Of a stretch of DNA of 64,000 nt, positions 1 through 64,000 are shown piece after piece; the first letter of the stretch is position 1; each line of letters opens with the position of its first letter. Location: the NCBI GenBank assembly GCA_005116835.1, contig SWDM01000018.1, positions 251,485 to 315,484 of the forward strand. The letters are read 5' to 3'. The notes beneath the pieces are model-generated. The model was given only the letters and a program-made list of their open reading frames with translations, did no database searches and was not told the origin of the DNA. The position numbers and the translations under genes were made by a program. The stretch comes from Nitrospira sp. (lineage in GTDB: Bacteria > Nitrospirota > Nitrospiria > Nitrospirales > Nitrospiraceae).

Positions 1-2
1 CA

Positions 3-161
3 AAATCCTATCTGGTGGAAAAGGAAGCGGTTGGATCGAGTGTCCGGTGGATCACGGCTTCGGATCAAACTCCAATTGCAGAGGCAGCCCAAGCCGCACT
101 GGACGATCTACTCACACAGATCGAAGCCGATCGCCTCCTGTATAGAAATAGCCCACGCTAA
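3..161 (+). CDS. Partial hypothetical protein (C-terminal 52 residues)
   Basis: An open frame runs in from the left edge of the window and stops at TAA 159-161. The other two plus frames either stop earlier or read through with less protein-like composition. The tail is hydrophilic and helical in character (IAEAAQAALDDLLTQIEAD), ending in RNSPR. No domain can be recognised from this fragment. The rest of the gene lies outside the window, so function and true length are unknown. Confidence 0.5.
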   Translation, partial: KSYLVEKEAVGSSVRWITASDQTPIAEAAQAALDDLLTQIEADRLLYRNSPR

Positions 162-236
162 AGACGAGAGGAATCTACCGGGTTGAAGAGCGGAATTGTT
201 TAGGCGGAGTCCTTGGACACGAAGCGAACATTTCCG

Positions 237-373
237 CAGGATGCTCAAAAAGACTGTCCGCAAGGCCGCAGCCCATGAACGCAGGCTGCGAGCCCTGCTT
301 GTTCCCCAAGTGGGCTACGTTGAGGATGCTTTCGAGGTGAGAATGAAGCCGGCAGGCTTTCCCAGCATACTGT
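237..373. repeat. Dispersed inverted-end intergenic element, copy 1
   Basis: The left end (CAGGATGCTCAAAAAG) is answered by an imperfect inverted right end (CTTTCCCAGCATACTG). Inside are the family words CAAGGCCGCAGCC, TGGGCTACGTTGAGGATG and CGAGGTGAGAA, shared with the copy at 3675-3845. It ends a few bases from the stop codon of the small minus-strand gene beginning at 381. The right arm is the most diverged of the well-preserved copies. Confidence 0.75.
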
Positions 374-380
374 TAGGACG

Positions 381-605
381 TCAAGACCGTCGGTCGAGGA
401 GCCGCAGAACGAGACATCCTGCAGCGACGCCAACAGCAAACATCGTTCCGACTATCCAACCAGAAGTGAGGCCAATTTTCCTAGGCCCACGACGCCGAAG
501 TTCCCCACTGAGATTGGGCATATGAGACTCCGGCCCAAGCCACTCATCCTCCGATGATCGGGGCGTGCTTTTCTTGAAAAGAATCGCTGTACTCCCTTTC
601 CTCAT
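381..605 (-). CDS. Small single-pass membrane protein, hypothetical
   Basis: This is a 74-residue protein. The start at 605 is chosen because AGGAGG lies five bases upstream of that ATG; a longer version starting at 620 has no comparable site. The N-terminal two thirds is polar and basic. One hydrophobic segment follows near residues 48-68 (GWIVGTMFAVGVAAGCLVL), ending in RLLDRRS, so it looks like a tail-anchored membrane protein. The family is not recognised. A repeat element abuts the stop codon. The strong ribosome-binding site is the main reason to believe it is expressed. Confidence 0.55.
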   Translation of the reverse strand: MRKGSTAILFKKSTPRSSEDEWLGPESHMPNLSGELRRRGPRKIGLTSGWIVGTMFAVGVAAGCLVLRLLDRRS

Positions 606-729
606 GATTCCTCCTGTCACTCAACTACTCGTTCCCCTCAAAATCCCGTTGAAGTACGCCTTGGAGTCTCCACCTTCTCCTGTTCATCTCGCACCGAGAC
701 CCACAAGAGATCCTTATAAATAATGAAGG

Positions 730-1422
730 TTAGGCAGTACGGGAACCAATATAGTTTAACCAGGTCTCATTGACCTTGACCGTCGAAGCCGGCTCGAATA
801 AGTTGCAGTCAAGTCGTAAGGAACGATCACCGAGCGGAATGTTCAATGAGTCACAGTGATGTGGATGATCGGCATTCTCATGGTGATTGGGGCGAAAGCT
901 GTGACAGGACACACACATCCTCGCGACAGAAATCTCACCTTGCTCTTGGAGACTCCGAATAACCTTCACCAACGACGTGAGGAGGATAATTTGTTCCGGT
1001 TCCGTGAGTGCTTCCGTCGCTGCCGCCAACCGATCGGGCATTCGGGAAGAGGGCGTACAGGACCGATTCCCTTTGGCTGTCAACTGCGCCATCACAATCC
1101 GTCCATCGCTCATGTCTCGACGCCGTCGAACCAACTGCTTCAGCTCGAGTGTGGCAATGACTTCCGACGCAGTCGGAAGCCTGACGGCCAACTCATTCGC
1201 CACAGTAGAAACCTGTGCACGCTGCCCAGGCTTGGACCGTAGCAGCGTAAGAACCTGCCGTTGTAATGGACCAAGGCCGGCACGACCTTCTCGCCGCCAC
1301 GTCCGACTTTTCATCGCAAGCCCAATTTTTTCCAAACCTGCCGCCAACTGAGTCGTCAATACAGCAGCATCCTGTAACCCCACTGATTTCTTCTTGCTCT
1401 TCATCACGCGTTGTTCAGCCAT
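730..1422 (-). CDS. MarR-family regulator with Cys/His-rich C-terminal extension
   Basis: The protein has 230 residues. Residues about 45-125 form a MarR-type winged helix, with a recognition region around LPTASEVIATLELKQLV and a wing with RRDMSDGRIV. MarR proteins are usually about 140-170 residues. Here a tail adds a metal-site-like cluster: C170, C173, H174, H180, H181, H186, H188, H189, C190 and C206. Such a cluster could bind zinc or iron-sulfur, or act as a redox switch; this is inference. GGAGGAG sits seven bases before the ATG. A perfect palindrome upstream (1437-1450) suggests autoregulation. It lies downstream of, and on the same strand as, the periplasmic redox cluster at 1761-6773. 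Confidence 0.8.
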   Translation of the reverse strand: MAEQRVMKSKKKSVGLQDAAVLTTQLAAGLEKIGLAMKSRTWRREGRAGLGPLQRQVLTLLRSKPGQRAQVSTVANELAVRLPTASEVIATLELKQLVRRRRDMSDGRIVMAQLTAKGNRSCTPSSRMPDRLAAATEALTEPEQIILLTSLVKVIRSLQEQGEISVARMCVSCHSFRPNHHENADHPHHCDSLNIPLGDRSLRLDCNLFEPASTVKVNETWLNYIGSRTA

Positions 1423-1436
1423 TGCAGCTCCTCCTT

Positions 1437-1450
1437 AAATACCAGTATTT
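1437..1450. promoter_or_regulatory. Perfect palindrome upstream of the marR-like gene (candidate operator)
   Basis: AAATAC-CA-GTATTT is a perfect 6+2+6 inverted repeat directly upstream of the Shine-Dalgarno sequence of the MarR-like gene. MarR proteins bind short palindromes as dimers and often repress themselves, so this is a natural autoregulatory site. Binding itself is inferred. Confidence 0.5.
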
Positions 1451-1760
1451 TTTTGAGTGTAATGTGATCGCGACCTCCACGTCAAGATTCCAGAAGCACA
1501 TTACTTGGTACCCCACCATCAACGGAGCTAAGAGTAGAGCGGCCTAGGAGCAACCACCTCACACCAAATTGCACCGGAGACCAAGTGACAATACCTCTAT
1601 TTCGGATGCGTCAGAAAATACCTTAGTAACGATTCACAACCGACTGTAACTGACAGGGGGACCGGTAGACCTGCCAAGCCACTATTGGCGCCGAAGCCTA
1701 TGAGGGGGGGGAGGTATTGATGACCGGAAGGCATCGCCCCGACAGGTGCGAGAGTTTGAT

Positions 1761-2297
1761 TCAGAAGGTTTCATCCAGCAACGATTGGATCAACCCTTCT
1801 GTTTCCTGATACCGGCCCTCCCCGATCCGGACGTGGCGAATCACGCCCAGCTTATCGATGAGATACATCGCAGGCCAGTAGCGATTGCCATAGCGATTCC
1901 AGGTCGAAAAGTCGATGTCGATAGGGACGGGAAAGCGGATGTCGTGTTCCTGGATATATTGTTTCACCTTTGCCAAGTCGCGTTCGTAGGAGAACTCCGG
2001 AGAATGCACGCCGATGACCACCAATCCCCTATCCGCATACTTCTGATGCCATTGCTTCACGTAGGGTTCGACATTTCGGCAGTTGTAGCAACCGAAGGTC
2101 CAGAACTCGACCATCACGACTTTCCCCTTGAGCTCGGCCATACGGAGCGGCGCGCTGTTGAACCAGACTTCGTTGACGATATCCGGCGCAGGTTTACCGA
2201 CCATGGCATCCGCCGATTCAAGGGAAACCCATCCTGCCAATACGACACCGATGAAGAATCCCATCCATCGATACAGGTGATAGGATTTTCGCAGCAT
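1761..2297 (-). CDS. Exported thioredoxin-like (TlpA/redoxin) protein
   Basis: The protein has 178 residues. AAAGGA five bases before the ATG at 2297 sets the start; the open frame extends further upstream but only into the preceding gene. Residues 10-25 are a hydrophobic signal or anchor. A redoxin fold follows with FWTFGCYNCRNVEP, giving an active-site pair C70-x2-C73, then VVIGVHSPEF and a cis-Pro region (NRYWPAMYLID). TlpA-type proteins are periplasmic thiol-disulfide reductases or cytochrome maturation factors. It lies two bases after the lipoprotein gene stop, so the two are cotranscribed. CYNC is an unusual active-site sequence compared with the common CxPC. Confidence 0.8.
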   Translation of the reverse strand: MLRKSYHLYRWMGFFIGVVLAGWVSLESADAMVGKPAPDIVNEVWFNSAPLRMAELKGKVVMVEFWTFGCYNCRNVEPYVKQWHQKYADRGLVVIGVHSPEFSYERDLAKVKQYIQEHDIRFPVPIDIDFSTWNRYGNRYWPAMYLIDKLGVIRHVRIGEGRYQETEGLIQSLLDETF

Positions 2298-2299
2298 AG

Positions 2300-3556
2300 C
2301 TATCCTTTCGGAATGGAAATGATTGGGGTCTTCACGTTGCTCACGTCTGTAACGGTCATTTGAAAGAGATTGGCCAATACTGCGAAAGCCTCTTGATTCC
2401 AACTAGGAACCATCCCTTCGCTGATCGGAAACTTCCGAACAGAGTAATACTTCCCCTCAAACTCGACGTCGAACTCAGCGTCCTTCAACGGCGATACTGA
2501 TTCTTCGATCTCCAGCACATGCGCCGGATTGCGTTGCACCGGTCCGGTCCGGGGGTCAGGGTCGACATGGTACCCAGTATCTTCTGCAATGCCGCGCGCG
2601 ACAAAGGAGATAATCGAGTTGAAGCTCCGGAGCAAAATAGACCCCTTAAGCGGATACTCCCCTCCGGGGGATCCAGGTCGGATATCGACAAAAACGTGGT
2701 CGGGGGGCAGCCGTTCAATCTCTACATTGAGGCGTTTGCGTTCGTCGTTGCTAAGCCGCTTGAGGTCGTAGTTTGTAATTGCCAATCGGCCTGTCACCCG
2801 CCTGATCAGAATAGCCGGTTGGCCATCCGTGGGAACCGACCATCGATAACCTCGATCGATCGCTGCAACCACCTCCGCAGGGGTCAATCCCTTTTCGAGC
2901 GAGACCGGAAAGGCCTCTTCATACACGACCGGAGCGATGTACAACCGTTTCTGAAAATCCAGCGACGCCAAATGCAAAAGTCTGCGGCGAAACTCTGTGT
3001 AGTCCTCGCGACGCGAAGGGGTATTGAACAGGACCAACGGTGCCTCTTCGCCGTCGATCAGAATCCCCCGGCCGAGCAGTCGGAGCACCATGCTGAGATC
3101 GAATCCCTGCCGGACCAAAAAGTTCAGATGCGACTCGTCGAGGGGCCGCAAGATGCGCTTGGTGAACTCTTCTCCGGACACGGGAACGATTGTGACGGTG
3201 GGATTTTCTGCCACCTCAGTCCCGTAATTCAGATCGACCAGCGAATCGTCCGGTACTACGCCACGAGAAATTCGTCCAAGGACGCCGGCCTTGATGCGAA
3301 AGTCGAACGTCGCTGCGACACTGGTGACGGCTGTAAAGTGGACTGGGCGATAGTGCCTGGCCCTTGCAATGTTCAGAAGGAGGAGCTCTGCCTCAACGCG
3401 ATGAACGGTACGATCATATTCGATGACCGCCCGATGCATGGCAATCGGCGACAGACAGCCGGTGAGGAGGATACAGAGACTGAAGGCGGAAGCTGAACGG
3501 AATAATCGCGAGGGGCTGAACTCCCTCAATATGATTCCCTTCCCCTGATTCCACAT
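2300..3556 (-). CDS. Hypothetical lipoprotein
   Basis: The protein has up to 418 residues. A lipobox-like LLTGC follows a hydrophobic stretch (SAFSLCILLTGC), indicating a lipidated envelope protein. The rest is soluble alpha/beta sequence with no recognised domain. The ATG at 3556 has AAGGG only two bases upstream. A TTG codon ten residues later has AAGGGA at better spacing and gives a more normal signal peptide, so the true start may be there. It is followed two bases later by the thioredoxin-like gene and sits downstream of the molybdoenzyme/cytochrome b pair. A role in that envelope redox cluster is inference from position only. Confidence 0.7.
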   Translation of the reverse strand: MWNQGKGIILREFSPSRLFRSASAFSLCILLTGCLSPIAMHRAVIEYDRTVHRVEAELLLLNIARARHYRPVHFTAVTSVAATFDFRIKAGVLGRISRGVVPDDSLVDLNYGTEVAENPTVTIVPVSGEEFTKRILRPLDESHLNFLVRQGFDLSMVLRLLGRGILIDGEEAPLVLFNTPSRREDYTEFRRRLLHLASLDFQKRLYIAPVVYEEAFPVSLEKGLTPAEVVAAIDRGYRWSVPTDGQPAILIRRVTGRLAITNYDLKRLSNDERKRLNVEIERLPPDHVFVDIRPGSPGGEYPLKGSILLRSFNSIISFVARGIAEDTGYHVDPDPRTGPVQRNPAHVLEIEESVSPLKDAEFDVEFEGKYYSVRKFPISEGMVPSWNQEAFAVLANLFQMTVTDVSNVKTPIISIPKG

Positions 3557-3674
3557 CGCCCTTTATCACCCTTGACCTCAGCCTCAACCTGCTTGCTCGC
3601 AGGTTGCAGAACCACTACATTGCACGAGTGAATCTCTGTGGTCCGACATGCCACACAACAGGAGAACATATTTG

Positions 3675-3845
3675 CAGGCTGCTCAAAAAGTCCGTTCGGC
3701 AAGGCCGCAGCCGATGAAAGCACCGGAGGCGTAGTATTCCTCACCCACCCATCCCGAGCTGCCGCGACAGCTCGTTTCCCAAGTGGGCTACGTTGAGGAT
3801 GCTTTCGAGGTGAGAACGAAGCTGGCGGACTTTTTCAGCAGCCTG
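3675..3845. repeat. Dispersed inverted-end intergenic element, copy 2 (best preserved ends)
   Basis: The left end CAGGCTGCTCAAAAAGTCCG and the right end CGGACTTTTTCAGCAGCCTG match as an inverted repeat at 19 of 20 positions. Internal family words are CAAGGCCGCAGCCGATGAA, CCGGAGGCGTA, GTGGGCTACGTTGAGGATG and GAGAACGAAGCTGGCGGAC. The right boundary touches the stop codon (3846-3848) of the molybdoenzyme gene exactly. There is no coding capacity, so it would be a non-autonomous element or a 3' hairpin. Confidence 0.85.
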
Positions 3846-4622
3846 TTATATCCCCGCGTACCACTCATACCCCTGATCGTCCTCCCAATACCCACCCTTC
3901 CCGCCGGCTATGCCGGAAAGCGTTTCCACCAATTCAATCTTGGTCACATACTTGGCCTGTTTATACCCAAGTTGGCGTTCAAAGCGGAGTCGTATCGGCG
4001 CGCCATGGGGCACGTCGAGAGGCTTACCGTTCAGCTCATAGGCCAAGATCGTTTGAGGGTGATAGCAATCCACAAGCGCTATGCTTTCGTAATAGGATAC
4101 CCCTTCCTCATCCACATCGGCACAATGGAAGACGGCAAACTTGGCATTCGGCAAGGGTGTAGCTTGTCGTAGGAGATCGCCGAGCGGGATGCCGGTCCAC
4201 TTGCCGATGGCACTCCAACCTTCGACACAATCGTGCCTGGTGATTTGCGTCCGGGCCGGCAATTCTTTCAACGCCGCGAGCGACCAACTCATCGGGGTCT
4301 GGACCATGCCGCCGACCACTACCGTCCACTCAGAAAAGTTCTTCGCCACATGCCCGGCATACGCTTCTGTACCTGGATCAGTGTTACCATTTGCCGGAAA
4401 CACCTTCGAGATGTCGGCTTCTCCATATTCCTTGGCAAGGGCATTCGCGGGCGTGATGGCCCGCTGGACTCGGTCAGTCACTTTCTCCGTCTGGCTCAAT
4501 AGCGAAGGGAACCAGCTGCTCTGCGACAGATTGTCGCAACCGGCAAGAGCCACCAGACTTGCGGCGCCCAACGTCCCTTTTAGAAACTGTCTACGTTCCA
4601 TCGCTCGTTCATGCGGAATCAT
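3846..4622 (-). CDS. Tat-exported molybdopterin-dependent oxidoreductase (sulfite oxidase/YedY-like fold)
   Basis: The protein has 258 residues. AGGAGG four bases before the ATG fixes the start. ERRQFLKG (residues 9-16) is a Tat motif, and LVALAGC (C29) is a lipobox, so it is probably a Tat-exported lipoprotein. The family signature is RHDCVEGWSAIGKWTG, with C132 as the expected molybdenum ligand, followed by GAPIRLRFERQLGYKQAKY. It belongs with small sulfite-oxidase-fold enzymes such as MsrP/YedY, but RHDCVEGW resembles the cytochrome b-linked branch rather than E. coli MsrP. The cytochrome b gene lies immediately upstream, separated only by a repeat element. The substrate is not shown by sequence; methionine sulfoxide repair is a hypothesis based on the Met-rich neighbour. 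Confidence 0.85.
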   Translation of the reverse strand: MIPHERAMERRQFLKGTLGAASLVALAGCDNLSQSSWFPSLLSQTEKVTDRVQRAITPANALAKEYGEADISKVFPANGNTDPGTEAYAGHVAKNFSEWTVVVGGMVQTPMSWSLAALKELPARTQITRHDCVEGWSAIGKWTGIPLGDLLRQATPLPNAKFAVFHCADVDEEGVSYYESIALVDCYHPQTILAYELNGKPLDVPHGAPIRLRFERQLGYKQAKYVTKIELVETLSGIAGGKGGYWEDDQGYEWYAGI

Positions 4623-4680
4623 GGTGCCTCCTCAATGTGTCAGCGTGATGCCAAAGCAAATGCCAAATGCCTTTCCCGCA

Positions 4681-4807
4681 GCATTATGTTCAAAGGAGCT
4701 GTCCAGCAAGGCCGCAGGTGAATCGAAACCGGAGGCGTACCCTCGGGGGTACGTTGAGGATTTCGATGAGCCGAGAACGACGCTGGCGGCTTCTTTCAAC
4801 ATCATGC
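4681..4807. repeat. Dispersed inverted-end intergenic element, copy 3, inside an operon
   Basis: The left arm (GCATTATGTTCAAAGGAG) pairs imperfectly with the right arm (GGCTTCTTTCAACATCATGC). The core carries CCAGCAAGGCCGCAGG, CCGGAGGCGTACCCTCGGGG, TACGTTGAGGATTTCGATGA and GAGAACGACGCTGGCGG. The right arm overlaps the stop codon of the cytochrome b gene (4802-4804), so the element supplies the end of that gene. It separates two genes expected to be cotranscribed. Confidence 0.85.
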
Positions 4808-5761
4808 CTCATGCTTGATGACAAACCATCCGGTCACCATCGAACGGATGTTGTTGAAGAATCCGGTCAGAATCACTTCCACCACATGAATCACAATGAA
4901 CCCCACGAAGGTAAAACAGGCGATAAAGTGAATCGTCCGCGCCGCCTGCCTGCCACCAAAGAGTGTAAGCAACCAGGGAAATGCCGTATCGATCGTTGGC
5001 GACATCGTGAGGCCCGTCAAGACAATCAGTGGCGCCACCACACCCAGAATCACGACATAGGCCAGTTTCTGCAGCACGTTATACCGCTTGGCCTCCTCAC
5101 CCTTGGGATGCCGGAGAACCAAGTGATCTTTGACCGCCTTCCCAATGCCACGCAGATCCTTGCCGGTCGGAGCCAGGTCACGCGTGGCATGCCGGCTGAT
5201 CAGCGCATAGGCTGTGAAGAATAGTCCGTTGATGACGAGGAGCCACGCAAAGAACAGGTGCCACTGCCGACCCATCGCCAGAACTTTGGCGCTCGGAATG
5301 GTGGCCCAAGCAGGGAAGGCTCGACGCTTGCCGTCCGAATAGCCGAGCACTCCAGTGGTGTCGAACTTATAGCCCAGAATAGTCGTAATACCCCGCATCT
5401 CGCCGCTCTCGGTCTTCACGGGACGGATCGAGAGGAATGGGTGCTCACGATCGGAACGATCGTCCCAATAGAGAGCGGGATGCGCGTTGAAAATTTGGAG
5501 TCCGCTCATGATCAGGATAATCAGGATAGGCACGTTGAGCCAATGGCTGATTCGGACTGGTAATCGATGGCGGTAGACCCTCTCGACCACCGGGACCGGA
5601 ACAGGTCGTGCGGCTAGGACGTCACCCTGGCTCCCTGTGAGGCCATTGGGAACCGAGGGTTCTTCGAGTGGAAACGGTTCAGACCGCATGGCGAGTTCTG
5701 AAACCTGCTCGTTCTCCTGGCCTTGACCAGTCCCAGTTCCTTCGTGAATGAGTGGGGCCAT
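4802..5761 (-). CDS. Membrane cytochrome b (b561-type / Ni-Fe hydrogenase cyt b-like)
   Basis: The protein has 319 residues; GAGGAG before the ATG supports the start. A polar N-terminus of about 60 residues precedes RLPVRISHWLNVPILIILIM, typical of the first helix of diheme b561-type cytochromes. Further helices contain RQWHLFFAWLLVINGLFF, LAYVVILGVVAPLIVLTGL and RTIHFIACFTFVGFIVIHV, giving the conserved histidines for two b haems. It would move electrons from the quinol pool to the exported molybdoenzyme encoded next, replacing the MsrQ/YedZ type of partner. The last codons and stop lie in a repeat element. Confidence 0.85.
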   Translation of the reverse strand: MAPLIHEGTGTGQGQENEQVSELAMRSEPFPLEEPSVPNGLTGSQGDVLAARPVPVPVVERVYRHRLPVRISHWLNVPILIILIMSGLQIFNAHPALYWDDRSDREHPFLSIRPVKTESGEMRGITTILGYKFDTTGVLGYSDGKRRAFPAWATIPSAKVLAMGRQWHLFFAWLLVINGLFFTAYALISRHATRDLAPTGKDLRGIGKAVKDHLVLRHPKGEEAKRYNVLQKLAYVVILGVVAPLIVLTGLTMSPTIDTAFPWLLTLFGGRQAARTIHFIACFTFVGFIVIHVVEVILTGFFNNIRSMVTGWFVIKHEA

Positions 5762-5916
5762 GATCCTGTCTCCTCTGGCTTGGGGTGACCTGTCTGCTGG
5801 TTGGTCGGAGCCCGGCCTCGAATCTTACAGGCTGTTGCAGGAGCAGAGACAGGACGGCCTGCGGTCGGTGTTACCGAGCGCAGGCCGTGAGGGTCGAAGA
5901 CAGGAAGATCAGATGC

Positions 5917-6228
5917 CTACTTCCCCATGGCTCCCTTCATCTCACCTTTCATCTCGTCCTTCATGCCCTTCATTTCACCCTTCATCTCGTCCTTCATGCC
6001 CTTCATCTTGCCCTTCATCTCCCCTTTCATGTCACCCTTCATGTCACCCTTCATGTCACCCTTCATCTCGCCTTTCATCTCGTCCTTCATGCCCTTCATT
6101 TCACCCTTCATCTCGTCCTTCATGCCCTTCATTTCACCCTTCATACCCCCCATATCCTCAGCGAATGAAAGGGAGCTGAAACCGACCATACACATGACCG
6201 CGATGACTGACAACATGATCTTCTTCAT
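5917..6228 (-). CDS. Exported methionine-rich MKGE/MKDE repeat protein (MrpX-like)
   Basis: The protein has 103 residues; AGGAGG six bases upstream of the ATG at 6228 sets the start. Residues 1-23 are a signal peptide ending SLSFA. The mature part, about 80 residues, consists almost wholly of MKGE, MKG, MKDE and MKGD units: 21 methionines plus lysine and acidic residues, and no aromatic residues or cysteines. It resembles the annotated pentapeptide MXKDX repeat family, to which the periplasmic Met-rich peptide MrpX of hypochlorite-scavenging systems belongs. That peptide is oxidised and then re-reduced by a YedY-type molybdoenzyme. A molybdoenzyme and cytochrome b follow directly here. Metal binding by methionines is an alternative role. 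Confidence 0.8.
   Translation of the reverse strand: MKKIMLSVIAVMCMVGFSSLSFAEDMGGMKGEMKGMKDEMKGEMKGMKDEMKGEMKGDMKGDMKGDMKGEMKGKMKGMKDEMKGEMKGMKDEMKGEMKGAMGK
5926..6150 (-). repeat. Coding minisatellite within the Met-rich gene
   Basis: Near-identical blocks built from CTTCAT words recur: units around TCGTCCTTCATGCCCTTCAT alternate with CACCCTTCATCTC, and a run of three ATGTCACCCTTC units follows. Blocks stay in frame, so slippage would change repeat number without breaking the gene. Strains are expected to differ in length. Confidence 0.8.
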
Positions 6229-6308
6229 CGAAAACCTCCTGGTGAATGGTAAAAGAACAGACGCAGGGTCCAATACTCTGCGCCCACTGAAAAACGATGT
6301 CAACCACG

Positions 6309-6773
6309 TCACTGATGCACCTTCGTGAGCCTCTTGACATCCGGCCAGTTTGCATTTGCCTTGCTGATATAGCCGGGGATATCCGTCTGCCATTTGGAGC
6401 GGATCGCTTCGCTATAGTTCAGATACAGCTTGTCATCTACCACGGTAAAGGCAGCGGGATCGATAACAGCCTTGTACCCCTTCGCCATGCCAAAGGCGCA
6501 ATAGCCTCCGTACTGTGGGGCATAATTGTCCGGACTGGCTATAAATCTGTCGCGATTGGCCGCGGTAGAAAAATAAAAGGTCGAGCCCTGGTATTCTGCC
6601 TGAAATTCGGGCAGGCCCTTCACTGGTTTCATCTCCGTGAAGTAGGCAATCGGATCATAGCCAAGAATCGCCACTCCCTCTGTCTCAAAATACTCGCCGG
6701 CAAATGCTGGGACGACGCTCGCGAACAACAAGACAAGAACAGCCAGCACAGTATATTGAACATTCCGGATCAT
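6309..6773 (-). CDS. Exported YHS-domain protein
   Basis: The protein has 154 residues from ATG 6773, preceded by GAGGTGG; a codon 21 bases upstream is possible but not needed. The signal peptide ends near VVPAFA. The YHS domain follows: EGVAILGYDPIAYF, then YQGSTFYFSTAANRDRF and DNYAPQYGGYCAFGMAKG. YHS domains are linked to copper and other heavy metals and often occur as small periplasmic proteins. It is the first of six same-strand genes (YHS, Met-rich, cytochrome b, molybdoenzyme, lipoprotein, thioredoxin). Its gap to the Met-rich gene is only about 80 bases. The ligand is not known. Confidence 0.85.
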   Translation of the reverse strand: MIRNVQYTVLAVLVLLFASVVPAFAGEYFETEGVAILGYDPIAYFTEMKPVKGLPEFQAEYQGSTFYFSTAANRDRFIASPDNYAPQYGGYCAFGMAKGYKAVIDPAAFTVVDDKLYLNYSEAIRSKWQTDIPGYISKANANWPDVKRLTKVHQ

Positions 6774-6811
6774 ACCCACCTCAATTCGCGTCATTCGTCG
6801 AACGCTTATCG

Positions 6812-6884
6812 CACTCAGCTGTCAGCCATCAGCTCGCAGCTGCCCCTCCGAATCAAATAGCTGAAAGCTGATCGCTGACTGCTT
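6812..6884. repeat. Heptamer-period inverted array (TCAGCNN type)
   Basis: The left arm (6812-6842) reads as CAGCTGT, CAGCCAT, CAGCTCG, CAGCTGC. The right arm (6859-6884) is the inverted counterpart (GTCAGCGATCAGCTTTCAGC on the minus strand), beginning at the stop codon of the dehydrogenase gene. The 7-nt period plus inversion would give an imperfect hairpin. Confidence 0.75.
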
Positions 6885-7991
6885 CTACTCGTATGCGACA
6901 TTCACAAACACCTTAATCGCCCCTCGTTCCGTCGTGAGCGTCTGCATCATGTCCTGATAATTCTCCAGCCCTGTCACCGGATGCGTCAACAACTTTGGCA
7001 GCCAGCCTGGGAATTCCAGTTCGGCCCGCGCGAAATCGTAGACACCGGCCTCGAAGTATTCGCGATTGGCATTGACGGTCCCCACAACCAGTTTGTTTCC
7101 GAGCACGAAGTCCAGATTGATTTTGTCCGCCGGAACGGAATGCTCACGGTCGCCTCCTGTCACGCTCGCCAAGATCAGCACACCGTTCTTGCCGAGGCAT
7201 TCCATAGCCTCGAACGCCACGGGCGAGTAGCCGGTCGCTTCAAACATGAGATCGAATGGGCCAAAGCGTTTCGCGGCTTCTCGGATCGACAGATCGTTCG
7301 TCGAGATGTACCGCACGCCCAATTCCTCCAGAAGATCGAGATTGCGCGACGGCCTGCTCTCTTTCCCAAAACTGGTGACGTCGAAACCTTTCATCTTGAG
7401 CGAGAGGGCCGCAAGCAATCCCACAGTTCCCGCCCCCAGCACTGCCGCTTTCTTGGGTCGCCAAACCTTAAACCGTCGCTGCGCTTCGTATGCCTGGATG
7501 ATGCCTTTCTCGATAATGGACGTCGGCTCCAACAACACCGCGACGTCTTTGAGTCCTTTCGGAATCTTGACAAGATATTCCGGGTCATCGACGAACAACT
7601 CGGTCAAATAGCCGTGGCGAAGATTGATCCCCCGCTCGTAATAGGTGTCCTCACTGGTCATATCGTACTGGCCGATCTGGTCGTAGAAACTGCCGCCTGG
7701 GCGGCGTACGGTCGGCACGACATACTCGCCCGGCACGAATTCCGTGACGTTGACGCCAACTTCCAAGACCCGGCCAAAACACTCATGCCCGATCACGAGG
7801 AAGTCATAGCCGGGAGGGGCCTGGCCATATTCAGCGGCGTTGATTTCTTTATCCGTGCCATCGACACCGACCCGCAACACTTGCACCAACACACCTCGGC
7901 CATTGGGAATTTCGTGGACCGAGGGCTTGGGTAGTTCAGCGAGATGGATTGAGTCGGGTTTCCCCGGGAGCACAGCAATCGCTATCATCAT
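6885..7991 (-). CDS. Glucose 1-dehydrogenase-like zinc-type alcohol dehydrogenase (MDR)
   Basis: The protein has 368 residues from ATG 7991; GAGGAG five bases upstream favours this over an earlier in-frame start. An N-terminal GroES-like fold holds [12 protein letters not shown] and [15 protein letters not shown] Rossmann domain carries [13 protein letters not shown]. The order and the [10 protein letters not shown] and [13 protein letters not shown] segments match the glucose 1-dehydrogenase branch found in archaea and some bacteria, which oxidises D-glucose to gluconolactone with NAD(P). Gluconolactonase-type proteins are encoded elsewhere in the window, so sugar oxidation is plausible. Exact sugar specificity cannot be read from sequence. 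An inverted heptamer array starts at the stop codon. Confidence 0.8.
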
Positions 7992-8184
7992 TAATTCTCC
8001 TCTTTTCATTCACCGACCTGAATGAAGACTGTGGCAGCTAAGTTGCTCTTCGTTACTCGTTGTTTTTTTGCTGCTATCACATATGTCGCCCAAGTTCTCC
8101 CGACCTTACATGCAATTCTTCTGACCTATCCGATAGGGCACGCCATCCCCCCCCACTGCCACAGTGAGCCTACCCCTTCTCCCC

Positions 8185-9732
8185 CTACTCTATCCTTCCA
8201 GGCGCGCTGAGCGTACGGCCGACACGGCGGCTACCCTGTGTCGTTCGAGTTCTTGGATCTTCCAACAACCAGTACAAGACGTTGTCAGCGAATGCCTCAT
8301 CCTGGGTGAGTCCCAGATGATCTGAGAACAAAAATAAGACGGATGACCAATCGATCGGGGAGACCAATCCTGGGCGCCACTTGCCTCCTATCCGTTCATC
8401 AAGAAGTGCGCTTGAGCGCAAGACGGTGCCATCACCCGCTCCATATTCGATGACTTTGAATTGACCGGTCTTGCGATCAACCGAAGCCCGCCGGGGCGTC
8501 TCCACCGCATCTCCGGCGACGAGAAACACGTCGACTCCTGGCGGCAAGCGGGCCGGCTGGTCCATCGCCTCGTGAAACGCCTTGGTTCTCCGAAGAATCG
8601 TGGTCTGCAGCGCCATGGCGACGCGCCGACGCTCTTCGTCGTCTGCGGCATGAGGCAACACCGAACGTAGAAAGGAGACGTTCCTTTCCTCCCGCGACGC
8701 GAGCCCCCATTCATACCGGTCCCACAGAGCAGGATCGTACAGATCGAGGGCGGGCGCAGATTTGTCGCCGTCCCAGACGATCGCGCCATGTCGAGGGCGC
8801 GGAAGCAGCTCATAGAGGGCTGGAAATGTGCCAAGGAGAGCCGACTGATAGTAGGGAAGGATCGGGCGGCCTACATCAAATCCTTCGATGAGCTGGGTCA
8901 AGGCATTGATCGATCCGGCATTGGGCGGCCCGACAAGGATCAGGCGATCGACATATTCGGCTCCCGCCCACGTGACGACTGCGTCTTGGCTCTCTGCAGG
9001 CAAATCCGCGTCGCCGTACATCAAAAAATACCGCGCGACGAGGCCGCCCATCGAATGCGCGACGATATCGAATTTCACCGCGGCATTGTCGATGCCGTAG
9101 CGGGTTTTGTAGGCTTGTTGCACGTATGCGCGTTTCGCGTCAATGAACCCTTTCAGCCGTTTCGCATTCTCCACATTGTCACGCCGCCAATCATAGTCGA
9201 ATTGGAAACAGGTGAAGTGATCGTTGCCGTAGTCGATGGCGTGAAGTCCCAGCGCTTCGTCCCTGTATCCGCCGGCGCCAAGCGTCGTCAATATTCCTAT
9301 GTACGCCCGGATATCGAGTGGGATACCGAAGAGGTTGACATGGACTTTGTCCAACACCCCGTTCGGTTCAACCCCGTCTCGTAGCTCGCTCAGCGGTCGA
9401 TTACCCTCGACTGGAAGCGAAATCAGCCTGGCCCCTTCTGGTGTCGTTGGATCGACGGATTCTGGATCGAAGGCGCCCCACACCATACGGCGAGAGTCTC
9501 GATCGATGAGCTTGCTGCCTAATATACCGGGAATCACAATCACGGGATTGCGGTCCGGCATGTGATACTGAGCAGATCTTTCATAGATGATTTTGACGTC
9601 GGATTCATGCTTGCCAAAGGACTGGCATCCGGTGAGGCCGACGGCGAGAGAGACCATCAGGACGCCACAGCGCAATGTCCGCTTCTTGGCATTCGTCGGC
9701 TGATCGAGTCCGCACGTGTTGGCCTGTATCAT
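8185..9732 (-). CDS. LCAT-like alpha/beta-hydrolase lipoprotein
   Basis: The protein has 515 residues; GGGAGG six bases before the ATG supports the start. A hydrophobic stretch ends in VGLTGC, with C36 as lipobox cysteine, so it is probably lipidated. The hydrolase region begins NPVIVIPGILGSKLID, typical of the lecithin:cholesterol acyltransferase family, has FDYDWRRDN, and a nucleophile elbow AHSMGGLVARY. A late DH pair (SDHLGL) may supply catalytic histidine. Such proteins act as phospholipases or acyltransferases at the envelope. The gene stands alone, with 193 bases of nondescript sequence on one side and 277 on the other. The C-terminal TQGSRRVGRTLS tail is low in structure. Confidence 0.8.
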   Translation of the reverse strand: MIQANTCGLDQPTNAKKRTLRCGVLMVSLAVGLTGCQSFGKHESDVKIIYERSAQYHMPDRNPVIVIPGILGSKLIDRDSRRMVWGAFDPESVDPTTPEGARLISLPVEGNRPLSELRDGVEPNGVLDKVHVNLFGIPLDIRAYIGILTTLGAGGYRDEALGLHAIDYGNDHFTCFQFDYDWRRDNVENAKRLKGFIDAKRAYVQQAYKTRYGIDNAAVKFDIVAHSMGGLVARYFLMYGDADLPAESQDAVVTWAGAEYVDRLILVGPPNAGSINALTQLIEGFDVGRPILPYYQSALLGTFPALYELLPRPRHGAIVWDGDKSAPALDLYDPALWDRYEWGLASREERNVSFLRSVLPHAADDEERRRVAMALQTTILRRTKAFHEAMDQPARLPPGVDVFLVAGDAVETPRRASVDRKTGQFKVIEYGAGDGTVLRSSALLDERIGGKWRPGLVSPIDWSSVLFLFSDHLGLTQDEAFADNVLYWLLEDPRTRTTQGSRRVGRTLSAPGRIE

Positions 9733-10009
9733 TGTCTGCCTCCCATAGCTTCTGTTCTCGGGTTATGGCGATTCAGCGGTAGTGTTGTCGGTCACTTATT
9801 CACGTTGAAGCACACCAAAGACGCTCTCGTCCGCGACTGATGAGAGCCCGGCTTCTTAAATAGAGCAACAGCATCGCGCTCGGCATAACACCACGCATGA
9901 CCGATCTAGACAAAGAGAGCCTGCGCCCCATGGTGGTCTGTCGTCCGTTGAGGGAAGGTCTTACAGGCGACCATGTCAGCATGCAGCCCCAGTGTGATTA
10001 TCTAGATTG

Positions 10010-10282
10010 TTACAGTGAGGATGAATGACAACAGGCGAAATGTTGCCGCAAGCGTAGGCGATTGATGGGAGAGGGATATTGCTTTGGGAGGCCTGCTGCA
10101 GCTTCACACACCAACGCCATCTGCTTCATGTAGGTTCGGCAATCAGCACAGGAAGCAAGATGAAAGCCGACACGGACTTTGGTCAGCATCGGCAGGCAGT
10201 CATCGAGATATTCAGAGGCGAGGCCCGCAACATTGCAGCAGATCGGTCCACTCTGAATCCATGATGACAGATGATCGTTCAT
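10010..10282 (-). CDS. Small zinc-finger (zf-HC2) anti-sigma-like protein
   Basis: The protein has 90 residues; GGAGG precedes the ATG at 10282. The motif HLASCADCRTYM (H-x3-C-x2-C) in an otherwise helical protein matches the zinc-binding anti-sigma (ZAS/zf-HC2) fold that holds ECF sigma factors. There is no membrane segment, so it would act in the cytoplasm, possibly as a redox-sensitive switch given the extra cysteines (PICCNVAG, FACCHSS). It is the last gene of a set with an ECF sigma factor and STAS protein. Pairing with that sigma factor is inference from neighbourhood. Confidence 0.7.
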   Translation of the reverse strand: MNDHLSSWIQSGPICCNVAGLASEYLDDCLPMLTKVRVGFHLASCADCRTYMKQMALVCEAAAGLPKQYPSPINRLRLRQHFACCHSSSL

Positions 10283-10428
10283 GAAGGATGTCCTCCAGTT
10301 GTGGTATCACCCTTCAGTCGGCCCAGTTCGAGGTTTCTTACCCTCTTCTCAGGAAGATGAGGCCGAGGCTACGGTTGAGTGGCTCGTGGCGAAATGCCAA
10401 AGAATCCTGATCCATCCCTCTCGCCCGA

Positions 10429-10463
10429 TTATCCACGATTGCAATAGCCGCGCGCGTGGATAA
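10429..10463. other. Inverted pair of DnaA-box-like 9-mers / short hairpin
   Basis: TTATCCACG at 10429-10437 and its exact inverse CGTGGATAA at 10455-10463 are separated by 17 bases. Each matches the DnaA box TTATCCACA at eight of nine positions. The pair also forms a perfect 9-bp stem without a U-tract. It lies between the monooxygenase and anti-sigma genes. Coincidence or a simple transcript hairpin is as likely as a DnaA site. Confidence 0.35.
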
Positions 10464-10469
10464 TGACGG

Positions 10470-10772
10470 CTAGCCTGGTAATTTTGCCGCAAGGACATCA
10501 ACCTTCTCGATGGACGGCGGTTTAGCCAACAACTCACCGGCCTTTGCCATAAGCGCCGCAGCAACCTGGCCCGAAAGATGAGCCTGACGGCCTGCCTCAT
10601 CCTGGAAGGCGTCAAAGATGCCGAAAGTGGACGGCCCCAAGCGGATTCCGAACCACGCCGTAGTGGCCGGCTCTGCCTGCACGAGTGGAAGGCCAGCCAA
10701 GAGAAAATTCTCTACCTCTTTCTCTTTCCCGGGCTTTGCTTCCAGACGAACGAACAACGCTACCTTGACCAT
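10470..10772 (-). CDS. ABM-domain (antibiotic biosynthesis monooxygenase / YgiN-like) protein
   Basis: The protein has 100 residues and is a single ABM dimeric alpha-beta barrel. It opens MVKVALFVRLEAKPGKEKEV, followed by WFGIRLGPSTFGIFDAFQDEAGRQAHLSG, the usual pattern of putative quinol monooxygenases. The ATG follows GGGAGG at about eight bases. Family members act on quinols or reactive small molecules without cofactors. It sits 35 bases after the ECF sigma gene on the same strand, so it is probably cotranscribed and may be part of a stress response. Substrate unknown. Confidence 0.8.
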   Translation of the reverse strand: MVKVALFVRLEAKPGKEKEVENFLLAGLPLVQAEPATTAWFGIRLGPSTFGIFDAFQDEAGRQAHLSGQVAAALMAKAGELLAKPPSIEKVDVLAAKLPG

Positions 10773-10807
10773 GACGTGCCTCCCTTTGTTTATTTACAGC
10801 ACCATCA

Positions 10808-11524
10808 CTATGCACCACCTAGGGCGGTTTCCACGGCCGTCCGCACCCGCTCCCGAGCCCGATGGAGCCGTACATAGAGATTGGTCTCCGTAATCTTCAG
10901 TAATTCGCAGACTTCCTTGGCATCTACTCCTTCGACATCGCGCAGAATGAGGACTTCTTTCAACGTCATCGGCAGGGCATCGATCGCTCGCTGCATCGCA
11001 TTGACCGCTTGCTGGCTGGCAAGCAGCTTCTCCGGTGTCTGGTCGTCCCAGGGCTGAGGGGGAAAGGCCCAGTGCCCGGCCCACTCGCCTGTCTGCTGGA
11101 AGCGGGACGGATCGATAGCTTCATCGTTGTCGTCATCGTAGGACTCGAAGGCCGAAAACGTCGTATGGCGCTTCTCGCGGACGCCACGATCCTTGGCCTT
11201 GTGGATCAGAATCCCGCAGATCCAGGTACGAAGGGACGAGCGGCCTTCGAACCGATTGAGACTTTCGATCACCGCCATCCAGGTGTCCTGCACGACCTCC
11301 TCACCCACTTCGCGATCGGCCACATAGCCCATGGCCATTCGGATGAGTGCGCTGTGGTGTTGATTGACCAGTTCATCGAAGGCCCCCTCGTCACCGCGCT
11401 TGAGCCTCGCGAGGAGCGCTTCCTCGCCCTTCCCAAGACCTGACGCAGTGACAGGCTGCGACCTCTGGCTGATCGTTGGGCTGTGACCCATAGATTCCGT
11501 ATAGGTGGTGATATTTGCGTTCAT
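10808..11524 (-). CDS. ECF-type RNA polymerase sigma factor
   Basis: The protein has 238 residues. Region 2 lies around residues 45-115 (FDELVNQHHSALIRMAMGYV, then EEVVQDTWMAVIES and RTWICGILIHKAKD). Region 4 lies around 170-230 (ALPMTLKEVLILRDVEGVDA, then VCELLKITETNLYVRLHRAR). A linker of about 55 residues between them (FESYDDDNDEAIDPSRFQQ) is typical of RpoE-like sigma factors with an insert. Its ATG overlaps the stop of the STAS gene (ATGA), indicating translational coupling. The operon is headed by a sigma54-type promoter, so a sigma54 input appears to control an ECF output. Confidence 0.92.
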   Translation of the reverse strand: MNANITTYTESMGHSPTISQRSQPVTASGLGKGEEALLARLKRGDEGAFDELVNQHHSALIRMAMGYVADREVGEEVVQDTWMAVIESLNRFEGRSSLRTWICGILIHKAKDRGVREKRHTTFSAFESYDDDNDEAIDPSRFQQTGEWAGHWAFPPQPWDDQTPEKLLASQQAVNAMQRAIDALPMTLKEVLILRDVEGVDAKEVCELLKITETNLYVRLHRARERVRTAVETALGGA

Positions 11525-11793
11525 GACCGGCCTCCAATCTGCAGCAACTCCGTGATAAAACCGGGTGCGCTCATGAGATTAACTTGTGTCTGGGGAAGGT
11601 TATTCAGAACCTCAACCCCTCTGGCATCGATGAAATCGACATGGGAACAATCCAGATGCACGGCTTTTTCCTGCCGGAGGTACGAGCGGCACTCCCCATC
11701 CAGGAGGGTAGCCCACTGGTCCGTGATTTTTCCTTCGAGCTTGATGAGCACGTCGCGTCTGCTTTCTTGAATCGTCGTAATCTTGAGCATCAT
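11521..11793 (-). CDS. STAS-domain protein (anti-sigma-factor-antagonist-like)
   Basis: The protein has 90 residues. The start at 11793 is chosen because AAGGGAG lies eight bases upstream; the longer frame would run through the sigma54 promoter. The fold reads as STAS: ITTIQESRRDVLIKLEGKI, AVHLDCSHVDFIDARGVEVL and MSAPGFITELLQIG. In SpoIIAA-type proteins a serine in the DxSG loop is phosphorylated; here the loop is DFIDARG with no serine, so phosphorylation control is doubtful. It overlaps the sigma factor by four bases. A role in partner switching with that sigma factor is possible but not proved. Confidence 0.75.
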   Translation of the reverse strand: MMLKITTIQESRRDVLIKLEGKITDQWATLLDGECRSYLRQEKAVHLDCSHVDFIDARGVEVLNNLPQTQVNLMSAPGFITELLQIGGRS

Positions 11794-11833
11794 CTTCTCG
11801 GCTCCCTTGTGTTCGTCTGATGACCGGCTATAC

Positions 11834-11849
11834 AGCAACAGCGATGCCA
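11834..11849 (-). promoter_or_regulatory. Sigma54 (-24/-12) promoter of the STAS-ECF operon
   Basis: Read on the minus strand, the sequence is TGGCATC-GCTG-TTGCT. It fits the sigma54 consensus TGGCACG-N4-TTGCW with the GG and GC dinucleotides at the required spacing. Expected initiation is near 11823, leaving a leader of about 30 bases with the Shine-Dalgarno sequence before ATG 11793. Tandem palindromes lie 100-135 bases upstream and the adjacent gene encodes a sigma54 activator. Confidence 0.8.
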
Positions 11850-11948
11850 GGCGAACTACGTAGCCAGAAGACCATCGTAAGTAGTTGATACGGAATGACA
11901 AACTGTGGAGATTTCAGGAAGGAGACGCGGACCACTGGCAAAGATCAA

Positions 11949-11984
11949 TTCCCAAAATATTGGGAACGTCCCAATTAGTTGGGA
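11949..11984. promoter_or_regulatory. Two tandem palindromes TTCCCAA-N4-TTGGGAA (candidate enhancer sites)
   Basis: The first copy (11949-11966) is TTCCCAA-AATA-TTGGGAA. The second (11969-11984) is TCCCAA-TTAG-TTGGGA. Their centres are 19 bp apart, so a dimer pair would bind near the same DNA face. They lie 100-135 bp upstream of the sigma54 promoter, where activators of this class bind. The Fis-type HTH activator encoded just upstream is the natural candidate. Confidence 0.7.
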
Positions 11985-12067
11985 ACTTTTGATGGGAAAA
12001 GAGCTGCTGGGTAAAGGAGAATTGTTGAAAACGATTAAATCGAGGAGGTTGAGCTACTCTGGCGCGC

Positions 12068-12105
12068 GCTTCACGAGCGACGCTTCACGCTTCACGTCTC
12101 ACGCG
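12068..12105. repeat. Heptamer-period array (GCTTCAC type) overlapping a gene end
   Basis: The units GCTTCAC, GAGCGAC, GCTTCAC, GCTTCAC, GTCTCAC repeat with a 7-nt period. The stop codon of the sigma54 activator (12085-12087) lies inside the array, so its last residues (RVRREA) are encoded by repeat units. No inverted partner is seen nearby. Confidence 0.7.
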
Positions 12106-15100
12106 TTCGATGCCCAGCTTCTTCATCCGCGCTTCGAGCGTGGTGGGATTCAGTCCGAGGATCTTGGCCGCGCCCTTCTCGCCGCTCACGCGCCAGTTGG
12201 TTTGCTCCAACACATCGACGATATGCTGCCGTTCCATTTCCTCGAGCGTCAGGGTCTTTCCTGAAGCAGTCTTGCTCCCCGACTGGGAAAGCCAGTCAAT
12301 CGGTTCCAACTCTGGCCCCTCGCTCAGGATCACCGCGCGCTCAATCACATGTTCTAACTCGCGAATGTTCCCCGGCCAAGGGTAGCGCTGAAGCGCCGTC
12401 ATCATCCGTTCCGGAATCCGATCGATCTTCTTACCGAGGTTTGCCGCAAATTTGCGCACGAAGTATTGCACCAGCAAGGGGATATCGTCCGCTCGCTCGC
12501 GCAAGGCCGGCAAGTGAATCGGAAATACGTTGAGGCGGTAATACAGATCGGGCCGATAGTGGCCAGTCTTCGACAGGTGTTCGAGGTCCCGGTTCGTTGC
12601 GGCGATGACGCGCACGCTGACTTTGAAGGTCTGGGTCCCTCCCACCCGTTCAAACTCGCCTTCTTGCAGCACGCGAAGCAGTTTTGATTGTAAATCCAGC
12701 GGGAGTTCGCCGATTTCGTCGAGGAAGATGGTTCCCTTGTCGGCCAGCTCAAAGCGGCCCATCTTTTTCGTCAATGCACCAGTAAAAGCGCCTTTCTCAT
12801 GACCGAATAGCTCGCTTTCGATCAAGCCGGCTGGAATGGCCGCGCAATTGACTTTGACGAGGGGGCGACCCTTCCGTAGACTCAAGTTATGGATCGCGCG
12901 CGCGATCAATTCCTTGCCGGTGCCAGTTTCGCCGGTAATCAGCACGGTCGAATCAGTCTGCGCAACCCGTTCGACATTCTTGAGTACTTTTTTCAACGAG
13001 GTCGATCCACCGATCAATTCTTCGAAGTTGTGCGTAACTTTAATCTCTTCTTGCAGATAGATGTTCTGCGCTTCGAGCCTGGCCTTCTCTTGCTCCATCA
13101 AGACCTGCTCGGTGATGTCGATGAACATCGTGCGAGTATAGGTGCCGCCGGGGTCAGGACGGGACCACCACTTCATCCAGAGCGGTTTGCCGTCGTCTTT
13201 GCGCCTCAGTTCCAGCACCACGCCGCTGGTATCGATGCCCTTACCGACGGAGGCGAACGCTTCCTTCAGACGCCGTTGTGCATCGGGCGTATCAGGAACA
13301 AAGTCTCTGCCGTAGAGGCCTTCAACCTGATCCGCCGTAATGCCGAGGGATTTCATCGCCGTGCGGTTGACACGGAGCAACTTGGAATCGACCCCCTCGT
13401 AAACGTAAGCAATCGGCGCTTCGTCAAATAAATCGCGCAACCGCTCCTCGTTGTCTTTTAGTGCGATCTCCATATGCATCCGCTCTAATTCGGCACCGGC
13501 CCGCGCGCCGAAAATCTTGAAGACTGACAGATCCATTCGTTCGAGCGCCATCGGCTTACGGTCCATCACGGCCAGATGTCCCAACACCAGCCCGCCCACG
13601 CTCGTTACCGGAATCGCCAGGTAACTCTGGACACCAAGCTTCTCCAGATCCTCGCTATGGAGCGGAAAGCGGTCGGCAACCTTGTCTGCACAATGATAGA
13701 GCTCGCCGGCCAACACTTGCTCGCAGGGCGTCCCGGCAATGGTGTACTCGAAATTATCTTTCAGTCGATCGCCTGCCCAGAAGGCCAAGGTCCGCACCTT
13801 GGTCCGATCCACGCAAAACTCCGATACGAACGCATATTCTATGTCGAGGGCCTTCGCCAGGTTCTTGACAAGCAAATGAAAAAACCCCTCACCCACTGCG
13901 GGCGCCGTGCCCTCAAAAATCGCTCTGAGTGTCTGATTGCTCCTTTGCATCGTCTCTTCGTAGCGTAACCGCTCGAACTCCGCAGCCGCTCGCGTGGAGA
14001 AAATGCCGAGAACCGACAAGACCAACTCCTTGTCGAGCATCAGACCGCAGTCCATTACGGCAAGGTGTCCAAGAACCGAACCAACTGTGCTTATGACTGG
14101 AACGCCGCAGTAGCTCTCTACTCCGATAGCCTGGATCAACTGCACGTGCGGATAGAGTTCACGCAGTTTGCTTGGATGGTGTACGCAATTGCGCTTAAGA
14201 ACGGTCTCGCAGGGGCCACGCGCCGGGACATCGAACGGCGGGAGTGGCTGGCCCTTGCCCCAGCCGGCGCGCGAACGAAAGATCTGGCCGTCATCACCGA
14301 GCTCGGAGATATAGGCATAATCCACGCCCAGAGCAGTCGCCAGGCTCTTTACCAGCGAGCGAAAAAAGTTCGCTCCCACCTCGCTCGCCGTCCCTTCCGC
14401 AATCGCGCGGAGTGTCGCCTCACGTTCTTTGAGAGCCGTCTCAATCACTTGACGGTAGATCTCAACGCCGGCGCGTTCACCGAACAGTTTGAACACCTCG
14501 ATTTCATCGGATGTCAGCGTCATCGGCTTCACATCCATCGCAACCAGGTGGCCAAGGACCTGACCCTTCGGATTTTTCAATGGAACAGCGAGATAGCTGG
14601 TCACGTCCAATGTCACCAGATCCTGGTCGCGCGGGAAAAGCTTTTGGACGTCTTGCGCATAGTGACAGGTTTCTCCCTGGATCACCTTGGTGCAGGGCGT
14701 GCCATCGAGGCTGTACTCCATTTGATCGAGATACCCGTCTCCCTTCCAGAAGGCAAGCGTGCGGATGCGCGATTCTGGGAGCAGATAACCGACGAAGGCA
14801 TAGCGAAGGCCCAGGGCCGCAGCCACGTGTTTGACGAGTTCGCGGAGAAAGTCTCCACCGGTCGAGGCGACCGTGCCTTCGACGAGCGAACGGAGAAACT
14901 CGTCCGCCTTGTATCGCGCACCAAGCACCGGGTCCTGTCGGAACGTACCTTCTTCCAGGCTCTTACGAGTCCGGCGTAATTCCAACTCGGTCAGAACCTC
15001 ATGGGCCAGCACCCGCAGTGCGTCGCCCTGCTCTTTGGTGAGTTGGCGAGGGACACGGTCAAGCACGCAGAGCATGCCGAGTGCATGGCCCTCCGCGGTT

Positions 15101-15456
15101 ATCAGAGGCATGCCGGCATAAAAGCGAACCTGGGCATCTCCGATGACCATCTGATTCGAAGCGAATCGTTCATCCTGCATCGCATCCGGCACAATGAAAA
15201 GATCGGTGTGCAGGGTCCCATGCTGGCAAAATCCAAGCACACCGGGCGCATCGCCATCGGTAAACCCGACTTTCGATTTATAGAAGGTCTGTTCACGGAC
15301 GACGAAGGTGATGGCCGCGTAGGGAGTCCCGCAGATCTGTGCGGCTAATTTGGCTAGTCGATCGAAGGCCGGGTCTGGCAGGGTATCGAGGGTCTCGTAT
15401 GCGTGGAGCGCGTCCAACCGTTTCGGATCGTCCAGCGTGGTCGCGTCTTGTGCCAT
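12085..15456 (-). CDS. Sigma54-dependent transcriptional activator with four GAF-like domains and a PAS domain (FhlA-like)
   Basis: The protein has about 1123 residues from ATG 15456, preceded by GGGAAAGGT; a TTG 18 bases upstream is less likely. Four GAF-like sensory domains occupy roughly residues 20-165, 195-345, 360-510 and 525-675. The last three share motifs such as LRAIAEGTASEVGANFFRSL and YLAVPLKN or LGHLAVMD. A PAS domain follows near 690-800. The AAA+ module, about 815-1050, has Walker A GETGTGKE, the sigma54-contact loop GAFTGA and a DEIGELP Walker B. A Fis-type HTH ends the protein (AKILGLNPTTLEARMKKLGI). It probably senses a small molecule or redox signal and drives the adjacent sigma54 promoter. 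The ligand is unknown. Confidence 0.92.
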   Translation of the reverse strand: MAQDATTLDDPKRLDALHAYETLDTLPDPAFDRLAKLAAQICGTPYAAITFVVREQTFYKSKVGFTDGDAPGVLGFCQHGTLHTDLFIVPDAMQDERFASNQMVIGDAQVRFYAGMPLITAEGHALGMLCVLDRVPRQLTKEQGDALRVLAHEVLTELELRRTRKSLEEGTFRQDPVLGARYKADEFLRSLVEGTVASTGGDFLRELVKHVAAALGLRYAFVGYLLPESRIRTLAFWKGDGYLDQMEYSLDGTPCTKVIQGETCHYAQDVQKLFPRDQDLVTLDVTSYLAVPLKNPKGQVLGHLVAMDVKPMTLTSDEIEVFKLFGERAGVEIYRQVIETALKEREATLRAIAEGTASEVGANFFRSLVKSLATALGVDYAYISELGDDGQIFRSRAGWGKGQPLPPFDVPARGPCETVLKRNCVHHPSKLRELYPHVQLIQAIGVESYCGVPVISTVGSVLGHLAVMDCGLMLDKELVLSVLGIFSTRAAAEFERLRYEETMQRSNQTLRAIFEGTAPAVGEGFFHLLVKNLAKALDIEYAFVSEFCVDRTKVRTLAFWAGDRLKDNFEYTIAGTPCEQVLAGELYHCADKVADRFPLHSEDLEKLGVQSYLAIPVTSVGGLVLGHLAVMDRKPMALERMDLSVFKIFGARAGAELERMHMEIALKDNEERLRDLFDEAPIAYVYEGVDSKLLRVNRTAMKSLGITADQVEGLYGRDFVPDTPDAQRRLKEAFASVGKGIDTSGVVLELRRKDDGKPLWMKWWSRPDPGGTYTRTMFIDITEQVLMEQEKARLEAQNIYLQEEIKVTHNFEELIGGSTSLKKVLKNVERVAQTDSTVLITGETGTGKELIARAIHNLSLRKGRPLVKVNCAAIPAGLIESELFGHEKGAFTGALTKKMGRFELADKGTIFLDEIGELPLDLQSKLLRVLQEGEFERVGGTQTFKVSVRVIAATNRDLEHLSKTGHYRPDLYYRLNVFPIHLPALRERADDIPLLVQYFVRKFAANLGKKIDRIPERMMTALQRYPWPGNIRELEHVIERAVILSEGPELEPIDWLSQSGSKTASGKTLTLEEMERQHIVDVLEQTNWRVSGEKGAAKILGLNPTTLEARMKKLGIERVRREA

Positions 15457-15612
15457 GCCGACCTTTCCCGTCAATACCGGCCTAGGACTTCTTTCGTACT
15501 GAGGATTGGCAGGTTCGCGGGGAGGATTCTAGCACTCTCTCAAATTGCGCTGCAACCAACAATCAGACAGGGACACTGTACGGCGACGAACATACGTCGG
15601 TAGGCTGTGCCG

Positions 15613-16332
15613 CTAAGGCCTGCTCCCCTCGAAGGACAACAGAGCTGATTTGACTCTCATCGCCAACCGCTTGAACAGTTCCGCCGTCTCACGGGAAATC
15701 CTCACCCTTGAGAACAAGATGATCGTGAAGAACTCCTTGGATGGAAACACTCCGCCGAACCCCAAGACCGACTCGATTCCGAAGGGCATGACAAACTCCT
15801 CTTGGGCCGGCACAAAACGGCTGCCCTTGGCCTCTTCCACATGAAAGACATTGAGCGCTTGCTCAACTCGATCAGCAAGCGAATCTGAATCGGACTGGGA
15901 CTTTGACTCAAGTCCTACGCCGAGCTGCTGTAACAATTGCGACACCATAGGGAACTGGGACAGGACCTGTTTGTCGGTGATGGGAATAGATCGGTAGCGC
16001 CGGGAACGATTGCGATCATTCCACTCAGGCTTCTCACCAGCCGTCCCGAACAACGTCAGGCATTTCATGTCTAAAGAACCGGGTCCACAAGCTAAAGCCC
16101 GCCTGGCACAGTCCTGGGACTGAGGGTCGAGATCCCGATAGGGGCGAGTGAGAAAGCAGCGGACCAGGACACAATCCTGCCGACCAGTCTGATCATTCCC
16201 AAGCTGCCGATAGAGATAGGAGGCGATCCGTTGGGCGACGTCCTGTGTGGATGAGGCCTCTACTCCGAGCTTGCGGAGTTCCGAGGCGCATTCGGTCATG
16301 TTCGAGATCGAAAAGGAAGCGAGGCTGTACAT
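15613..16332 (-). CDS. Conserved hypothetical, sensor-like protein
   Basis: The protein has 239 residues; GAGAGG precedes ATG 16332, and a GTG two codons earlier is also possible. There is no signal peptide. The sequence reads as a globular alpha/beta protein: VLVRCFLTRPYRDLDPQSQ, MKCLTLFGTAGEKPEWNDRN, ALNVFHVEEAKGSRFVPAQE, ESVLGFGGVFPSKEFFTIIL and ISRETAELFKRLA. This looks like a GAF-type regulatory module that elsewhere is fused to histidine kinases, but that link is from memory of similar sequences and uncertain. It lies upstream of the sigma54 activator on the same strand and could feed into the same signalling. Confidence 0.6.
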   Translation of the reverse strand: MYSLASFSISNMTECASELRKLGVEASSTQDVAQRIASYLYRQLGNDQTGRQDCVLVRCFLTRPYRDLDPQSQDCARRALACGPGSLDMKCLTLFGTAGEKPEWNDRNRSRRYRSIPITDKQVLSQFPMVSQLLQQLGVGLESKSQSDSDSLADRVEQALNVFHVEEAKGSRFVPAQEEFVMPFGIESVLGFGGVFPSKEFFTIILFSRVRISRETAELFKRLAMRVKSALLSFEGSRP

Positions 16333-16503
16333 CGTCACGCCTCTCGGCAGATGAGCAAGAAAAACGGAGGTTAGTCTAGTGAGCAGGCAAGAATCCTGTC
16401 AAGGCATCGAACACGCGTTTCGCTATTATTCTTCCTGGCTCCCCGACTGTGCAACAGCTGGATAGGGCGAGTGCGGCGAGAGATCTTCTCCCTCGAAAGA
16501 ACG

Positions 16504-17301
16504 TTATAAATTTCTGATCACTGCGCCGCAGCCAACACAACGAACCTGAAGCGGAATCTCCGCTCGGGTAGTGGCCATTGTCGCAGGTGCTGCCGGCGGA
16601 CCGAGGAAAAGGCGTGCGAATGCTCTCGTCCGGTACTTCGTCAAAATTTTAGGCATCGCCAGGAAGAACAGGACCATCCCAGCCCCCGCTGCAATCAGCG
16701 GCCACTGAGTGCTGACGATGCTGCTGCCGAGGTAGGTAAAGGCAAACGTCGGCGGGGCCATGCCAACGAGCGTCGCGAGGGCAAAGGTCTTGAGCGACAC
16801 ATTCGTGAAACCCGCGCCGAAACTCACCACCTCGAACGAAAAGATCGGGATCAAGCGTGCCAAGAATATGGCACCCATCAGCTGGTGGTCGGTGCACATC
16901 TGGCAAAACATTGCATCGGTCTTGAGCAGGCGCGACAACGCTTCACGTCCCAAGGCTCGCGCCATGAGAAAGCAGATAATCGAGCCGATCTCGGCGCCGA
17001 TCACAGCGTAGAGCGCCCCGTAAAACGGACCGAAGGCGGCGCCGGCAGCCAGATCCAGCGGCAGGCTCGGAATCGGTGGGATCATCACCGCGAACGTCAT
17101 GCTCCCAATCAGAAGGAGCGGAGCCCACGGGCCTGCGTCGTTCAGTCGTTGGGTCAGGGAAGCCAGCGACAAATAGCGTTCGTAGTCGAATGACGATACC
17201 GCCCACCAGCCGACTGCAACAGACAAGGCTAGGAGAGCCAGTTTAATCCAGGTTGTCATCGTGCGGGGCATTCCTATCGCGGTCAGCGTGGCAGTAGTCA
17301 T
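16504..17301 (-). CDS. TVP38/TMEM64 (DedA/SNARE-associated) family membrane protein
   Basis: The protein has 265 residues and about five membrane segments. The family pattern is clear: PPIPSLPLDLAAGAAFGPFY, YAVIGAEIGSIICFLMAR, and LARLIPIFSFEVVSFGAG with FTNVSLKTFALATLVGMAPP. TVP38/DedA proteins act in membrane lipid homeostasis or transport. A short soluble tail ends in VRCVGCGAVI, a CxxC pair that could bind metal. The ATG overlaps the stop of the VOC gene by four bases (ATGA), so the gene closes a four-gene operon. Confidence 0.88.
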   Translation of the reverse strand: MTTATLTAIGMPRTMTTWIKLALLALSVAVGWWAVSSFDYERYLSLASLTQRLNDAGPWAPLLLIGSMTFAVMIPPIPSLPLDLAAGAAFGPFYGALYAVIGAEIGSIICFLMARALGREALSRLLKTDAMFCQMCTDHQLMGAIFLARLIPIFSFEVVSFGAGFTNVSLKTFALATLVGMAPPTFAFTYLGSSIVSTQWPLIAAGAGMVLFFLAMPKILTKYRTRAFARLFLGPPAAPATMATTRAEIPLQVRCVGCGAVIRNL

Positions 17302-18329
17302 GGCGATACGATTTGTATGGCGTGTCCATCTGGATCACGCACCTGAAATCCCTTGGTGAAGCCTAACGATTTGTCCGGAAACGTGACGACCGTGGGCGAC
17401 ACGAACCGCGCCGTCCCCCGTAGAGTAGAAGCGGCGGCCTCCACATCGGAAACAACCACTGTTGTCTGCCAGTGCCAGAGATCGGTCGGATGAGAATCGA
17501 CTGGGAACGGCCTGCCCGCAGTCGGCAGTTCATATTCCAAGAACTCTATGCCTGGCGTGCTCATCTTCGGAGCCAAACCGGTCACACGAGCCCTCGCGCC
17601 AGGCAGACTGTCGAGATGTTCTTGCTCTGCCCCCATATTCAGCGTGCCGCCTGCCACGGTCAGCCCGAGTAGATCGCGGTAGAACTTGGTACTGTTTTCC
17701 GTACTGCGCACCGTTATGGCCGTGTGGTCGATGCCTACAAATACATCGGATCCGGACCTTTTCCAAATGGGGTTGCCCTTCCCTTCTGGAAACCAGAGCA
17801 GCTCCAGATTGTGCCCGTCCGGGTCGCGGAATTTGATGGCCTTGATGCCGGCGGCAGCCTGGTTGGAGATCGGAATTGTTTGCGGGCGTGGTGAAATCTG
17901 TCGGACGTGATGTTTCCGCAGTTGCGCCCAGGCTGCTTCCATATCACGCACAACGATGGCAATGTGTTGGAACCACAGATCGTTGCTGTAGGACGGCACG
18001 GGAATCGGACGCACATCCGGCGGCGCCAGAAACTCGATCAGCTCAAGCTGTTGCTCGCCGAGCTGCATCCTGACCACCCGCGCCCGCACGCCGAAGACAC
18101 CCCAGAGCTGGTCGTACTCTGGTCCATCCACCTCCACGTCACTGACTGGTTTGAAGGCCAATACATCTGAATAGAATGCAACCGATCGGTCCATATCGGA
18201 AACTGTCATTCCGATGGACTTGACCCCCAGGACCAAACCACTGGTCTCGGCAAAAAGGGGGCCGGAAGTGACCCAACAAACAAGCGTAACCGTCACCCAG
18301 AGGCAAACGAATCCTTTCCTCGCAGCCAT
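17298..18329 (-). CDS. Exported protein with two VOC (glyoxalase/dioxygenase-fold) domains
   Basis: The protein has 343 residues with a signal peptide ending SGPLFAET. Two VOC modules follow: residues about 35-180 (KSIGMTVSDMDRSVAFYSDV, QHIAIVVRDMEAAW, FRDPDGHNLELLWF) and about 195-343 (DHTAITVRSTENSTKFYRDL, WQTTVVVSDVEAA, VRDPDGHAIQIV). The repeated H and E/Q positions suit a metal centre. VOC enzymes cover glyoxalases, ring-cleavage dioxygenases and resistance proteins, so the substrate is open. It begins four bases after the NADH dehydrogenase stop and overlaps the next gene by four bases. Confidence 0.85.
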   Translation of the reverse strand: MAARKGFVCLWVTVTLVCWVTSGPLFAETSGLVLGVKSIGMTVSDMDRSVAFYSDVLAFKPVSDVEVDGPEYDQLWGVFGVRARVVRMQLGEQQLELIEFLAPPDVRPIPVPSYSNDLWFQHIAIVVRDMEAAWAQLRKHHVRQISPRPQTIPISNQAAAGIKAIKFRDPDGHNLELLWFPEGKGNPIWKRSGSDVFVGIDHTAITVRSTENSTKFYRDLLGLTVAGGTLNMGAEQEHLDSLPGARARVTGLAPKMSTPGIEFLEYELPTAGRPFPVDSHPTDLWHWQTTVVVSDVEAAASTLRGTARFVSPTVVTFPDKSLGFTKGFQVRDPDGHAIQIVSP

Positions 18330-18333
18330 TTAC

Positions 18334-19686
18334 TTACCTCTCCGGCGGAGCTCCGGCACCGACCAACACAGGACTGGCTTGCCGCTTCGGCTCTTCTCCG
18401 ACCAGCGACAGGATTGGAGGGCGTACATTGGTGAACTGTACAAGATCCTTCGAGAAGAGCAGGTCGAGTGTCCAGTCAAAGGCCACACGGATCTTCTTTT
18501 CAAATCGAGGCAATTTCGTCAGGTAAATCGTCCGCCACAACCACCAGGCAATGAAGCCTGAAAAGTTTACGCCTAGAATGTTGGCCACGCCGCTCCGTTT
18601 CCCAATGGGTGCCAGTAGCCCGATTGTCGAGAACAAAAACGGCCTCTTCTGCTCGCCTCGAATAGTTGCCAGAATATTCTGAGCCGCTACCTTCCCTTCT
18701 CGAAGCGCATGTTGCGCCGTCGGGGGATGAGATTCCCCTGTTTTCCGATCCGGCACGACTGCGCAGTCGCCGAGAGACCAGACGCCAGGCCACTCGGGAA
18801 CTTCCAGGTACTCGTTGACGAGAACCCGGCCCCGCTCTTTCGGGCAGGGTAGTGTGTCCAAGAGGGAGTTCGGGCGGGTCCCCGCGGTCCAAACCAGCGT
18901 ATTGGTTGTCACTGTGGTGCCGTCGCTGAAAGTGACATCGCGGTCCGTTACGGCTGTGACCTTACAGTTCGAATGAATTTCGACATTCCGCTCCACGAGT
19001 TTTCGCTGTGCATAGGCGCCAAGCTTCGGCCCTAGTTCCGGCAGGATGGTCTTCCCCGGATGGACAAGGATAACTCGAAGCATGTCCTTCCGAAGATGTG
19101 GATAGAACCGCACCGCCTCCCGGAGAAAGTCATTGATCCCGGCAATAGTCTCCACACCGGCGAACCCTCCACCGGCAACGACGAAATTGAGTAACGGGGC
19201 ACGTGTGCTTGGGGAACATTCAAAGTCTGCCTCTTCCAAATTCGCAATCAAGCGGTTGCGTAAGAAAATCGCATCATCCAGCGATTTCATCGTGATTGCA
19301 CGCTCTGCCAATCCGGGCAAATTGAAGAAATTCGTGGTCGAACCGAGGGCCAGCACCAAGTGGTCATATGGCAGTGAGTGACAATGTTCCTCATGACCGT
19401 GCGACAGGCCGACTCGCTTGTTCACGAGGTCGATGGATTCAACTTCTCCGTGAAAGAAGGTCACGCGACGCAACAGCTTGCGGATCGGGCTGACAATGTT
19501 GGTAATATCGAGGTCGCTCGCCGCCACTTCGTGCAGCATCGGAGTGAAGAGAAAAAAATTGTCTCGGTTGACGAGGGTGACATCCAATTTGGCTCCCCGC
19601 GCTAGCGCCCGTTCGAATTCCAGGGCGACATACATGCCGCCGAACCCACCGCCCAAAATTAGCACTCGTGGCTTCCCATTAGACAT
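18334..19686 (-). CDS. ndh: Type II NADH dehydrogenase (NDH-2-like FAD oxidoreductase)
   Basis: The protein has 450 residues. An N-terminal FAD Rossmann motif (VLILGGGFGGMYVALEFE) and a second NADH motif (VAGGGFAGVETIAG) flank the expected NDH-2 architecture, with VWSLGDCAVVP for FAD contact. The C-terminal helices include SGFIAWWLWRTIYLTKLPRF, which anchors NDH-2 at the membrane. It transfers electrons from NADH to quinone without pumping. It sits 15 bases after the GMC oxidoreductase and four bases before the VOC gene, so one transcript is likely. A partner role in quinone-linked oxidation with the GMC enzyme is inference. Confidence 0.88.
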   Translation of the reverse strand: MSNGKPRVLILGGGFGGMYVALEFERALARGAKLDVTLVNRDNFFLFTPMLHEVAASDLDITNIVSPIRKLLRRVTFFHGEVESIDLVNKRVGLSHGHEEHCHSLPYDHLVLALGSTTNFFNLPGLAERAITMKSLDDAIFLRNRLIANLEEADFECSPSTRAPLLNFVVAGGGFAGVETIAGINDFLREAVRFYPHLRKDMLRVILVHPGKTILPELGPKLGAYAQRKLVERNVEIHSNCKVTAVTDRDVTFSDGTTVTTNTLVWTAGTRPNSLLDTLPCPKERGRVLVNEYLEVPEWPGVWSLGDCAVVPDRKTGESHPPTAQHALREGKVAAQNILATIRGEQKRPFLFSTIGLLAPIGKRSGVANILGVNFSGFIAWWLWRTIYLTKLPRFEKKIRVAFDWTLDLLFSKDLVQFTNVRPPILSLVGEEPKRQASPVLVGAGAPPER

Positions 19687-19701
19687 TGCAAGCCTTTCCG
19701 A

Positions 19702-21252
19702 TTAGCTCTCAAGCCGTTGTAAGAGATGGTCGCCCACTCGCAGGGCATTAGCGATGATCGTCAGCGAGGGATTCACCGCTGAGCTCGATACAAAGAAGCT
19801 TGCATCGACGACATAGAGATTATCCAGATCATGCGCTTTACAGTTCACGTCGAGCACGGACGTCTTCGGGTCATGCCCGAACCGCACTGTCCCGCACTGG
19901 TGCGCGGTCCCAGCAATCGGGATTTTCTTGCCGAGATAGAGATGCGTCGGCAGCAAATGATCTTCGCAGCCGATGTGGTTGAGCATGCTCTTGAGTTTGG
20001 CAGCGAGGCGCTGGTGCGCTTCCAGGTTATTTTCCGTGTAGGCCAGGGTGATCGTACTGTCTTTCCCGACGAGCACGCGATTATTGGGATCAGGCAGATC
20101 TTCCGAGGTCATCCAGAAATCAAGCGAATGTTTGGCCATCGCATCGAGGGCCTTATCGGGGGCAAAGGCCGGCGCACCGGCCCGCAGCGTGTCCAAGTCC
20201 GACTTACCGATCATCGAGATGTGGCCCATCGGATAGTCCCAGTCGTCCGATGGAAAATAGAAATCGTTCAAGCCGATGGTCTTTTGAAAGACGGTGGGGT
20301 TCGGCCGTTTGGATATCGCCAGCATCGCCGAATTGTTGTGGCACATGTAATTCCGCCCGACCATGTCGGATGAATTGGCCAGGCCGTTTGGGTGTCGGTC
20401 ATTCGCAGAGCGGAGTAACAACGCCGCTGAGTTGATCGCGCCGGCTGAGACGACCACGATGCCGGCTTTGTAGGTTTCTTGTTGTCCGTATCGCTCGACA
20501 TGAACCGCGGTGATCTCTCGTCCTGCTCCACTCGTCTCTAGCCTGGTGACCAATGCGTCAGTCACCATCGTCACATTGGGATACTGTAGCGCTGGATCGA
20601 CACAGACCACTTGTGAGTCGGCCTTGGCGTTGACCAGACAAGGAAACCCGTCACAGGTACTGCAGCGGATACAGGAACTCTTTTCTTTGTGTTGCTCGTT
20701 CAGCATCACGCCGACCGGGAGATGAAAGGGCCTGTAGCCGCACCTCTGCCAGTCGTTATGCAGCTCTTGAATGCGCGGTTCGTGGGTCAAGGCAGGATAT
20801 TTATAGAGCGCACTGGCCTTCGGTTCCGTCGGATCTTCGCCGCGGGTGCCATGCACGTGATACAGGTGTTCGGCCTGAGTGTAATAGGGTTCGAGATCGT
20901 CGTAACCGATGGGCCATTCCGGGGAGAAGCCGCCGTGGTGTTTCACTTCGCCGAAATCTTGCTGGCGCATACGTAACAGCGCCGCGCCGTAGACTTTTGA
21001 GTTGCCGCCGACGTTGTAGTGGATGCCGGGGTGGAACGTGCTCCCGTCTTTGTCCTTCCAAGTTTCTTTAGCCTTGTATTTGTTATCGATGAAGACAGTC
21101 TTGGAACTCCAGTTGTCCTTCTCGCGTGGTAAATAGCCGCCACGCTCTAAGAGGAGAATCTTCTTCCCCGACGGCGCCAGCTTATACGCCAACGTTCCCC
21201 CGCCTGGACCAGTGCCGATAATGATCACGTCGTAGTGGGTCAACGTAGACAT
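19702..21252 (-). CDS. GMC-family FAD oxidoreductase with a cysteine-cluster insert
   Basis: The protein has about 516 residues from ATG 21252 (MSTLTHYDVIIIGTGPGG); upstream in-frame codons exist, but this one starts at the FAD motif as in relatives. No clear Shine-Dalgarno sequence precedes it. GTGPGGGTLAYKLA binds FAD. The C-terminal half has GTAHQCGTVRFG and the closing SSAVNPSLTIIANALR typical of GMC dehydrogenases. A mid-protein CIRCSTCDGFPC gives cysteines spaced C-x2-C-x2-C-x4-C, reminiscent of the iron-sulfur site in bacterial FAD-glucose dehydrogenase. It heads the operon with NDH-2, VOC and TVP38. The substrate may be a sugar or alcohol. Confidence 0.85.
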   Translation of the reverse strand: MSTLTHYDVIIIGTGPGGGTLAYKLAPSGKKILLLERGGYLPREKDNWSSKTVFIDNKYKAKETWKDKDGSTFHPGIHYNVGGNSKVYGAALLRMRQQDFGEVKHHGGFSPEWPIGYDDLEPYYTQAEHLYHVHGTRGEDPTEPKASALYKYPALTHEPRIQELHNDWQRCGYRPFHLPVGVMLNEQHKEKSSCIRCSTCDGFPCLVNAKADSQVVCVDPALQYPNVTMVTDALVTRLETSGAGREITAVHVERYGQQETYKAGIVVVSAGAINSAALLLRSANDRHPNGLANSSDMVGRNYMCHNNSAMLAISKRPNPTVFQKTIGLNDFYFPSDDWDYPMGHISMIGKSDLDTLRAGAPAFAPDKALDAMAKHSLDFWMTSEDLPDPNNRVLVGKDSTITLAYTENNLEAHQRLAAKLKSMLNHIGCEDHLLPTHLYLGKKIPIAGTAHQCGTVRFGHDPKTSVLDVNCKAHDLDNLYVVDASFFVSSSAVNPSLTIIANALRVGDHLLQRLES

Positions 21253-21719
21253 GGGAGATAGTCGATAGGAAAGCCACGATCTTACAGAAGGAAGGGGAGG
21301 TGAAAGGTGCCCTTTCAAGAGAAGGGAACGGCTCGCCTCACGCCATTGAGACATTTTTCCAACAGTGAAGGATTCTGCCTATGTAGGGGCCTGCCAACGC
21401 AATTTACACTCTCAGAGTACGGCACATGAGAGTCTTTAGGTCTTTCTCTCTTGAAAACATAGACAAAATCCAACTGGCATTCCGCTTGCTCACCGATCCT
21501 CATCATCGGCTATACCAACCGTTCAACCGAGGCACGGAAACTCACCTATGAGAGAAACTCTGAACACACATAGGAGAGAGCCAGGCAGGCGCTATTAACA
21601 AGCATTGTTCTTCTGCTGCAGTGATGATCGAAGGACGATTTGAATCTAGATGAGAAGATCTCTCGTAGGGTGTGCTAGGGTGCAGTGTTCATTAAACTGT
21701 TTTAAACAAGGAGGTCGTG
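21253..21719. other. Intergenic region between divergent operons
   Basis: About 470 bases separate the GMC operon (minus) from the exported paralog pair (plus). Short frames here lack ribosome-binding sites and protein-like composition. The stretch must hold promoters in both directions, but no confident -35/-10 pair is seen. AAACTGTTTTAAAC lies just before the plus-strand Shine-Dalgarno sequence. Confidence 0.5.
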
Positions 21720-22073
21720 ATGCATATGATCGGACGTATCGGGTTCATGGGATTAGGGATCGCGTTAGTGAGTGCGCTCAGCGGAGCGCCAGTCTTCGCA
21801 GCGGATAAACCAATAGAGGACGGGTCGAAAATTATGATTACGTCCCCGAAGGCTGGGGACAAGGTCAGCGACAGCTTTGAGCTGAAGTATGAATTGACCA
21901 AGGGCTCTCAAGCTGCGCATGCCCATGTGTTCGTGGACAATGAGTATCAGAAGGGTTTTCAAGGAACCTTTAAGGGCCTGAGCAAGGGGACGCACCAGAT
22001 CACCGTGACCGGCGCCACGAAGGACCACGCCCTCGTCGCCGCCAGTCAGACCATCACCGTCGAAGTGCAGTAA
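21720..22073 (+). CDS. Exported Ig-like protein, paralog 1
   Basis: The protein has 117 residues; AGGAGG five bases before ATG 21720 sets the start. The signal peptide ends APVFAADK. The mature protein is a single beta-sandwich: IMITSPKAGDKVSDSFELKY, HAHVFVDNEYQKGFQG, LSKGTHQITVTGATKDH and ITVEVQ. The pattern H-x-H plus VDN resembles DUF4399-like periplasmic domains. It is closely related to the gene at 22357, so this is a tandem duplication. A strong hairpin follows. Function unknown; the paired histidines could bind metal. Confidence 0.75.
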   Translation: MHMIGRIGFMGLGIALVSALSGAPVFAADKPIEDGSKIMITSPKAGDKVSDSFELKYELTKGSQAAHAHVFVDNEYQKGFQGTFKGLSKGTHQITVTGATKDHALVAASQTITVEVQ

Positions 22074-22098
22074 CACTGCAACCTGCCTGCGTTAATGC

Positions 22099-22130
22099 CA
22101 CCAGGGCCTCTTTTACCGGAGGCCCTGGTG
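22099..22130 (+). terminator. Hairpin after exported paralog 1
   Basis: CACCAGGGCCTC (22099-22110) and GAGGCCCTGGTG (22119-22130) form a perfect 12-bp GC-rich stem with an 8-base loop, 26 bases after the stop codon. No clear U-tract follows, so it may terminate weakly or protect the 3' end. Confidence 0.6.
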
Positions 22131-22286
22131 CGCCACACTCTCACAAACATTTTCCCATCCTCGCAATAGCGGCCCTATTCCCACGAGAAGACGCGGTCCC
22201 GCGACAGCGCCAGTAGAGGAGCTGGGAAGCTTCAGGCTCTTCTCTTCTTGCCCAACACAGGGGCCTGAAAAGGGTGAGGGGAAGGG

Positions 22287-22315
22287 TTGACAGCATCGCG
22301 ATCTCAAAGTAGCCT
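22287..22315 (+). promoter_or_regulatory. Candidate sigma70 promoter of exported paralog 2
   Basis: TTGACA (22287-22292), a 17-bp spacer and TAGCCT (22310-22315) lie about 40 bases upstream of ATG 22357. The -35 is perfect and the -10 is weak. Confidence 0.5.
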
Positions 22316-22356
22316 GTTTCTAGTACCTGGCGGTTTAAACGAGGAGGCTCTGTATC

Positions 22357-22704
22357 ATGAGGCGTATCGGGCTCATCGGATTGGGAATCGCGTTACTAGT
22401 GAACCCTCTCAGCGGCGCGTCAGTCTTCGCAGCGGATAAACCGACCGAAGATGGGTCGAAGGTTATGATCACGTCTCCCAAGGATGGGGATAAAGTCAGC
22501 GACAACTTTGAGCTGAAGTATGAATTGGTCGCGGGCTCCCAAGCTGGGCATGTGCATGTGTACGTGGACAATGAATATCAAAGGGGTTTTCAAGGGACGG
22601 TCAAAGGCCTGAGCAAGGGGGAGCATCAGATTACCGTGAAAGCTTCCAACAAGGACCACACAACTGGCACGGTCGCCCATACCATCACCGTCGATGTGCA
22701 ATAG
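22357..22704 (+). CDS. Exported Ig-like protein, paralog 2
   Basis: The protein has 115 residues; GAGGAGG precedes the ATG. The signal peptide ends ASVFAADK. The mature part repeats paralog 1 almost word for word (VMITSPKDGDKVSDNFELKY, HVHVYVDNEYQRGFQG, LSKGEHQITVKASNKDH), with differences mainly in the centre and tail. Its own promoter and the hairpin after paralog 1 suggest independent expression. Function unknown. Confidence 0.75.
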   Translation: MRRIGLIGLGIALLVNPLSGASVFAADKPTEDGSKVMITSPKDGDKVSDNFELKYELVAGSQAGHVHVYVDNEYQRGFQGTVKGLSKGEHQITVKASNKDHTTGTVAHTITVDVQ

Positions 22705-22814
22705 CGCTCTGAGTCTGTCTGACAACAACAAGATGGAATCTTTTCTGATTACTTGACTTGAAGACCCGTCCAACAACCCTACTTCGCACGGTAAGCCTGA
22801 AACACAGCCCACCC

Positions 22815-22853
22815 GTTACGCCCACCCCCTCACGCCTTACCCCTTACGTCCCC
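22815..22853. repeat. Heptamer-period array (CTTACNN type)
   Basis: The units GTTACGC, CCACCCC, CTCACGC, CTTACCC, CTTACGT repeat with period 7. It lies in the 315-base spacer between paralog 2 and the zinc-ribbon gene. The spacer also holds the palindrome TACGTATACGTA near 22904-22915. No inverted heptamer partner is evident. Confidence 0.6.
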
Positions 22854-22977
22854 AAGGTACTGTACAAAAATGAAAAACAGATACAGCAGAGTGTACAGAG
22901 TTGTACGTATACGTAGTCACCACATTGCTAAGCCATTGAAAACACTATGAGGTGATGCTGGATCGCAAATTGCTATT

Positions 22978-23008
22978 CCCTCGTGCGAGTTCACACACAT
23001 AACGAGGG
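22978..23008 (+). promoter_or_regulatory. Hairpin covering the ribosome-binding site of the zinc-ribbon gene
   Basis: CCCTCGT (22978-22984) pairs with ACGAGGG (23002-23008), and the 3' arm runs into the Shine-Dalgarno sequence GGGAGG. Folding would mask part of the binding site, so translation may respond to RNA structure. Regulation is inference. Confidence 0.4.
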
Positions 23009-23019
23009 AGGATGCAGTT

Positions 23020-23199
23020 ATGGATTGCCCGAAGTGCAAAGGATTGATGATGTTGGAACGATTCTCAGACTTTTTCCTGGTCTTCTATGCATGGAAATGT
23101 GTGAATTGCGGAGCAGTCATCGATAAAACGATTGCCAATAACCGTAGAAACAGCCTCGCCGCTAAAGCTACGAAGGAAGCTGCAGAAGCTACCGTATAA
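23020..23199 (+). CDS. Small zinc-ribbon protein
   Basis: The protein has 59 residues with a GGGAGG Shine-Dalgarno sequence eight bases upstream. It begins MDCPKCKGLMMLERF and continues WKCVNCGAVIDKTIANNRRN, giving two CxxC knuckles (C3, C6, C27, C30), a classic zinc ribbon. The tail is alanine-rich (SLAAKATKEAAEATV). Small proteins of this type are usually of unknown function, perhaps nucleic-acid or protein adaptors. A related CPVC/CRPC protein is at 37168-37431. Confidence 0.75.
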   Translation: MDCPKCKGLMMLERFSDFFLVFYAWKCVNCGAVIDKTIANNRRNSLAAKATKEAAEATV

Positions 23200-23452
23200 C
23201 GCACAAGCAGGCAGACATCAGAGTTCCGGTATCGCGCATGTGAATTTCGACTATGAGCGGACCGGAGCTCTTGAATGCGTTCGGGGCAAGCAACTGCCTG
23301 ATGTATGGCCTCCTAGTCATACGCAACAAACCTTCATAGGTTCTTGCGGTCTTTTATCCCCTGCTGACGTCTTTCCTTCCAAGTCTTCGTCTTCCCTATT
23401 TACCAATCTGACCATATAAGGGCAGCCCCGTAAGAGCGACGCCTCATTCTGC

Positions 23453-23696
23453 CAGGATACTGAAAAAGTCCGCCCGCTTCGGTCTCGCATCGCTCAGAGA
23501 CGCAACGAGAGTTATTCGGAATTCGGAAGCACTAGAGGTATCCGTTCGTCAACATCCATTCGAGGAGTGAACGGCCCCACGAAGTGCGGTACGTACCTCC
23601 TCGCCTCTTCGCTCTCTGCGGCCTTGCTTGGAACAAGGCGCGTCTCGGCGCGCCAAGGTTGGACGGGTGAAAAGTCTGGCCTTTTTGAGCATCCTG
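23453..23696. repeat. Dispersed inverted-end element, copy 4 (inverted, degenerate)
   Basis: The ends are CAGGATACTGAAAAAGTCCG and CCTTTTTGAGCATCCTG, inverted to each other. The internal GCGGCCTTGCTTGG and CGCGTCTCGGCGCGCC are the inverse of words in copy 5 (GCGCGCCGAGACGC, CCAAGCAAGGCCGC), so this copy is in the opposite orientation. It occupies much of the 720-base gap between the zinc-ribbon and dioxygenase genes, where no convincing gene is found. Confidence 0.7.
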
Positions 23697-23921
23697 AGAC
23701 GATTGCGACGTTCGTGCCCAACGAAATATTCATTCGCATTGTGTGCATTAACCGAGTCTTTCAGCAGCCTGCTAGAGAGCGCTCTATCCTATGGTGTCGC
23801 AACCGGTCCAGTTGTATGATGAAGCATCGATGCTCGGATAGCGCAATGCGACGCCCGCACTGCTCAAGTGAAAATTTACGCCAGCCATCAGGAATACAGC
23901 CTCGAATGATCGGGGAGGCCA

Positions 23922-24656
23922 ATGACACACGACGCTGAAACTTCAGATGGATTTCTTTCCCGCCGTGAAATATTGCAATATCTGAGCGCTACTGGTGCTG
24001 CCTGGCTGATGGCCGGGAACCTGTACCCCAGGCTGGCCGATGCAGGCATACTAATTCCTTCTTGTGTCGTCCGACCGGAGCAAATGGAAGGGCCTTACTT
24101 TGTCGACGAGCGTTTAAATCGTTCCGACATTCGTACAGATCCGACCGATGGGCAAGTCAAACCCGGTACACCCTTGACTCTGACGCTACGAGTCTCGCAG
24201 CTCAGTACCGGAGGCTGTCAGCCGCTGCCGGGCGCCCAGGTCGACATCTGGCACTGCGATGCGCTGGGAGTCTATTCGGACGTGCAGGATCCAGGGTTCA
24301 ACACCATAGGCCGGAAATTTCTGCGGGGATACCAGATGACCGATGCGCGCGGCGAGGCTCGGTTCATCACTCTGTACCCCGGATGGTATCCGGGCCGGAC
24401 GGTGCATATTCATTTCAAGATTCGCACCGCGCCTGCGGGAAAACGGAGCTTCGAATTTGTCTCACAGCTGTACTTTAACGATGAGCTGACAGATCGGGTT
24501 CACGCTGCTCCCCCCTATGCCGCGAATGGACCTCGCACCACACGAAACCCCCATGATTGGATCTTCCGCCAAGGTGGCGACCGCCTTATGCTGGCTCCGA
24601 CGGCGCTAGCCGGCGGCTACGAAGCAGCGTTTCCGATCAGCCTGCAACTTCCTTAA
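23922..24656 (+). CDS. Exported intradiol ring-cleavage dioxygenase
   Basis: The protein has 244 residues; GGGGAGG just upstream of ATG 23922. SRREILQYLSATGAAWL is a Tat-like signal. The domain matches protocatechuate/catechol dioxygenase beta folds: EQMEGPYFVDE, LPGAQVDIWHCDALGVYSD, and the iron-ligand region YPGWYPGRTVHIHFKI with Tyr, Tyr, His and His. These non-haem Fe(III) enzymes cleave catechols or hydroxyquinols. An exported form acting on aromatic compounds, or a relative with another role, is likely. It stands alone; the next gene is PilT about 240 bases on. Confidence 0.85.
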   Translation: MTHDAETSDGFLSRREILQYLSATGAAWLMAGNLYPRLADAGILIPSCVVRPEQMEGPYFVDERLNRSDIRTDPTDGQVKPGTPLTLTLRVSQLSTGGCQPLPGAQVDIWHCDALGVYSDVQDPGFNTIGRKFLRGYQMTDARGEARFITLYPGWYPGRTVHIHFKIRTAPAGKRSFEFVSQLYFNDELTDRVHAAPPYAANGPRTTRNPHDWIFRQGGDRLMLAPTALAGGYEAAFPISLQLP

Positions 24657-24899
24657 ACTCATACAGCGCGCAACATTCCAGGTTGCGAACTCCTGGTAAT
24701 CTGCTCACATTCCTGGCTAAGGCCCAAGTGGGCCGACTCAACACCGTTAAGAAGGAAACTTCAATATCGGGGATAGACGGAGTGACAGTAAGATTGGGCG
24801 GCCCTGAATAATTGAGTCGTTTTTCTTGCAACCTCGTCATAAGTACGTATACTGAACCTCGCAGACTGTAACTCCTTCCGGCTATGAATGAGAGGCAAC

Positions 24900-25979
24900 A
24901 TGCCCAAGATCGACGAACTTTTTAAAATGATGGCGGAGCAGGGCGCGTCCGACCTGCACTTGATTACAGGTCAACCGCCGGTCCTGCGGATCGATGGAGA
25001 GTTGGTACGGATTCCCGGTCAGGTTCCTCTCACTCAAGACGGCCTCCACGAGTTGCTGTACGAAATTATACCGGGGTCGAAGAAAGATCAGTTCGAGGCT
25101 TCAGGCGACGTCGATTTCGGCTATGAAATTCAAGGGCTCGCGAGATTTCGCTCAAACTTCTTCAATCACAAGTACGGCATCGGAGCGGTGTTCCGGAAGA
25201 TTCCCAGCAAGGTGCTGACAGCAGAAGAATTAGGACTCCCGCCGATCTTAACAAAGGCGGCCATGTTGAAAAAGGGGCTGGTCCTGGTCACGGGTCCGAC
25301 CGGAAGCGGCAAGTCTACGACCTTGGCGGCGATGGTCGACTATGCTAATAAAAATCGAAAGGATCATATTCTGACGGTCGAAGATCCGATCGAGTTCGTG
25401 CACCAAAGTCAAGGCTGCATCGTGAATCATCGAGAGGTCGGACTGCATACGATGACGTTTGCGTCGGCCTTGCGCGGCGCATTGCGTGAAGACCCCGACA
25501 TCATCCTCGTCGGAGAAATGCGGGACCTCGAAACGATTTCTCTGGCGGTCGAAGCCGCGGCCACAGGGCACTTGGTCTTCGGCACGCTGCACACAGAAAA
25601 CGCCGCCAAGACGGTCGACCGGATCATCGAGGTGTTCCCCCATGGTGAACAGCCTCAGATCCGGAGTACTCTATCGACAGCGCTGAAAGTCATCGTCGCT
25701 CAGAACCTGTTTAAGCGGATCGATCGGAAAGGGCGCTGCGCCGCGCTCGAGATTTTGGTCTGTACCTCCGCCGTCAGCAATCTCATTCGGGATGCCAAGA
25801 CCGTCCAAATTGCCTCGCTCATGCAGACGGGAAAAGCCGTCGGGATGCAGACCTTGGACGATGCCATTCAGGAACTTCTGAGTTGGAAGTGGATCTCGCC
25901 CGAAGAAGCCTACGAGAAGTCGATCGATAAGAATCGCTTCGCCAAGCTGCTTAAAACGCCTCCTGACACGCTTCAATGA
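24900..25979 (+). CDS. pilT: Type IV pilus retraction ATPase PilT
   Basis: The protein has 359 residues from ATG 24900, which has AGAGG four bases upstream; an ATG four codons earlier is possible. It starts MPKIDELFKMMAEQGASDLH, the usual PilT N-terminus, then LITGQPPVLRIDGEL. Walker A is TGPTGSGKSTTL, the Asp box includes ILTVEDPIEFVH, Walker B is PDIILVGEMRD, and the His box is GHLVFGTLHTENAAKTVDRI. PilT depolymerises type IV pili for twitching motility. No other pilus gene is in the window, so it is an orphan copy; PilU is an alternative name. Confidence 0.9.
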   Translation: MPKIDELFKMMAEQGASDLHLITGQPPVLRIDGELVRIPGQVPLTQDGLHELLYEIIPGSKKDQFEASGDVDFGYEIQGLARFRSNFFNHKYGIGAVFRKIPSKVLTAEELGLPPILTKAAMLKKGLVLVTGPTGSGKSTTLAAMVDYANKNRKDHILTVEDPIEFVHQSQGCIVNHREVGLHTMTFASALRGALREDPDIILVGEMRDLETISLAVEAAATGHLVFGTLHTENAAKTVDRIIEVFPHGEQPQIRSTLSTALKVIVAQNLFKRIDRKGRCAALEILVCTSAVSNLIRDAKTVQIASLMQTGKAVGMQTLDDAIQELLSWKWISPEEAYEKSIDKNRFAKLLKTPPDTLQ

Positions 25980-26063
25980 TCTGACTGTAGATCGTCCTCC
26001 TTTGTTCTTAAAATTGATCCGCTGAAGATGTCCCCCTCATCTTCCTCGCTGATTGCACAGCGG

Positions 26064-26345
26064 TTATTCGTGCTTGGCACGGAAGGCTGCTGCAAGACGA
26101 GCTTTGGTTGCAGAAGATGGCGACGCCATCTCGTCTCGATGATGATCCTGATTGGATGAGTGACGCAGGACGTGGCGCATCGTACGCAACTGATCCCGGT
26201 ACCGAGCGCAGGCTTCGCAAATCCAATAGTGGAGGTCAAGCCTGAGCCTCATCGACCAGGGCAGCGGTCGATCCATAGACTCCGATGCCCAGTGGGTAAC
26301 GTCTTTGCAAGGTGGCGTAATCCGAGCTAGCAATGTGGTGATCAT
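26064..26345 (-). CDS. Small zf-HC2-like anti-sigma-type protein
   Basis: The protein has 93 residues. It has CKDVTHWASESMDRPLPWSM, then RLDLHYWICEACARYRDQL with H-x3-C-x2-C, the zinc-binding anti-sigma core, and a polar tail. It resembles the gene at 10010. No sigma factor lies beside it, so its partner is unknown. The ATG at 26345 has no strong Shine-Dalgarno sequence. It sits between convergent pilT and the glycogen-debranching gene. Confidence 0.6.
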   Translation of the reverse strand: MITTLLARITPPCKDVTHWASESMDRPLPWSMRLRLDLHYWICEACARYRDQLRTMRHVLRHSSNQDHHRDEMASPSSATKARLAAAFRAKHE

Positions 26346-26390
26346 AAAGTGCTGAGCCGTGCGGTTCTTACCGCTCCTATCGATAGGACA

Positions 26391-28484
26391 TCAAGGATGA
26401 AGTGTGGCGTCGTCCCTTCTCCCTCGCCGAAGGCTCTTGCCTCCCTTCCCCTGAGTCGATTGAGGAGCCGTTTCCTTACGCTGCCGTACAACCACTCGAC
26501 TTACTGTGGCTTTATGCATATCGGCTTGCACGCCAAGATCTTCAATCAAGGCCCGCAGGGGTTCAGCCACGGACCAAGCTTGAGCGTAACAGCCACGTGG
26601 CTGATGGGGCGCTTCACCGTCGAAAATCTCTGAGACTTGGCCAAGGCAGGCCTCTTTCAAATGAGCCCCGATGCCATCCAGAAACGCGCGAGCCTGCTTG
26701 AGCGCGGCTGGTTTCTTTCCATGAACTTTAATCCAAGCTGTCACAAACGGGCCCAGCAAGAAGGGCCAAACAGTCCCTTGATGGTAGGCACCGTCTCGTT
26801 CCAACACACCACCTTCATACCTGCCACGATAACGACTGTCGGTGGGCGATAACGTGCGGAGGCCGACCGGCGTCAGGAGTTGATCCTCGACAAGGCGAAG
26901 AATTCGCTGCGCCCGACCGCGAGGAACCAGTCCATCGACCAGCGAGATAGCGTAGAGTTGATTGGGCCGAAGCGACGCATCGTTTCCTTCCGGCCCATCG
27001 ATCACATCATAGAGATAGCCGCCGGCTTCATGCCAAAACCTTGTTCGAAACGATGCAATCGCTCGCTCTCGGTCGTCCCGACATCGAGCCGCATAGGCTG
27101 CGTCACCAAACTGTCCGGCCAGCTGTTCGCCGATCTCCAACGCCCGAACCCAAAGCGCCTGGATCTCCACCGGCTTTCCATGGCGTGGCGTGACGACCCA
27201 TTCGCCGACCTTCGCATCCATCCAGGTCAACTGAGCGCCAGACGCCCCGCCTGTAATCAAACCATCCTCCTCCATTCTAATTCCGTACCTTGTGCCTTGA
27301 CGGTAACCATCGAGAATCTGTTGCACAGCAGGCCAAGCGGTGGCTCGCACGCGAACCTCATCTTGTGACGTTGCGAGGTAACGGCCGATCGAATGGATAA
27401 ACCAGAGCGACGCGTCGATCGTGTTGTATTCCGGCTGCTCTCCTATGTCCGGGAACCGGTTCGGCACCATGCCTTCTGATATATGTGCGGCAAAAGCAGC
27501 GATGACTTGCCAAGCTACGTCCATTCGCCCTGTAACTAGACAGAGACCTGGCAGCGAGATGAAGGTGTCGCGGCCCCAATCGGTAAACCAGGGATAGCCG
27601 GCGATGATCGTTTGCCCCGTCCCTCGCTCGGCGAGGAACCGTTCCGCAGCGCACCAGAGGTCGCCAGCCAAAGAATCATCGGTTGGGGCTGCTTCTCGTG
27701 CTGTGTCTCGGCGGGATTTTTCGTGCTTCACAAGGTCTAATACATCGAGCCGGTAGAGGGTCTCACTTGTGAAGGCCAAGGTCCTTATGGATCCAGCATC
27801 AAGATTGAACGTGAACTCCCCAGGGGACCACCAGTCTTCTTCAGCATCGAGTCCACGTTGCCGTTCGACAGGAAACTGTACGCGCCGATACCAATTCGGT
27901 TCATGGCGATACGCTCCGGAGTGGAAAGCCCGCACTGGGGGCAGATCGAAGTAGGGGTGCCACTGGACCATCTCGATCCCATCCAAGGCCTTTGTCGAGA
28001 GGCTTCCATTCTCGTGATGCGTCCCATGATAGTCGCGCCCTGTGAGCTTCGGTCTCACCCTCAGCACGGCTCGCGATGGACTCTTGCCGACCAACTTCCA
28101 TCGCACCACCACAATATCGCGTCCGTGAATCAGTACTATCTCTCGCTGGACCGTTATGCCATTGCAGTCGAAGGTCCAGGTGGGCCAGGGGTCTGTTGAA
28201 AATTGGATACCGTGTTCATACCCAGTTGGATGAACAGCGCCCGGATACAGAGTCGTTGAGAGAGAAATCGCCTGGCCGTCGATGTCGAGCCATTCTTCGA
28301 GCTGATTGACTAGAACAACCCGTTCGCTGGGCGGCTTCCTGGCGGTTAGGAGGAGTGCGTGGTAACGACGGGTATTTGCCCCTGCAACTGTGCCGGACGA
28401 GAATCCGCCACGACCGTTGGTCTCCAGCCATTCAAGGCTCAAGGCTCGATCAAGGTTCCGGCTATCTTGGGTGTTAACCTTCAT
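26391..28484 (-). CDS. Glycogen debranching enzyme (amylo-alpha-1,6-glucosidase type)
   Basis: The protein has 697 residues. The N-terminal GDE_N-like domain begins LEWLETNGRGGFSSGTVAGA and NTRRYHALLLTA. The C-terminal (alpha/alpha)6 barrel has IAGYPWFTDWGRDTFISLPG, MVPNRFPDIGEQPEYNTIDA, GAYHQGTVWPFLLGPF and EIFDGEAPHQPRGCYAQAWS, all standard for bacterial glycogen debranching enzymes that remove branch points. The C-terminal RQRKETAPQ tail is polar. It follows the GH63-type glucosidase on the same strand, separated by a heptamer array, suggesting a role in storage-polysaccharide or trehalose-type sugar turnover. Confidence 0.9.
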   Translation of the reverse strand: MKVNTQDSRNLDRALSLEWLETNGRGGFSSGTVAGANTRRYHALLLTARKPPSERVVLVNQLEEWLDIDGQAISLSTTLYPGAVHPTGYEHGIQFSTDPWPTWTFDCNGITVQREIVLIHGRDIVVVRWKLVGKSPSRAVLRVRPKLTGRDYHGTHHENGSLSTKALDGIEMVQWHPYFDLPPVRAFHSGAYRHEPNWYRRVQFPVERQRGLDAEEDWWSPGEFTFNLDAGSIRTLAFTSETLYRLDVLDLVKHEKSRRDTAREAAPTDDSLAGDLWCAAERFLAERGTGQTIIAGYPWFTDWGRDTFISLPGLCLVTGRMDVAWQVIAAFAAHISEGMVPNRFPDIGEQPEYNTIDASLWFIHSIGRYLATSQDEVRVRATAWPAVQQILDGYRQGTRYGIRMEEDGLITGGASGAQLTWMDAKVGEWVVTPRHGKPVEIQALWVRALEIGEQLAGQFGDAAYAARCRDDRERAIASFRTRFWHEAGGYLYDVIDGPEGNDASLRPNQLYAISLVDGLVPRGRAQRILRLVEDQLLTPVGLRTLSPTDSRYRGRYEGGVLERDGAYHQGTVWPFLLGPFVTAWIKVHGKKPAALKQARAFLDGIGAHLKEACLGQVSEIFDGEAPHQPRGCYAQAWSVAEPLRALIEDLGVQADMHKATVSRVVVRQRKETAPQSTQGKGGKSLRRGRRDDATLHP

Positions 28485-28490
28485 CCTGAG

Positions 28491-28568
28491 GCTCCTAGCT
28501 GTTAGCTTTCAGCTTCAGAAAGAATAATTCCACTCCCTCTCTGACTGATCGCTGATAGCTGACGGCTT
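28491..28568. repeat. Heptamer-period inverted array (TCAGCNN type)
   Basis: The left arm (28491-28518) runs CCTAGCT, GTTAGCT, TTCAGCT. The right arm (28541-28568) is the inverse (GTCAGCTATCAGCGATCAG on the minus strand), starting beside the glucosidase stop. Period 7, imperfect hairpin with a loop of about 22 bases. Confidence 0.7.
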
Positions 28569-28570
28569 CA

Positions 28571-31252
28571 TTACTCCCCAGATTGCTGAATCAGCTTCGC
28601 CACCAAACCGGTCCAACCAGTCTGATGACTTGCACCGATGCCGGCTCCGTTGTCTCCGTGGAAATATTCGTAGAACAAGATGTTATTGCGCCAATGAGGA
28701 TCGTTCTGAATTCGATTCGTCCCGCCGAACACCGGACGCTTCCCCTCGGCATCCTGGAGAAAGATGTGCGTCAAACGTCGTGAGATGTCAGCTGCTACCT
28801 GCCAGAGCGTCGATTGATGGCCGGATCCAGTCGGGTACTCAACCTTATACTGATCGCCGAGAAAGTAGTGAAACTTTTGCAGCGACTCGATCAGGAGGTA
28901 GTTGACTGGGAACCAAACCGGTCCGCGCCAATTCGAATTGCCTCCAAACAACCCTGTACGGGATTCCGCCGGTTCGTAGTCCACGCGATGCTCATGGCCC
29001 ATGACCGAGACCACATAGGGATGATCTTTGTGATAGCGCGAGAGAGCGCGGATGCCGAAGGGAGACAGGAACTCCTCTTCGTCGAGCATATAGCGCAACA
29101 CGGATTTCAGCCGGTCTCGGCTCACGAGGGAGAGAAAACGCCGTACACCTCCGTCGGAGGATTGCGTTTCCAGATGTTGCGCAAAGTCCGGCCTGTTCTC
29201 GATGAACCACTGCATCCGGTGCTTGAAGCGCGGGAGGCTGTCGATGAGTTCCGAGTCGAGTGTCTCCACCGCAAACAGAGGGATCAGGCCGACCATCGAA
29301 CGGACCTTCATATGTGTGGTGGCTCCGTTCGGCAGGTGCAGCACGTCGTAGAAGAAGCCGTCCTCGCGATCCCACAATTCGATCTTTTCGCCGCCGATGT
29401 TGTTCATGGCGCGGCAGATATAGACGAAGTGTTCGAAGAATTTACTGGCCACATCTTCATAGGCCCGATTGTCTCGGGCGAGCTCCAGCGCGATCGTCAG
29501 CATGTTGAGGCAGTACATCCCCATCCAGCTGGTGGCATCCGACTGTTCAATGTGGCCGCCGGTCGGCAAGGGCGCACTCCGGTCGAACACCCCGATATTG
29601 TCGAGACCGAGGAAGCCGCCCTGGAAGATGTTTTTCCCCTCGGCATCCTTTCGATTGATCCACCAGGTAAAATTCAAGAGAAGTTTATGGAACACGCGCT
29701 CAAGGAATCGACGATCGCCGACGCCTTTTCGTTTCTTTTCAATCTTATAGATACGCCAGGCAGCCCAGGCATGGACCGGCGGATTGACGTCGCCCAAGGC
29801 CCACTCATAGGCCGGAATCTGTCCGTTCGGATGCATGTACCACTCGCGCAGCATGAGCACGAGTTGTTCCTTGGCAAAGTTTGAATCGACGAGGGCGAGG
29901 GGAACACAATGAAACGCGAGATCCCAGGCTGCGTACCAGGGATATTCCCATTTGTCCGGCATCGAAATGACATCGGCGTTGTACAGATGGGTCCAATCGG
30001 CATTCCGGCCATGTAACCGTTCACGCGGTGGTTCCGGCATACCCGGATCGCCTTTGAGCCAGCGATTCACCTCATAGTGATAGAACTGTTTGCTCCAAAG
30101 CATTCCGGCAAAGGCCTGCCGTTGGACGCGGCGGGCATCTTCGGATATCCCGCTCGGAGCCAGACCGTCATAAAACTCATCGGCCTCCTGGATTCGTCGG
30201 GTAAAGACATCATCGAACTCCTGCTGGGAAAATTCCTGAATCATTTCCTCATTGGTGAATCGCAACTTGATCGTCTTCGTCTCTCCTGGCGCAAGCGTCA
30301 AGACATACTTGGCCGCCGCTTTGGTGCCCAGGTGATCCGGATTGACCGCATCCTTCTCTCCCTGCACGACATAATCGTGAAAACTGTCCTTCACATACCT
30401 GGCGCCCTCTTGATCACCATAAAGACGGCGGCTGTTGGTTTCGTTTTCGGTAAAGAGCAGGGTCGGCTGACCTTCGCAGAGGAGGCGGCGGAGGCCATAG
30501 TAATCGTGCTGCGTCTCGATGATGCTCAGCTGGTCCGTCGACTCCCCTTGCTTGAAACGAGGGCGCCGGATATCCGCCCCCCATGACCAGGTGTTGCGAT
30601 ACCAGATTGTCGGCAACAACGTGAGTTCGGCTTGGTCCGGGCCGCGATTCACAACCTGGATACGGATGCAGAGATCTTCGGGGGTCGCTTTGGCATACTC
30701 CACAAAAACATCGAAGTAGCGGTTCTCATCGAAAACACCGCTGTCGATCAATTCAAACTCGGGATCCTGACGCCCTCGACGACGATTCTCCTCGACCAGC
30801 TGAGTATAGGGAAACTCTGCCTGCGGATATTTGTACAGATACTTCATGTAGGAATGGGTCGGGGTTGAGTCGAGGTAATAGTAACATTCCTTCACATCTT
30901 CACCGTGATTGCCTTCGTTGCCGGTGAGCCCGAAGATTCGTTCTTTCAATATCGGGTCGCGGCCATTCCACAAGGCCAGGGCAAAGCAGATCAATTGGTG
31001 GCGGTCACAGATCCCGCCGAGCCCATCCTCGTTCCAGCGATAAGCGCGAGATCTCGCATGGTCATGGGAAAATGCTTCCCAGGCCGTGCCGTGGGGACTG
31101 TAGTCCTCGCGCACAGTTCCCCAAGCCCGTTCGCTCAGATAGGGCCCCCAACGATTCCAGTGACTTTGACGTTTGGCATCCTCGTCCAAACGCTGCTGTT
31201 CTGCCTGAATCGGGGGTTGAAATCCTGATGTGGTCTGACGATGAGAGGCCAT
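28571..31252 (-). CDS. GH63/MGH1-type glucosidase
   Basis: The protein has 893 residues from ATG 31252 (GAAGGAG four bases upstream); a longer frame has no binding site. N-terminal beta domain: [39 protein letters not shown] and [17 protein letters not shown]-like text ([20 protein letters not shown]). Barrel domain: [67 protein letters not shown] and [14 protein letters not shown]. This is the bacterial mannosyl-oligosaccharide glucosidase-like family acting on alpha-glucosides. There is no signal peptide, so it is cytoplasmic. It is near the debranching enzyme. Exact substrate unknown. Confidence 0.85.
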
Positions 31253-31317
31253 ATGACTCCTTCGGTAGAAACGGTATACAACTAGAGTCGGCCCGCTGTG
31301 GGAAGTCTTACAAGAAA

Positions 31318-32340
31318 CTAGTACCGGGCAGCCCCTGTAGTCAAGTGGAGGCGATAGACCGATGAGCCACCCGTGATGAACAGGGTCTGCCCATCCTCGC
31401 CCCATGCGACATTGGAGGTTGGTTGTCCTGTCTCGACCGTGCCCAGGAGGGTGCCGTCAGGAGCGATGACGCTCAGCCCGCCTGGCCTTGCGCCGAAGAC
31501 GTTGCCCTGCCGATCGACCTTGAACCCGTCTGGTCCGAAGAATGGATCCTTCCGCCAGCGGGTTGCATCGAAAAACTGGCGGCCGTTCGTGACTGTGCCG
31601 TCTTTGTTGACATCATAGGCCAGCCAGGCCGCCCGCTTCGGGTCGACGTCGGACACGTAGAGCGTCTTCTCATCCGGCGAGAAGGCAATGCCATTCGGCG
31701 CCTTGATGTCATGGATGAGCAGGGTTACTTTCCCATCTTGAGATAGGCGATATACTCCCTGGACATGGGCTTTTCTCGGATCGTCGAAGGCTTGAGGGAG
31801 CCCAAACGGCGGGTCGGTAAAATAGAGATCGCCGTTGGATTTGAAGACTAGATCGTTCGGACTATTGACCCTATGCCCATTGTAGTGATCGACAAGCGAC
31901 ACGATCATTCCGTTTGATTCCAGCCGTCCAATTTGTCTATCGCCATGGCGGCAGAGGACTAATCGTCCTTGATCGTCGAGTGTGAGCCCGTTGGAACCTG
32001 GCTCTTTACCCATAAAGGGCGCAAGACCACTATAGCCGCTGTTCTTGAGGAATAGGCTGACGCCTTCGCCTGGTTTCCATTTATACACACTATTGGCTGG
32101 GATATCGGAAAACAGCAGATAGCCGCCCTGTTTGTGCCACACTGGCCCTTCGACCCAGGTAAACCCATCGGCAATTTTTTCCAGCTTCGCATCTTTCGGC
32201 ACAAGCTGATCGAAGCGCGGGTCGAGACTGGTGAGGGTAGCCGGTACAGTCTCAGCCCAAGCCGAACTGTATAGGACGATTTGAGCGAACACTACGAATG
32301 CTAGCGCTGATCTTAATGGAATCTCGGCAATTCGTTTCAT
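31318..32340 (-). CDS. Exported SMP-30/gluconolactonase-like protein
   Basis: The protein has 340 residues with a signal peptide ending SSAWAET. The six-bladed propeller family motifs are [75 protein letters not shown] and [12 protein letters not shown]. The glutamate in EGP and the NSPND and APNG segments are the expected metal ligands. The reaction is hydrolysis of sugar lactones such as gluconolactone, here in the periplasm. It lies 26 bases after a longer paralog. Confidence 0.88.
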
Positions 32341-32366
32341 CTCTCTTCACCCCTTTACCCTTTACC

Positions 32367-34010
32367 TCACTGCATCAATGGCCGCACCCCTGCTATGTTC
32401 ATTTTGATGCGATAGATGCCTGTGAGGGCCGTGATGTAGAGCGTCTTGCCGTCGTCGTCGCCCCAAGCCATGTTGTGCGGATCTTCCGGCCCCTTGATAA
32501 GGCCGAGCTGCTTGCCTTCCGGTGAGATGATCCAGAGGCCGCCGGGCCCGGTCGAATAGACATTCCCCTTCTGGTCCACCTTGAGGCCGTCCAGAGCATC
32601 TGTTCCTGGCTCATTAGTCATATCGAAGAAAAGTCGGCCCTCCGACAATGTACAGTCATGATTCACGTCATAGCGCTGGATGACTTTCCGCTTGTCGTTC
32701 CAGTTGTTTACATAGAGCGTCTTCTCGTCCGGTGAGAGGGCGAGGCCGTTCGGCGCATCGAGATCGGTGATGACGAGCTTTACCTGATTGTCCCTCACAC
32801 AGTAGACACCGCTGTAGGGCAGTTCTTTCCTCGGATCGTCGAAGACCTTGGGGAGGCCGAAGGGTGGGTCGGTAAAATAGAGCGCCCCGTCGGAGCGATA
32901 GACAAGATCGTTCGGGCTATTGAGACGCTTGCCCTCATAGCGATCAGCCAGCACAGTGATGTTGCCGCGGGGTTCAACCCGGATGACGCGGCGATTGCCA
33001 TGCTGATTGATCGTGAGACGGCCCTTACTGTCGAGCGTGAGCCCGTTCGAGCCAGGCTGGTGGTACTCCCCAACGTTGAAACCACTATAGCCGCTCTTGG
33101 TGCGAAAGACGGATACCTGCCCTTCAGCTGACCAACGATAAATAATATTGGCGTTGGGATCGCTGAAGAGGAGATATCCCGATGTTGCAGCTGTGGCCGG
33201 GATCCAGACTGGTCCTTCGGTGAAGAGAAAACCACCAGCGAGTTTCTCAAGCTTGGTATCGGATGACACGATAGCATCCAGTGCCGGATCGACTCTGACG
33301 ATCTCGGTCTTCACAAACTGCGCCGGGCCGATCTGGTTCGTCTTGTAGAAATCCAGCGTAGCCGAGCGCACCCAGATGAAGTTGCCTGGTGGATTGGACA
33401 ATGGGCCGTTGATCCCAAACACGGCCAACTGGATCTTCTGACCTGGACTCGCATTCCTGGTTAGTACCACACGGTTCGGGGCATTGAATCCCTTAATCAG
33501 CTGTCCACCTGGCTGACCCAGCACCAGCGGCAACTTCCCATCGACCCAGACCTCGGCGTAATCGTCGATCGCAATCTCAAACACGACGGTCGAGCCGGCA
33601 GGATCGAACGACCCGATCCTGTCAGGAATCGTGATCGAAGTTCGATACCAATTAAAGCAGAGGCGCCCAGTGGATCGCCGCTCTTCCAATTGAGCCGGTG
33701 CGATCCGTTCCCATTGAGAGTCATCAAAATCCACGGCACCTGCGCGCACATCGATATCCTGGGTGCGATTAGGCGGACCGGACGGAGCGAGGTCTGCCCC
33801 GGGGCTATGATGGTCGACATCAACGACCTTCACGTTGCTGTAGCGCCACTGGCCTTTGACCAAACCCATTCCTTCGTCGGTCTTGAGATCGATAATCGCA
33901 TCCGGCCTCACCCCCGGCGCATCGCCCGTGACTTGGGCGCGGCTATACAGGGGAATGGCGATCAAGACACTCGCTGCTACTGCTGCAAAAATACTGTTTC
34001 GAATTCCCAT
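32367..34010 (-). CDS. Exported two-domain protein: beta-sandwich plus SMP-30/gluconolactonase propeller
   Basis: The protein has 547 residues with a signal peptide ending LYSRAQV. Residues about 75-230 form a galactose-binding-like sandwich (VDFDDSQWERIAPAQLEERR, WYRTSITIPDRIGSFDP, IDDYAEVWVDGKLPLVLG). Residues about 245-540 repeat the propeller motifs of the next gene ([76 protein letters not shown]). The extra N-terminal domain may bind carbohydrate. Tandem arrangement with the shorter paralog suggests duplication. Confidence 0.85.
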   Translation of the reverse strand: MGIRNSIFAAVAASVLIAIPLYSRAQVTGDAPGVRPDAIIDLKTDEGMGLVKGQWRYSNVKVVDVDHHSPGADLAPSGPPNRTQDIDVRAGAVDFDDSQWERIAPAQLEERRSTGRLCFNWYRTSITIPDRIGSFDPAGSTVVFEIAIDDYAEVWVDGKLPLVLGQPGGQLIKGFNAPNRVVLTRNASPGQKIQLAVFGINGPLSNPPGNFIWVRSATLDFYKTNQIGPAQFVKTEIVRVDPALDAIVSSDTKLEKLAGGFLFTEGPVWIPATAATSGYLLFSDPNANIIYRWSAEGQVSVFRTKSGYSGFNVGEYHQPGSNGLTLDSKGRLTINQHGNRRVIRVEPRGNITVLADRYEGKRLNSPNDLVYRSDGALYFTDPPFGLPKVFDDPRKELPYSGVYCVRDNQVKLVITDLDAPNGLALSPDEKTLYVNNWNDKRKVIQRYDVNHDCTLSEGRLFFDMTNEPGTDALDGLKVDQKGNVYSTGPGGLWIISPEGKQLGLIKGPEDPHNMAWGDDDGKTLYITALTGIYRIKMNIAGVRPLMQ

Positions 34011-34026
34011 GGTAGTTCTCCGCGCT

Positions 34027-34124
34027 CGTCAGGCGTCAATCGTCATCCGTCAAGCGTTGAAGACCCATCAGAGCGCTTCCAGAGCTTCTTTCCCGATTGA
34101 CGAATGACGATTGACGCCTGACGC
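34027..34124. repeat. Heptamer-period inverted array with near-perfect arms (GTCAATC type)
   Basis: The left arm (34027-34056) reads GTCAGGC, GTCAATC, GTCATCC, GTCAAGC. The right arm (34095-34124) is its inverse, matching at about 27 of 29 positions. This is the longest and most regular hairpin of its kind here, with a loop of about 38 bases. It starts two bases after the stop of the GlcG-cupin gene. Confidence 0.85.
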
Positions 34125-34126
34125 CG

Positions 34127-35041
34127 CTACCGCACCTTCACCACGTAGTAATCAAACGGCGCCGTCACCTCCTTGAACCAATGGGGCATCCCGTTTGGAA
34201 TAATTACCACGTCACCTGGCACGAGCGTTCTCGCCTCACCTCCGGCCACTATCGGCGCGCGGAGTTCGTGCGGGGCAACGATTTTGATGCCGACAGGGGT
34301 GCCGCCGGTGACCAGCTGTGCCGAGCCCTTGAGGACGTATACAATGTCCGTGTCGAGTTCGTGAACTTCGACGACGCCCGCCTTGTCGCGATGGCTGGCA
34401 TGCACCATATAGTTCCTCGCTGCGTGCATCATGTTTTCATCTTCACCAACCAACACCGCGCCCTTTGCAAAGGAAGCCGCCACTTTCTGACTGTCGATGT
34501 AGGTGACAGGAAGCGGCTGATGCCCGTTGGCTATTCCAGCCATCTCCATGTAGTCGAGGGATTTTGCCCCGATAATGGCAAGCTCCTCATCCTGCTGCGC
34601 ACTGGCTGCTCCACTGACACCAACCGCCCCCACAACCTTTCCTTCCCATTCGAGAGGAATGCCGCCCTGCAGCGGAGTAAAGTTCTGAAGATCGCTGCCC
34701 AACGTGACCATCGAAGTACGCCCGCCCTTAATCGCGTCTTCGAACAGTTTGGTCGGCTTCTTGAACAAAGCTGAGGTACGAGCTTTACCGATGGCAATAT
34801 TCGCACTGGCGGCAAAGGTTTGGTCCAGACGCTCCAACGCCAATAGGTTGCCACCGTCATCGACAACGGCGATCGAGCCGCCCGGCGCGTTGACACGTTT
34901 CGCTTCAGTCACTGTTGCGGCAATGACTCTCTTGGCGCCCTCCAGTGTGAGGCCGCGCTTGTCGGATACCGATTCGGCGTAGCTGATGGAAGCCAGCATC
35001 GCGATGACCACGCCTGTGACAACTGCTGTGATGTGCTTCAT
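34127..35041 (-). CDS. Exported GlcG/HbpS-cupin fusion protein
   Basis: The protein has 304 residues; the signal peptide ends ISYAES. Residues about 28-170 are a GlcG/HbpS (DUF336) domain: GLTLEGAKRVIAATVTEA, GGSIAVVDDGGNLLALERLD, FTPLQGGIPLEWEGKVVGAV and GVSGAASAQQDEELA. Residues about 190-304 are a cupin: EVHELDTDIVYVLKGSAQLV and PGDVVIIPNGMPHWFKEV. HbpS-type domains bind haem or cobalamin-like ligands; cupins bind metals or small acids. The fusion is unusual and implies a combined sensor or enzyme. Its neighbour at 35147 is a stand-alone GlcG domain. Confidence 0.85.
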   Translation of the reverse strand: MKHITAVVTGVVIAMLASISYAESVSDKRGLTLEGAKRVIAATVTEAKRVNAPGGSIAVVDDGGNLLALERLDQTFAASANIAIGKARTSALFKKPTKLFEDAIKGGRTSMVTLGSDLQNFTPLQGGIPLEWEGKVVGAVGVSGAASAQQDEELAIIGAKSLDYMEMAGIANGHQPLPVTYIDSQKVAASFAKGAVLVGEDENMMHAARNYMVHASHRDKAGVVEVHELDTDIVYVLKGSAQLVTGGTPVGIKIVAPHELRAPIVAGGEARTLVPGDVVIIPNGMPHWFKEVTAPFDYYVVKVR

Positions 35042-35070
35042 GACGATTCTCCTTTTCTACTGGTAGAGTT

Positions 35071-35148
35071 ATCAGCATTCAGCCATCAGCCGTCAGTTCC
35101 GATAGAATTGCCCAGGAACTGAAAGCTGATCGCTGAAAGCTGACAGCT
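35071..35148. repeat. Heptamer-period inverted array (TCAGCNN type)
   Basis: The left arm (35071-35100) is TCAGCAT, TCAGCCA, TCAGCCG, TCAGTTC. The right arm (35115-35148) inverts to GTCAGCTTTCAGCGATCAGC and touches the stop codon of the GlcG gene (35147-35149). Confidence 0.8.
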
Positions 35149-35623
35149 ACGGTTTCGCAAACGACGCTGCGACAGCAGCTCCGGCAATGGCAATGTCCTC
35201 ATCCTGGCCCGGCGTCTCCCCGCTGACCCCGATGCCCCCGATGACTTTCTCGTTTACGATAATCGGCACACCACCCTGCAATGCCACGGCTCCGTGCAGG
35301 GCCAGGGCAGACACCCGTCCGTTCTTGACCTGATCTTCAAAAACTTTACTGGGCCGACGGTAGATCGCCGCCGTCCTCGCTTTGTCGATGCCGACGTTAA
35401 CACTGGCCACCTGCGTGTCGTCTAACCGTTCCAGGAGCAACAGCACTCCTCCTTCATCCACCACGGCAATCACGACGCGCGCACCTTCAGCCTTCGCCCT
35501 GGCTTCCGCCACAGCAGCGATTTTCTTCGCCCCCTCCAATGTCAGCGCGGTCTTCTCGACCAGTTGCGCCTGCGCATTTGCCGCCACTGCCAGCACGAAT
35601 GCCACTGCTATAAATAGATACAT
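35147..35623 (-). CDS. Exported GlcG/HbpS family protein
   Basis: The protein has 158 residues with a signal peptide ending ANAQAQL. The DUF336/GlcG domain covers the rest: TALTLEGAKKIAAVAEARAK, VVIAVVDEGGVLLLLERLD, VNVGIDKARTAAIYRRPSKV, ALQGGVPIIVNEKVIGGIGV and QDEDIAIAGAAVAASF. It is a clear paralog of the N-terminal half of the fusion protein downstream. Extracellular haem binding is known for HbpS, but the role in this organism is unknown. Confidence 0.85.
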   Translation of the reverse strand: MYLFIAVAFVLAVAANAQAQLVEKTALTLEGAKKIAAVAEARAKAEGARVVIAVVDEGGVLLLLERLDDTQVASVNVGIDKARTAAIYRRPSKVFEDQVKNGRVSALALHGAVALQGGVPIIVNEKVIGGIGVSGETPGQDEDIAIAGAAVAASFAKP

Positions 35624-35644
35624 ATGTTTCTCCTTCTGCTTAAG

Positions 35645-35731
35645 CGCACAGCTCTCAGCCGTCAGCTGTCAGCTGTCAGCCCCTGGCTTCCGAAAAAACT
35701 AAGAGCTGACTGCTGACCGCTGATTGCTTGA
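35645..35731. repeat. Heptamer-period inverted array (GTCAGCT type)
   Basis: The left arm (35645-35684) reads CTCAGCC, GTCAGCT, GTCAGCT, GTCAGCC. The right arm (35701-35731) inverts to GTCAGCAGTCAGCTC and begins two bases after the stop of the DM13 gene. Period 7 with imperfect pairing. Confidence 0.8.
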
Positions 35732-35733
35732 CA

Positions 35734-36183
35734 CTATCGGCTCATCGCCATGCTGTCCGACTGCGACCGTTCTCCGGACGCCGTCACGATGGGCTTGGAG
35801 AATGACGCCTCGCCCAAAAGCACTTCGGCAAATGCGCACCAGACCTGCACCTTCGCCACATCGTTGATGTAGGCAGGCACAGCGATAGTTCGATTCTGCT
35901 TATCGCCCTTGATCGTCAAACGATTCAGCAGATAGGTATTGCCTTTCGTGTCCACCACCTGCCAATGCGGCGCGGGCGTTTCCGGAATCTTGAAATCATC
36001 GGACCAGGTCAAGGTATCGGTATTGCCTGATCTCGCATGAGTCGCTGTGCCGCTGTTTGCCTTAACACCTTCGAACTTCGACGTCGTGTGGGCATCGGCA
36101 GCAAAACCGATCGAGGCCATGAACAGTCCGGTCGCCGCGACCATCGACAGAAATCCCATCTTGAATACACCCTTCGCACTCAT
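35734..36183 (-). CDS. Exported DM13-domain protein
   Basis: The protein has 149 residues; the signal peptide ends SIGFAAD. The domain reads KFEGVKANSGTATHARSG, LTWSDDFKIPETPAPHWQVV, NTYLLNRLTIKGDKQNRTI, and VPAYINDVAKVQVWCAFAEV with one conserved cysteine. This fits DM13 domains, proposed as redox or electron-transfer modules. It is first in a same-strand set with GlcG and gluconolactonase-like proteins, each separated by a hairpin array, so cotranscription through those arrays is plausible. Confidence 0.75.
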   Translation of the reverse strand: MSAKGVFKMGFLSMVAATGLFMASIGFAADAHTTSKFEGVKANSGTATHARSGNTDTLTWSDDFKIPETPAPHWQVVDTKGNTYLLNRLTIKGDKQNRTIAVPAYINDVAKVQVWCAFAEVLLGEASFSKPIVTASGERSQSDSMAMSR

Positions 36184-36386
36184 AACACCCTCCTTGATGT
36201 GTGGTTGATAGATTGTGCTGATGTCACTCAGCGTTGCGGACTATTCCGCTCTGCACCTCTGTCGGACAAGGAGGCGAGTCCTTACAAGATGAACGTGAAG
36301 CGTGGTTTGAAGCGATGAACTCGGGCAAGGAGAGAGGTCACAAGCGATACGAACAGGCTTGACGATCGACTCTTGACAGGTGACGC

Positions 36387-37199
36387 TTAGTTCACGCCGT
36401 GGTAGCCGCAGAAGAAGATGCAACGTTGGTCATTGCTGTGGTGGAGTTTTGCGCAGTGGACACGGCGGGCGCCGGGGAAGCGTACATAACATTCCGCCGC
36501 CAATAACATCCCAAGGAGCGGCGCCGTCAAGTACACCCAAAGGTCCGTCCAGAGATTCGCGGGGAGCGCGGAGGCAAAGCTCCGTGCCGGATTCATGCTC
36601 ATGCCGGAGAGCGGGGCCTCGAACGCAATGTAGATCGCCACAAGCGCGCCGGCAAAGACACCGGTCCAGACATTCAGTTTCGTATGATTGGATACGATCA
36701 GCACGACGAGCATGAGTCCAAACGAGATACAGGCTTCCGCAGCAAAGGCCACGCCGGCCCCTTCGAGTCCCGGTATTGTGACGACGTAATTGACGGTCGG
36801 ATGCTCGATTGCCATTCCAATTGCCATCGCAGCTACAAGCAGCCCGATCACACCGCCGACGAATTGGGCGAGTACGTAGAACAACGCGTCCAGGCCCTGA
36901 ATCTTTCCAAGTCGAAAAAACGTCATTGTGACGGCAGGATTGAGATGCGCCCCGGATCGTTTCCCCCACGGGGAATAGATAATTCCAATCGCCGTGAGTC
37001 CCATGGCAATTCCGATCAAGACTCGTCGGATGACAGGATCCGGCAGCAGGGAATACAGCGGCGAATGAGGGTATTCGAGCAATGCGGTCACAATGGCGGC
37101 GGAGATCATAAAGAGTCCGAGGCCGACCGCCTCCATTAAATACTCGGGCCAATGGTCTCGCACAATGTCAGACGGCGCCGGCATAAGCGTGGGTTCCAC
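36387..37199 (-). CDS. Aquaporin / MIP channel with Cys/His-rich C-terminal tail
   Basis: The protein has about 270 residues. The GTG at 37199 has AGGA six bases upstream; an ATG five codons later is the alternative. Six helices and both NPA-type boxes are visible: GAHLNPAVTMTFF and GMSMNPARSFASALP. The second box NPARS and the helix after it resemble water-channel members. Beyond the last helix is RRVHCAKLHHSNDQRC followed by IFFCGY, a tail of three Cys and several His not usual in aquaporins, perhaps a metal site or interaction motif. The start overlaps the upstream zinc-ribbon gene. Confidence 0.88.
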   Translation of the reverse strand: MEPTLMPAPSDIVRDHWPEYLMEAVGLGLFMISAAIVTALLEYPHSPLYSLLPDPVIRRVLIGIAMGLTAIGIIYSPWGKRSGAHLNPAVTMTFFRLGKIQGLDALFYVLAQFVGGVIGLLVAAMAIGMAIEHPTVNYVVTIPGLEGAGVAFAAEACISFGLMLVVLIVSNHTKLNVWTGVFAGALVAIYIAFEAPLSGMSMNPARSFASALPANLWTDLWVYLTAPLLGMLLAAECYVRFPGARRVHCAKLHHSNDQRCIFFCGYHGVN

Positions 37200-37431
37200 T
37201 CTTGATCCTTGCACGCGCCGGTACTGTACCTTGAGGCGCCGGCGGCGATGCAACCGCATAGCGAATCCGAGTTGGATCGGGCCCGCGGTAGCCGGCGCTC
37301 AACCAGATCTCTTCAGCCGTTTCATGGCAGGGTCTGCAGCGCCATCGCGTAATCGTCATGACCCCTTTCTCATCCTCGAATTCTTGGCTGCTGGTGCTCA
37401 CCATCGCTCTGACACAGACTGGACAATGCAT
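37168..37431 (-). CDS. Small zinc-ribbon protein overlapping the aquaporin start
   Basis: The protein has 87 residues. A strong AGGAGG five bases before ATG 37431 sets the start. It begins MHCPVCVRAMVSTSSQEFED and continues WRCRPCHETAEEIWLSAGYR, so it has two CxxC knuckles. It is related in style to the 59-residue protein at 23020. Its last 30 or so bases overlap the aquaporin gene, suggesting coupled translation. Function unknown. Confidence 0.65.
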   Translation of the reverse strand: MHCPVCVRAMVSTSSQEFEDEKGVMTITRWRCRPCHETAEEIWLSAGYRGPDPTRIRYAVASPPAPQGTVPARARIKSGTHAYAGAV

Positions 37432-37720
37432 CGGACCCTCCTTCATGTTCATCTTCCAGGCTACTGGAAAAACCGCACAATGATCCATGAGACATGACTC
37501 GTTCATCGTGAATGGCTCCAGAGCGCGAAGCTCCATCTGTTCGATCGTTACCGACGGATGTATCGGCTTGAAGGCTCTTAACAGGCGCGTACACCATCGC
37601 ACCGCACACGAGGCATCGTGACGCCCAACGCCAGGCTCCCAAGCTCAATCGGCCCTGCTCATCAACCCGGTCATAAAACCGATCGTTCATGGAGGTTCCG
37701 TTAGACCTGGAGCACGACAT
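37370..37720 (-). CDS. Small hypothetical protein in an overlapping gene chain
   Basis: The protein has 116 residues. AAGGAGGT four bases before ATG 37720 is a near-ideal ribosome-binding site. The N-terminal half is protein-like (MNDRFYDRVDEQGRLSLGAW, RWASRCLVCGAMVYAPV with CxxC). The second half is low in hydrophobics and may reflect a frameshift, since another frame over 37431-37585 also reads well. It overlaps genes on both sides by 20 and about 60 bases. Confidence 0.45.
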   Translation of the reverse strand: MSCSRSNGTSMNDRFYDRVDEQGRLSLGAWRWASRCLVCGAMVYAPVKSLQADTSVGNDRTDGASRSGAIHDERVMSHGSLCGFSSSLEDEHEGGSDALSSLCQSDGEHQQPRIRG

Positions 37721-37907
37721 ACGGACCTCCTTGTCCAACCGGCGCCGGCGCAGGGTTCGATGGCGCAGGAGGCGCGACGGCTTCCAGCTTCAACCGCCAT
37801 TCCAGGAACTCCACTTGTTGACCGAGCCACCAGCATGCGGCACGGAAACGAACTTCGTGCAAGGCACGTCGACGATGTTTCATGGCCCAGTAGATTGTCG
37901 CCTTCAT
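37701..37907 (-). CDS. Small hypothetical protein
   Basis: The protein has 68 residues. GAGGTGA precedes ATG 37907. It has a basic, aromatic N-terminus (MKATIYWAMKHRRRALHEVR, AACWWLGQQVEFLEWRLKLE) and a proline-rich tail (PPAPSNPAPAP). No family recognised. Its end overlaps the next gene's start by 20 bases, so it could head the chain leading to the aquaporin. Confidence 0.45.
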   Translation of the reverse strand: MKATIYWAMKHRRRALHEVRFRAACWWLGQQVEFLEWRLKLEAVAPPAPSNPAPAPVGQGGPYVVLQV

Positions 37908-38004
37908 CGGTCACCTCACATATTTAGGCATTAGTCGCAGCACCAGCCGCTGTCTTACACTCTTGGCGTACGACACAATAATGAAGGGATAATTGCGTTA
38001 AGAG

Positions 38005-38499
38005 TTACCGGGATCGTGCAGGATCCGGTCGGAGTGCCACGACAGCAGAAGCAGAGCCTTGAAGAGCAGCCAACGCTTCTTTGGCCTGATCGACATAGTA
38101 GGCCCAGTCACGGCTCGAATATCGCGCGAGTACGCGCCGGTACAACGCCTGTGCTTCCACCAGTTGCTCAGCCTCCATCATCACCGCAGCAGCTCTGATG
38201 GTGCAGGCCACTCCAAGCGCTTGAGGATCTACCGCCGTACGGACCGGTTGACTCATCACATGCTGTCCCCATCTCTTCATCCACGACGGAGGCTCAACCT
38301 CCGCCAGCGTGACCTGTTCGACCTTCTCGATCAGAATGTTCAACTCCGCGGGGTCGGTGGTAACGAGGCACTGCTGATAATGCTCCCACAACGGCATAAT
38401 TGAGGGCGGAGCCTCCACTGCTAGCCAGTCAAGCAGCGGAATACTTTGGCAGCCATTGAGAAGAATAAGAAGCAGACAAATTGTCCAACGCATGGACAT
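38005..38499 (-). CDS. Small hypothetical lipoprotein
   Basis: The protein has 164 residues. MRWTICLLLILLNGCQS is a lipoprotein signal (lipobox LLNGC). The rest is helical, with EAQALYRRVLARYSSRDWAY and VDQAKEALAAL suggesting a TPR-like segment. No known function. Either of two close ATGs could be used. The hairpin at 38657-38695 lies upstream and ends the preceding gene's transcript. Confidence 0.65.
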   Translation of the reverse strand: MSMRWTICLLLILLNGCQSIPLLDWLAVEAPPSIMPLWEHYQQCLVTTDPAELNILIEKVEQVTLAEVEPPSWMKRWGQHVMSQPVRTAVDPQALGVACTIRAAAVMMEAEQLVEAQALYRRVLARYSSRDWAYYVDQAKEALAALQGSASAVVALRPDPARSR

Positions 38500-38656
38500 C
38501 TGTCGGCAAAGGGTGACCGCCCTTACAGAGTTCGATAGAAAATGAATGATGGAGGGATATAGACGACAAAGAGCTCAAACCACGAACTCTTGTCAGCTGG
38601 TACTTGGCGAAATCTCTGAAGTGAGTTCTGGAGGCGAACTAAGAAGACCCTGAGAA

Positions 38657-38695
38657 CTGGCGGAGCGGAGCCACTTGGGCTCCGCTAACCGCCAG
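38657..38695 (-). terminator. Long GC hairpin after the DUF6799-like gene
   Basis: The stem CTGGCGG-AGCGGAGCC / GGCTCCGCT-aa-CCGCCAG has a 5-base loop and about 16 pairs, 40 bases past the stop at 38735. The U-tract is poor, so termination strength is uncertain. Confidence 0.6.
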
Positions 38696-38734
38696 AACGT
38701 AGGAATCATGGAACCAACACAACGCTGGGAAAAA

Positions 38735-39028
38735 TTACTTCTTGGCAGTTTCTGCCATCTTCCCGTTCAACCAGACCGTTTGGCCTTCCTGTAACTGCAT
38801 CTCTTTCCCGTCCTTGGTCACCATCTTGCCGTTCATCATGACCCGGGCACCGTTCATCATCGTCGTCTCGCGATCCATCCGACCAATTTCCTTCCCGTCC
38901 TGCAGGCGCCACATCTTGCCTTCCTTCATCGTGACGCCATCCTTCTCCTCGGCCATCGCGGGAACCGCGAGGAACGACAGGGACAAGGCAAGCCCGACAA
39001 CTGCGAGGGTAATGTTTCTATAGTTCAT
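38735..39028 (-). CDS. Exported small protein with DUF6799-like repeats
   Basis: The protein has 97 residues; the signal peptide ends VPAMAEE. The mature part has three short repeats: DGVTMKEGKMWRLQDGKEIG, TTMMNGARVMMNGKMVTKDG and GKEMQLQEGQTVWLNGKM, rich in Met, Lys and Gly. The pattern matches small exported DUF6799-type proteins. The Met content recalls the MKGE protein at 5917. Function unknown. Confidence 0.7.
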   Translation of the reverse strand: MNYRNITLAVVGLALSLSFLAVPAMAEEKDGVTMKEGKMWRLQDGKEIGRMDRETTMMNGARVMMNGKMVTKDGKEMQLQEGQTVWLNGKMAETAKK

Positions 39029-39798
39029 AACTAAATCAAACCTCCATGAAATAAATTAATAAATGATGTAACTGAATACTCCCTGACAACCTGAAACCTG
39101 GAGCGGCAAGGAGAACCGTATCCCGGCTTGGGCGGACTTGTGAATATCCTCGTTACCTGACTGCCACCGTTCGTCAAGGTCGAGGTCTCGCATTCTTTGC
39201 TGTGGCCACGAGCATGCAGATTCCCGTGGCTGGAGCGGTACAATATGAGCCGATGAGCCGGACAAGGATCGCCTCTGTACCGGCTGACACACCGTCACGG
39301 ATAAATCTCGAGCGGTACGAACGCGCATCACAAACAACTGCTCGCCTTATTAGAAATGGTCAAGCTTATTGCGTGATGCTCATGGAGCTTCCCGATCACC
39401 CGTTCAGTCATCATGACCACGTGGCGCCGGGCGGCAGGGTACTGATGATCCCATCGGCAAAAACATTCCGAGAGAGTCGGTCATTCGCCGCCATACCGCG
39501 ACACACTGTGACGACGCAGACCGATTTGAGGTGGGTAGTAGCCTCAACCACAGGCCACGCAGCCGAAGCCTGAATCGCGCATCGCTTGCGTGGCATGTGC
39601 CGCAGGCTGTTGCGGCAAACGGTACGAAGTCGCTTCGATCAGTTTCACTCCCTCACCGCAACAACGCATCATCTTCTTCTCACATGATACGCACAATAAC
39701 CGCTTTTAGGCTGTGCATTATTCACTAGTCCGTGGAGGCTGTCAAGTACGGGGTAGTGGTGCTATACTGGCGGCTAGAAAACCCAGAGGGCGGCTACG
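39029..39798. other. Long intergenic region without convincing gene
   Basis: About 770 bases. The longest frames (123 codons plus, 39202-39573, and 93 codons minus, 39056-39337) lack ribosome-binding sites and have shuffled composition. No repeat family member, tRNA or strong hairpin was identified. It may hold decayed genes. Confidence 0.5.
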
Positions 39799-39975
39799 AT
39801 GTTTGCACCGAGTATGGCCAAGACTGAAATGACGAGGTTTTGGCAGTTTATGTTTGATTTCTGCCATGAGGACTATTCCTGTGTGCTCGGATGGGGTATA
39901 GCAGGAGTCATAGCATTCCTGGGAGTAGTCATGTGTTTTGGGTATTTCATCAACCGCCTCAATAAGAGACAGTAG
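39799..39975 (+). CDS. Small single-pass membrane protein
   Basis: The protein has 58 residues, short and easily missed. GAGGG precedes the ATG by eight bases. A polar, aromatic N-terminus (FWQFMFDFCHEDYSC) is followed by one transmembrane segment (WGIAGVIAFLGVVMCFGYFI) and a basic tail NRLNKRQ, fitting the positive-inside rule. It is the only plus-strand gene in this stretch. Family unknown. Confidence 0.55.
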   Translation: MFAPSMAKTEMTRFWQFMFDFCHEDYSCVLGWGIAGVIAFLGVVMCFGYFINRLNKRQ

Positions 39976-40116
39976 CCCTGATCGACTGACAGAACGAGTC
40001 AGGGAGCGCAGACACACATTTCCCATCCCCGCTTCATCTCCCTGGAGCTGAGCGTATGTCTTCTGAGATGCGCCTCTCAATGACGGCGGACTACTCAAGA
40101 AACACCTTCGAACCAC

Positions 40117-42348
40117 TTACTGAGGGACGACCCTGAAAATCGCACTGGCGTTGGATACGTAGACGTACCCGTCGGTTCCCAACATCAGGCTAAGCAGGCC
40201 GCCTTGCCCGCCGTTAAACGCAGTGCTCGATGACCCGAGGCCCGTCAGGTTGGCGCCGTTCAGGACCATGCGACGGATCCGTCCGTCGTTCCAAGCCGTA
40301 AAGAGCAAGTTATTGCGATAGGCCGGAGGATACACTGTGGAAGTCTCTGGAATCGAGATGATCCCAGTCGGTGCAATGACCGACACATAGGCGAGCAGGG
40401 GGTCGCGGAAGTTCGGATTGTTCGCCACTCCCCTGACCGTCGGCCAGCCATAGTTGCCGCCCGACACAATCCGGTTGATCTCGTCGTTATCCGCCGGGCC
40501 ATTTTCCGTTTCCCAGAGGTCTCCCGTCTGGGTATGGAACGTCATACCGTAGCTGTTCCGATGGCCGAGGCTGAAGACCTTCTGTGCGTTCGCGTTGGCG
40601 TTTGAAAAGAACGGATTGTCGGAGGGCGCCGAGCCGTCCCGGTTCACCCGCAGGACCTTCCCCGCCAAGGACGTCACGTTTTGTGAATTGGCTGTATTCT
40701 CCGCATCGCCGATGACTACATAAAGTTTGCCGTCCGGCCCGAACAGAATGATGCCACCGTTATGGTTGGTGCTGGCGGGAAGATTGTCGAGAATGATCGT
40801 CTCATTCACACAGACGCCGCCGCTGTCGGTATAGCGAACAACACGATTCCGCAGGGGACTCGATGCCGAGTGATAGACATAGACAAATCGATTGTTGGGA
40901 TCGGCAAAATTCGGATCGAGCGCCAGCCCAAGGAGGCCCTGCTCACCGCTCGTGGCGATCGTCAACTGGCAGAACGGCGCGCTTTGGAGCAGCCACTGGG
41001 GATTCGGCGGATTGATGATCCGGACGCGCCCGGTCAGCCGCTCATTGAAGAAAATGCGGCCGTCCGGAGCCTGCGCCAATCCGACGGGAAAGTTGAGGTC
41101 GGACAGAACCGACTGCAACTGCAGATCGCCTGTCACCGAGCTCAGCACGGAAAAATTTACCGTCTTCGTCGCGTCAGGATTGGTGAGTTCATTGTGGCCG
41201 GCATCCGCCAGGACAAGCCGGACGGTATGCCCAGCCGACGACAGACCGAATATGTCGACGGACTGGTCGGTTTTCCAATGCATAGAATGCGTATGAACCC
41301 CGTTGTACAGAACCCCGTTACTTACATCGATCCCTGCGCCTGCATGGAACATGTAGGGAGTCGAATCCCCATTAAGATAGATATGCAGATGGGGCTGTCC
41401 GGGCAATCCGATCGCAAAGAACTGGGTGGTAAAGGACACGGTGACCGGCCCGGCCGGAAGCGCGCCGTTCTGCACGGGGGTCGTGATCGTCACGGTCGGA
41501 GGATTGCCGGAAGAGGCACCGACTGAAAACACAATGGTCTTCGTTGCATCGGGGTTCGTCAGGTCGAGATCGGCGCTGTTTGCCAAGACCAGTCTCACCT
41601 GATGTGTCCCGACAGCCAACGCCGGGAATCGGATCTGACTATTGCTTAACCATTGTGCGTTCGCCTCTGGCGTATTCTGATACAGAACCTGTCCCGGCGA
41701 GCCGCTATAGAAATGATAGGGAGCCGGGTCGCTATCGAGAAAAAAGTGCAGATGCGATTGATTGATCGCGCTGATCGTGAAGTTGTTTGTCGCAAAGGCG
41801 ATCGTCACCGCACCGTTGGGAAGGCTGGCATTGTTTGACGGGCTACTCACGGTCAATGTGGGCGCCACACTGGATGGGAGGGTTCCATTGGGACTGCCGG
41901 GAGTCACACCGGTGGGAGGTACTTGGGCTGTCGCCTGATTACCCGCGGTCGTCACATGGCCAAGATCAATTGACCCTGCGTTGTTGACGGCAAAAACATT
42001 GGTGCTGGGATTTCCAAAATACAGGGGATAGACGGTACCGCCCGTAATGAAGAAAATGCGCAGGTTGGTACCGATCGGCAGATTCGTAAGCGACCACGCG
42101 TACTGACTTTGAGCATTGGGCACGCGCCCTGCCGTGTCGTCTTGCGCCACTACTTCATCGCTCGAATTCACCGCCACAATGCGAGTTCCGGAAACGGTGC
42201 CGCTGATCAAGGCACCAGTCTGAGCGGTCGGAACAGACCCTCCCTCCGAGCCGCTGTCCGCACAGGCAAAGAGAGCGAGCGCCAGGATCACGAGCACAAC
42301 GCCTTGTCCCATGTTGATGAATCTGTTATTCCGAATAAGAGTCGCCAT
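40117..42348 (-). CDS. Lipoprotein with Ig-like domains and a PQQ-type (GSDH) sugar dehydrogenase propeller
   Basis: The protein has 743 residues from ATG 42348 (AAGGGAG five bases upstream). The lipobox is LALFACAD. Residues about 35-130 resemble a small beta domain. Two Ig-like repeats follow (LTVSSPSNNASLPNGAVTIA; VTITTPVQNGALPAGPVTVS), each with an H-x-H and D-P-x-PY segment. The C-terminal 345 residues are a GSDH propeller: LNFPVGLAQAPDGRIFFNER, GEQGLLGLALDPNF, NHNGGIILFGPDGKLYVVIG, SLGHRNSYGMTFH and NDEINRIVSGGNYGWP. Soluble PQQ glucose dehydrogenases oxidise sugars in the periplasm. PQQ or calcium binding is inferred from family. Confidence 0.85.
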   Translation of the reverse strand: MATLIRNNRFINMGQGVVLVILALALFACADSGSEGGSVPTAQTGALISGTVSGTRIVAVNSSDEVVAQDDTAGRVPNAQSQYAWSLTNLPIGTNLRIFFITGGTVYPLYFGNPSTNVFAVNNAGSIDLGHVTTAGNQATAQVPPTGVTPGSPNGTLPSSVAPTLTVSSPSNNASLPNGAVTIAFATNNFTISAINQSHLHFFLDSDPAPYHFYSGSPGQVLYQNTPEANAQWLSNSQIRFPALAVGTHQVRLVLANSADLDLTNPDATKTIVFSVGASSGNPPTVTITTPVQNGALPAGPVTVSFTTQFFAIGLPGQPHLHIYLNGDSTPYMFHAGAGIDVSNGVLYNGVHTHSMHWKTDQSVDIFGLSSAGHTVRLVLADAGHNELTNPDATKTVNFSVLSSVTGDLQLQSVLSDLNFPVGLAQAPDGRIFFNERLTGRVRIINPPNPQWLLQSAPFCQLTIATSGEQGLLGLALDPNFADPNNRFVYVYHSASSPLRNRVVRYTDSGGVCVNETIILDNLPASTNHNGGIILFGPDGKLYVVIGDAENTANSQNVTSLAGKVLRVNRDGSAPSDNPFFSNANANAQKVFSLGHRNSYGMTFHTQTGDLWETENGPADNDEINRIVSGGNYGWPTVRGVANNPNFRDPLLAYVSVIAPTGIISIPETSTVYPPAYRNNLLFTAWNDGRIRRMVLNGANLTGLGSSSTAFNGGQGGLLSLMLGTDGYVYVSNASAIFRVVPQ

Positions 42349-42650
42349 ACTCACTCCCTTCGTCGTAGAAACGGGGGACCGCTCTATAAACCCACCGCTC
42401 CAGTGAGTCGACCGATGGAGTCGATCGATCCCCCTAGCGGAGGCTACTTCAGGGTGAGCATAAACAATGCCCAACATGAAACGGCCTCTTGATTGAGCAC
42501 GCGTTCCCTAAGTGCTTGGTTCATTTGGAGGGCAGCGGCGCATACGGATCCGGACCAGGCTGGTTACTGTAGGGATCTGGCAGCAGAGGAAAAAGGCAGT
42601 CGATTGCCTCGCAGTTCTTCTAATGAGCTTGTTTGTGAAATTGAGCGCGG

Positions 42651-42773
42651 TCATTGTGGCGCACATACTCCGGAGAGATCGGGCACCACTCTCCACTTGA
42701 GGATCAGATTCGTTGTGGCCTCGCTTACTTCCGCATCGCTGTAAGGCAATACGCTGCAAGACAGCATCCCCAT
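42651..42773 (-). CDS. Very short ORF, possible gene remnant
   Basis: A 40-residue frame with GGAGG nine bases before ATG 42773 reads MGMLSCSVLPYSDAEVSEAT then LILKWRVVPDLSGVCAPQ. It looks protein-like but is too short for a fold and may be the start of a broken gene; the frames that follow are not convincing. The rest of the 780-base gap (42349-43128) shows nothing else. Confidence 0.25.
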   Translation of the reverse strand: MGMLSCSVLPYSDAEVSEATTNLILKWRVVPDLSGVCAPQ

Positions 42774-43128
42774 GATCAACAACCTCCGGTGATGATCACT
42801 CTTCACGCAGAACTGTAGGCGTCTTACGACATGCCTATCGGCACTCGCTTACCAGTAAACAGGCCGAACAGACTGATTTCAATGGAACCCTATCGTTCGG
42901 CATCGTTCCTGCCTTGCTGAGCGCATGGCACATTCAGACGACGAATTACATCAACGAGGTTGGTGACGATGCCTCACACACACTCCGCTGCCGTTCGTGC
43001 AATCCGCACAAATCCTCTGCTCGGCCTGGTTCACTATGACGAATGGCGAGTCCGGAAACGCGGATCATGGGTGGTGGAACCAGTCGCATGATCGCCGAAC
43101 GAGCAACGACCTTCTCAAGGAGTTACAC

Positions 43129-44811
43129 ATGAGATATCCATTCTGTTCGAACCTCGCACAGCGGCTGGCTCTTGTGGCGGCATTGATCTTCTTGCCGCTG
43201 ATTGGCGGGTGCAGCGGCAAGGGAGCCGATGCCCCAACGCCAGACTCGACGTCGGCGCCGACACCGGCAGTCACATCGAGCGCGAGTTACTATCTCGCAG
43301 GTTCCGACATCGTCGCAGACGGCCATGGCCGAATCTCTTTGGACAAACTCGACAGCGGGGCAGTTCGCATCTCCGCACGCATCAATCAAACCGACGCCGC
43401 TCACACTTATCGATTGACCCTTCAAGAAGTTGGCAAGGCCGGTGCGTTGACACTGGATATCGATGGCACCACCGGATACGGGGAACAGACCTTCACCACG
43501 GACGCGACCGGTGCGCCACTGGTGTTCGACACCTTGTTGCGTCTTGCCTCGATCGCGACGGTGACGGATCCCGCAGGCAGAACCAAAATGAGCGGTTCGG
43601 TCGGGGCCGATGCGATCGAGCTGATTACCGACCTGTCAATTGCCGGCATCCAAGCCTACATCGCGCGCCACGGAGTACGGGAGGTCAAAGACATTCTGTC
43701 GGCCCTGCCGCCCACCATTCGGAGCAACTATACCCTCGTAGCCCAAACAAGTGGGTTGCAGGCAGCCTCCGAAGCCGAACCGCGCATCGTGATGTTCGGC
43801 GCTGATGGTAGGTTCTTGCTCAGCGTACAGTCTGCGCCAGGCCCCAAACGTGAGATGCTCGAAATCGGCGAACTCCAGTCTGACGGACGCTGGATCTTCC
43901 GGGAAATACAGGTTGCGACCAATACCGTATCCGGTGAGAGTTGCGTAATCTGCCATGGGGCGGAACATCCGCGGCCGATCTGGCATGAATACAACCAATG
44001 GCCCGGCGTCTTCGGAGCCGATGGCGATACGCTTACGAGTGGAGAAGCAGATGCGATTACACGCATCAAAGCCAGCCAGGCTGACTCTGACCGATTTCAC
44101 ATCCTGCCGCTGCATCACGCTCGTGCCGGAGACATCTTTAGCCTGCCGCATCGCCAATACCCCTATACCAACTTCAACGCGACAACCGAAATCGTGCGGG
44201 CCGTAACCGAGGGTGTATGGAAACGCATTCGCACATCGCCCCGCTACCAGGATTTGCGCACGGGTTTCTTTTTGAATCGCTGCTCCTCAACTGTGCGCGT
44301 AACGACCAACCCCTATTGGGCGCGCTTCAGATCGGCGTTGGATGCGGCGGGAGAGCGTACAGCAACGGATGACAAGGCAATTCTGCGCGCCCTCGGCATC
44401 AACGATCCTGTGGCAGCGCTTCAACTGAGCAAGAAAGTGCTCGACCTAAACACGAACGACTCGCTGAGTTACAACCAAGCGTCCACAAGCCTACTCTCAT
44501 TTGTCCACTTCCTCGCGCTGGACGATTGGATCAAAGACCAACCTGAACTCGGGGAGCGCTTAGCCCGCTTGCCGGACCTGGGCGCAGGTTATGTCGGCAA
44601 TGTCTATACCGGACATGGCCTGGGCCAGAGCAATCTGGAATCCGCGCGTCGCTATCGCATGCAGCACAACTTCGGGCTGAGCCCTGAAGACCTGCAGCGC
44701 TCCCGCGAGCGCCATACCGCGCCCAACTATTCCGATGGAGTATGGCGCATCGAACAGGGAGTACTCACTCCTGCGCAAGAAGTTTTGTGCAACTTTCTGG
44801 AAGGCAAATGA
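43129..44811 (+). CDS. Monohaem c-type cytochrome lipoprotein, hypothetical
   Basis: The protein has 560 residues. AAGGAG six bases before ATG 43129 sets the start. The lipoprotein signal is LIFLPLIGGCSG. A Ser/Thr/Pro linker is followed by a beta-rich domain. A single CxxCH site appears at residue 272 (SGESCVICHGAEHPRPIWHE), followed by YNQWPGVFG. The remaining 280 residues are helical and unrecognised (TTEIVRAVTEGVWKRIRTSP). One haem in such a large protein suggests an enzyme or peroxidase-like role rather than simple electron carriage. There is no operon partner. Confidence 0.75.
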   Translation: MRYPFCSNLAQRLALVAALIFLPLIGGCSGKGADAPTPDSTSAPTPAVTSSASYYLAGSDIVADGHGRISLDKLDSGAVRISARINQTDAAHTYRLTLQEVGKAGALTLDIDGTTGYGEQTFTTDATGAPLVFDTLLRLASIATVTDPAGRTKMSGSVGADAIELITDLSIAGIQAYIARHGVREVKDILSALPPTIRSNYTLVAQTSGLQAASEAEPRIVMFGADGRFLLSVQSAPGPKREMLEIGELQSDGRWIFREIQVATNTVSGESCVICHGAEHPRPIWHEYNQWPGVFGADGDTLTSGEADAITRIKASQADSDRFHILPLHHARAGDIFSLPHRQYPYTNFNATTEIVRAVTEGVWKRIRTSPRYQDLRTGFFLNRCSSTVRVTTNPYWARFRSALDAAGERTATDDKAILRALGINDPVAALQLSKKVLDLNTNDSLSYNQASTSLLSFVHFLALDDWIKDQPELGERLARLPDLGAGYVGNVYTGHGLGQSNLESARRYRMQHNFGLSPEDLQRSRERHTAPNYSDGVWRIEQGVLTPAQEVLCNFLEGK

Positions 44812-45033
44812 TCGCCCTCGAGCATGACTGAGCGGCCTCGCTAAACGCACACAAGACCCTGCTGAGGTGCCAGGATTGACCATGCACTCCGAGCCTGGGA
44901 CTCTGTGAACTGTCTGCTCGAGATTGTCCTGGTATCAATCCGAACGTCTTAATAAGAAGACGTACCGACCGGCGCTGTCCCATGGTCTTCACAGGCCTTG
45001 ACGATTTCAGGATGGGCGACCTCCCTGATCGAT

Positions 45034-45390
45034 TCATTTGGCCACACCACTGGCCTGGAGCCGAATCTTCTCCTCCGCGCTGGCCATCAACTCGGCAAAT
45101 CGTTCAGGTCGAGGCGCTGTGCGCGAGTCGAAACATCCGGCGTCCCGTAACATATGTAAATATTCAAACTCGATAAGCCACTTGCTCTTGTTGGTTCTTT
45201 CTTCCGCGAGCGCATAGTAAATATCGTGGAGGGGGGTCTCGGGCGCCGACCGTTGCATGGCATGAACCGAGCTAAGTATGGTCGACACCGTCTTCTTGCG
45301 AACGAGTTGCATGCCTATCGGTGAGTTCATGAAATAGACCAACGCCGCACCGGCAACGATGAGGGCGAGAACGACCGCGAGAGCTTCCAT
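45034..45390 (-). CDS. Hypothetical membrane-anchored protein
   Basis: The protein has 118 residues; GAGGAG five bases before the second of two adjacent ATGs favours 45390. An N-terminal anchor (ALAVVLALIVAGAALVYFM) is followed by a helical soluble domain (PETPLHDIYYALAEERTNKS, KWLIEFEYLHMLRDAGCF). No family recognised. It follows the XRE regulator gene by 40 bases, so they may share a transcript. Confidence 0.6.
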   Translation of the reverse strand: MEALAVVLALIVAGAALVYFMNSPIGMQLVRKKTVSTILSSVHAMQRSAPETPLHDIYYALAEERTNKSKWLIEFEYLHMLRDAGCFDSRTAPRPERFAELMASAEEKIRLQASGVAK

Positions 45391-45430
45391 CATTGCTCCT
45401 CTTACTCACCGACAGGCGACAAACGGAGGG

Positions 45431-45799
45431 TTACTTCGTCTCGCGAACGGGAAGGAGACGGCGTTCCGGGCCTCCCGCCTTATTCTGAAAACGGACGATG
45501 AACATCTCACTCACGGTGCGGGCGTGATTCTCAGCCTCCTCTCGCGTCGCAAAGCGCTTCTCTCCCACCTGCCACCACTGGCTCGCGCTGACGCTCTCTC
45601 CTATTAGTTCCGTCACCGAGACCTTCAACGCCTTCGCCAATCGTACCAACGTGCTCAACGAAGGGTCGTACTGTCCCAGTTCCAGTTTCGTCAGAAACGT
45701 ACGCGACAGGCCAGCCGTCACGGCGAGCTGCTCTTGTGTCAAATCGCGTCGGACTCGCAGTCGCTGAAGCTGTTTGCCGAAACGCTGAATCGCACGCAT
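45431..45799 (-). CDS. XRE-family HTH regulator
   Basis: The protein has 122 residues from ATG 45799, with GGGAGG four bases upstream. Residues about 10-65 are an HTH_3 domain: LQRLRVRRDLTQEQLAVTAG, LSRTFLTKLELGQYDPSLST, LVRLAKALKVSVTELIG. A C-terminal half (WWQVGEKRFATREEAENHAR, TVSEMFIVRFQNK) may sense a signal or dimerise. It is encoded with the membrane-anchored protein at 45034, perhaps as regulator and target. Confidence 0.8.
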   Translation of the reverse strand: MRAIQRFGKQLQRLRVRRDLTQEQLAVTAGLSRTFLTKLELGQYDPSLSTLVRLAKALKVSVTELIGESVSASQWWQVGEKRFATREEAENHARTVSEMFIVRFQNKAGGPERRLLPVRETK

Positions 45800-45878
45800 G
45801 AGGCCTCCCGGCACGAAAGTTGGAGATAACGAGGCAAGGCTACACCGTCAGCAGATAAAAGGGGATGGGCCTAATAAC

Positions 45879-45913
45879 CTTCTGTGCTCTCGCAATACGC
45901 GATCTCAGAAAGT
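45879..45913. repeat. Short dispersed repeat, copy A (plus orientation)
   Basis: CTTCTGTGCTCTCGCAATAC then GCGATCTCAGAAAG. A second, inverted copy lies at 47821-47854. The pair brackets tRNA-Lys and purA. In a reading frame both would encode a shared LLCSRNxRxQK string, but neither is a real gene. Confidence 0.5.
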
Positions 45914-46056
45914 CTGGCGTAAGGCTGTGTGGATATTTTCGACCTCGGAGTGCCCACCCCATGAAGAGCCTCCCTCGACGGCCGCAGTGGGATTAACGCG
46001 GGCGCAATTCCATGAGAGGAATAGCCAACGAGCTTGAAATGAACATTGATTCTTTA

Positions 46057-46132
46057 TGGTGAGCCGGCCGGGGCTCGAACCCGGGACCCTCGCCTTAAAA
46101 GGGCGATGCTCTACCAGCTGAGCTACCGGCTC
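46057..46132 (-). tRNA. tRNA-Lys (anticodon UUU)
   Basis: The minus strand gives a full cloverleaf: acceptor GAGCCGG/CCGGCTC, D-arm GCTC-AGCTGGTA-GAGC, anticodon stem TCGCC/GGCGA with loop CTTTTAA (anticodon TTT), T-arm CCGGG-TTCGAGC-CCCGG, and an encoded CCA end. Confidence 0.97.
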
Positions 46133-46203
46133 ACCGAGGAAAGAAGGGGGATGTTACCACCGACGATTGGCCTGTGACTAGACCGCAGCATACAATGAAC
46201 GTT

Positions 46204-46230
46204 ATTTGGTTCATTTGGTTTGTTTGGTTG
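46204..46230. repeat. 9-nt period tract (ATTTGGTTC)
   Basis: ATTTGGTTC, ATTTGGTTT, GTTTGGTTG repeat in tandem near the end of purA. The period differs from the 7-nt arrays of the rest of the window. Confidence 0.5.
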
Positions 46231-46260
46231 AAGAAGCCCAGCCTGCCCGCCAGCTCTGGA

Positions 46261-46292
46261 CGTTTTACATTTCACGTCTCACGTTTAACGAC
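46261..46292. repeat. Heptamer-period array after purA
   Basis: CGTTTTA, CATTTCA, CGTCTCA, CGTTTAA repeat with period 7 and end directly at the purA stop (46293-46295). Single arm; no inverted partner seen. Confidence 0.65.
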
Positions 46293-47855
<1,563 letters not shown>

Positions 47856-48005
47856 TCATCAGGCTCCATCCCCTCCTCTGTTCCGCGAGCACAGCGACTC
47901 CCCCGATGGCCCTGCCACTGCTTGTCCTATTCTCACTCCCCCACCCACTCGCCCACTTCGTGACGGATGGCGGGATGGGCGGATCAGCTTCTACTGCGCG
48001 CCATT

Positions 48006-48075
48006 TTTCTCACCCGCCCACCCGAGCGCGCCAAGACGCGCTCTTCACCCAAGCGAGCACATTCTCATCGTGCGT
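48006..48075. repeat. Degenerate fragment of the dispersed element family (copy 7)
   Basis: TTTCTCACCCGCCCACCCGA, GCGCGCCAAGACGCGC and CACCCAAGCGAGCAC resemble the interior of copy 5 (CTTCTCACCCTCCCGACCC, GCGCGCCGAGACGC, CCAAGCAAGGCCGC). Inverted ends are not preserved. It lies in the gap between purA and its truncated paralog. Confidence 0.45.
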
Positions 48076-48113
48076 GCTCTGGGAGCAGAGATCGATCCTG
48101 GTATCTCTCCTGC

Positions 48114-48233
48114 TCACTCCACTTTTTCGACCAGAATCCGAAAATGATCCGCTGCTGCTTCGAGTGGTTCCTGCAGCAGCAACAGATGTCCGTCGTTTTT
48201 CAAGCTCATCGGCACATTCTTGATCGGCTCACC
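48114..48233 (-). pseudogene. Orphan coding-like tail fused out of frame to the purA fragment
   Basis: One base out of frame with the purA fragment, an open frame of about 39 codons ends at TGA 48114-48116. It reads [20 protein letters not shown], then EPLEAADHFRILVEKVE, which looks like a genuine protein C-terminus (amphipathic, no stop). It probably comes from a different gene joined by deletion. The family is not recognised. Confidence 0.4.
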
Positions 48234-48624
48234 CACCGGTCGTGCCGATCTTGCGAGACCCCTTCGACTGCTCGGATGCCCGATCAATCGCCTTATGATA
48301 CGGCAGAATCATATGCGCCCGCTGGCTGACGGCAAAATTCTTCCCAAAGGCAATACCCAACGGTTGGAGCCGATCCATCTCTTCAATCAGCGCCCCCGGA
48401 TCTACGACCACACCATTACCGATGACACACGTAGTGCCGCGGTAGAGAATCCCCGAAGGAATCAGATGAAAAATATAGGTCCCGCGCTCGTTGATGACCG
48501 TATGCCCGGCATTCGATCCACCCTGATACCGCACGACAATATTGGCATCCTTCGCCAAAATATCGACGATCTTGCCCTTGCCTTCATCGCCCCATTGGGC
48601 GCCGATTATGACGAGATTTCCCAT
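48229..48624 (-). pseudogene. purA: Truncated second purA (N-terminal fragment)
   Basis: It codes [20 protein letters not shown] and continues about 130 residues, close to the full PurA copy (roughly four of five residues match by eye), to KIGTTGG, then a stop. The normal [15 protein letters not shown] active-site stretch is cut, so two thirds of the enzyme is missing. It keeps a promoter, leader hairpin and GAGAGGA ribosome-binding site, so it is probably transcribed. Substitutions are scattered and the reading frame is intact, suggesting truncation later than duplication or acquisition. Confidence 0.85.
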
Positions 48625-48656
48625 ACCACCACTTCCTCTCAGCCCGTTCAATCACG

Positions 48657-48692
48657 AAAAAATGGCTCTGACCCGATGGGGAGATCAGAGCC
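48657..48692 (-). promoter_or_regulatory. Leader hairpin with U-tract of the purA fragment
   Basis: GGCTCTGA (minus strand, 48692-48685) pairs with TCAGAGCC (48671-48664), followed closely by six Ts (48662-48657). Same position relative to the promoter as in the intact purA, with unrelated sequence. Confidence 0.65.
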
Positions 48693-48702
48693 GCGGGGGC
48701 CC

Positions 48703-48731
48703 ATCGTAGGTACCGCCCACCCGTTTGTCAA
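48703..48731 (-). promoter_or_regulatory. Promoter of the purA fragment (sigma70)
   Basis: Minus strand TTGACA (48726-48731), 17-bp spacer, TACGAT (48703-48708). The -10 to hairpin distance (about 10 bases) equals that of the intact purA. Confidence 0.7.
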
Positions 48732-48923
48732 GCCAATCTCCGCCTAAAATACTCAGAAAAACACCATGCCCCCGCGCGACACACGCCCGCATCAACACCG
48801 CTCCCTATCCCGATGGCCGCCGGTTCCAACCGTCTCCCGTGTTTCGCTTTCTTGACTGGGTGGGACCTGCGTGTTAGCATGCCGGAACTTCTCGCGGAGT
48901 ACGTATCTCTAGACCAACGGTGT

Positions 48924-48999
48924 GGGGCTGTAGCGCAGTTGGGAGCGCGCGTGAATGGCATTCACGAGGTCGCCGGTTCAATCCCGGCCAGCTCCACCA
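48924..48999 (+). tRNA. tRNA-Ala (anticodon GGC)
   Basis: Acceptor GGGGCTG/CAGCTCC, D-arm GCGC-AGTTGGGA-GCGC, anticodon stem CGTGA/TCACG with loop ATGGCAT (anticodon GGC), T-arm GCCGG-TTCAATC-CCGGC and encoded CCA. All stems pair; one G-U is in the acceptor. Confidence 0.96.
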
Positions 49000-49099
49000 A
49001 CTTCAACAGTAGGCAGGAGGCCAGCGGCAAGGGGCGATAGGTAAGAGTAATTTTCGGATTTGGCTCCTGGTCTCACGCCGAACTGGTCTCTTCAATTCC

Positions 49100-49134
49100 G
49101 CCCCTCTAGCCTCGTGCCGCTAGCCCCTAGCCCA
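49100..49134. repeat. Heptamer-period array (CCCCTAG type)
   Basis: CCTCTAG, CCTCGTG, CCGCTAG, CCCCTAG repeat with period 7 just upstream of the ABC-F start codon. No inverted partner. Confidence 0.6.
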
Positions 49135-49145
49135 TCCGGGAATAC

Positions 49146-50990
<1,845 letters not shown>

Positions 50991-51047
50991 CAGGAAACGG
51001 CGCGACAGGCTAGACTAGCGGGAAAAGCGAGACAGGAGAACAGTCAG

Positions 51048-51218
51048 GCGGACAGCTCAAAACGAACGCCCTTCTCACCCTCCCGACCCAGGCGCGCCGA
51101 GACGCACCTTCTCCCAAGCAAGGCCGCAGGAGAGAAATAACCGGAGGCGTACCCTCTCGGGTACGTTGAGGATTATTTCGATCCGAGAACGAAGTTGGGG
51201 GTCGTTTTCAGCTGTCCG
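51048..51218. repeat. Dispersed inverted-end element, copy 5 (long subfamily)
   Basis: The left end GCGGACAGCTCAAAACGA pairs with the right end TCGTTTTCAGCTGTCCGC. Interior: CCCTTCTCACCCTCCCGACC, GCGCGCCGAGACGC, CCAAGCAAGGCCGCAGGAGA, CCGGAGGCGTACCCTCTCGG, TACGTTGAGGATTATTTCGA. The right boundary touches the stop codon of the PilZ-like gene (51219-51221). Confidence 0.85.
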
Positions 51219-51608
51219 CTAAAGGGAGGATTTGACCGTTTCTTCCAGATAATAATACAGCCAGCGGTTCTTCTCTTTCGTCACCAGCTCATCCCAGATC
51301 ACGCCGATAAGAAACCCTTTCTCCCACGGTTTCATCCAGGCGACTTTTCCATCGAGCTTCTCCATCTGTTCGACACGATCCGAGTCGAGAAATGCCAAGG
51401 ACACCATCACCGGCTGGGCCATGGCCAGCTTCTCTTTCGTGTGCAACCCTGCGCCGACTTTATTGACATTATCCAAGACAGCTGTAATCGCCTTGGCTCC
51501 ACTTTTCGGTGAAATCAAGGCGGAACCGACCAGTGTCGCCCGGACAAACTTTCTCCGTTCGTTCGTCACTGCGATCGAGGCTACCGACTTTGAACTCTGC
51601 CGTTTCAT
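51219..51608 (-). CDS. PilZ-domain-like protein
   Basis: The protein has 129 residues. The RxxxR motif of PilZ c-di-GMP receptors appears as NERRKFVRATLVG, followed by IAVLDNVNKVGAG-like ITAVLDNVNKVGAGLHTKEK, LAFLDSDRVEQMEKLDGKVA and WEKGFLIGVIWDELV. The order (RxxxR, beta barrel, G at the ligand end) supports a PilZ fold. The ATG has no obvious Shine-Dalgarno sequence. Role may be c-di-GMP-responsive; partner unknown. It lies between the ABC-F and rarA genes. Confidence 0.6.
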   Translation of the reverse strand: MKRQSSKSVASIAVTNERRKFVRATLVGSALISPKSGAKAITAVLDNVNKVGAGLHTKEKLAMAQPVMVSLAFLDSDRVEQMEKLDGKVAWMKPWEKGFLIGVIWDELVTKEKNRWLYYYLEETVKSSL

Positions 51609-51663
51609 AAGACTAAGTATAACCGATTAGAAAACTTTGTCCACACACTTTCTCCTCCCCTGA

Positions 51664-52956
51664 TTAGGCATCTTTGGGCCGGTAATAACGCCGCCCTTTG
51701 AGCTGAGCAGGGAGGTGCTCCTGCTGCATCTTGGCCTGGGGATCGTCATGGACATAGCGGTAGCCTTTCCCATACCCAAACCCCTTCATCATCGAGGTGA
51801 CCGCATTTCGCAAATGGAGCGGAACCCCAAGATTTCCATGGGTTTTTGCATCTTCCATGGCCTCAAGAAGCCCAATATAGGAAGCATTATCCTTGTGCCT
51901 GGTTGCGAGATAGGTTGTTCCCTGGGCCAAGTTGATCTGTGCCTCTGGGAGCCCCACGAACTGCACCGCCTGAGCCACCGCGGTCGCAACCACCAGTCCC
52001 ATCGGATCGGCATTCCCTACATCCTCGGAGGCAAAAATAACCAGTCTTCTGGCAATGAACTTCGGGTCCTCCCCCCCTTCCAACATACGGGCGAGCCAAT
52101 AGAGGGCTCCGTCAGGATCGGAATCGCGCAGGCTCTTAATATAGGCAGAGATGACGTTGTAATGTTCTTCGCCGGATTTATCGTACCGGATCGATTTTTT
52201 CAGCAATGCTGCTTCCAGCGCCGCTTCATCGATCAGACGTGCGCCGCCAGACTCGGCTGGCTGCTGCCTCACCACAAAATCCAGCGCCGTCAGGAGCGAT
52301 CTCGCATCGCCATTACCATAGGCAATCATCCGTTGCCTCGCGTCGGGTGATAGACGGGCATTCCATTTCCCCAACCCGATCTCATGGCTCGCCAGCGCAC
52401 GATCCAATATCTGCCCCAGGGCTTCATCCGTGAGGGGCTTGAGCACAATAACCAGGGAACGAGACAGAAGCGGTGAGATCACTTCAAACGAAGGATTTTC
52501 GGTCGTCGCACCGACCAGGATAATCGTTCCCCGCTCGACGTGAGGCAAAAAGGCATCCTGCTGCGCCTTGTTGAAACGGTGGATCTCATCGACGAACAGA
52601 ATGGTCCGTTGGCCGTTGATCGACTGGCGTTGCTCGGCTGTCTTGATGATGGCCCGCAGTTCTGAGACACCCCCTGTGACCGCCGAGAAGGGCACAAACT
52701 CAGCTTTGGTGTGGCGCGCGACAAGATGCGCCAACGTGGTCTTACCAGAGCCGGGCGGCCCCCAGAAGATGACAGAGGAGAGTTGGTCCGCTTCGATAGC
52801 TCGACGCAACGGACGATCCGGCGCGGTAATCTCCTCTTGCCCGACAAAGTCTGCAAACTCTCGCGGCCGCAGACGCTCGGCCAACGGAGGCTCAACGGAC
52901 TTCCCCGCCTCGGGAGTCCCAAACAAGTCAGAAGTCTGATCGCGTGAAGTGGTCAT
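51664..52956 (-). CDS. rarA: Replication-associated recombination protein RarA (MgsA)
   Basis: The protein has 430 residues. The start at 52956 is supported by GAGG six bases upstream; longer frames overlap the divergent hydrolase gene. AAA+ clamp-loader-like: SVIFWGPPGSGKTTLAHLVA (Walker A), TILFVDEIHRFNKAQQDAFL (Walker B), IILVGATTENPSFEV (sensor 1). The C-terminal domain begins IRYDKSGEEHYNVISAYIKS and has EDPKFIARRLVIFASEDVGN, the MgsA signature. It helps restart stalled replication forks. Divergent from the alpha/beta-hydrolase gene. Confidence 0.95.
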   Translation of the reverse strand: MTTSRDQTSDLFGTPEAGKSVEPPLAERLRPREFADFVGQEEITAPDRPLRRAIEADQLSSVIFWGPPGSGKTTLAHLVARHTKAEFVPFSAVTGGVSELRAIIKTAEQRQSINGQRTILFVDEIHRFNKAQQDAFLPHVERGTIILVGATTENPSFEVISPLLSRSLVIVLKPLTDEALGQILDRALASHEIGLGKWNARLSPDARQRMIAYGNGDARSLLTALDFVVRQQPAESGGARLIDEAALEAALLKKSIRYDKSGEEHYNVISAYIKSLRDSDPDGALYWLARMLEGGEDPKFIARRLVIFASEDVGNADPMGLVVATAVAQAVQFVGLPEAQINLAQGTTYLATRHKDNASYIGLLEAMEDAKTHGNLGVPLHLRNAVTSMMKGFGYGKGYRYVHDDPQAKMQQEHLPAQLKGRRYYRPKDA

Positions 52957-53065
52957 CTGAATCCTCAAGAATGGGGAGAATTGTATACGCCTGGCGAGAT
53001 GATCGCAAACGGGCCCTTGACCATCGTTCATCCCAATGTTACGAACAACGGCGAAAGGGAACAGC

Positions 53066-53887
53066 ATGCAGACTCACGTCAACGGCATCACTATCGCTTA
53101 CAACGACCAAGGAACCGGTCTGCCCATCATCTTTCTCCATGCTTTCCCCCTGAACAGAACCATGTGGACACAGCAAGAGGAAGCCCTCTCGTTGCAATTC
53201 AGAGTCATCACGATCGATCTGCGAGGGCATGGCGAATCAGACGCGCCGCTGTGGCGCTATACGCTCGACCAATCGGCCGACGATGTGCATGCGCTGCTAG
53301 ACCAGCTCGCAATCCAGCAAGCCCTGTTCGTGGGACTCTCGATGGGCGGCTACACCCTGTTGGCGTTCTATCGGAAGTATGCATCCCGCGTGAAGGGCTT
53401 GATCCTGGCCGACACAAAGGCCCAGGCAGATACGGCAGAAGGAAAAGAGGGGCGATTCCAGATGGCGCAAACGGCCTATAAAAAAGGACCGTCAGCGATC
53501 GCCGACATCATGATCCCGAAACTTCTTAGCCCAGCGACCATCCAGGCAAGACCGGAGCTTGTTCAGCAAGTGCGAGCCATGATCGAAGGGAATGAAATCA
53601 GCGGGATCGCAGGTGACTTGATGGCGATGGCAGAGCGGCCAGACTCCATCCCACTTTTGAAACAAATCGCCTGCCCCACCCAAATCATCGTCGGTGAACT
53701 GGACCAAGCCACCCCACCATCCGACGCCAAACTCATGGCCGATCAGATTCCCAATGCCAAACTGGCCATCATTCCCAACGCCGCGCACCTGGCCAACCTC
53801 GAACAGCCAGAAGCCTTCACCCACATCGTCGCGACCTTCGCCCAAGAACTCGACAAGGGAAAACAGACGGAACCACCTGGTCCCTGA
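53066..53887 (+). CDS. Alpha/beta-hydrolase (3-oxoadipate enol-lactonase-like)
   Basis: The protein has 273 residues from ATG 53066 (AAAGGGA five bases upstream). MQTHVNGITIAYNDQGTGLP, IIFLHAFPLNRTMW and VITIDLRGHGESDAP open the fold. The nucleophile elbow is LFVGLSMGGYTLLAFY (S in GLSMGG), and a later VGELDQATPPSDAK carries the acid, with AAHLANLEQPEAF providing His. Soluble, no signal. Members hydrolyse enol-lactones or esters; the substrate here is unknown. Confidence 0.85.
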   Translation: MQTHVNGITIAYNDQGTGLPIIFLHAFPLNRTMWTQQEEALSLQFRVITIDLRGHGESDAPLWRYTLDQSADDVHALLDQLAIQQALFVGLSMGGYTLLAFYRKYASRVKGLILADTKAQADTAEGKEGRFQMAQTAYKKGPSAIADIMIPKLLSPATIQARPELVQQVRAMIEGNEISGIAGDLMAMAERPDSIPLLKQIACPTQIIVGELDQATPPSDAKLMADQIPNAKLAIIPNAAHLANLEQPEAFTHIVATFAQELDKGKQTEPPGP

Positions 53888-53990
53888 CGCCCCAATATGC
53901 GCCGGGCCCATGCAAGCCCGTAGCAAGTGAATGGCAGAAGACTCTATTTCTGAGAGTTGAAGATAATGTGGTTGGGATAATGAAGTAGGG

Positions 53991-54182
53991 GCAGGACGTT
54001 CAAAACGTTCATCCAGCAAGGCCACAGCGAATGAAGACCGGAGGCGTACCCTCTGGGGCGCACGGTGCGACGAATAAGGAGCACCAAGTCTGTGCGCGCC
54101 GCCGAGTGGTGAGGCGGCCGGGTCCCCGTTGAGGATCTGAACGATGCGAGAACGACGCTGGAGGACTTTTTCAACGTCCTGC
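53991..54182. repeat. Dispersed inverted-end element, copy 6 (with insert)
   Basis: The left end GCAGGACGTTCAAAACGTTC pairs with the right end GGACTTTTTCAACGTCCTGC. Core words CCAGCAAGGCCACAGCGAAT, CCGGAGGCGTACCCTCTGGG and GTTGAGGATCTGAACGATGC flank an internal stretch of about 60 bases (around 54057-54125) absent from other copies. The right end touches the folE stop codon (54183-54185). Confidence 0.85.
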
Positions 54183-54830
54183 TTAATCGGAGTCGCCGAC
54201 GCTCCCTTTGCGTATCAACTTCAAGAACTCCAGCCTCGTCTGAGGCTGACTGCGGAAGGCGCCTAACATAGAACTACTGACCGCGACCGTGTTCTGCTTT
54301 TCGACGCCTCGCATCATCATGCAGAGGTGTCGCGCTTCGACGACCACACCCACGCCACGCGCGTTGAGCTTCGACTTCAAGGTTTCGGCGATCTGGATGG
54401 TCAGCCGTTCTTGAACTTGGAGCCGGCGCGCAAAGGTATCCACGATGCGCGGAATCTTGCTGAGCCCCACCACTTTCTTATTCGGTAAATACCCCACATG
54501 GACTCTGCCATAGAAGGGCAAGAGATGATGCTCACACATACTGAAGAAGTCGATATCTTTCACGATTACCATCTCATCGTATTCAATCGGAAAGAGGGCT
54601 CCGTTCAAGAGCTGATCGATGTCGCGATGATAGCCCTGGGTCATGAAGGCGAGGGCCTTCGCGACTCGCTCGGGAGTCTTGAGGAGTCCGTTCCGGCCTG
54701 GCTCTTCACCCAGAGCCAACAGCATCTCGGTCACCAGAGATTGCAGAACATCCACATCCACAGCTCTTTCATTTTTCCTCACGCCTTCAATCTGCTGCCG
54801 TCCCCGCCGCTTGACTCCCTGCTTAGCCAT
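54183..54830 (-). CDS. folE: GTP cyclohydrolase I (FolE)
   Basis: The protein has 215 residues. GAGGGG four bases before the ATG. Converts GTP to 7,8-dihydroneopterin triphosphate for folate or deazapurine routes. Motifs: [38 protein letters not shown] (zinc Cys and His), [20 protein letters not shown] and [17 protein letters not shown], the second zinc cysteine being in this segment. A basic N-terminal extension ([20 protein letters not shown]) is not part of the fold. It is followed by a QueD-like gene upstream on the same strand, together giving the first two steps towards queuosine. Confidence 0.95.
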
Positions 54831-54850
54831 AACGCCCCTCTCTATACCGT

Positions 54851-54957
54851 ATGCTCAATGTTGAATGGTGAATGTGAAATGTCCGGAAATCCTCAGATCG
54901 ACAGATTTCCTTCCGATTCCGACCATTCATCATTCAACATTTGTCATTCAACATTCC
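54851..54957. repeat. Heptamer-period inverted array (CATTCAA type)
   Basis: The left arm (54851-54881) contains GTTGAATGGTGAATGTGAAA. The right arm (54921-54957) is CATTCAT, CATTCAA, CATTTGT, CATTCAA, CATTC. The right arm encodes the last residues (GMLNDKC) and stop of the QueD gene, which ends at 54934. Confidence 0.8.
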
Positions 54958-55368
54958 CACCGCGCCCGCATACTCGAAGTAGTTGTCACGCGTTTCAATC
55001 AACCCAACCTTTTCCAATTGCCCCGCTGGGAGGGACTGCACGAGCAGATCCCAGATCAGCAGCACCAGATTTTCTCCCGTCGTGGTGCAATGGGCAAACT
55101 CCGGATCTTGATTGAGATCGCGATGGTCAAATCGCGTGATGACTTGTTGTCCCACAGTCCGATCCAGCCGATCGAGATCCATTCTTCCCCCGGTCGCAGT
55201 CGGATCCTCGCTCTTCACCGTCACTAGCACAACATAGTTATGGCCATGCCCATTGGGATTATTACACTTCCCAAATACAGTCTGGTTATCTTTAGGCGAC
55301 AGATGATCCGTGTGCAGCCGGTGCGCTGCGCAAAACCGGTATCGCCTCGTGACGCTCGCTTGTGCCAT
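54934..55368 (-). CDS. queD: 6-carboxytetrahydropterin synthase QueD
   Basis: The protein has 144 residues. Zinc-binding His are seen in FCAAHRL and NPNGHGHNYVV; the catalytic region includes KCNNPNGHGHNY, and DHRDLNQDPEFAHCTTTGEN is characteristic of QueD/PTPS. It makes 6-carboxy-tetrahydropterin in the queuosine pathway. The C-terminal GMLNDKC is encoded by an intergenic 7-nt repeat rather than the conserved domain, so the last residues are likely acquired. Next to folE. Confidence 0.92.
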   Translation of the reverse strand: MAQASVTRRYRFCAAHRLHTDHLSPKDNQTVFGKCNNPNGHGHNYVVLVTVKSEDPTATGGRMDLDRLDRTVGQQVITRFDHRDLNQDPEFAHCTTTGENLVLLIWDLLVQSLPAGQLEKVGLIETRDNYFEYAGAVGMLNDKC

Positions 55369-55406
55369 CTTAACCGTGGTTCTGCATCATGTACATAAAC
55401 AGAAAG

Positions 55407-55440
55407 GCCAGGACTGCCGCTCAATTCGGACAATCCTGGC
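55407..55440 (-). terminator. Hairpin between erpA and queD
   Basis: GCCAGGA (55407-55413) and TCCTGGC (55434-55440) form a stem. Read on the minus strand it is followed by CTTTCTGTTT, a weak U-rich run. It would partly end the erpA transcript. Confidence 0.45.
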
Positions 55441-55495
55441 ACCTCTATCTCTCATTCAACCGACGATCTGGTAGCGCCGCTCCAGCGCATTTGCA

Positions 55496-55816
55496 TTAGG
55501 CGCTGAAGGAGCTGCCGCAACCACAGGTGGTCTTGGCCTGTGGATTCTTAATCGAGAACCCGGACCCCTGAAGGCTGTCCACATAATCGACTTCGGCTCC
55601 CTGCAAAAGAGGAGCGCTCTGCGAATCCATGATGACCTTCACGATACCCTTTTCAACCACGGTGTCGTCATCGCCCATCTTCGACTCGAAAGCCATCCCG
55701 TATTGATATCCGTGGCACCCGCCGCCCTTGACATAGACCCGCAGACCGACAATGTCCTTCTCTTCCACCATCAATTCCTTGATCTTCTGTTCCGCAATTG
55801 CCGTAATCGTCAACAT
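55496..55816 (-). CDS. erpA: Iron-sulfur cluster insertion protein ErpA/IscA-type
   Basis: The protein has 106 residues; GAGGAT precedes the ATG. A-type carrier: MLTITAIAEQKIKELMVEEK, LRVYVKGGGCHGYQYGMAFE (first Cys in GGGCHG) and FSIKNPQAKTTCGCGSSFS (CxC). The three conserved cysteines C34, C98 and C100 (approximately) bind the cluster. It delivers [4Fe-4S] clusters to targets. It sits between queD and a 2Fe-2S ferredoxin. Confidence 0.95.
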   Translation of the reverse strand: MLTITAIAEQKIKELMVEEKDIVGLRVYVKGGGCHGYQYGMAFESKMGDDDTVVEKGIVKVIMDSQSAPLLQGAEVDYVDSLQGSGFSIKNPQAKTTCGCGSSFSA

Positions 55817-55885
55817 GGTGATCCTCCTCGTGTGGCCAAGCTGTCCTTCGAAGACCGGCCTGGAATAGTTAAGTGTAACATCTCT

Positions 55886-56233
55886 TTACTGAATTTCAAT
55901 ACCCTGCGACTCCGTCTGCGGAACTGTCGGCGCAACCCACTTGCCGTCCGGAACCCGCACAACCACGTCTCCGAGTACCTTGGCCTGACATCCAAGACGA
56001 TGCCAGGGCTCACTGAGGGCTTCTCGATCGAGGAGATCCTGCTCATCGAAGTCGATCTCCGACAGGTTCTCTGCGCCCATCTGCACTTCAATCCGACAGG
56101 TGGTGCAGGAGGCGTTCCCACCACAGTCGTGATTCAACCTACACCCAAGCAGCTTTGATGCCTCCAGTAACGACGTATTGACCTCAATCTCTCCACTTCT
56201 ACTTTCAGGAAGAAGAAACGTCACGCGTGGCAT
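55886..56233 (-). CDS. [2Fe-2S] ferredoxin
   Basis: The protein has 115 residues from ATG 56233; a GTG four codons earlier is possible. Plant/adrenodoxin-type cluster motif: LGCRLNHDCGGNASCTTCRI with a distant WHRLGCQAKVLGD. Spacing C-x5-C-x2-C and a final C fits one [2Fe-2S]. Electron carrier, perhaps for the NuoF-like protein encoded next or for cluster assembly (erpA is adjacent). Specific partner not shown. Confidence 0.88.
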   Translation of the reverse strand: MPRVTFLLPESRSGEIEVNTSLLEASKLLGCRLNHDCGGNASCTTCRIEVQMGAENLSEIDFDEQDLLDREALSEPWHRLGCQAKVLGDVVVRVPDGKWVAPTVPQTESQGIEIQ

Positions 56234-56245
56234 AGATATGGGCAC

Positions 56246-56324
56246 TTGTCACAGGTCATCGGTCACTCCGCCGAGTCTCATTCGGCTGGTAATGAATGAC
56301 TATTGACTCATGACTCATGACTCC
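56246..56324. repeat. Heptamer-period inverted array (TGACTCA type)
   Basis: The left arm (56246-56270) reads GTCACAG, GTCATCG, GTCACTC. The right arm (56291-56324) reads TGACTAT, TGACTCA, TGACTCA, TGACTCC. It fills the gap between the nuoF-like stop and the ferredoxin start. Confidence 0.75.
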
Positions 56325-56331
56325 TTTCTAT

Positions 56332-57624
56332 TCATACAGCCACAGGCGCCGGCTGATAGGGGCAGCGCTGCAACCGGATATGTTCTTCAAACTCATGGCG
56401 GAACAATTTGATGCTGCTCTGAACCAATACGGCAGCCCCGGTTACCAGCGTGCAATAGCCCGTCCCCTTCACAAACCCGCAGAGTTGGAGGAGGCTCTCC
56501 ATATCTTTCTCCGTCCCCTCTCCCTGCTCAATCTTCGTCATGAGTGCGGCAAGATTGATGGTCCCCATTCGACAAGGCGGACATTGCCCGCAACTCTCGG
56601 CCTTGAAGAAGTTTGAGAATTTGAGCGTCAGCGCCACCATACAGGCCGCATCATCGACGACAATGACACCAGCCGACCCAAGTCCCGTACCGGCTTTCTT
56701 CAATGAGTCAAAATCCATCGTCAAGTCGAGCTGGTCGGCCGTCACCATCGAAAACGCCGGTCCGCCCGGAAACACCGCCTTGATCTTGCGCCCGTTTGGC
56801 ACTCCTCCGCCACAGGTATCCACGAGTTCCCGTATCGTTATCCCCATCGGCATCTCGTACACGCCAGGCCTATTCACGTCGCCGCTCAGGGAAAACATCA
56901 TTGTGCCAGGACACTTTTCCGTGCCGACCTCCGTGAACCAGGCCACGCCTTTGAGAAGGATCCGAGGAATGTTGCACAGGGTTTCGACATTGTTGACCAA
57001 CGTCGGCTTCCCGTAGAGGCCAAAGTCCGTCGGGTAGAACGGCGGCTTCTGTCTCGGCATCGCCGGGCGCCCCTGCATGGATTCGAGCATCGCGGTTTCC
57101 TCGCCCGCCACATAACTCCCATGGCCTTCAAAAACTTGCAGGTCGAGATCCACACCGCTCCCTAGGACATTGGCGCCCAAGAACCCTTGTGCCTTCGCCT
57201 GGGCCAAGGCTTTCTTCAAATTCTCCCGTTCTTCGTGGTACTCATGATTCACATAGATAAATGCGGCCTTCGCCTGCACCGTGTAGGCCGCGATGAGACA
57301 GCCTTCGATAAGCTGATGGGGCGCCTGCTTGAGCAAATAGCGGTCCTTAAACGTCCCCGGCTCATGCTCTCCGGCATTACACACGAAATAATGTTCCTTC
57401 ACCCGATGATTGAGAACCTTTTCCCACTTGATGCCGGTGGGAAAACCAGCGCCCCCCCGTCCGCGAAGTCCGGCTTTCTTCAGCTCATTGACGATATCGT
57501 TTGCGCTCAGCTCCTTAATGCATTTCCTCCAGGCTTCGTAGCCCCCGACCTTCCGGTAGGCGTCGATATCCCAGGGAGCGCCATCAAGCGTTTGGAGTAC
57601 TCGTGGGTTAGTCGTAGCAGTCAT
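56332..57624 (-). CDS. NuoF-like NADH-binding flavoprotein (FMN, [4Fe-4S])
   Basis: The protein has 430 residues. GLRGRGGAGFPTGIKWEKVL is the FMN/NADH glycine-rich site; FVCNAGEHEPGTFKDRYLL matches the NADEMEPGT motif of NuoF but with Gly in place of the usual Asp. The iron-sulfur motif is ESCGQCPPCRMGTIN with a fourth Cys later (LQLCGFVKGTGYCTL). These proteins oxidise NADH and pass electrons onward in complex I, hydrogenases or formate dehydrogenases. Here NuoE and other subunits are absent and a ferredoxin is adjacent, so it may work as a stand-alone NADH:ferredoxin module. Confidence 0.9.
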   Translation of the reverse strand: MTATTNPRVLQTLDGAPWDIDAYRKVGGYEAWRKCIKELSANDIVNELKKAGLRGRGGAGFPTGIKWEKVLNHRVKEHYFVCNAGEHEPGTFKDRYLLKQAPHQLIEGCLIAAYTVQAKAAFIYVNHEYHEERENLKKALAQAKAQGFLGANVLGSGVDLDLQVFEGHGSYVAGEETAMLESMQGRPAMPRQKPPFYPTDFGLYGKPTLVNNVETLCNIPRILLKGVAWFTEVGTEKCPGTMMFSLSGDVNRPGVYEMPMGITIRELVDTCGGGVPNGRKIKAVFPGGPAFSMVTADQLDLTMDFDSLKKAGTGLGSAGVIVVDDAACMVALTLKFSNFFKAESCGQCPPCRMGTINLAALMTKIEQGEGTEKDMESLLQLCGFVKGTGYCTLVTGAAVLVQSSIKLFRHEFEEHIRLQRCPYQPAPVAV

Positions 57625-57918
57625 CGCTTCTTCAATACCTATTCTACCCAGAAAGTGGAACGATACTATAAGGTGCCCGGACGCTGTTCGTCAAGGCAAT
57701 GTCTCGATAATAGGCCTGAATCTCAATGACTTAGGGCCACTGCCCTATATAAGACCGGCCATATGGGCCATCGAGCCGTAAAAGGTAGGACGTGAGCGGT
57801 GAAACGTATCTCGCTGGTGATAAGAGCGTATGCTAATGGCCTATAGCTGGTAGCAAAGACAGCCCTCTTTATTCAGGACCCTACGCCAGATGCTCTTTTC
57901 TTTGGGCGAGAGATGAAC

Positions 57919-57950
57919 GGACTTGCCGGAGTTTTCCAGCCGGCAAGTCC
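57919..57950 (-). terminator. Hairpin after the urate-oxidase-N-like gene
   Basis: GGACTTGCCGG (57919-57929) and CCGGCAAGTCC (57940-57950) form a perfect 11-bp stem with a 10-base loop, 9 bases past the stop at 57960. No clear U-tract. The rest of the 57625-57918 gap shows nothing else. Confidence 0.6.
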
Positions 57951-57959
57951 AATACCGAT

Positions 57960-58547
57960 TTACCTGAGATGGCTGCCGGCTCCCATGAATAACAACATGG
58001 GTATCGACAACATGAAGTTGACTCGAGAAGCGAGGAGCGCGGTCCGGCCCCACTGGGCCATTTCCGGCGGCGCAGGGGTTCCTTGGGCTGCCGCTGTCAC
58101 CGCCGCAATGATTCTCCGCTGGTTCGGCCAAATAACCGCATGGACATTGGCCATCATGATGATGCCCAATAGGCCGCCGATTCCCAATGCAATTGCGCCG
58201 GTTCCACCCCGTTGATACAGGTAGAGGTACAACACAATTCCAGCCAGAACCGTGACCGTCGCGCCATGGCGAAACCAATTCAGCGCGGCAGGCATCAACT
58301 TGGGAATCACGATGTTCTTGGTGGGACCATCCAGGCTCTTCAAGAACGCCGCATTGATCAGGTTGAAGAAATACAACAACCCGATCCAGACGATCCCAGC
58401 GAGGAAATGGGTCCAGCGCAACAGCAAACCGAACCAATCGGCATCACCGACCGCCGTGCCGGTTATGCCAAGATACCCCATAATCAAGACCACCGAGAGG
58501 GCAAATCCTACCCCCAGGGTCTGCATCGGACTCTCAAGAAATTTCAT
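57960..58547 (-). CDS. Membrane protein, urate oxidase N-terminal-like (PuuD-type) domain
   Basis: The protein has 195 residues with four to five helices. Conserved His/Trp patterns are WTHFLAGIVWIGLLYFFNLI, LNWFRHGATVTVLAGIVLYL and ANVHAVIWPNQRRIIAAV, matching the membrane domain of PuuD-type urate oxidases and related haem-associated proteins. The cytochrome c part of PuuD is missing, so urate oxidation is unlikely. It may be a quinone- or haem-linked membrane module. Alone between nuoF-like and mdh genes. Confidence 0.75.
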   Translation of the reverse strand: MKFLESPMQTLGVGFALSVVLIMGYLGITGTAVGDADWFGLLLRWTHFLAGIVWIGLLYFFNLINAAFLKSLDGPTKNIVIPKLMPAALNWFRHGATVTVLAGIVLYLYLYQRGGTGAIALGIGGLLGIIMMANVHAVIWPNQRRIIAAVTAAAQGTPAPPEMAQWGRTALLASRVNFMLSIPMLLFMGAGSHLR

Positions 58548-58692
58548 AGTATCTCCTTATTTACTGCGCTATCGGGCTTCTTCTGTACTGTAGCCCTGCA
58601 CGGAATGTCAAGCAATCGAGGCCCGTCGTACGCCAATGGTCATTGGTCGATAATGAGAAAGAGGCCCGCTGTTCCTGCCACTGACGATGTTG

Positions 58693-59634
58693 CTATGTCA
58701 CTAAGAGATCGACGGCTGCGCAAAGTTCGCGCACTGCAGCGGCAGATTTCACCAACTCTGCCTTCTCCTCCGCCGTCAGCTCATATTCGACGACCTGTTC
58801 CGCCCCGCCTCGGCCCAGCCTGACTGGCACACCCACGACGACATCGCGCAACCCATATTCACCTTCACAGAGCACCGCACAAGGCAGCACCCTCTTCTGG
58901 TCCTTCACAATCGCCTCAACCATATCGACAGCAGAGGCCGAGGGGGCATAGAACGCACTGCCCGTGACTAACAGACTCACGATTTCGGCCCCCCCCTCTC
59001 GTGTCCGCTTCACAATCGCCTCCAACCGATCGGCCGACAGCAACTCTGAGACCGGCTTCCCCTTCACCGTCGTGTACCGCGACAAGGGCACCATCGTATC
59101 GCCATGTCCACCCAGAACCATGGCAGACACGTCGGTGCCAGGCACACTCAATTCAGCCGCGATGAACGCGCGCATCCGGGCGGAATCGAGCACTCCCGCC
59201 ATACCCAAGACCCGCGACTTCGGCAATCCGCTCACGCGGCGCGCAACATGAACCATGGCATCCAGCGGGTTGGTGACGAGAATCAAAATGACGTTCGGCG
59301 ATCGCGACACGAGTTCAGAAACGACCGATTTCACGATCTTCGCGTTGGTGGCCAACAACTCGTCACGGCTCATCCCCGGTTTGCGAGGAATTCCCGAGGT
59401 GATCACCGCCACCGACGAGCCGGCCGTTTCATCATAGCCGTTCGTGCCCACCACCCGGGTGCTGTAGCCGCAAACCGGCCCGGCCTGGGTGATGTCGAGG
59501 GCCTTGCCTTGCGGGACGCCCTTCACAATGTCGACAAGCACCACCTCATACTCATCCTTCTCGGCCAGCCGTTGGGCCATCGTACCGCCGACATTCCCCG
59601 CGCCAACCACCGTAATTTTCGGTCTCCCCATCAT
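58693..59634 (-). CDS. mdh: Malate dehydrogenase
   Basis: The protein has 313 residues. Start 59634 follows GAGGAG; the second ATG (59631) is equally spaced. NAD-binding [58 protein letters not shown]; the catalytic His in [16 protein letters not shown]. This is the LDH-like, bacterial MDH3-type enzyme interconverting malate and oxaloacetate. It lies after a heptamer array and belongs to the central carbon cycle (reductive TCA is expected in Nitrospira; inference). Confidence 0.95.
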
Positions 59635-59640
59635 CGGCTC

Positions 59641-59710
59641 CTCGTGAAACGTAAAACGTGAATCGTGAAACGTAATATCCCCTTACGCCTCACCCCTCAC
59701 CCCTCACGTG
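59641..59710. repeat. Heptamer-period inverted array (CGTGAAA / CTCACNN)
   Basis: The left arm (59641-59674) is CGTGAAA, CGTAAAA, CGTGAAT, CGTGAAA. The right arm (59682-59710) is CTTACGC, CTCACCC, CTCACCC, CTCACGT. The right arm contains the stop of the 59704 gene. Confidence 0.8.
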
Positions 59711-60111
59711 TGTTCGTGTTCCGTCCAACCTGCAACTTTAAAATTAATCGTACAGACGAAATTGTCTCCGTCATAAAAATTGACCTTGATCTTCTTCTTG
59801 CCATAGGTCTTTGCCAGAAAGGCGTCCGGATCATCGACCAATTCCTGATATCCCCCTGCCGGATATTCTCCGAGGTCATGAAAGACCACGATCATCCCCA
59901 CTTTGACTTCCTGGAGAATCTTAGCCCAACAACGGGGATAGACCTCCCAAAACTTGGCCTCAATGAGATCCTTCGTTGGTTCCTGGCGATCCTCCCCCGG
60001 CTTGAAGGGCTGCGCAAACTTCGCCAGCCGGCGAACATAAGGATACTGATGCCCTGTAAACAGCTTGTGCAGCCAGGGCGGAACGGTTGGTCGTTTAGTT
60101 TCGTCAGTCAT
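59704..60111 (-). CDS. Conserved hypothetical cytoplasmic protein
   Basis: The protein has 135 residues from ATG 60111; a longer frame has no better site. Short polar N-terminus, then HKLFTGHQYPYVRRLAKFAQ, FWEVYPRCWAKILQEVKVGM, IVVFHDLGEYPAGGYQELVD and KIKVNFYDGDNFVCTINFKV. No family assigned. The C-terminal THEHT-like end (GWTEHEHT) is inside a repeat arm. It is preceded by a heptamer array and followed by one. Confidence 0.65.
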   Translation of the reverse strand: MTDETKRPTVPPWLHKLFTGHQYPYVRRLAKFAQPFKPGEDRQEPTKDLIEAKFWEVYPRCWAKILQEVKVGMIVVFHDLGEYPAGGYQELVDDPDAFLAKTYGKKKIKVNFYDGDNFVCTINFKVAGWTEHEHT

Positions 60112-60120
60112 GTTCCGTCT

Positions 60121-60220
60121 CTCGTGAAAAGTGAAACGTATGGGGTCAGATGACATCGTTGCCATCCTTCCACTTCCCTCATCTTACGTTTCACGTTTTA
60201 CCTTTCACCTTTCACGTCGT
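60121..60220. repeat. Heptamer-period inverted array (TTTCACG type)
   Basis: The left arm (60121-60140) is CTCGTGAAAAGTGAAACGTA. The right arm (60183-60220) is TTACG, TTTCACG, TTTTACC, TTTCACC, TTTCACG. The right arm contains the stop codon of the NorD-like gene (60212-60214). Confidence 0.8.
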
Positions 60221-63200
60221 GAGCCGTTGATAGATCCGCGGCAATCGCTTCGGCAAGGCTTCGAGATGGTCGATGACCGCAAACTGCACATCGCCGTACA
60301 TTCTCCTGACATAACCGTCGGCCTCCCGATCGATCGTGATACAAAACGGATGGACTCCCCGCTGGCGCGCCTCCCGCAATGCAACCTTGGTGTCCTCCAG
60401 CGAATACTCGTCTTTATAGCCGTCGTCAAGCGGACGGCCATCGCTGATGAGGACGAGCAGCCTCGTTCTCGCCTCTCGCGCCAACAACTTAGCAGTCGCA
60501 TGCCGAATGGCGGCCCCATCACGGTTCTGCTGCATAGGAGCTAGTCCGCCCAGCCGCTGCGCTGCCTTCCCGCCCAACCGATCGTCAAAATCCTTGACCA
60601 CAAGAAAATCCACCTGCCCCCGGCCCTGGCCCGAATAGCCATACAGCGCATACTGGTCTCCAACCGCTTCAAGGGCTTCACACAACAACACCAGCCCCTC
60701 TTTCTCCAGATCGATCACGCGACGGCCGTTGTCCAACTGGCGACTGGTCGACCCGCTTACGTCGACTAAAAATGCTGCCGCGACATCCCGTTCTTTTCTC
60801 TCCCGCCTGACGTAGATCCGGTCTGAGAGGTCTGTCCCCGCCGCCCGCTCAGCGCACAGACGAACGGTCGCATCGATATCGAGATCCTCGCCCTCAGCCT
60901 GACCCGATACACGCCGCAAGCCCGGTGGTCTCAAACTTTCAAAAAATCGTCGAAGGGCCGAGACTTCGCTCCCATGCGCGCTCAACGTGGCGCCCACGAT
61001 GTCCCCGTTTCCCTCTTCCGCAGGGCGCTCGACAACGCGACACCAGTTGAGGCGATAGTCTTCGATCCTTTGGTCCCATTCCGGGTAACGCACCATACGA
61101 TCGCCAGGCCCTGCATGATCGACCGGCGTCGGCTGCTCGACCTTCAAAGCGAGGAGTTCTTCCACATGGGAAGGCAACTGCCGCCCCCCGGCAAGCCGGT
61201 CACTCTCGGTTTCGGTGCGAGTTCCTTCTCGGTTCCGTCGACCCTGGCTTGACGATTCCTGCGCTCCGCCGGCAGCGCTCGCCATCCGTTCAATGTCCTC
61301 CGACTGTCTCTGATCGTCCGATGCCGGCTCATCCCGGTCCTGCCGACGAATGAACTCAGGATTCATCGCTCCACGATAGACCCAGTTGGTGACAGGGCGA
61401 TAGTCCTCACCCGTCTGGTCGGACGCGGTGGGCCCCACACCCAGATCCTCCGATACATCATTCGCCTGATCGGCCTGGATCATCTCCCCCTTCGGCGCCA
61501 ACAGTGTTTCGAGCGTCACATAGAGATGATGGGCCAAACGCACGGCCTCTTCCGCCGTCGCTGTGGGAGTCAGAATCGCCTGGCACATCGGCGAGAGTAT
61601 GGCGATCTCGCTCTTGATTGCGTCGTGAATGGCGACAGGCTGCGAGGCGGCGGTTGAGAGCTGGAGCAGTTGATCGACTACGAGCTCTTTGACTGTCAGC
61701 CCATGCGTCAGGGATCTGGTCGTGATGGACTCCCGAGCGAATTGCTGCAGATCCCGTTGAAGTCCCGGGTATTCCCGTTGCAGCAGAAACTCCACCCGCG
61801 CGTCTTCTACAAGCATCCACAAGTCTTGGATTAGTCCCGGATGGGGATAGAGACGAAAGAGCGCAGCCAAGGTATCCGGCGCAGCCTGTTTCACCCGGCC
61901 ATATCTCTGCCGCACCGCCATGACGAGATCGACAAGCGGCTCAAGAGTGAGCCGGTAGGTTCCAAACTCCACATGCCCCGCTTCGTGGGCCGCCATCACC
62001 AAATACAAACGCCGATTCTCTTCAGCAGTGGGATAACGACGAAGAAGCGATGGCAGCGAAATAACCCGCCCATCCTGGCTTACCGTGGCCCGCGCTGCGG
62101 TTTCCTGGTTCAGCGAGTCGGGGAGCGCTTGGATCGTCAGATCCGCCCCACAGAGTCCCTGCACGAAGAGCTTCACGGTACGGGCCACTTGCCGAAGGGA
62201 CACACCGCTTAGAGCCGTCTCCACCGAGGTCAGCGATTTCTGAGATTCGAGGGCAAAGTAGGCTCTGGCTCCTTCGACACTGTAGGCCAAGACTTCCATG
62301 CCCGCTGTGAACCAAGCCTCGAAACGAGTCGCAGCCCCGGCAGACTCACCGATCACGCTCACCAGCTCCGGCGCGCGCCGCAAATAGGCCAGCGCCGTTT
62401 CTGCGTCTCGCTCCGCCACCAAGGCCCCATACTGCAATATCTTTATCCTCCATCCTTCAGTCGGCACGGCACGCAACAGTCGTGGCGATTCCGACAACCA
62501 CGCAATGCCGGCCGCAGGATTGCGCTCAGCCAGCAACGACCCGACCGTGACAACTTTGACCCTCACTGACCGGTCTTCAAGATCGCCAAGAATGAGCGGG
62601 CTGGTGCGGAGAAATTCAATGGTCCCGAAATAGTCCGTCCTGCCAAAACTACTCTGGGAAATGAGCTTCAATCCAAATGCGGCCCAGGCCCTGGAATCCT
62701 CGACGGGCAACACGCGAGCAACAGAGGGGATTTGGCGGATGTACTCCAGCGCAACGACAAAATCGACCTTCGTCAGTTCAAACCCGATTTCCAACCAGAC
62801 TCCCACTTGGTCCGGCGCGATCACCGTCACCACATCAGGCGCGACTCGGAGATACTCCAGCGCAAGATTCACATCTTGCTCTGCCAGATCCAGAGCCGTT
62901 TTCAAGACCACCGACCGAACCGATGGTCGTTCAATCAGCCCCAGCACCAGCGGACTCTCTTTGAAATATTTCAACCCAATTGCGCCGGACGATTGGGCCA
63001 ATGCAATTCCCAAATCCAGCCAGGCCACGGTATCGCTAAGCCTGCCTCGCTGCAGCAATTCGGGAAACGATTCGATGGCGGCGCGCATAACTTTTGGGGA
63101 AACCTCAGCCAATTCATCGAGCAGTAACAAGACACCTTCCATTTGGTTTGGCGTCGCAACGGCTTCGACGAGGCGCGAGAACAGATGTTCGGCCGTAGCA

Positions 63201-63259
63201 GGCCCCAGCTCCTCCGCCAACTTGGCGATCAATTGCTTATGCGTATCCGCCATCTCCAT
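60212..63259 (-). CDS. NorD/CbbO-like VWA protein with N-terminal helical repeats and HExxH motif
   Basis: The protein has about 1015 residues from ATG 63259. Residues about 45-350 hold four or five helical repeats of about 40 residues with a recurring EYLR-xxP-xx-V segment (LEYLRVAPDVVTVI; EFLRTSPLILGDLE; IAWLSESPRLLRAV; LAYLRRAPELVSVI). Near residue 425 is MAAHEAGHVEFGTY, with the HExxH zinc signature. The final 200 residues are a von Willebrand A domain with MIDAS motif FLVDVSGSTSRQL. NorD and CbbO insert or activate metal centres in NO reductase and Rubisco. This version is much longer than usual. The gene ends in a repeat arm. Confidence 0.85.
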   Translation of the reverse strand: MEMADTHKQLIAKLAEELGPATAEHLFSRLVEAVATPNQMEGVLLLLDELAEVSPKVMRAAIESFPELLQRGRLSDTVAWLDLGIALAQSSGAIGLKYFKESPLVLGLIERPSVRSVVLKTALDLAEQDVNLALEYLRVAPDVVTVIAPDQVGVWLEIGFELTKVDFVVALEYIRQIPSVARVLPVEDSRAWAAFGLKLISQSSFGRTDYFGTIEFLRTSPLILGDLEDRSVRVKVVTVGSLLAERNPAAGIAWLSESPRLLRAVPTEGWRIKILQYGALVAERDAETALAYLRRAPELVSVIGESAGAATRFEAWFTAGMEVLAYSVEGARAYFALESQKSLTSVETALSGVSLRQVARTVKLFVQGLCGADLTIQALPDSLNQETAARATVSQDGRVISLPSLLRRYPTAEENRRLYLVMAAHEAGHVEFGTYRLTLEPLVDLVMAVRQRYGRVKQAAPDTLAALFRLYPHPGLIQDLWMLVEDARVEFLLQREYPGLQRDLQQFARESITTRSLTHGLTVKELVVDQLLQLSTAASQPVAIHDAIKSEIAILSPMCQAILTPTATAEEAVRLAHHLYVTLETLLAPKGEMIQADQANDVSEDLGVGPTASDQTGEDYRPVTNWVYRGAMNPEFIRRQDRDEPASDDQRQSEDIERMASAAGGAQESSSQGRRNREGTRTETESDRLAGGRQLPSHVEELLALKVEQPTPVDHAGPGDRMVRYPEWDQRIEDYRLNWCRVVERPAEEGNGDIVGATLSAHGSEVSALRRFFESLRPPGLRRVSGQAEGEDLDIDATVRLCAERAAGTDLSDRIYVRRERKERDVAAAFLVDVSGSTSRQLDNGRRVIDLEKEGLVLLCEALEAVGDQYALYGYSGQGRGQVDFLVVKDFDDRLGGKAAQRLGGLAPMQQNRDGAAIRHATAKLLAREARTRLLVLISDGRPLDDGYKDEYSLEDTKVALREARQRGVHPFCITIDREADGYVRRMYGDVQFAVIDHLEALPKRLPRIYQRLTT

Positions 63260-63358
63260 TCGCGATCCAATCCTACGGGATTTTCGGGCAGTGTTGGAAA
63301 GTCCTGGATTGTAAAGGACGCCCCAGCGCTTGTAAACTGTACCCCTACGGGCGGGCAT

Positions 63359-63430
63359 GGGGCGAGAGGCACGAGGCGAGTGGTAAAAGCTCTCGTCTTC
63401 CCTCTAGCCCCTGGCCCCTCGCCTCTAGCC
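63359..63430. repeat. Heptamer-period inverted array (CTCTAGC type)
   Basis: The left arm (63359-63383) reads GGGCGAGAGGCACGAGGCGA. The right arm (63400-63430) is CTCTAGC, CCCTGGC, CCCTCGC, CTCTAGC. It lies between the NorD-like gene and ftrB. Confidence 0.7.
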
Positions 63431-63441
63431 AAAGGATTGAA

Positions 63442-63882
63442 ATGAGCGAGCCGAAAAAAGAGAGTCTCGATAGAATGTGGAAGTTTACAAAGGGTTTTGC
63501 GGAGAAGAGCGGAACTTCAATGCATCCCATGCCCGCCGTCACCGAAGCCGTGGTCAAAGGCCTCGCGATGCATGTGGACGAATTAGGCAAACCCCTCTGC
63601 CCCTGCAACTTCTACAAGGATAAAGCCGCAGAAGCCAAACTCCGCCGCTGGATGTGCGCCTGCGATGAAATGCAGATCTACAAATACTGCCACTGCCTAT
63701 TATTTGTGCGGGAAGACGGTCTACCGATCACGGAGTATCTCCCTGAGGGCCACGAGGGACGCGAGATCTACGGACTCGTCACAGATCCGACTCCCGAGAA
63801 GGGCCGGGCACTGAAACATAAGGCAACTACCTCACCGACATCCTTGGGCGAAACACCGGCATCGCCCTCACCCACTTCCTAA
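63442..63882 (+). CDS. ftrB: Ferredoxin-thioredoxin reductase catalytic subunit (FtrB-like)
   Basis: The protein has 146 residues. The family cysteine pattern is CPC-x16-CAC-x8-CHC: KPLCPCNFYKDK, RRWMCACDEMQIYKYCHCLL. It differs from plant FTR by Ala instead of Pro in the middle motif. FTR reduces thioredoxin through a [4Fe-4S] cluster and a disulfide using ferredoxin. No variable (alpha) subunit gene is near. A low-complexity tail (TTSPTSLGETPASPSPTS) ends it. The next gene follows within a few bases. Confidence 0.9.
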   Translation: MSEPKKESLDRMWKFTKGFAEKSGTSMHPMPAVTEAVVKGLAMHVDELGKPLCPCNFYKDKAAEAKLRRWMCACDEMQIYKYCHCLLFVREDGLPITEYLPEGHEGREIYGLVTDPTPEKGRALKHKATTSPTSLGETPASPSPTS

Positions 63883-63887
63883 CTGCC

Positions 63888-64000
63888 ATGCCATTGCGCA
63901 ATCGACTTCAGTGCGTCGCAGTCCTACTGCTCCTGTTTGGAATCCTCTGGTCTGACCGAGCGCAGGCCGTCGAGCCTGGCAATGTGTCTGTCAGCAAGAC
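63888..64000 (+). CDS. Partial exported protein, N-terminus only
   Basis: The gene starts at 63888, five bases after ftrB, and runs off the window. It reads MPLRNRLQCVAVLLLLFGIL then SDRAQAVEPGNVSVSK, a signal peptide ending AQA. Likely cotranscribed with ftrB. No domain visible. Confidence 0.6.
   Translation, partial: MPLRNRLQCVAVLLLLFGILWSDRAQAVEPGNVSVSK

Follow-up and report, generated by a model that had tools for sequence, protein, structure and literature searches.

A 64,000-nucleotide stretch of Nitrospira sp. DNA (the window) encodes a small exported protein, here called X, that is extremely rich in methionine and lies next to a b-type cytochrome and an exported molybdoenzyme, which raises the question of what a Met-rich protein does beside these two redox partners. 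The initial annotation had read the locus as a possible MrpX-like system for scavenging oxidants through methionine sulfoxide (MetO), with another cytochrome and the RHDCVEGW branch of molybdoenzymes, a reading now supported by gene neighbourhoods, by a PF01292 electron donor and by the placement of the enzyme in a separate clade. The locus is likely to be an operon for regenerable scavenging of periplasmic oxidants, similar to MrpX in kind but built from other parts.

The genes run on the minus strand in the order originally described: an exported YHS-domain protein (6309-6773/6794; PF04945, NF041384), X (5917-6228), a b561-type cytochrome (4802-5761; PF01292), an MsrP-like molybdoenzyme with the RHDCVEGW motif (3846-4622; PF00174), a predicted lipoprotein without a known family (2300-3556) and a TlpA/ResA-like exported thioredoxin-fold protein (1761-2297; PF00578). 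Pfam matches and a Tat signal on the molybdoenzyme bear out the central succession of X, cytochrome and Tat-exported enzyme. A conserved neighbour, a Zn-dependent glucose/alcohol-dehydrogenase-like protein (6885-8009, minus strand), separates the YHS gene from a regulatory gene pair further upstream. The gap between the cytochrome and molybdoenzyme genes is approximately 180 bp in the window and approximately 4 bp in most relatives; a dispersed palindromic repeat element (4690-4815, no strand assigned) lies there, with a related copy at 3640-3860.

Translation of the X reading frame (5920-6228) gives 103 residues, comprising a signal peptide ending in SLSFA and a mature part of 80 residues, 21 of which are Met (26%), exactly as first counted. 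X alone among the 546 window ORFs of at least 40 residues reaches at least 10 Met per 50 residues, the runner-up having 9. Long plus-strand ORFs across the gene were rejected as the mirror image of a tandem array in its DNA. The Met residues, which make up approximately 20-26% of X proteins, are arranged as one stripe on one face of a predicted helix with an 11-residue (hendecad) periodicity (the Met spectrum peaks at 98 degrees with a power of 8.9, and shuffled sequences reached at most 1.4). An AlphaFold model likewise consists of helices; given its low mean pLDDT of 65, it was taken only as agreeing with the periodicity. Searches of Pfam, NCBIfam and PDB returned low-complexity matches only, and the MXKDX model TIGR02953 gave no match to the window protein at E ≤ 1 and was not listed for five relatives.

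The N-terminus of the molybdoenzyme combines a Tat twin arginine with a lipobox Cys29 (ALAGC), and the enzyme is therefore probably anchored as a Tat lipoprotein and not free in the periplasm. It has a YedY/MsrP-like fold, as judged from PF00174, the CVE[AGT]W motif that holds the Mo-ligand Cys, and its closest solved structure, YedY/MsrP 1xdq, which was the best profile match (2.6e-24; second 2.8e-15) and was also nearest in a fold comparison. The enzyme nevertheless lies outside the MsrP clade: it scores 95 bits with the MsrP equivalog NF003767, under the curated cut-off of 207 bits, and a tree splits MsrP from its own clade with support of 100/99. From its sequence, the molybdoenzyme may act as a MetO reductase, and the present reading suggests that the molybdoenzyme/cytochrome b clade, called MsrPQ in papers, could represent a separate MetO-reductase type.

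Four histidines of the cytochrome (His73, 168, 278 and 292) are invariant in 96 homologues, and the protein, a cytochrome b of the di-heme type, is probably the electron donor that connects quinol with the molybdoenzyme. It belongs to PF01292 and not to PF01794, the ferric-reductase-like membrane domain of MsrQ, and profile searches of the genome found neither a PF01794/MsrQ-type protein nor an MsrP over the cut-off, so that the original claim of a non-MsrQ donor holds. The same donor type occurs in the Rhizobium, Burkholderia and E. coli plasmid versions of the system and is thus not special to this organism.

The MrpX-like reading had been made conditional on conservation of X beside the molybdoenzyme. 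Comparison of neighbourhoods revealed that, of 56 informative loci of this family in Nitrospira, 37 have X immediately upstream of the cytochrome gene, one has it displaced, one has a weak X and 17 have none. All 32 strongly Met-rich ORFs found in 662 kb of Nitrospira neighbourhoods are X. Across genomes, X and the molybdoenzyme occur together in 42 and X alone in 2 of 175, as raw counts not corrected for phylogeny; weak X matches (30-45%) in genomes lacking the molybdoenzyme were classed as lysine-rich, low-complexity proteins other than X. The cytochrome-molybdoenzyme pair stands without X in those 17 loci and without a Met-rich neighbour in 49 of 70 named proteobacterial loci, indicating that the molybdoenzyme has a use beyond X. 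Among the flanking genes, YHS usually adjoins X in relatives from other genera, the lipoprotein gene is conserved in part of the family, and the TlpA-like gene follows the molybdoenzyme gene in many relatives, in some directly.

Upstream of the cluster, an ECF sigma factor (10808-11524, minus strand) is accompanied by a zinc-finger (zf-HC2) anti-sigma candidate with an HX3CX2C motif (10010-10282, minus strand). This pair was absent from the initial annotation and, with the hendecad Met stripe, is new here. Orthologues of the sigma factor lie upstream of the cluster in approximately 30 relatives at 67-89% identity, plus one at 53%, and close to YHS and X in many loci of the genus g16; the pair as such is conserved upstream, and HX3CX2C is kept in 23 of 24 cases. 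The genome encodes no NrsF (PF06532), the anti-sigma partner of SigF, having the ECF/zf-HC2 pair instead. No bipartite promoter motif common to the ECF and YHS genes was found in upstream regions of 21 loci, and sigma-70 promoter and terminator scans performed no better than shuffles. The Brucella-type BcrS promoter (GTAAC-N14-19-CGAA) was rejected, with one match in the window, away from the cluster, compared to 1.8 expected.

Nitrospira nitrite oxidisers carry chlorite dismutase (Cld), whose role is debated, and are exposed to chlorine disinfectants. The present genome encodes a true Cld outside the cluster (L112; E 1.3e-85 against 3nn1), distinct from a second, HemQ-like family member (L111), as well as a nitrite oxidoreductase alpha subunit (7b04, 8.6e-174). 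By analogy with known systems, hypochlorite may be the oxidant handled by the cluster. Oxidants in the periplasm, of which hypochlorous acid and its chlorine relatives are the most likely and others are possible, would convert the Met stripe of X to Met sulfoxide and so leave other proteins unharmed. Electrons drawn from the quinol pool by the cytochrome would reach the membrane-anchored molybdoenzyme, and this enzyme would regenerate Met from the sulfoxide in X and in other proteins. The ECF factor may be freed when the zinc-finger anti-sigma is oxidised, turning on the operon. For a nitrite oxidiser, chlorate is a likely source of oxidant: nitrite oxidoreductase would reduce it to chlorite, and chlorite dismutase would release hypochlorite as a by-product.

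We put forward more tentatively a wider proposal. Nitrospira nitrite oxidisers may possess a dedicated Met-sulfoxide cycle controlled by the ECF/zinc-finger pair, with a straight helix bearing an unbroken Met stripe as the sink and a lipid-anchored molybdoenzyme and b561-type cytochrome to reset it. The cycle would deal with chlorine oxidants that the cells themselves generate through nitrite oxidoreductase and chlorite dismutase, and its peptide would have arisen independently of MXKDX/MrpX. Perchlorate reducers and certain Proteobacteria are known to use sacrificial methionines in defence; the present reading would add the principal nitrite oxidisers of soil, wastewater and drinking water. 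The methionine stripe would also be a simple structural idea, with one peptide as both oxidant sink and enzyme substrate.

The Met side chains of X could instead bind metal. Met-Met spacings of 4 and 3 are frequent in X, a pattern capable of Cu(I) binding, as in Ctr1-type motifs; X might then soak up Cu(I)/Ag(I) in the periplasm like a sponge, with the redox pair and YHS protein engaged in metal detoxification or in repair of metal-caused oxidation. Some proteobacterial cytochrome-molybdoenzyme pairs lacking X adjoin CueR and copper P-type ATPase genes, and one related pair adjoins a heavy-metal-type two-component system. We nevertheless consider a metal sponge unlikely: 38 pooled X proteins contain only one Cys and 23 His, none of the genes that make up the cluster in the window is a copper gene, and X-bearing relatives are associated with SigF/NrsF and Msr genes.

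Slightly less probable again is that the enzyme pair is a general envelope reductase of MetO (or of other S- or N-oxides) and X its client and not a sink, namely an apolipoprotein- or LEA-like helical envelope protein or chaperone with the Met stripe as its hydrophobic face. The hendecad periodicity, weak similarities to apolipoprotein A-IV (E 0.03) and Spy (E 0.38) and the 17 loci that keep the pair without X are in line with this. However, a hydrophobic face is normally built from Leu, Ile and Val, and in X Met fills nearly the whole face, given that Val amounts to approximately 1% of the pooled composition and Leu and Ile fall outside the 12 commonest residues. It is quite improbable that the molybdoenzyme is of the sulfite dehydrogenase type, feeding the quinone pool, with X linked for other reasons: PF00174 is common to SorA, SorT and SoxC, but profile and fold both prefer YedY to SorA, the MsrP-like Cys-Val-Glu motif is retained, the cluster has no cytochrome c subunit and related clusters contain Msr genes. 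That X is a functionless minisatellite ORF made by slippage was already disfavoured and is scarcely credible, since, despite its tandem DNA array (period 12/24/33 bp) with a copy number that varies from species to species, the signal peptide, a C-terminal MKGAMG(K/Y)-type motif, the Met stripe and the gene position have persisted in many species, with approximately 50-90% protein identity.

Regenerable oxidant scavenging thus remains the preferred reading, and a close known parallel is MrpX-YedY1-YedZ1 of Azospira suillum with SigF/NrsF (PMC5748585, PMC4623255). Compared by description, in both systems the gene for an exported Met-rich peptide neighbours those for an MsrP-like molybdoenzyme and a membrane haem donor, control is by an ECF sigma/anti-sigma pair and the organism has a chlorite dismutase. 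Nitrospira differs in its zinc-finger anti-sigma instead of NrsF, a PF01292 instead of a PF01794 donor, a hendecad instead of an MXKDX peptide, and the added YHS and TlpA-like proteins. As X does not match the MXKDX model, the likeness to MrpX is drawn at the level of proposed function rather than of descent.

Operons of Rhizobium and Microvirga (L092, L096) share the order of X, cytochrome and molybdoenzyme, an approximately 55% identical molybdoenzyme, a cytochrome of the same family and ECF control; unlike the window, their peptides match TIGR02953 (MXKDX) and their neighbours include SigF/NrsF, the regulators known from the MrpX system, with msrA and msrB also adjoining the Microvirga operon. 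Among the 70 named proteobacterial loci, a Met-rich gene accompanies the enzyme pair in 17 of the 19 having SigF/NrsF and in 4 of the 51 without. Groundwater Nitrospirota clusters contain msrA, msrB or msrP; MsrA and MsrP are encoded in cluster L118 and MsrB in L121, both with a Met-rich gene and the same cytochrome-molybdoenzyme pair.

In uropathogenic E. coli (UPEC), c3566-c3567-c3568 are under OrhK/OrhR two-component control, and c3566/c3567 contribute to peroxide resistance (PMC8550376). The UPEC-type system, likened by description and assigned to PF01292 from E. coli plasmid p666 (L103), resembles the window in its cytochrome, its Met-rich peptide and a 38% identical RHICVEGW molybdoenzyme with a lipobox Cys, and differs in its order (cytochrome, molybdoenzyme, peptide), its two-component control, a peptide near the MXKDX family and a separate subclade. 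Brucella melitensis bcrXQP with BcrS/AbcS, which is HOCl-induced and HOCl-protective (PMC8315932), likewise couples a Met-rich peptide, there of the MXKDX type, to a putative MetO reductase pair, differing, by description, in having been published as MsrQP homologues. E. coli MsrPQ (YedYZ) likewise pairs a membrane b-haem protein with a PF00174 enzyme that is Tat-exported and belongs to the same fold family, but its MsrQ belongs to PF01794, it has no Met-rich peptide and its enzyme falls in the separate MsrP clade. On our best reading, regulator, peptide architecture and electron donor set the Nitrospira cluster apart from the MrpX system, the donor type being common to Rhizobium and the E. 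coli plasmid locus.

On the minus strand of the window, genes for a YHS protein, a Met-rich exported protein (X, 5920-6228), a b561-type cytochrome (4802-5761), a PF00174 molybdoenzyme (3846-4622), a lipoprotein and a TlpA-like protein were all found, so that the gene content and order described in the initial annotation were correct. Methionine makes up 21 of the 80 residues of mature X, a density unmatched by any other ORF within the window, and its gene is a tandem array at the DNA level. A small exported DUF6799 protein (38738-39028, minus strand) is likewise fairly rich in Met, with 9 in a stretch of 50 residues, and another exported protein (34130-35041, minus strand) fuses an HbpS-like haem-degrading domain to a cupin-like region. 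Copies of a family of short, partly palindromic dispersed repeats (226-375, 3640-3860, 4690-4815, 23453-23492, 51117-51212 and 53991-54182) occupy the molybdoenzyme-lipoprotein gap and the cytochrome-molybdoenzyme gap, the latter being ~4 bp in most relatives. The host genome (3.94 Mb, 99.3% complete) encodes a nitrite oxidoreductase alpha subunit (match to structure 7b04) and, in addition to HemQ-like paralogues, a true chlorite dismutase closely related to the one in structure 3nn1, and the named nearest relatives of the molybdoenzyme are from Nitrospirae and Nitrospira MAGs; the organism is therefore very probably a nitrite-oxidising Nitrospira.

Comparison of neighbourhoods, as the initial annotation had proposed, showed X to be conserved beside the cytochrome-molybdoenzyme pair. 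Molybdoenzyme orthologues (at least 58% identity) occur in ~64 of 175 same-family genomes, and in the 59 loci compared the cytochrome gene lies upstream of the molybdoenzyme wherever the contig extends that far. The X gene is directly upstream of the cytochrome in 37 of 56 informative loci (window counted), displaced in one, present as a weaker version in one and missing from 17. In 662 kb of neighbourhoods, 32 ORFs reach at least 10 Met per 50 residues, and every one of them is X. Of the 175 genomes, 42 have both X and the molybdoenzyme (counting its fragments) and two have X without it (p = 5e-20, which overstates independence, the species being related). Joint decay is suggested by two genomes, G061 and G095, which still carry X but have a fragmentary or frame-broken molybdoenzyme (with a stop codon in G095). 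A second PF00174-type relative (26-29% identical), lacking the RHxCVE[AGT]W motif, lies 1.4-2.7 kb downstream of the molybdoenzyme in several Nitrospira loci (L058, L071-L075, L077 and L089).

In a pool of 38 X proteins, six amino acids (K, M, G, D, A and E) constitute ~86% of residues, and Cys is absent from all proteins except one. Met-Met spacings are chiefly 4, 7 and 3; spectral analysis of Met in X gives a peak at 98 degrees, or three turns per 11 residues (power 8.9, against at most 1.4 in shuffles). If X is a helix, as in its low-confidence AlphaFold model, the Met residues would form a hendecad stripe along one straight face.

The molybdoenzyme is closest to YedY/MsrP both by profile and by fold, scores far below the MsrP cut-off and falls outside the MsrP clade in the tree (support 100/99). 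By a strict pattern, 128 of 144 family members have an RR motif and a lipobox Cys, misses being mostly mis-set starts, and Cys29 is invariant in a 26-sequence alignment. The proposed non-MsrQ electron donor stands insofar as the cytochrome belongs to PF01292, with four His invariant across 96 sequences, and no PF01794 protein, the family of an MsrQ-type protein of Paracoccus scanned for comparison, was found in the host genome; the different cytochrome is, however, not unique to this organism.

Orthologues of an ECF sigma factor (10808-11524) and its zinc-finger partner (10010-10282) lie upstream of the cluster in relatives; NrsF is absent from the host genome. In many genomes of one genus (g16) the pair immediately precedes YHS-X-cytochrome-molybdoenzyme, and a dehydrogenase and other genes intervene in others, including the window. 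Of 68 genomes that have the molybdoenzyme (fragments counted), 46 also carry such orthologues, vs 7 of the 107 that lack it, kinship of genomes being ignored in these counts. The HX3CX2C motif, found in 23 of 24 partner proteins, is the one known from anti-sigma factors that bind zinc, a group with some members that sense redox stress. A search for a promoter motif found none. Between the two genes, a small ORF (10470-10772, minus strand) resembling an ABM-type monooxygenase had no match at E 1e-5 in the relatives' stretches searched.

As far as genomes can show, the scavenging logic first proposed is right. X would be oxidised sacrificially, the cytochrome may hand quinol electrons to the molybdoenzyme for reduction of methionine sulfoxide in X, and the zinc-finger protein may sense the stress. 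Chlorine oxidants as the putative main trigger are the weakest step, because further oxidants of Met (peroxide, peroxynitrite) fit equally well and a UPEC relative has been linked to peroxide (PMC8550376). New here are the occurrence in Nitrospira, the arrangement of Met in a hendecad stripe, the pairing of an ECF factor with a zinc-finger protein, and the clade separate from MsrP; no titles or abstracts searched linked Nitrospira to a Met-rich scavenger.

Relatives have already been published as MsrQP, and the use of the enzyme pair is wider than the X system, because many pairs lack X, some having a different exported protein and some lying beside copper genes. Two pairs without a Met-rich gene (L093 and L109) are close to cueR and a heavy-metal P-type ATPase. 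Four loci from Rhizobium and relatives (L132, L133, L153 and L175) carry, immediately after the molybdoenzyme gene, another Met-rich exported peptide family marked by CDxxS and C.MHMD-type motifs, a further peptide type accompanying this enzyme pair. Groundwater Nitrospirota clusters, whose Met-rich protein differs from X, include msrA and msrP (L118) or msrB (L121); in the former (Nitrospirae NC_groundwater_956, 1465-7540), a single cluster holds this protein, which is exported, MsrA, a TlpA-like protein, cytochrome b, the same molybdoenzyme and a classic MsrP-like protein. The E. coli plasmid p666 combines a two-component system, a PF01292 cytochrome, a molybdoenzyme and an MXKDX-like peptide, in agreement with the published description of UPEC c3566-c3568 (PMC8550376). 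Rhizobium Pop5 and Microvirga encode an ECF sigma factor, NrsF/DUF1109, MXKDX, cytochrome b and a version of this molybdoenzyme ~55% identical, with msrA and msrB in addition in Microvirga; their MXKDX proteins match TIGR02953, which matched none of the Nitrospira X proteins scanned. In 70 named proteobacterial loci, X and the MrpX-system regulators SigF/NrsF go together (both in 17, the regulator only in 2, X only in 4, neither in 47).
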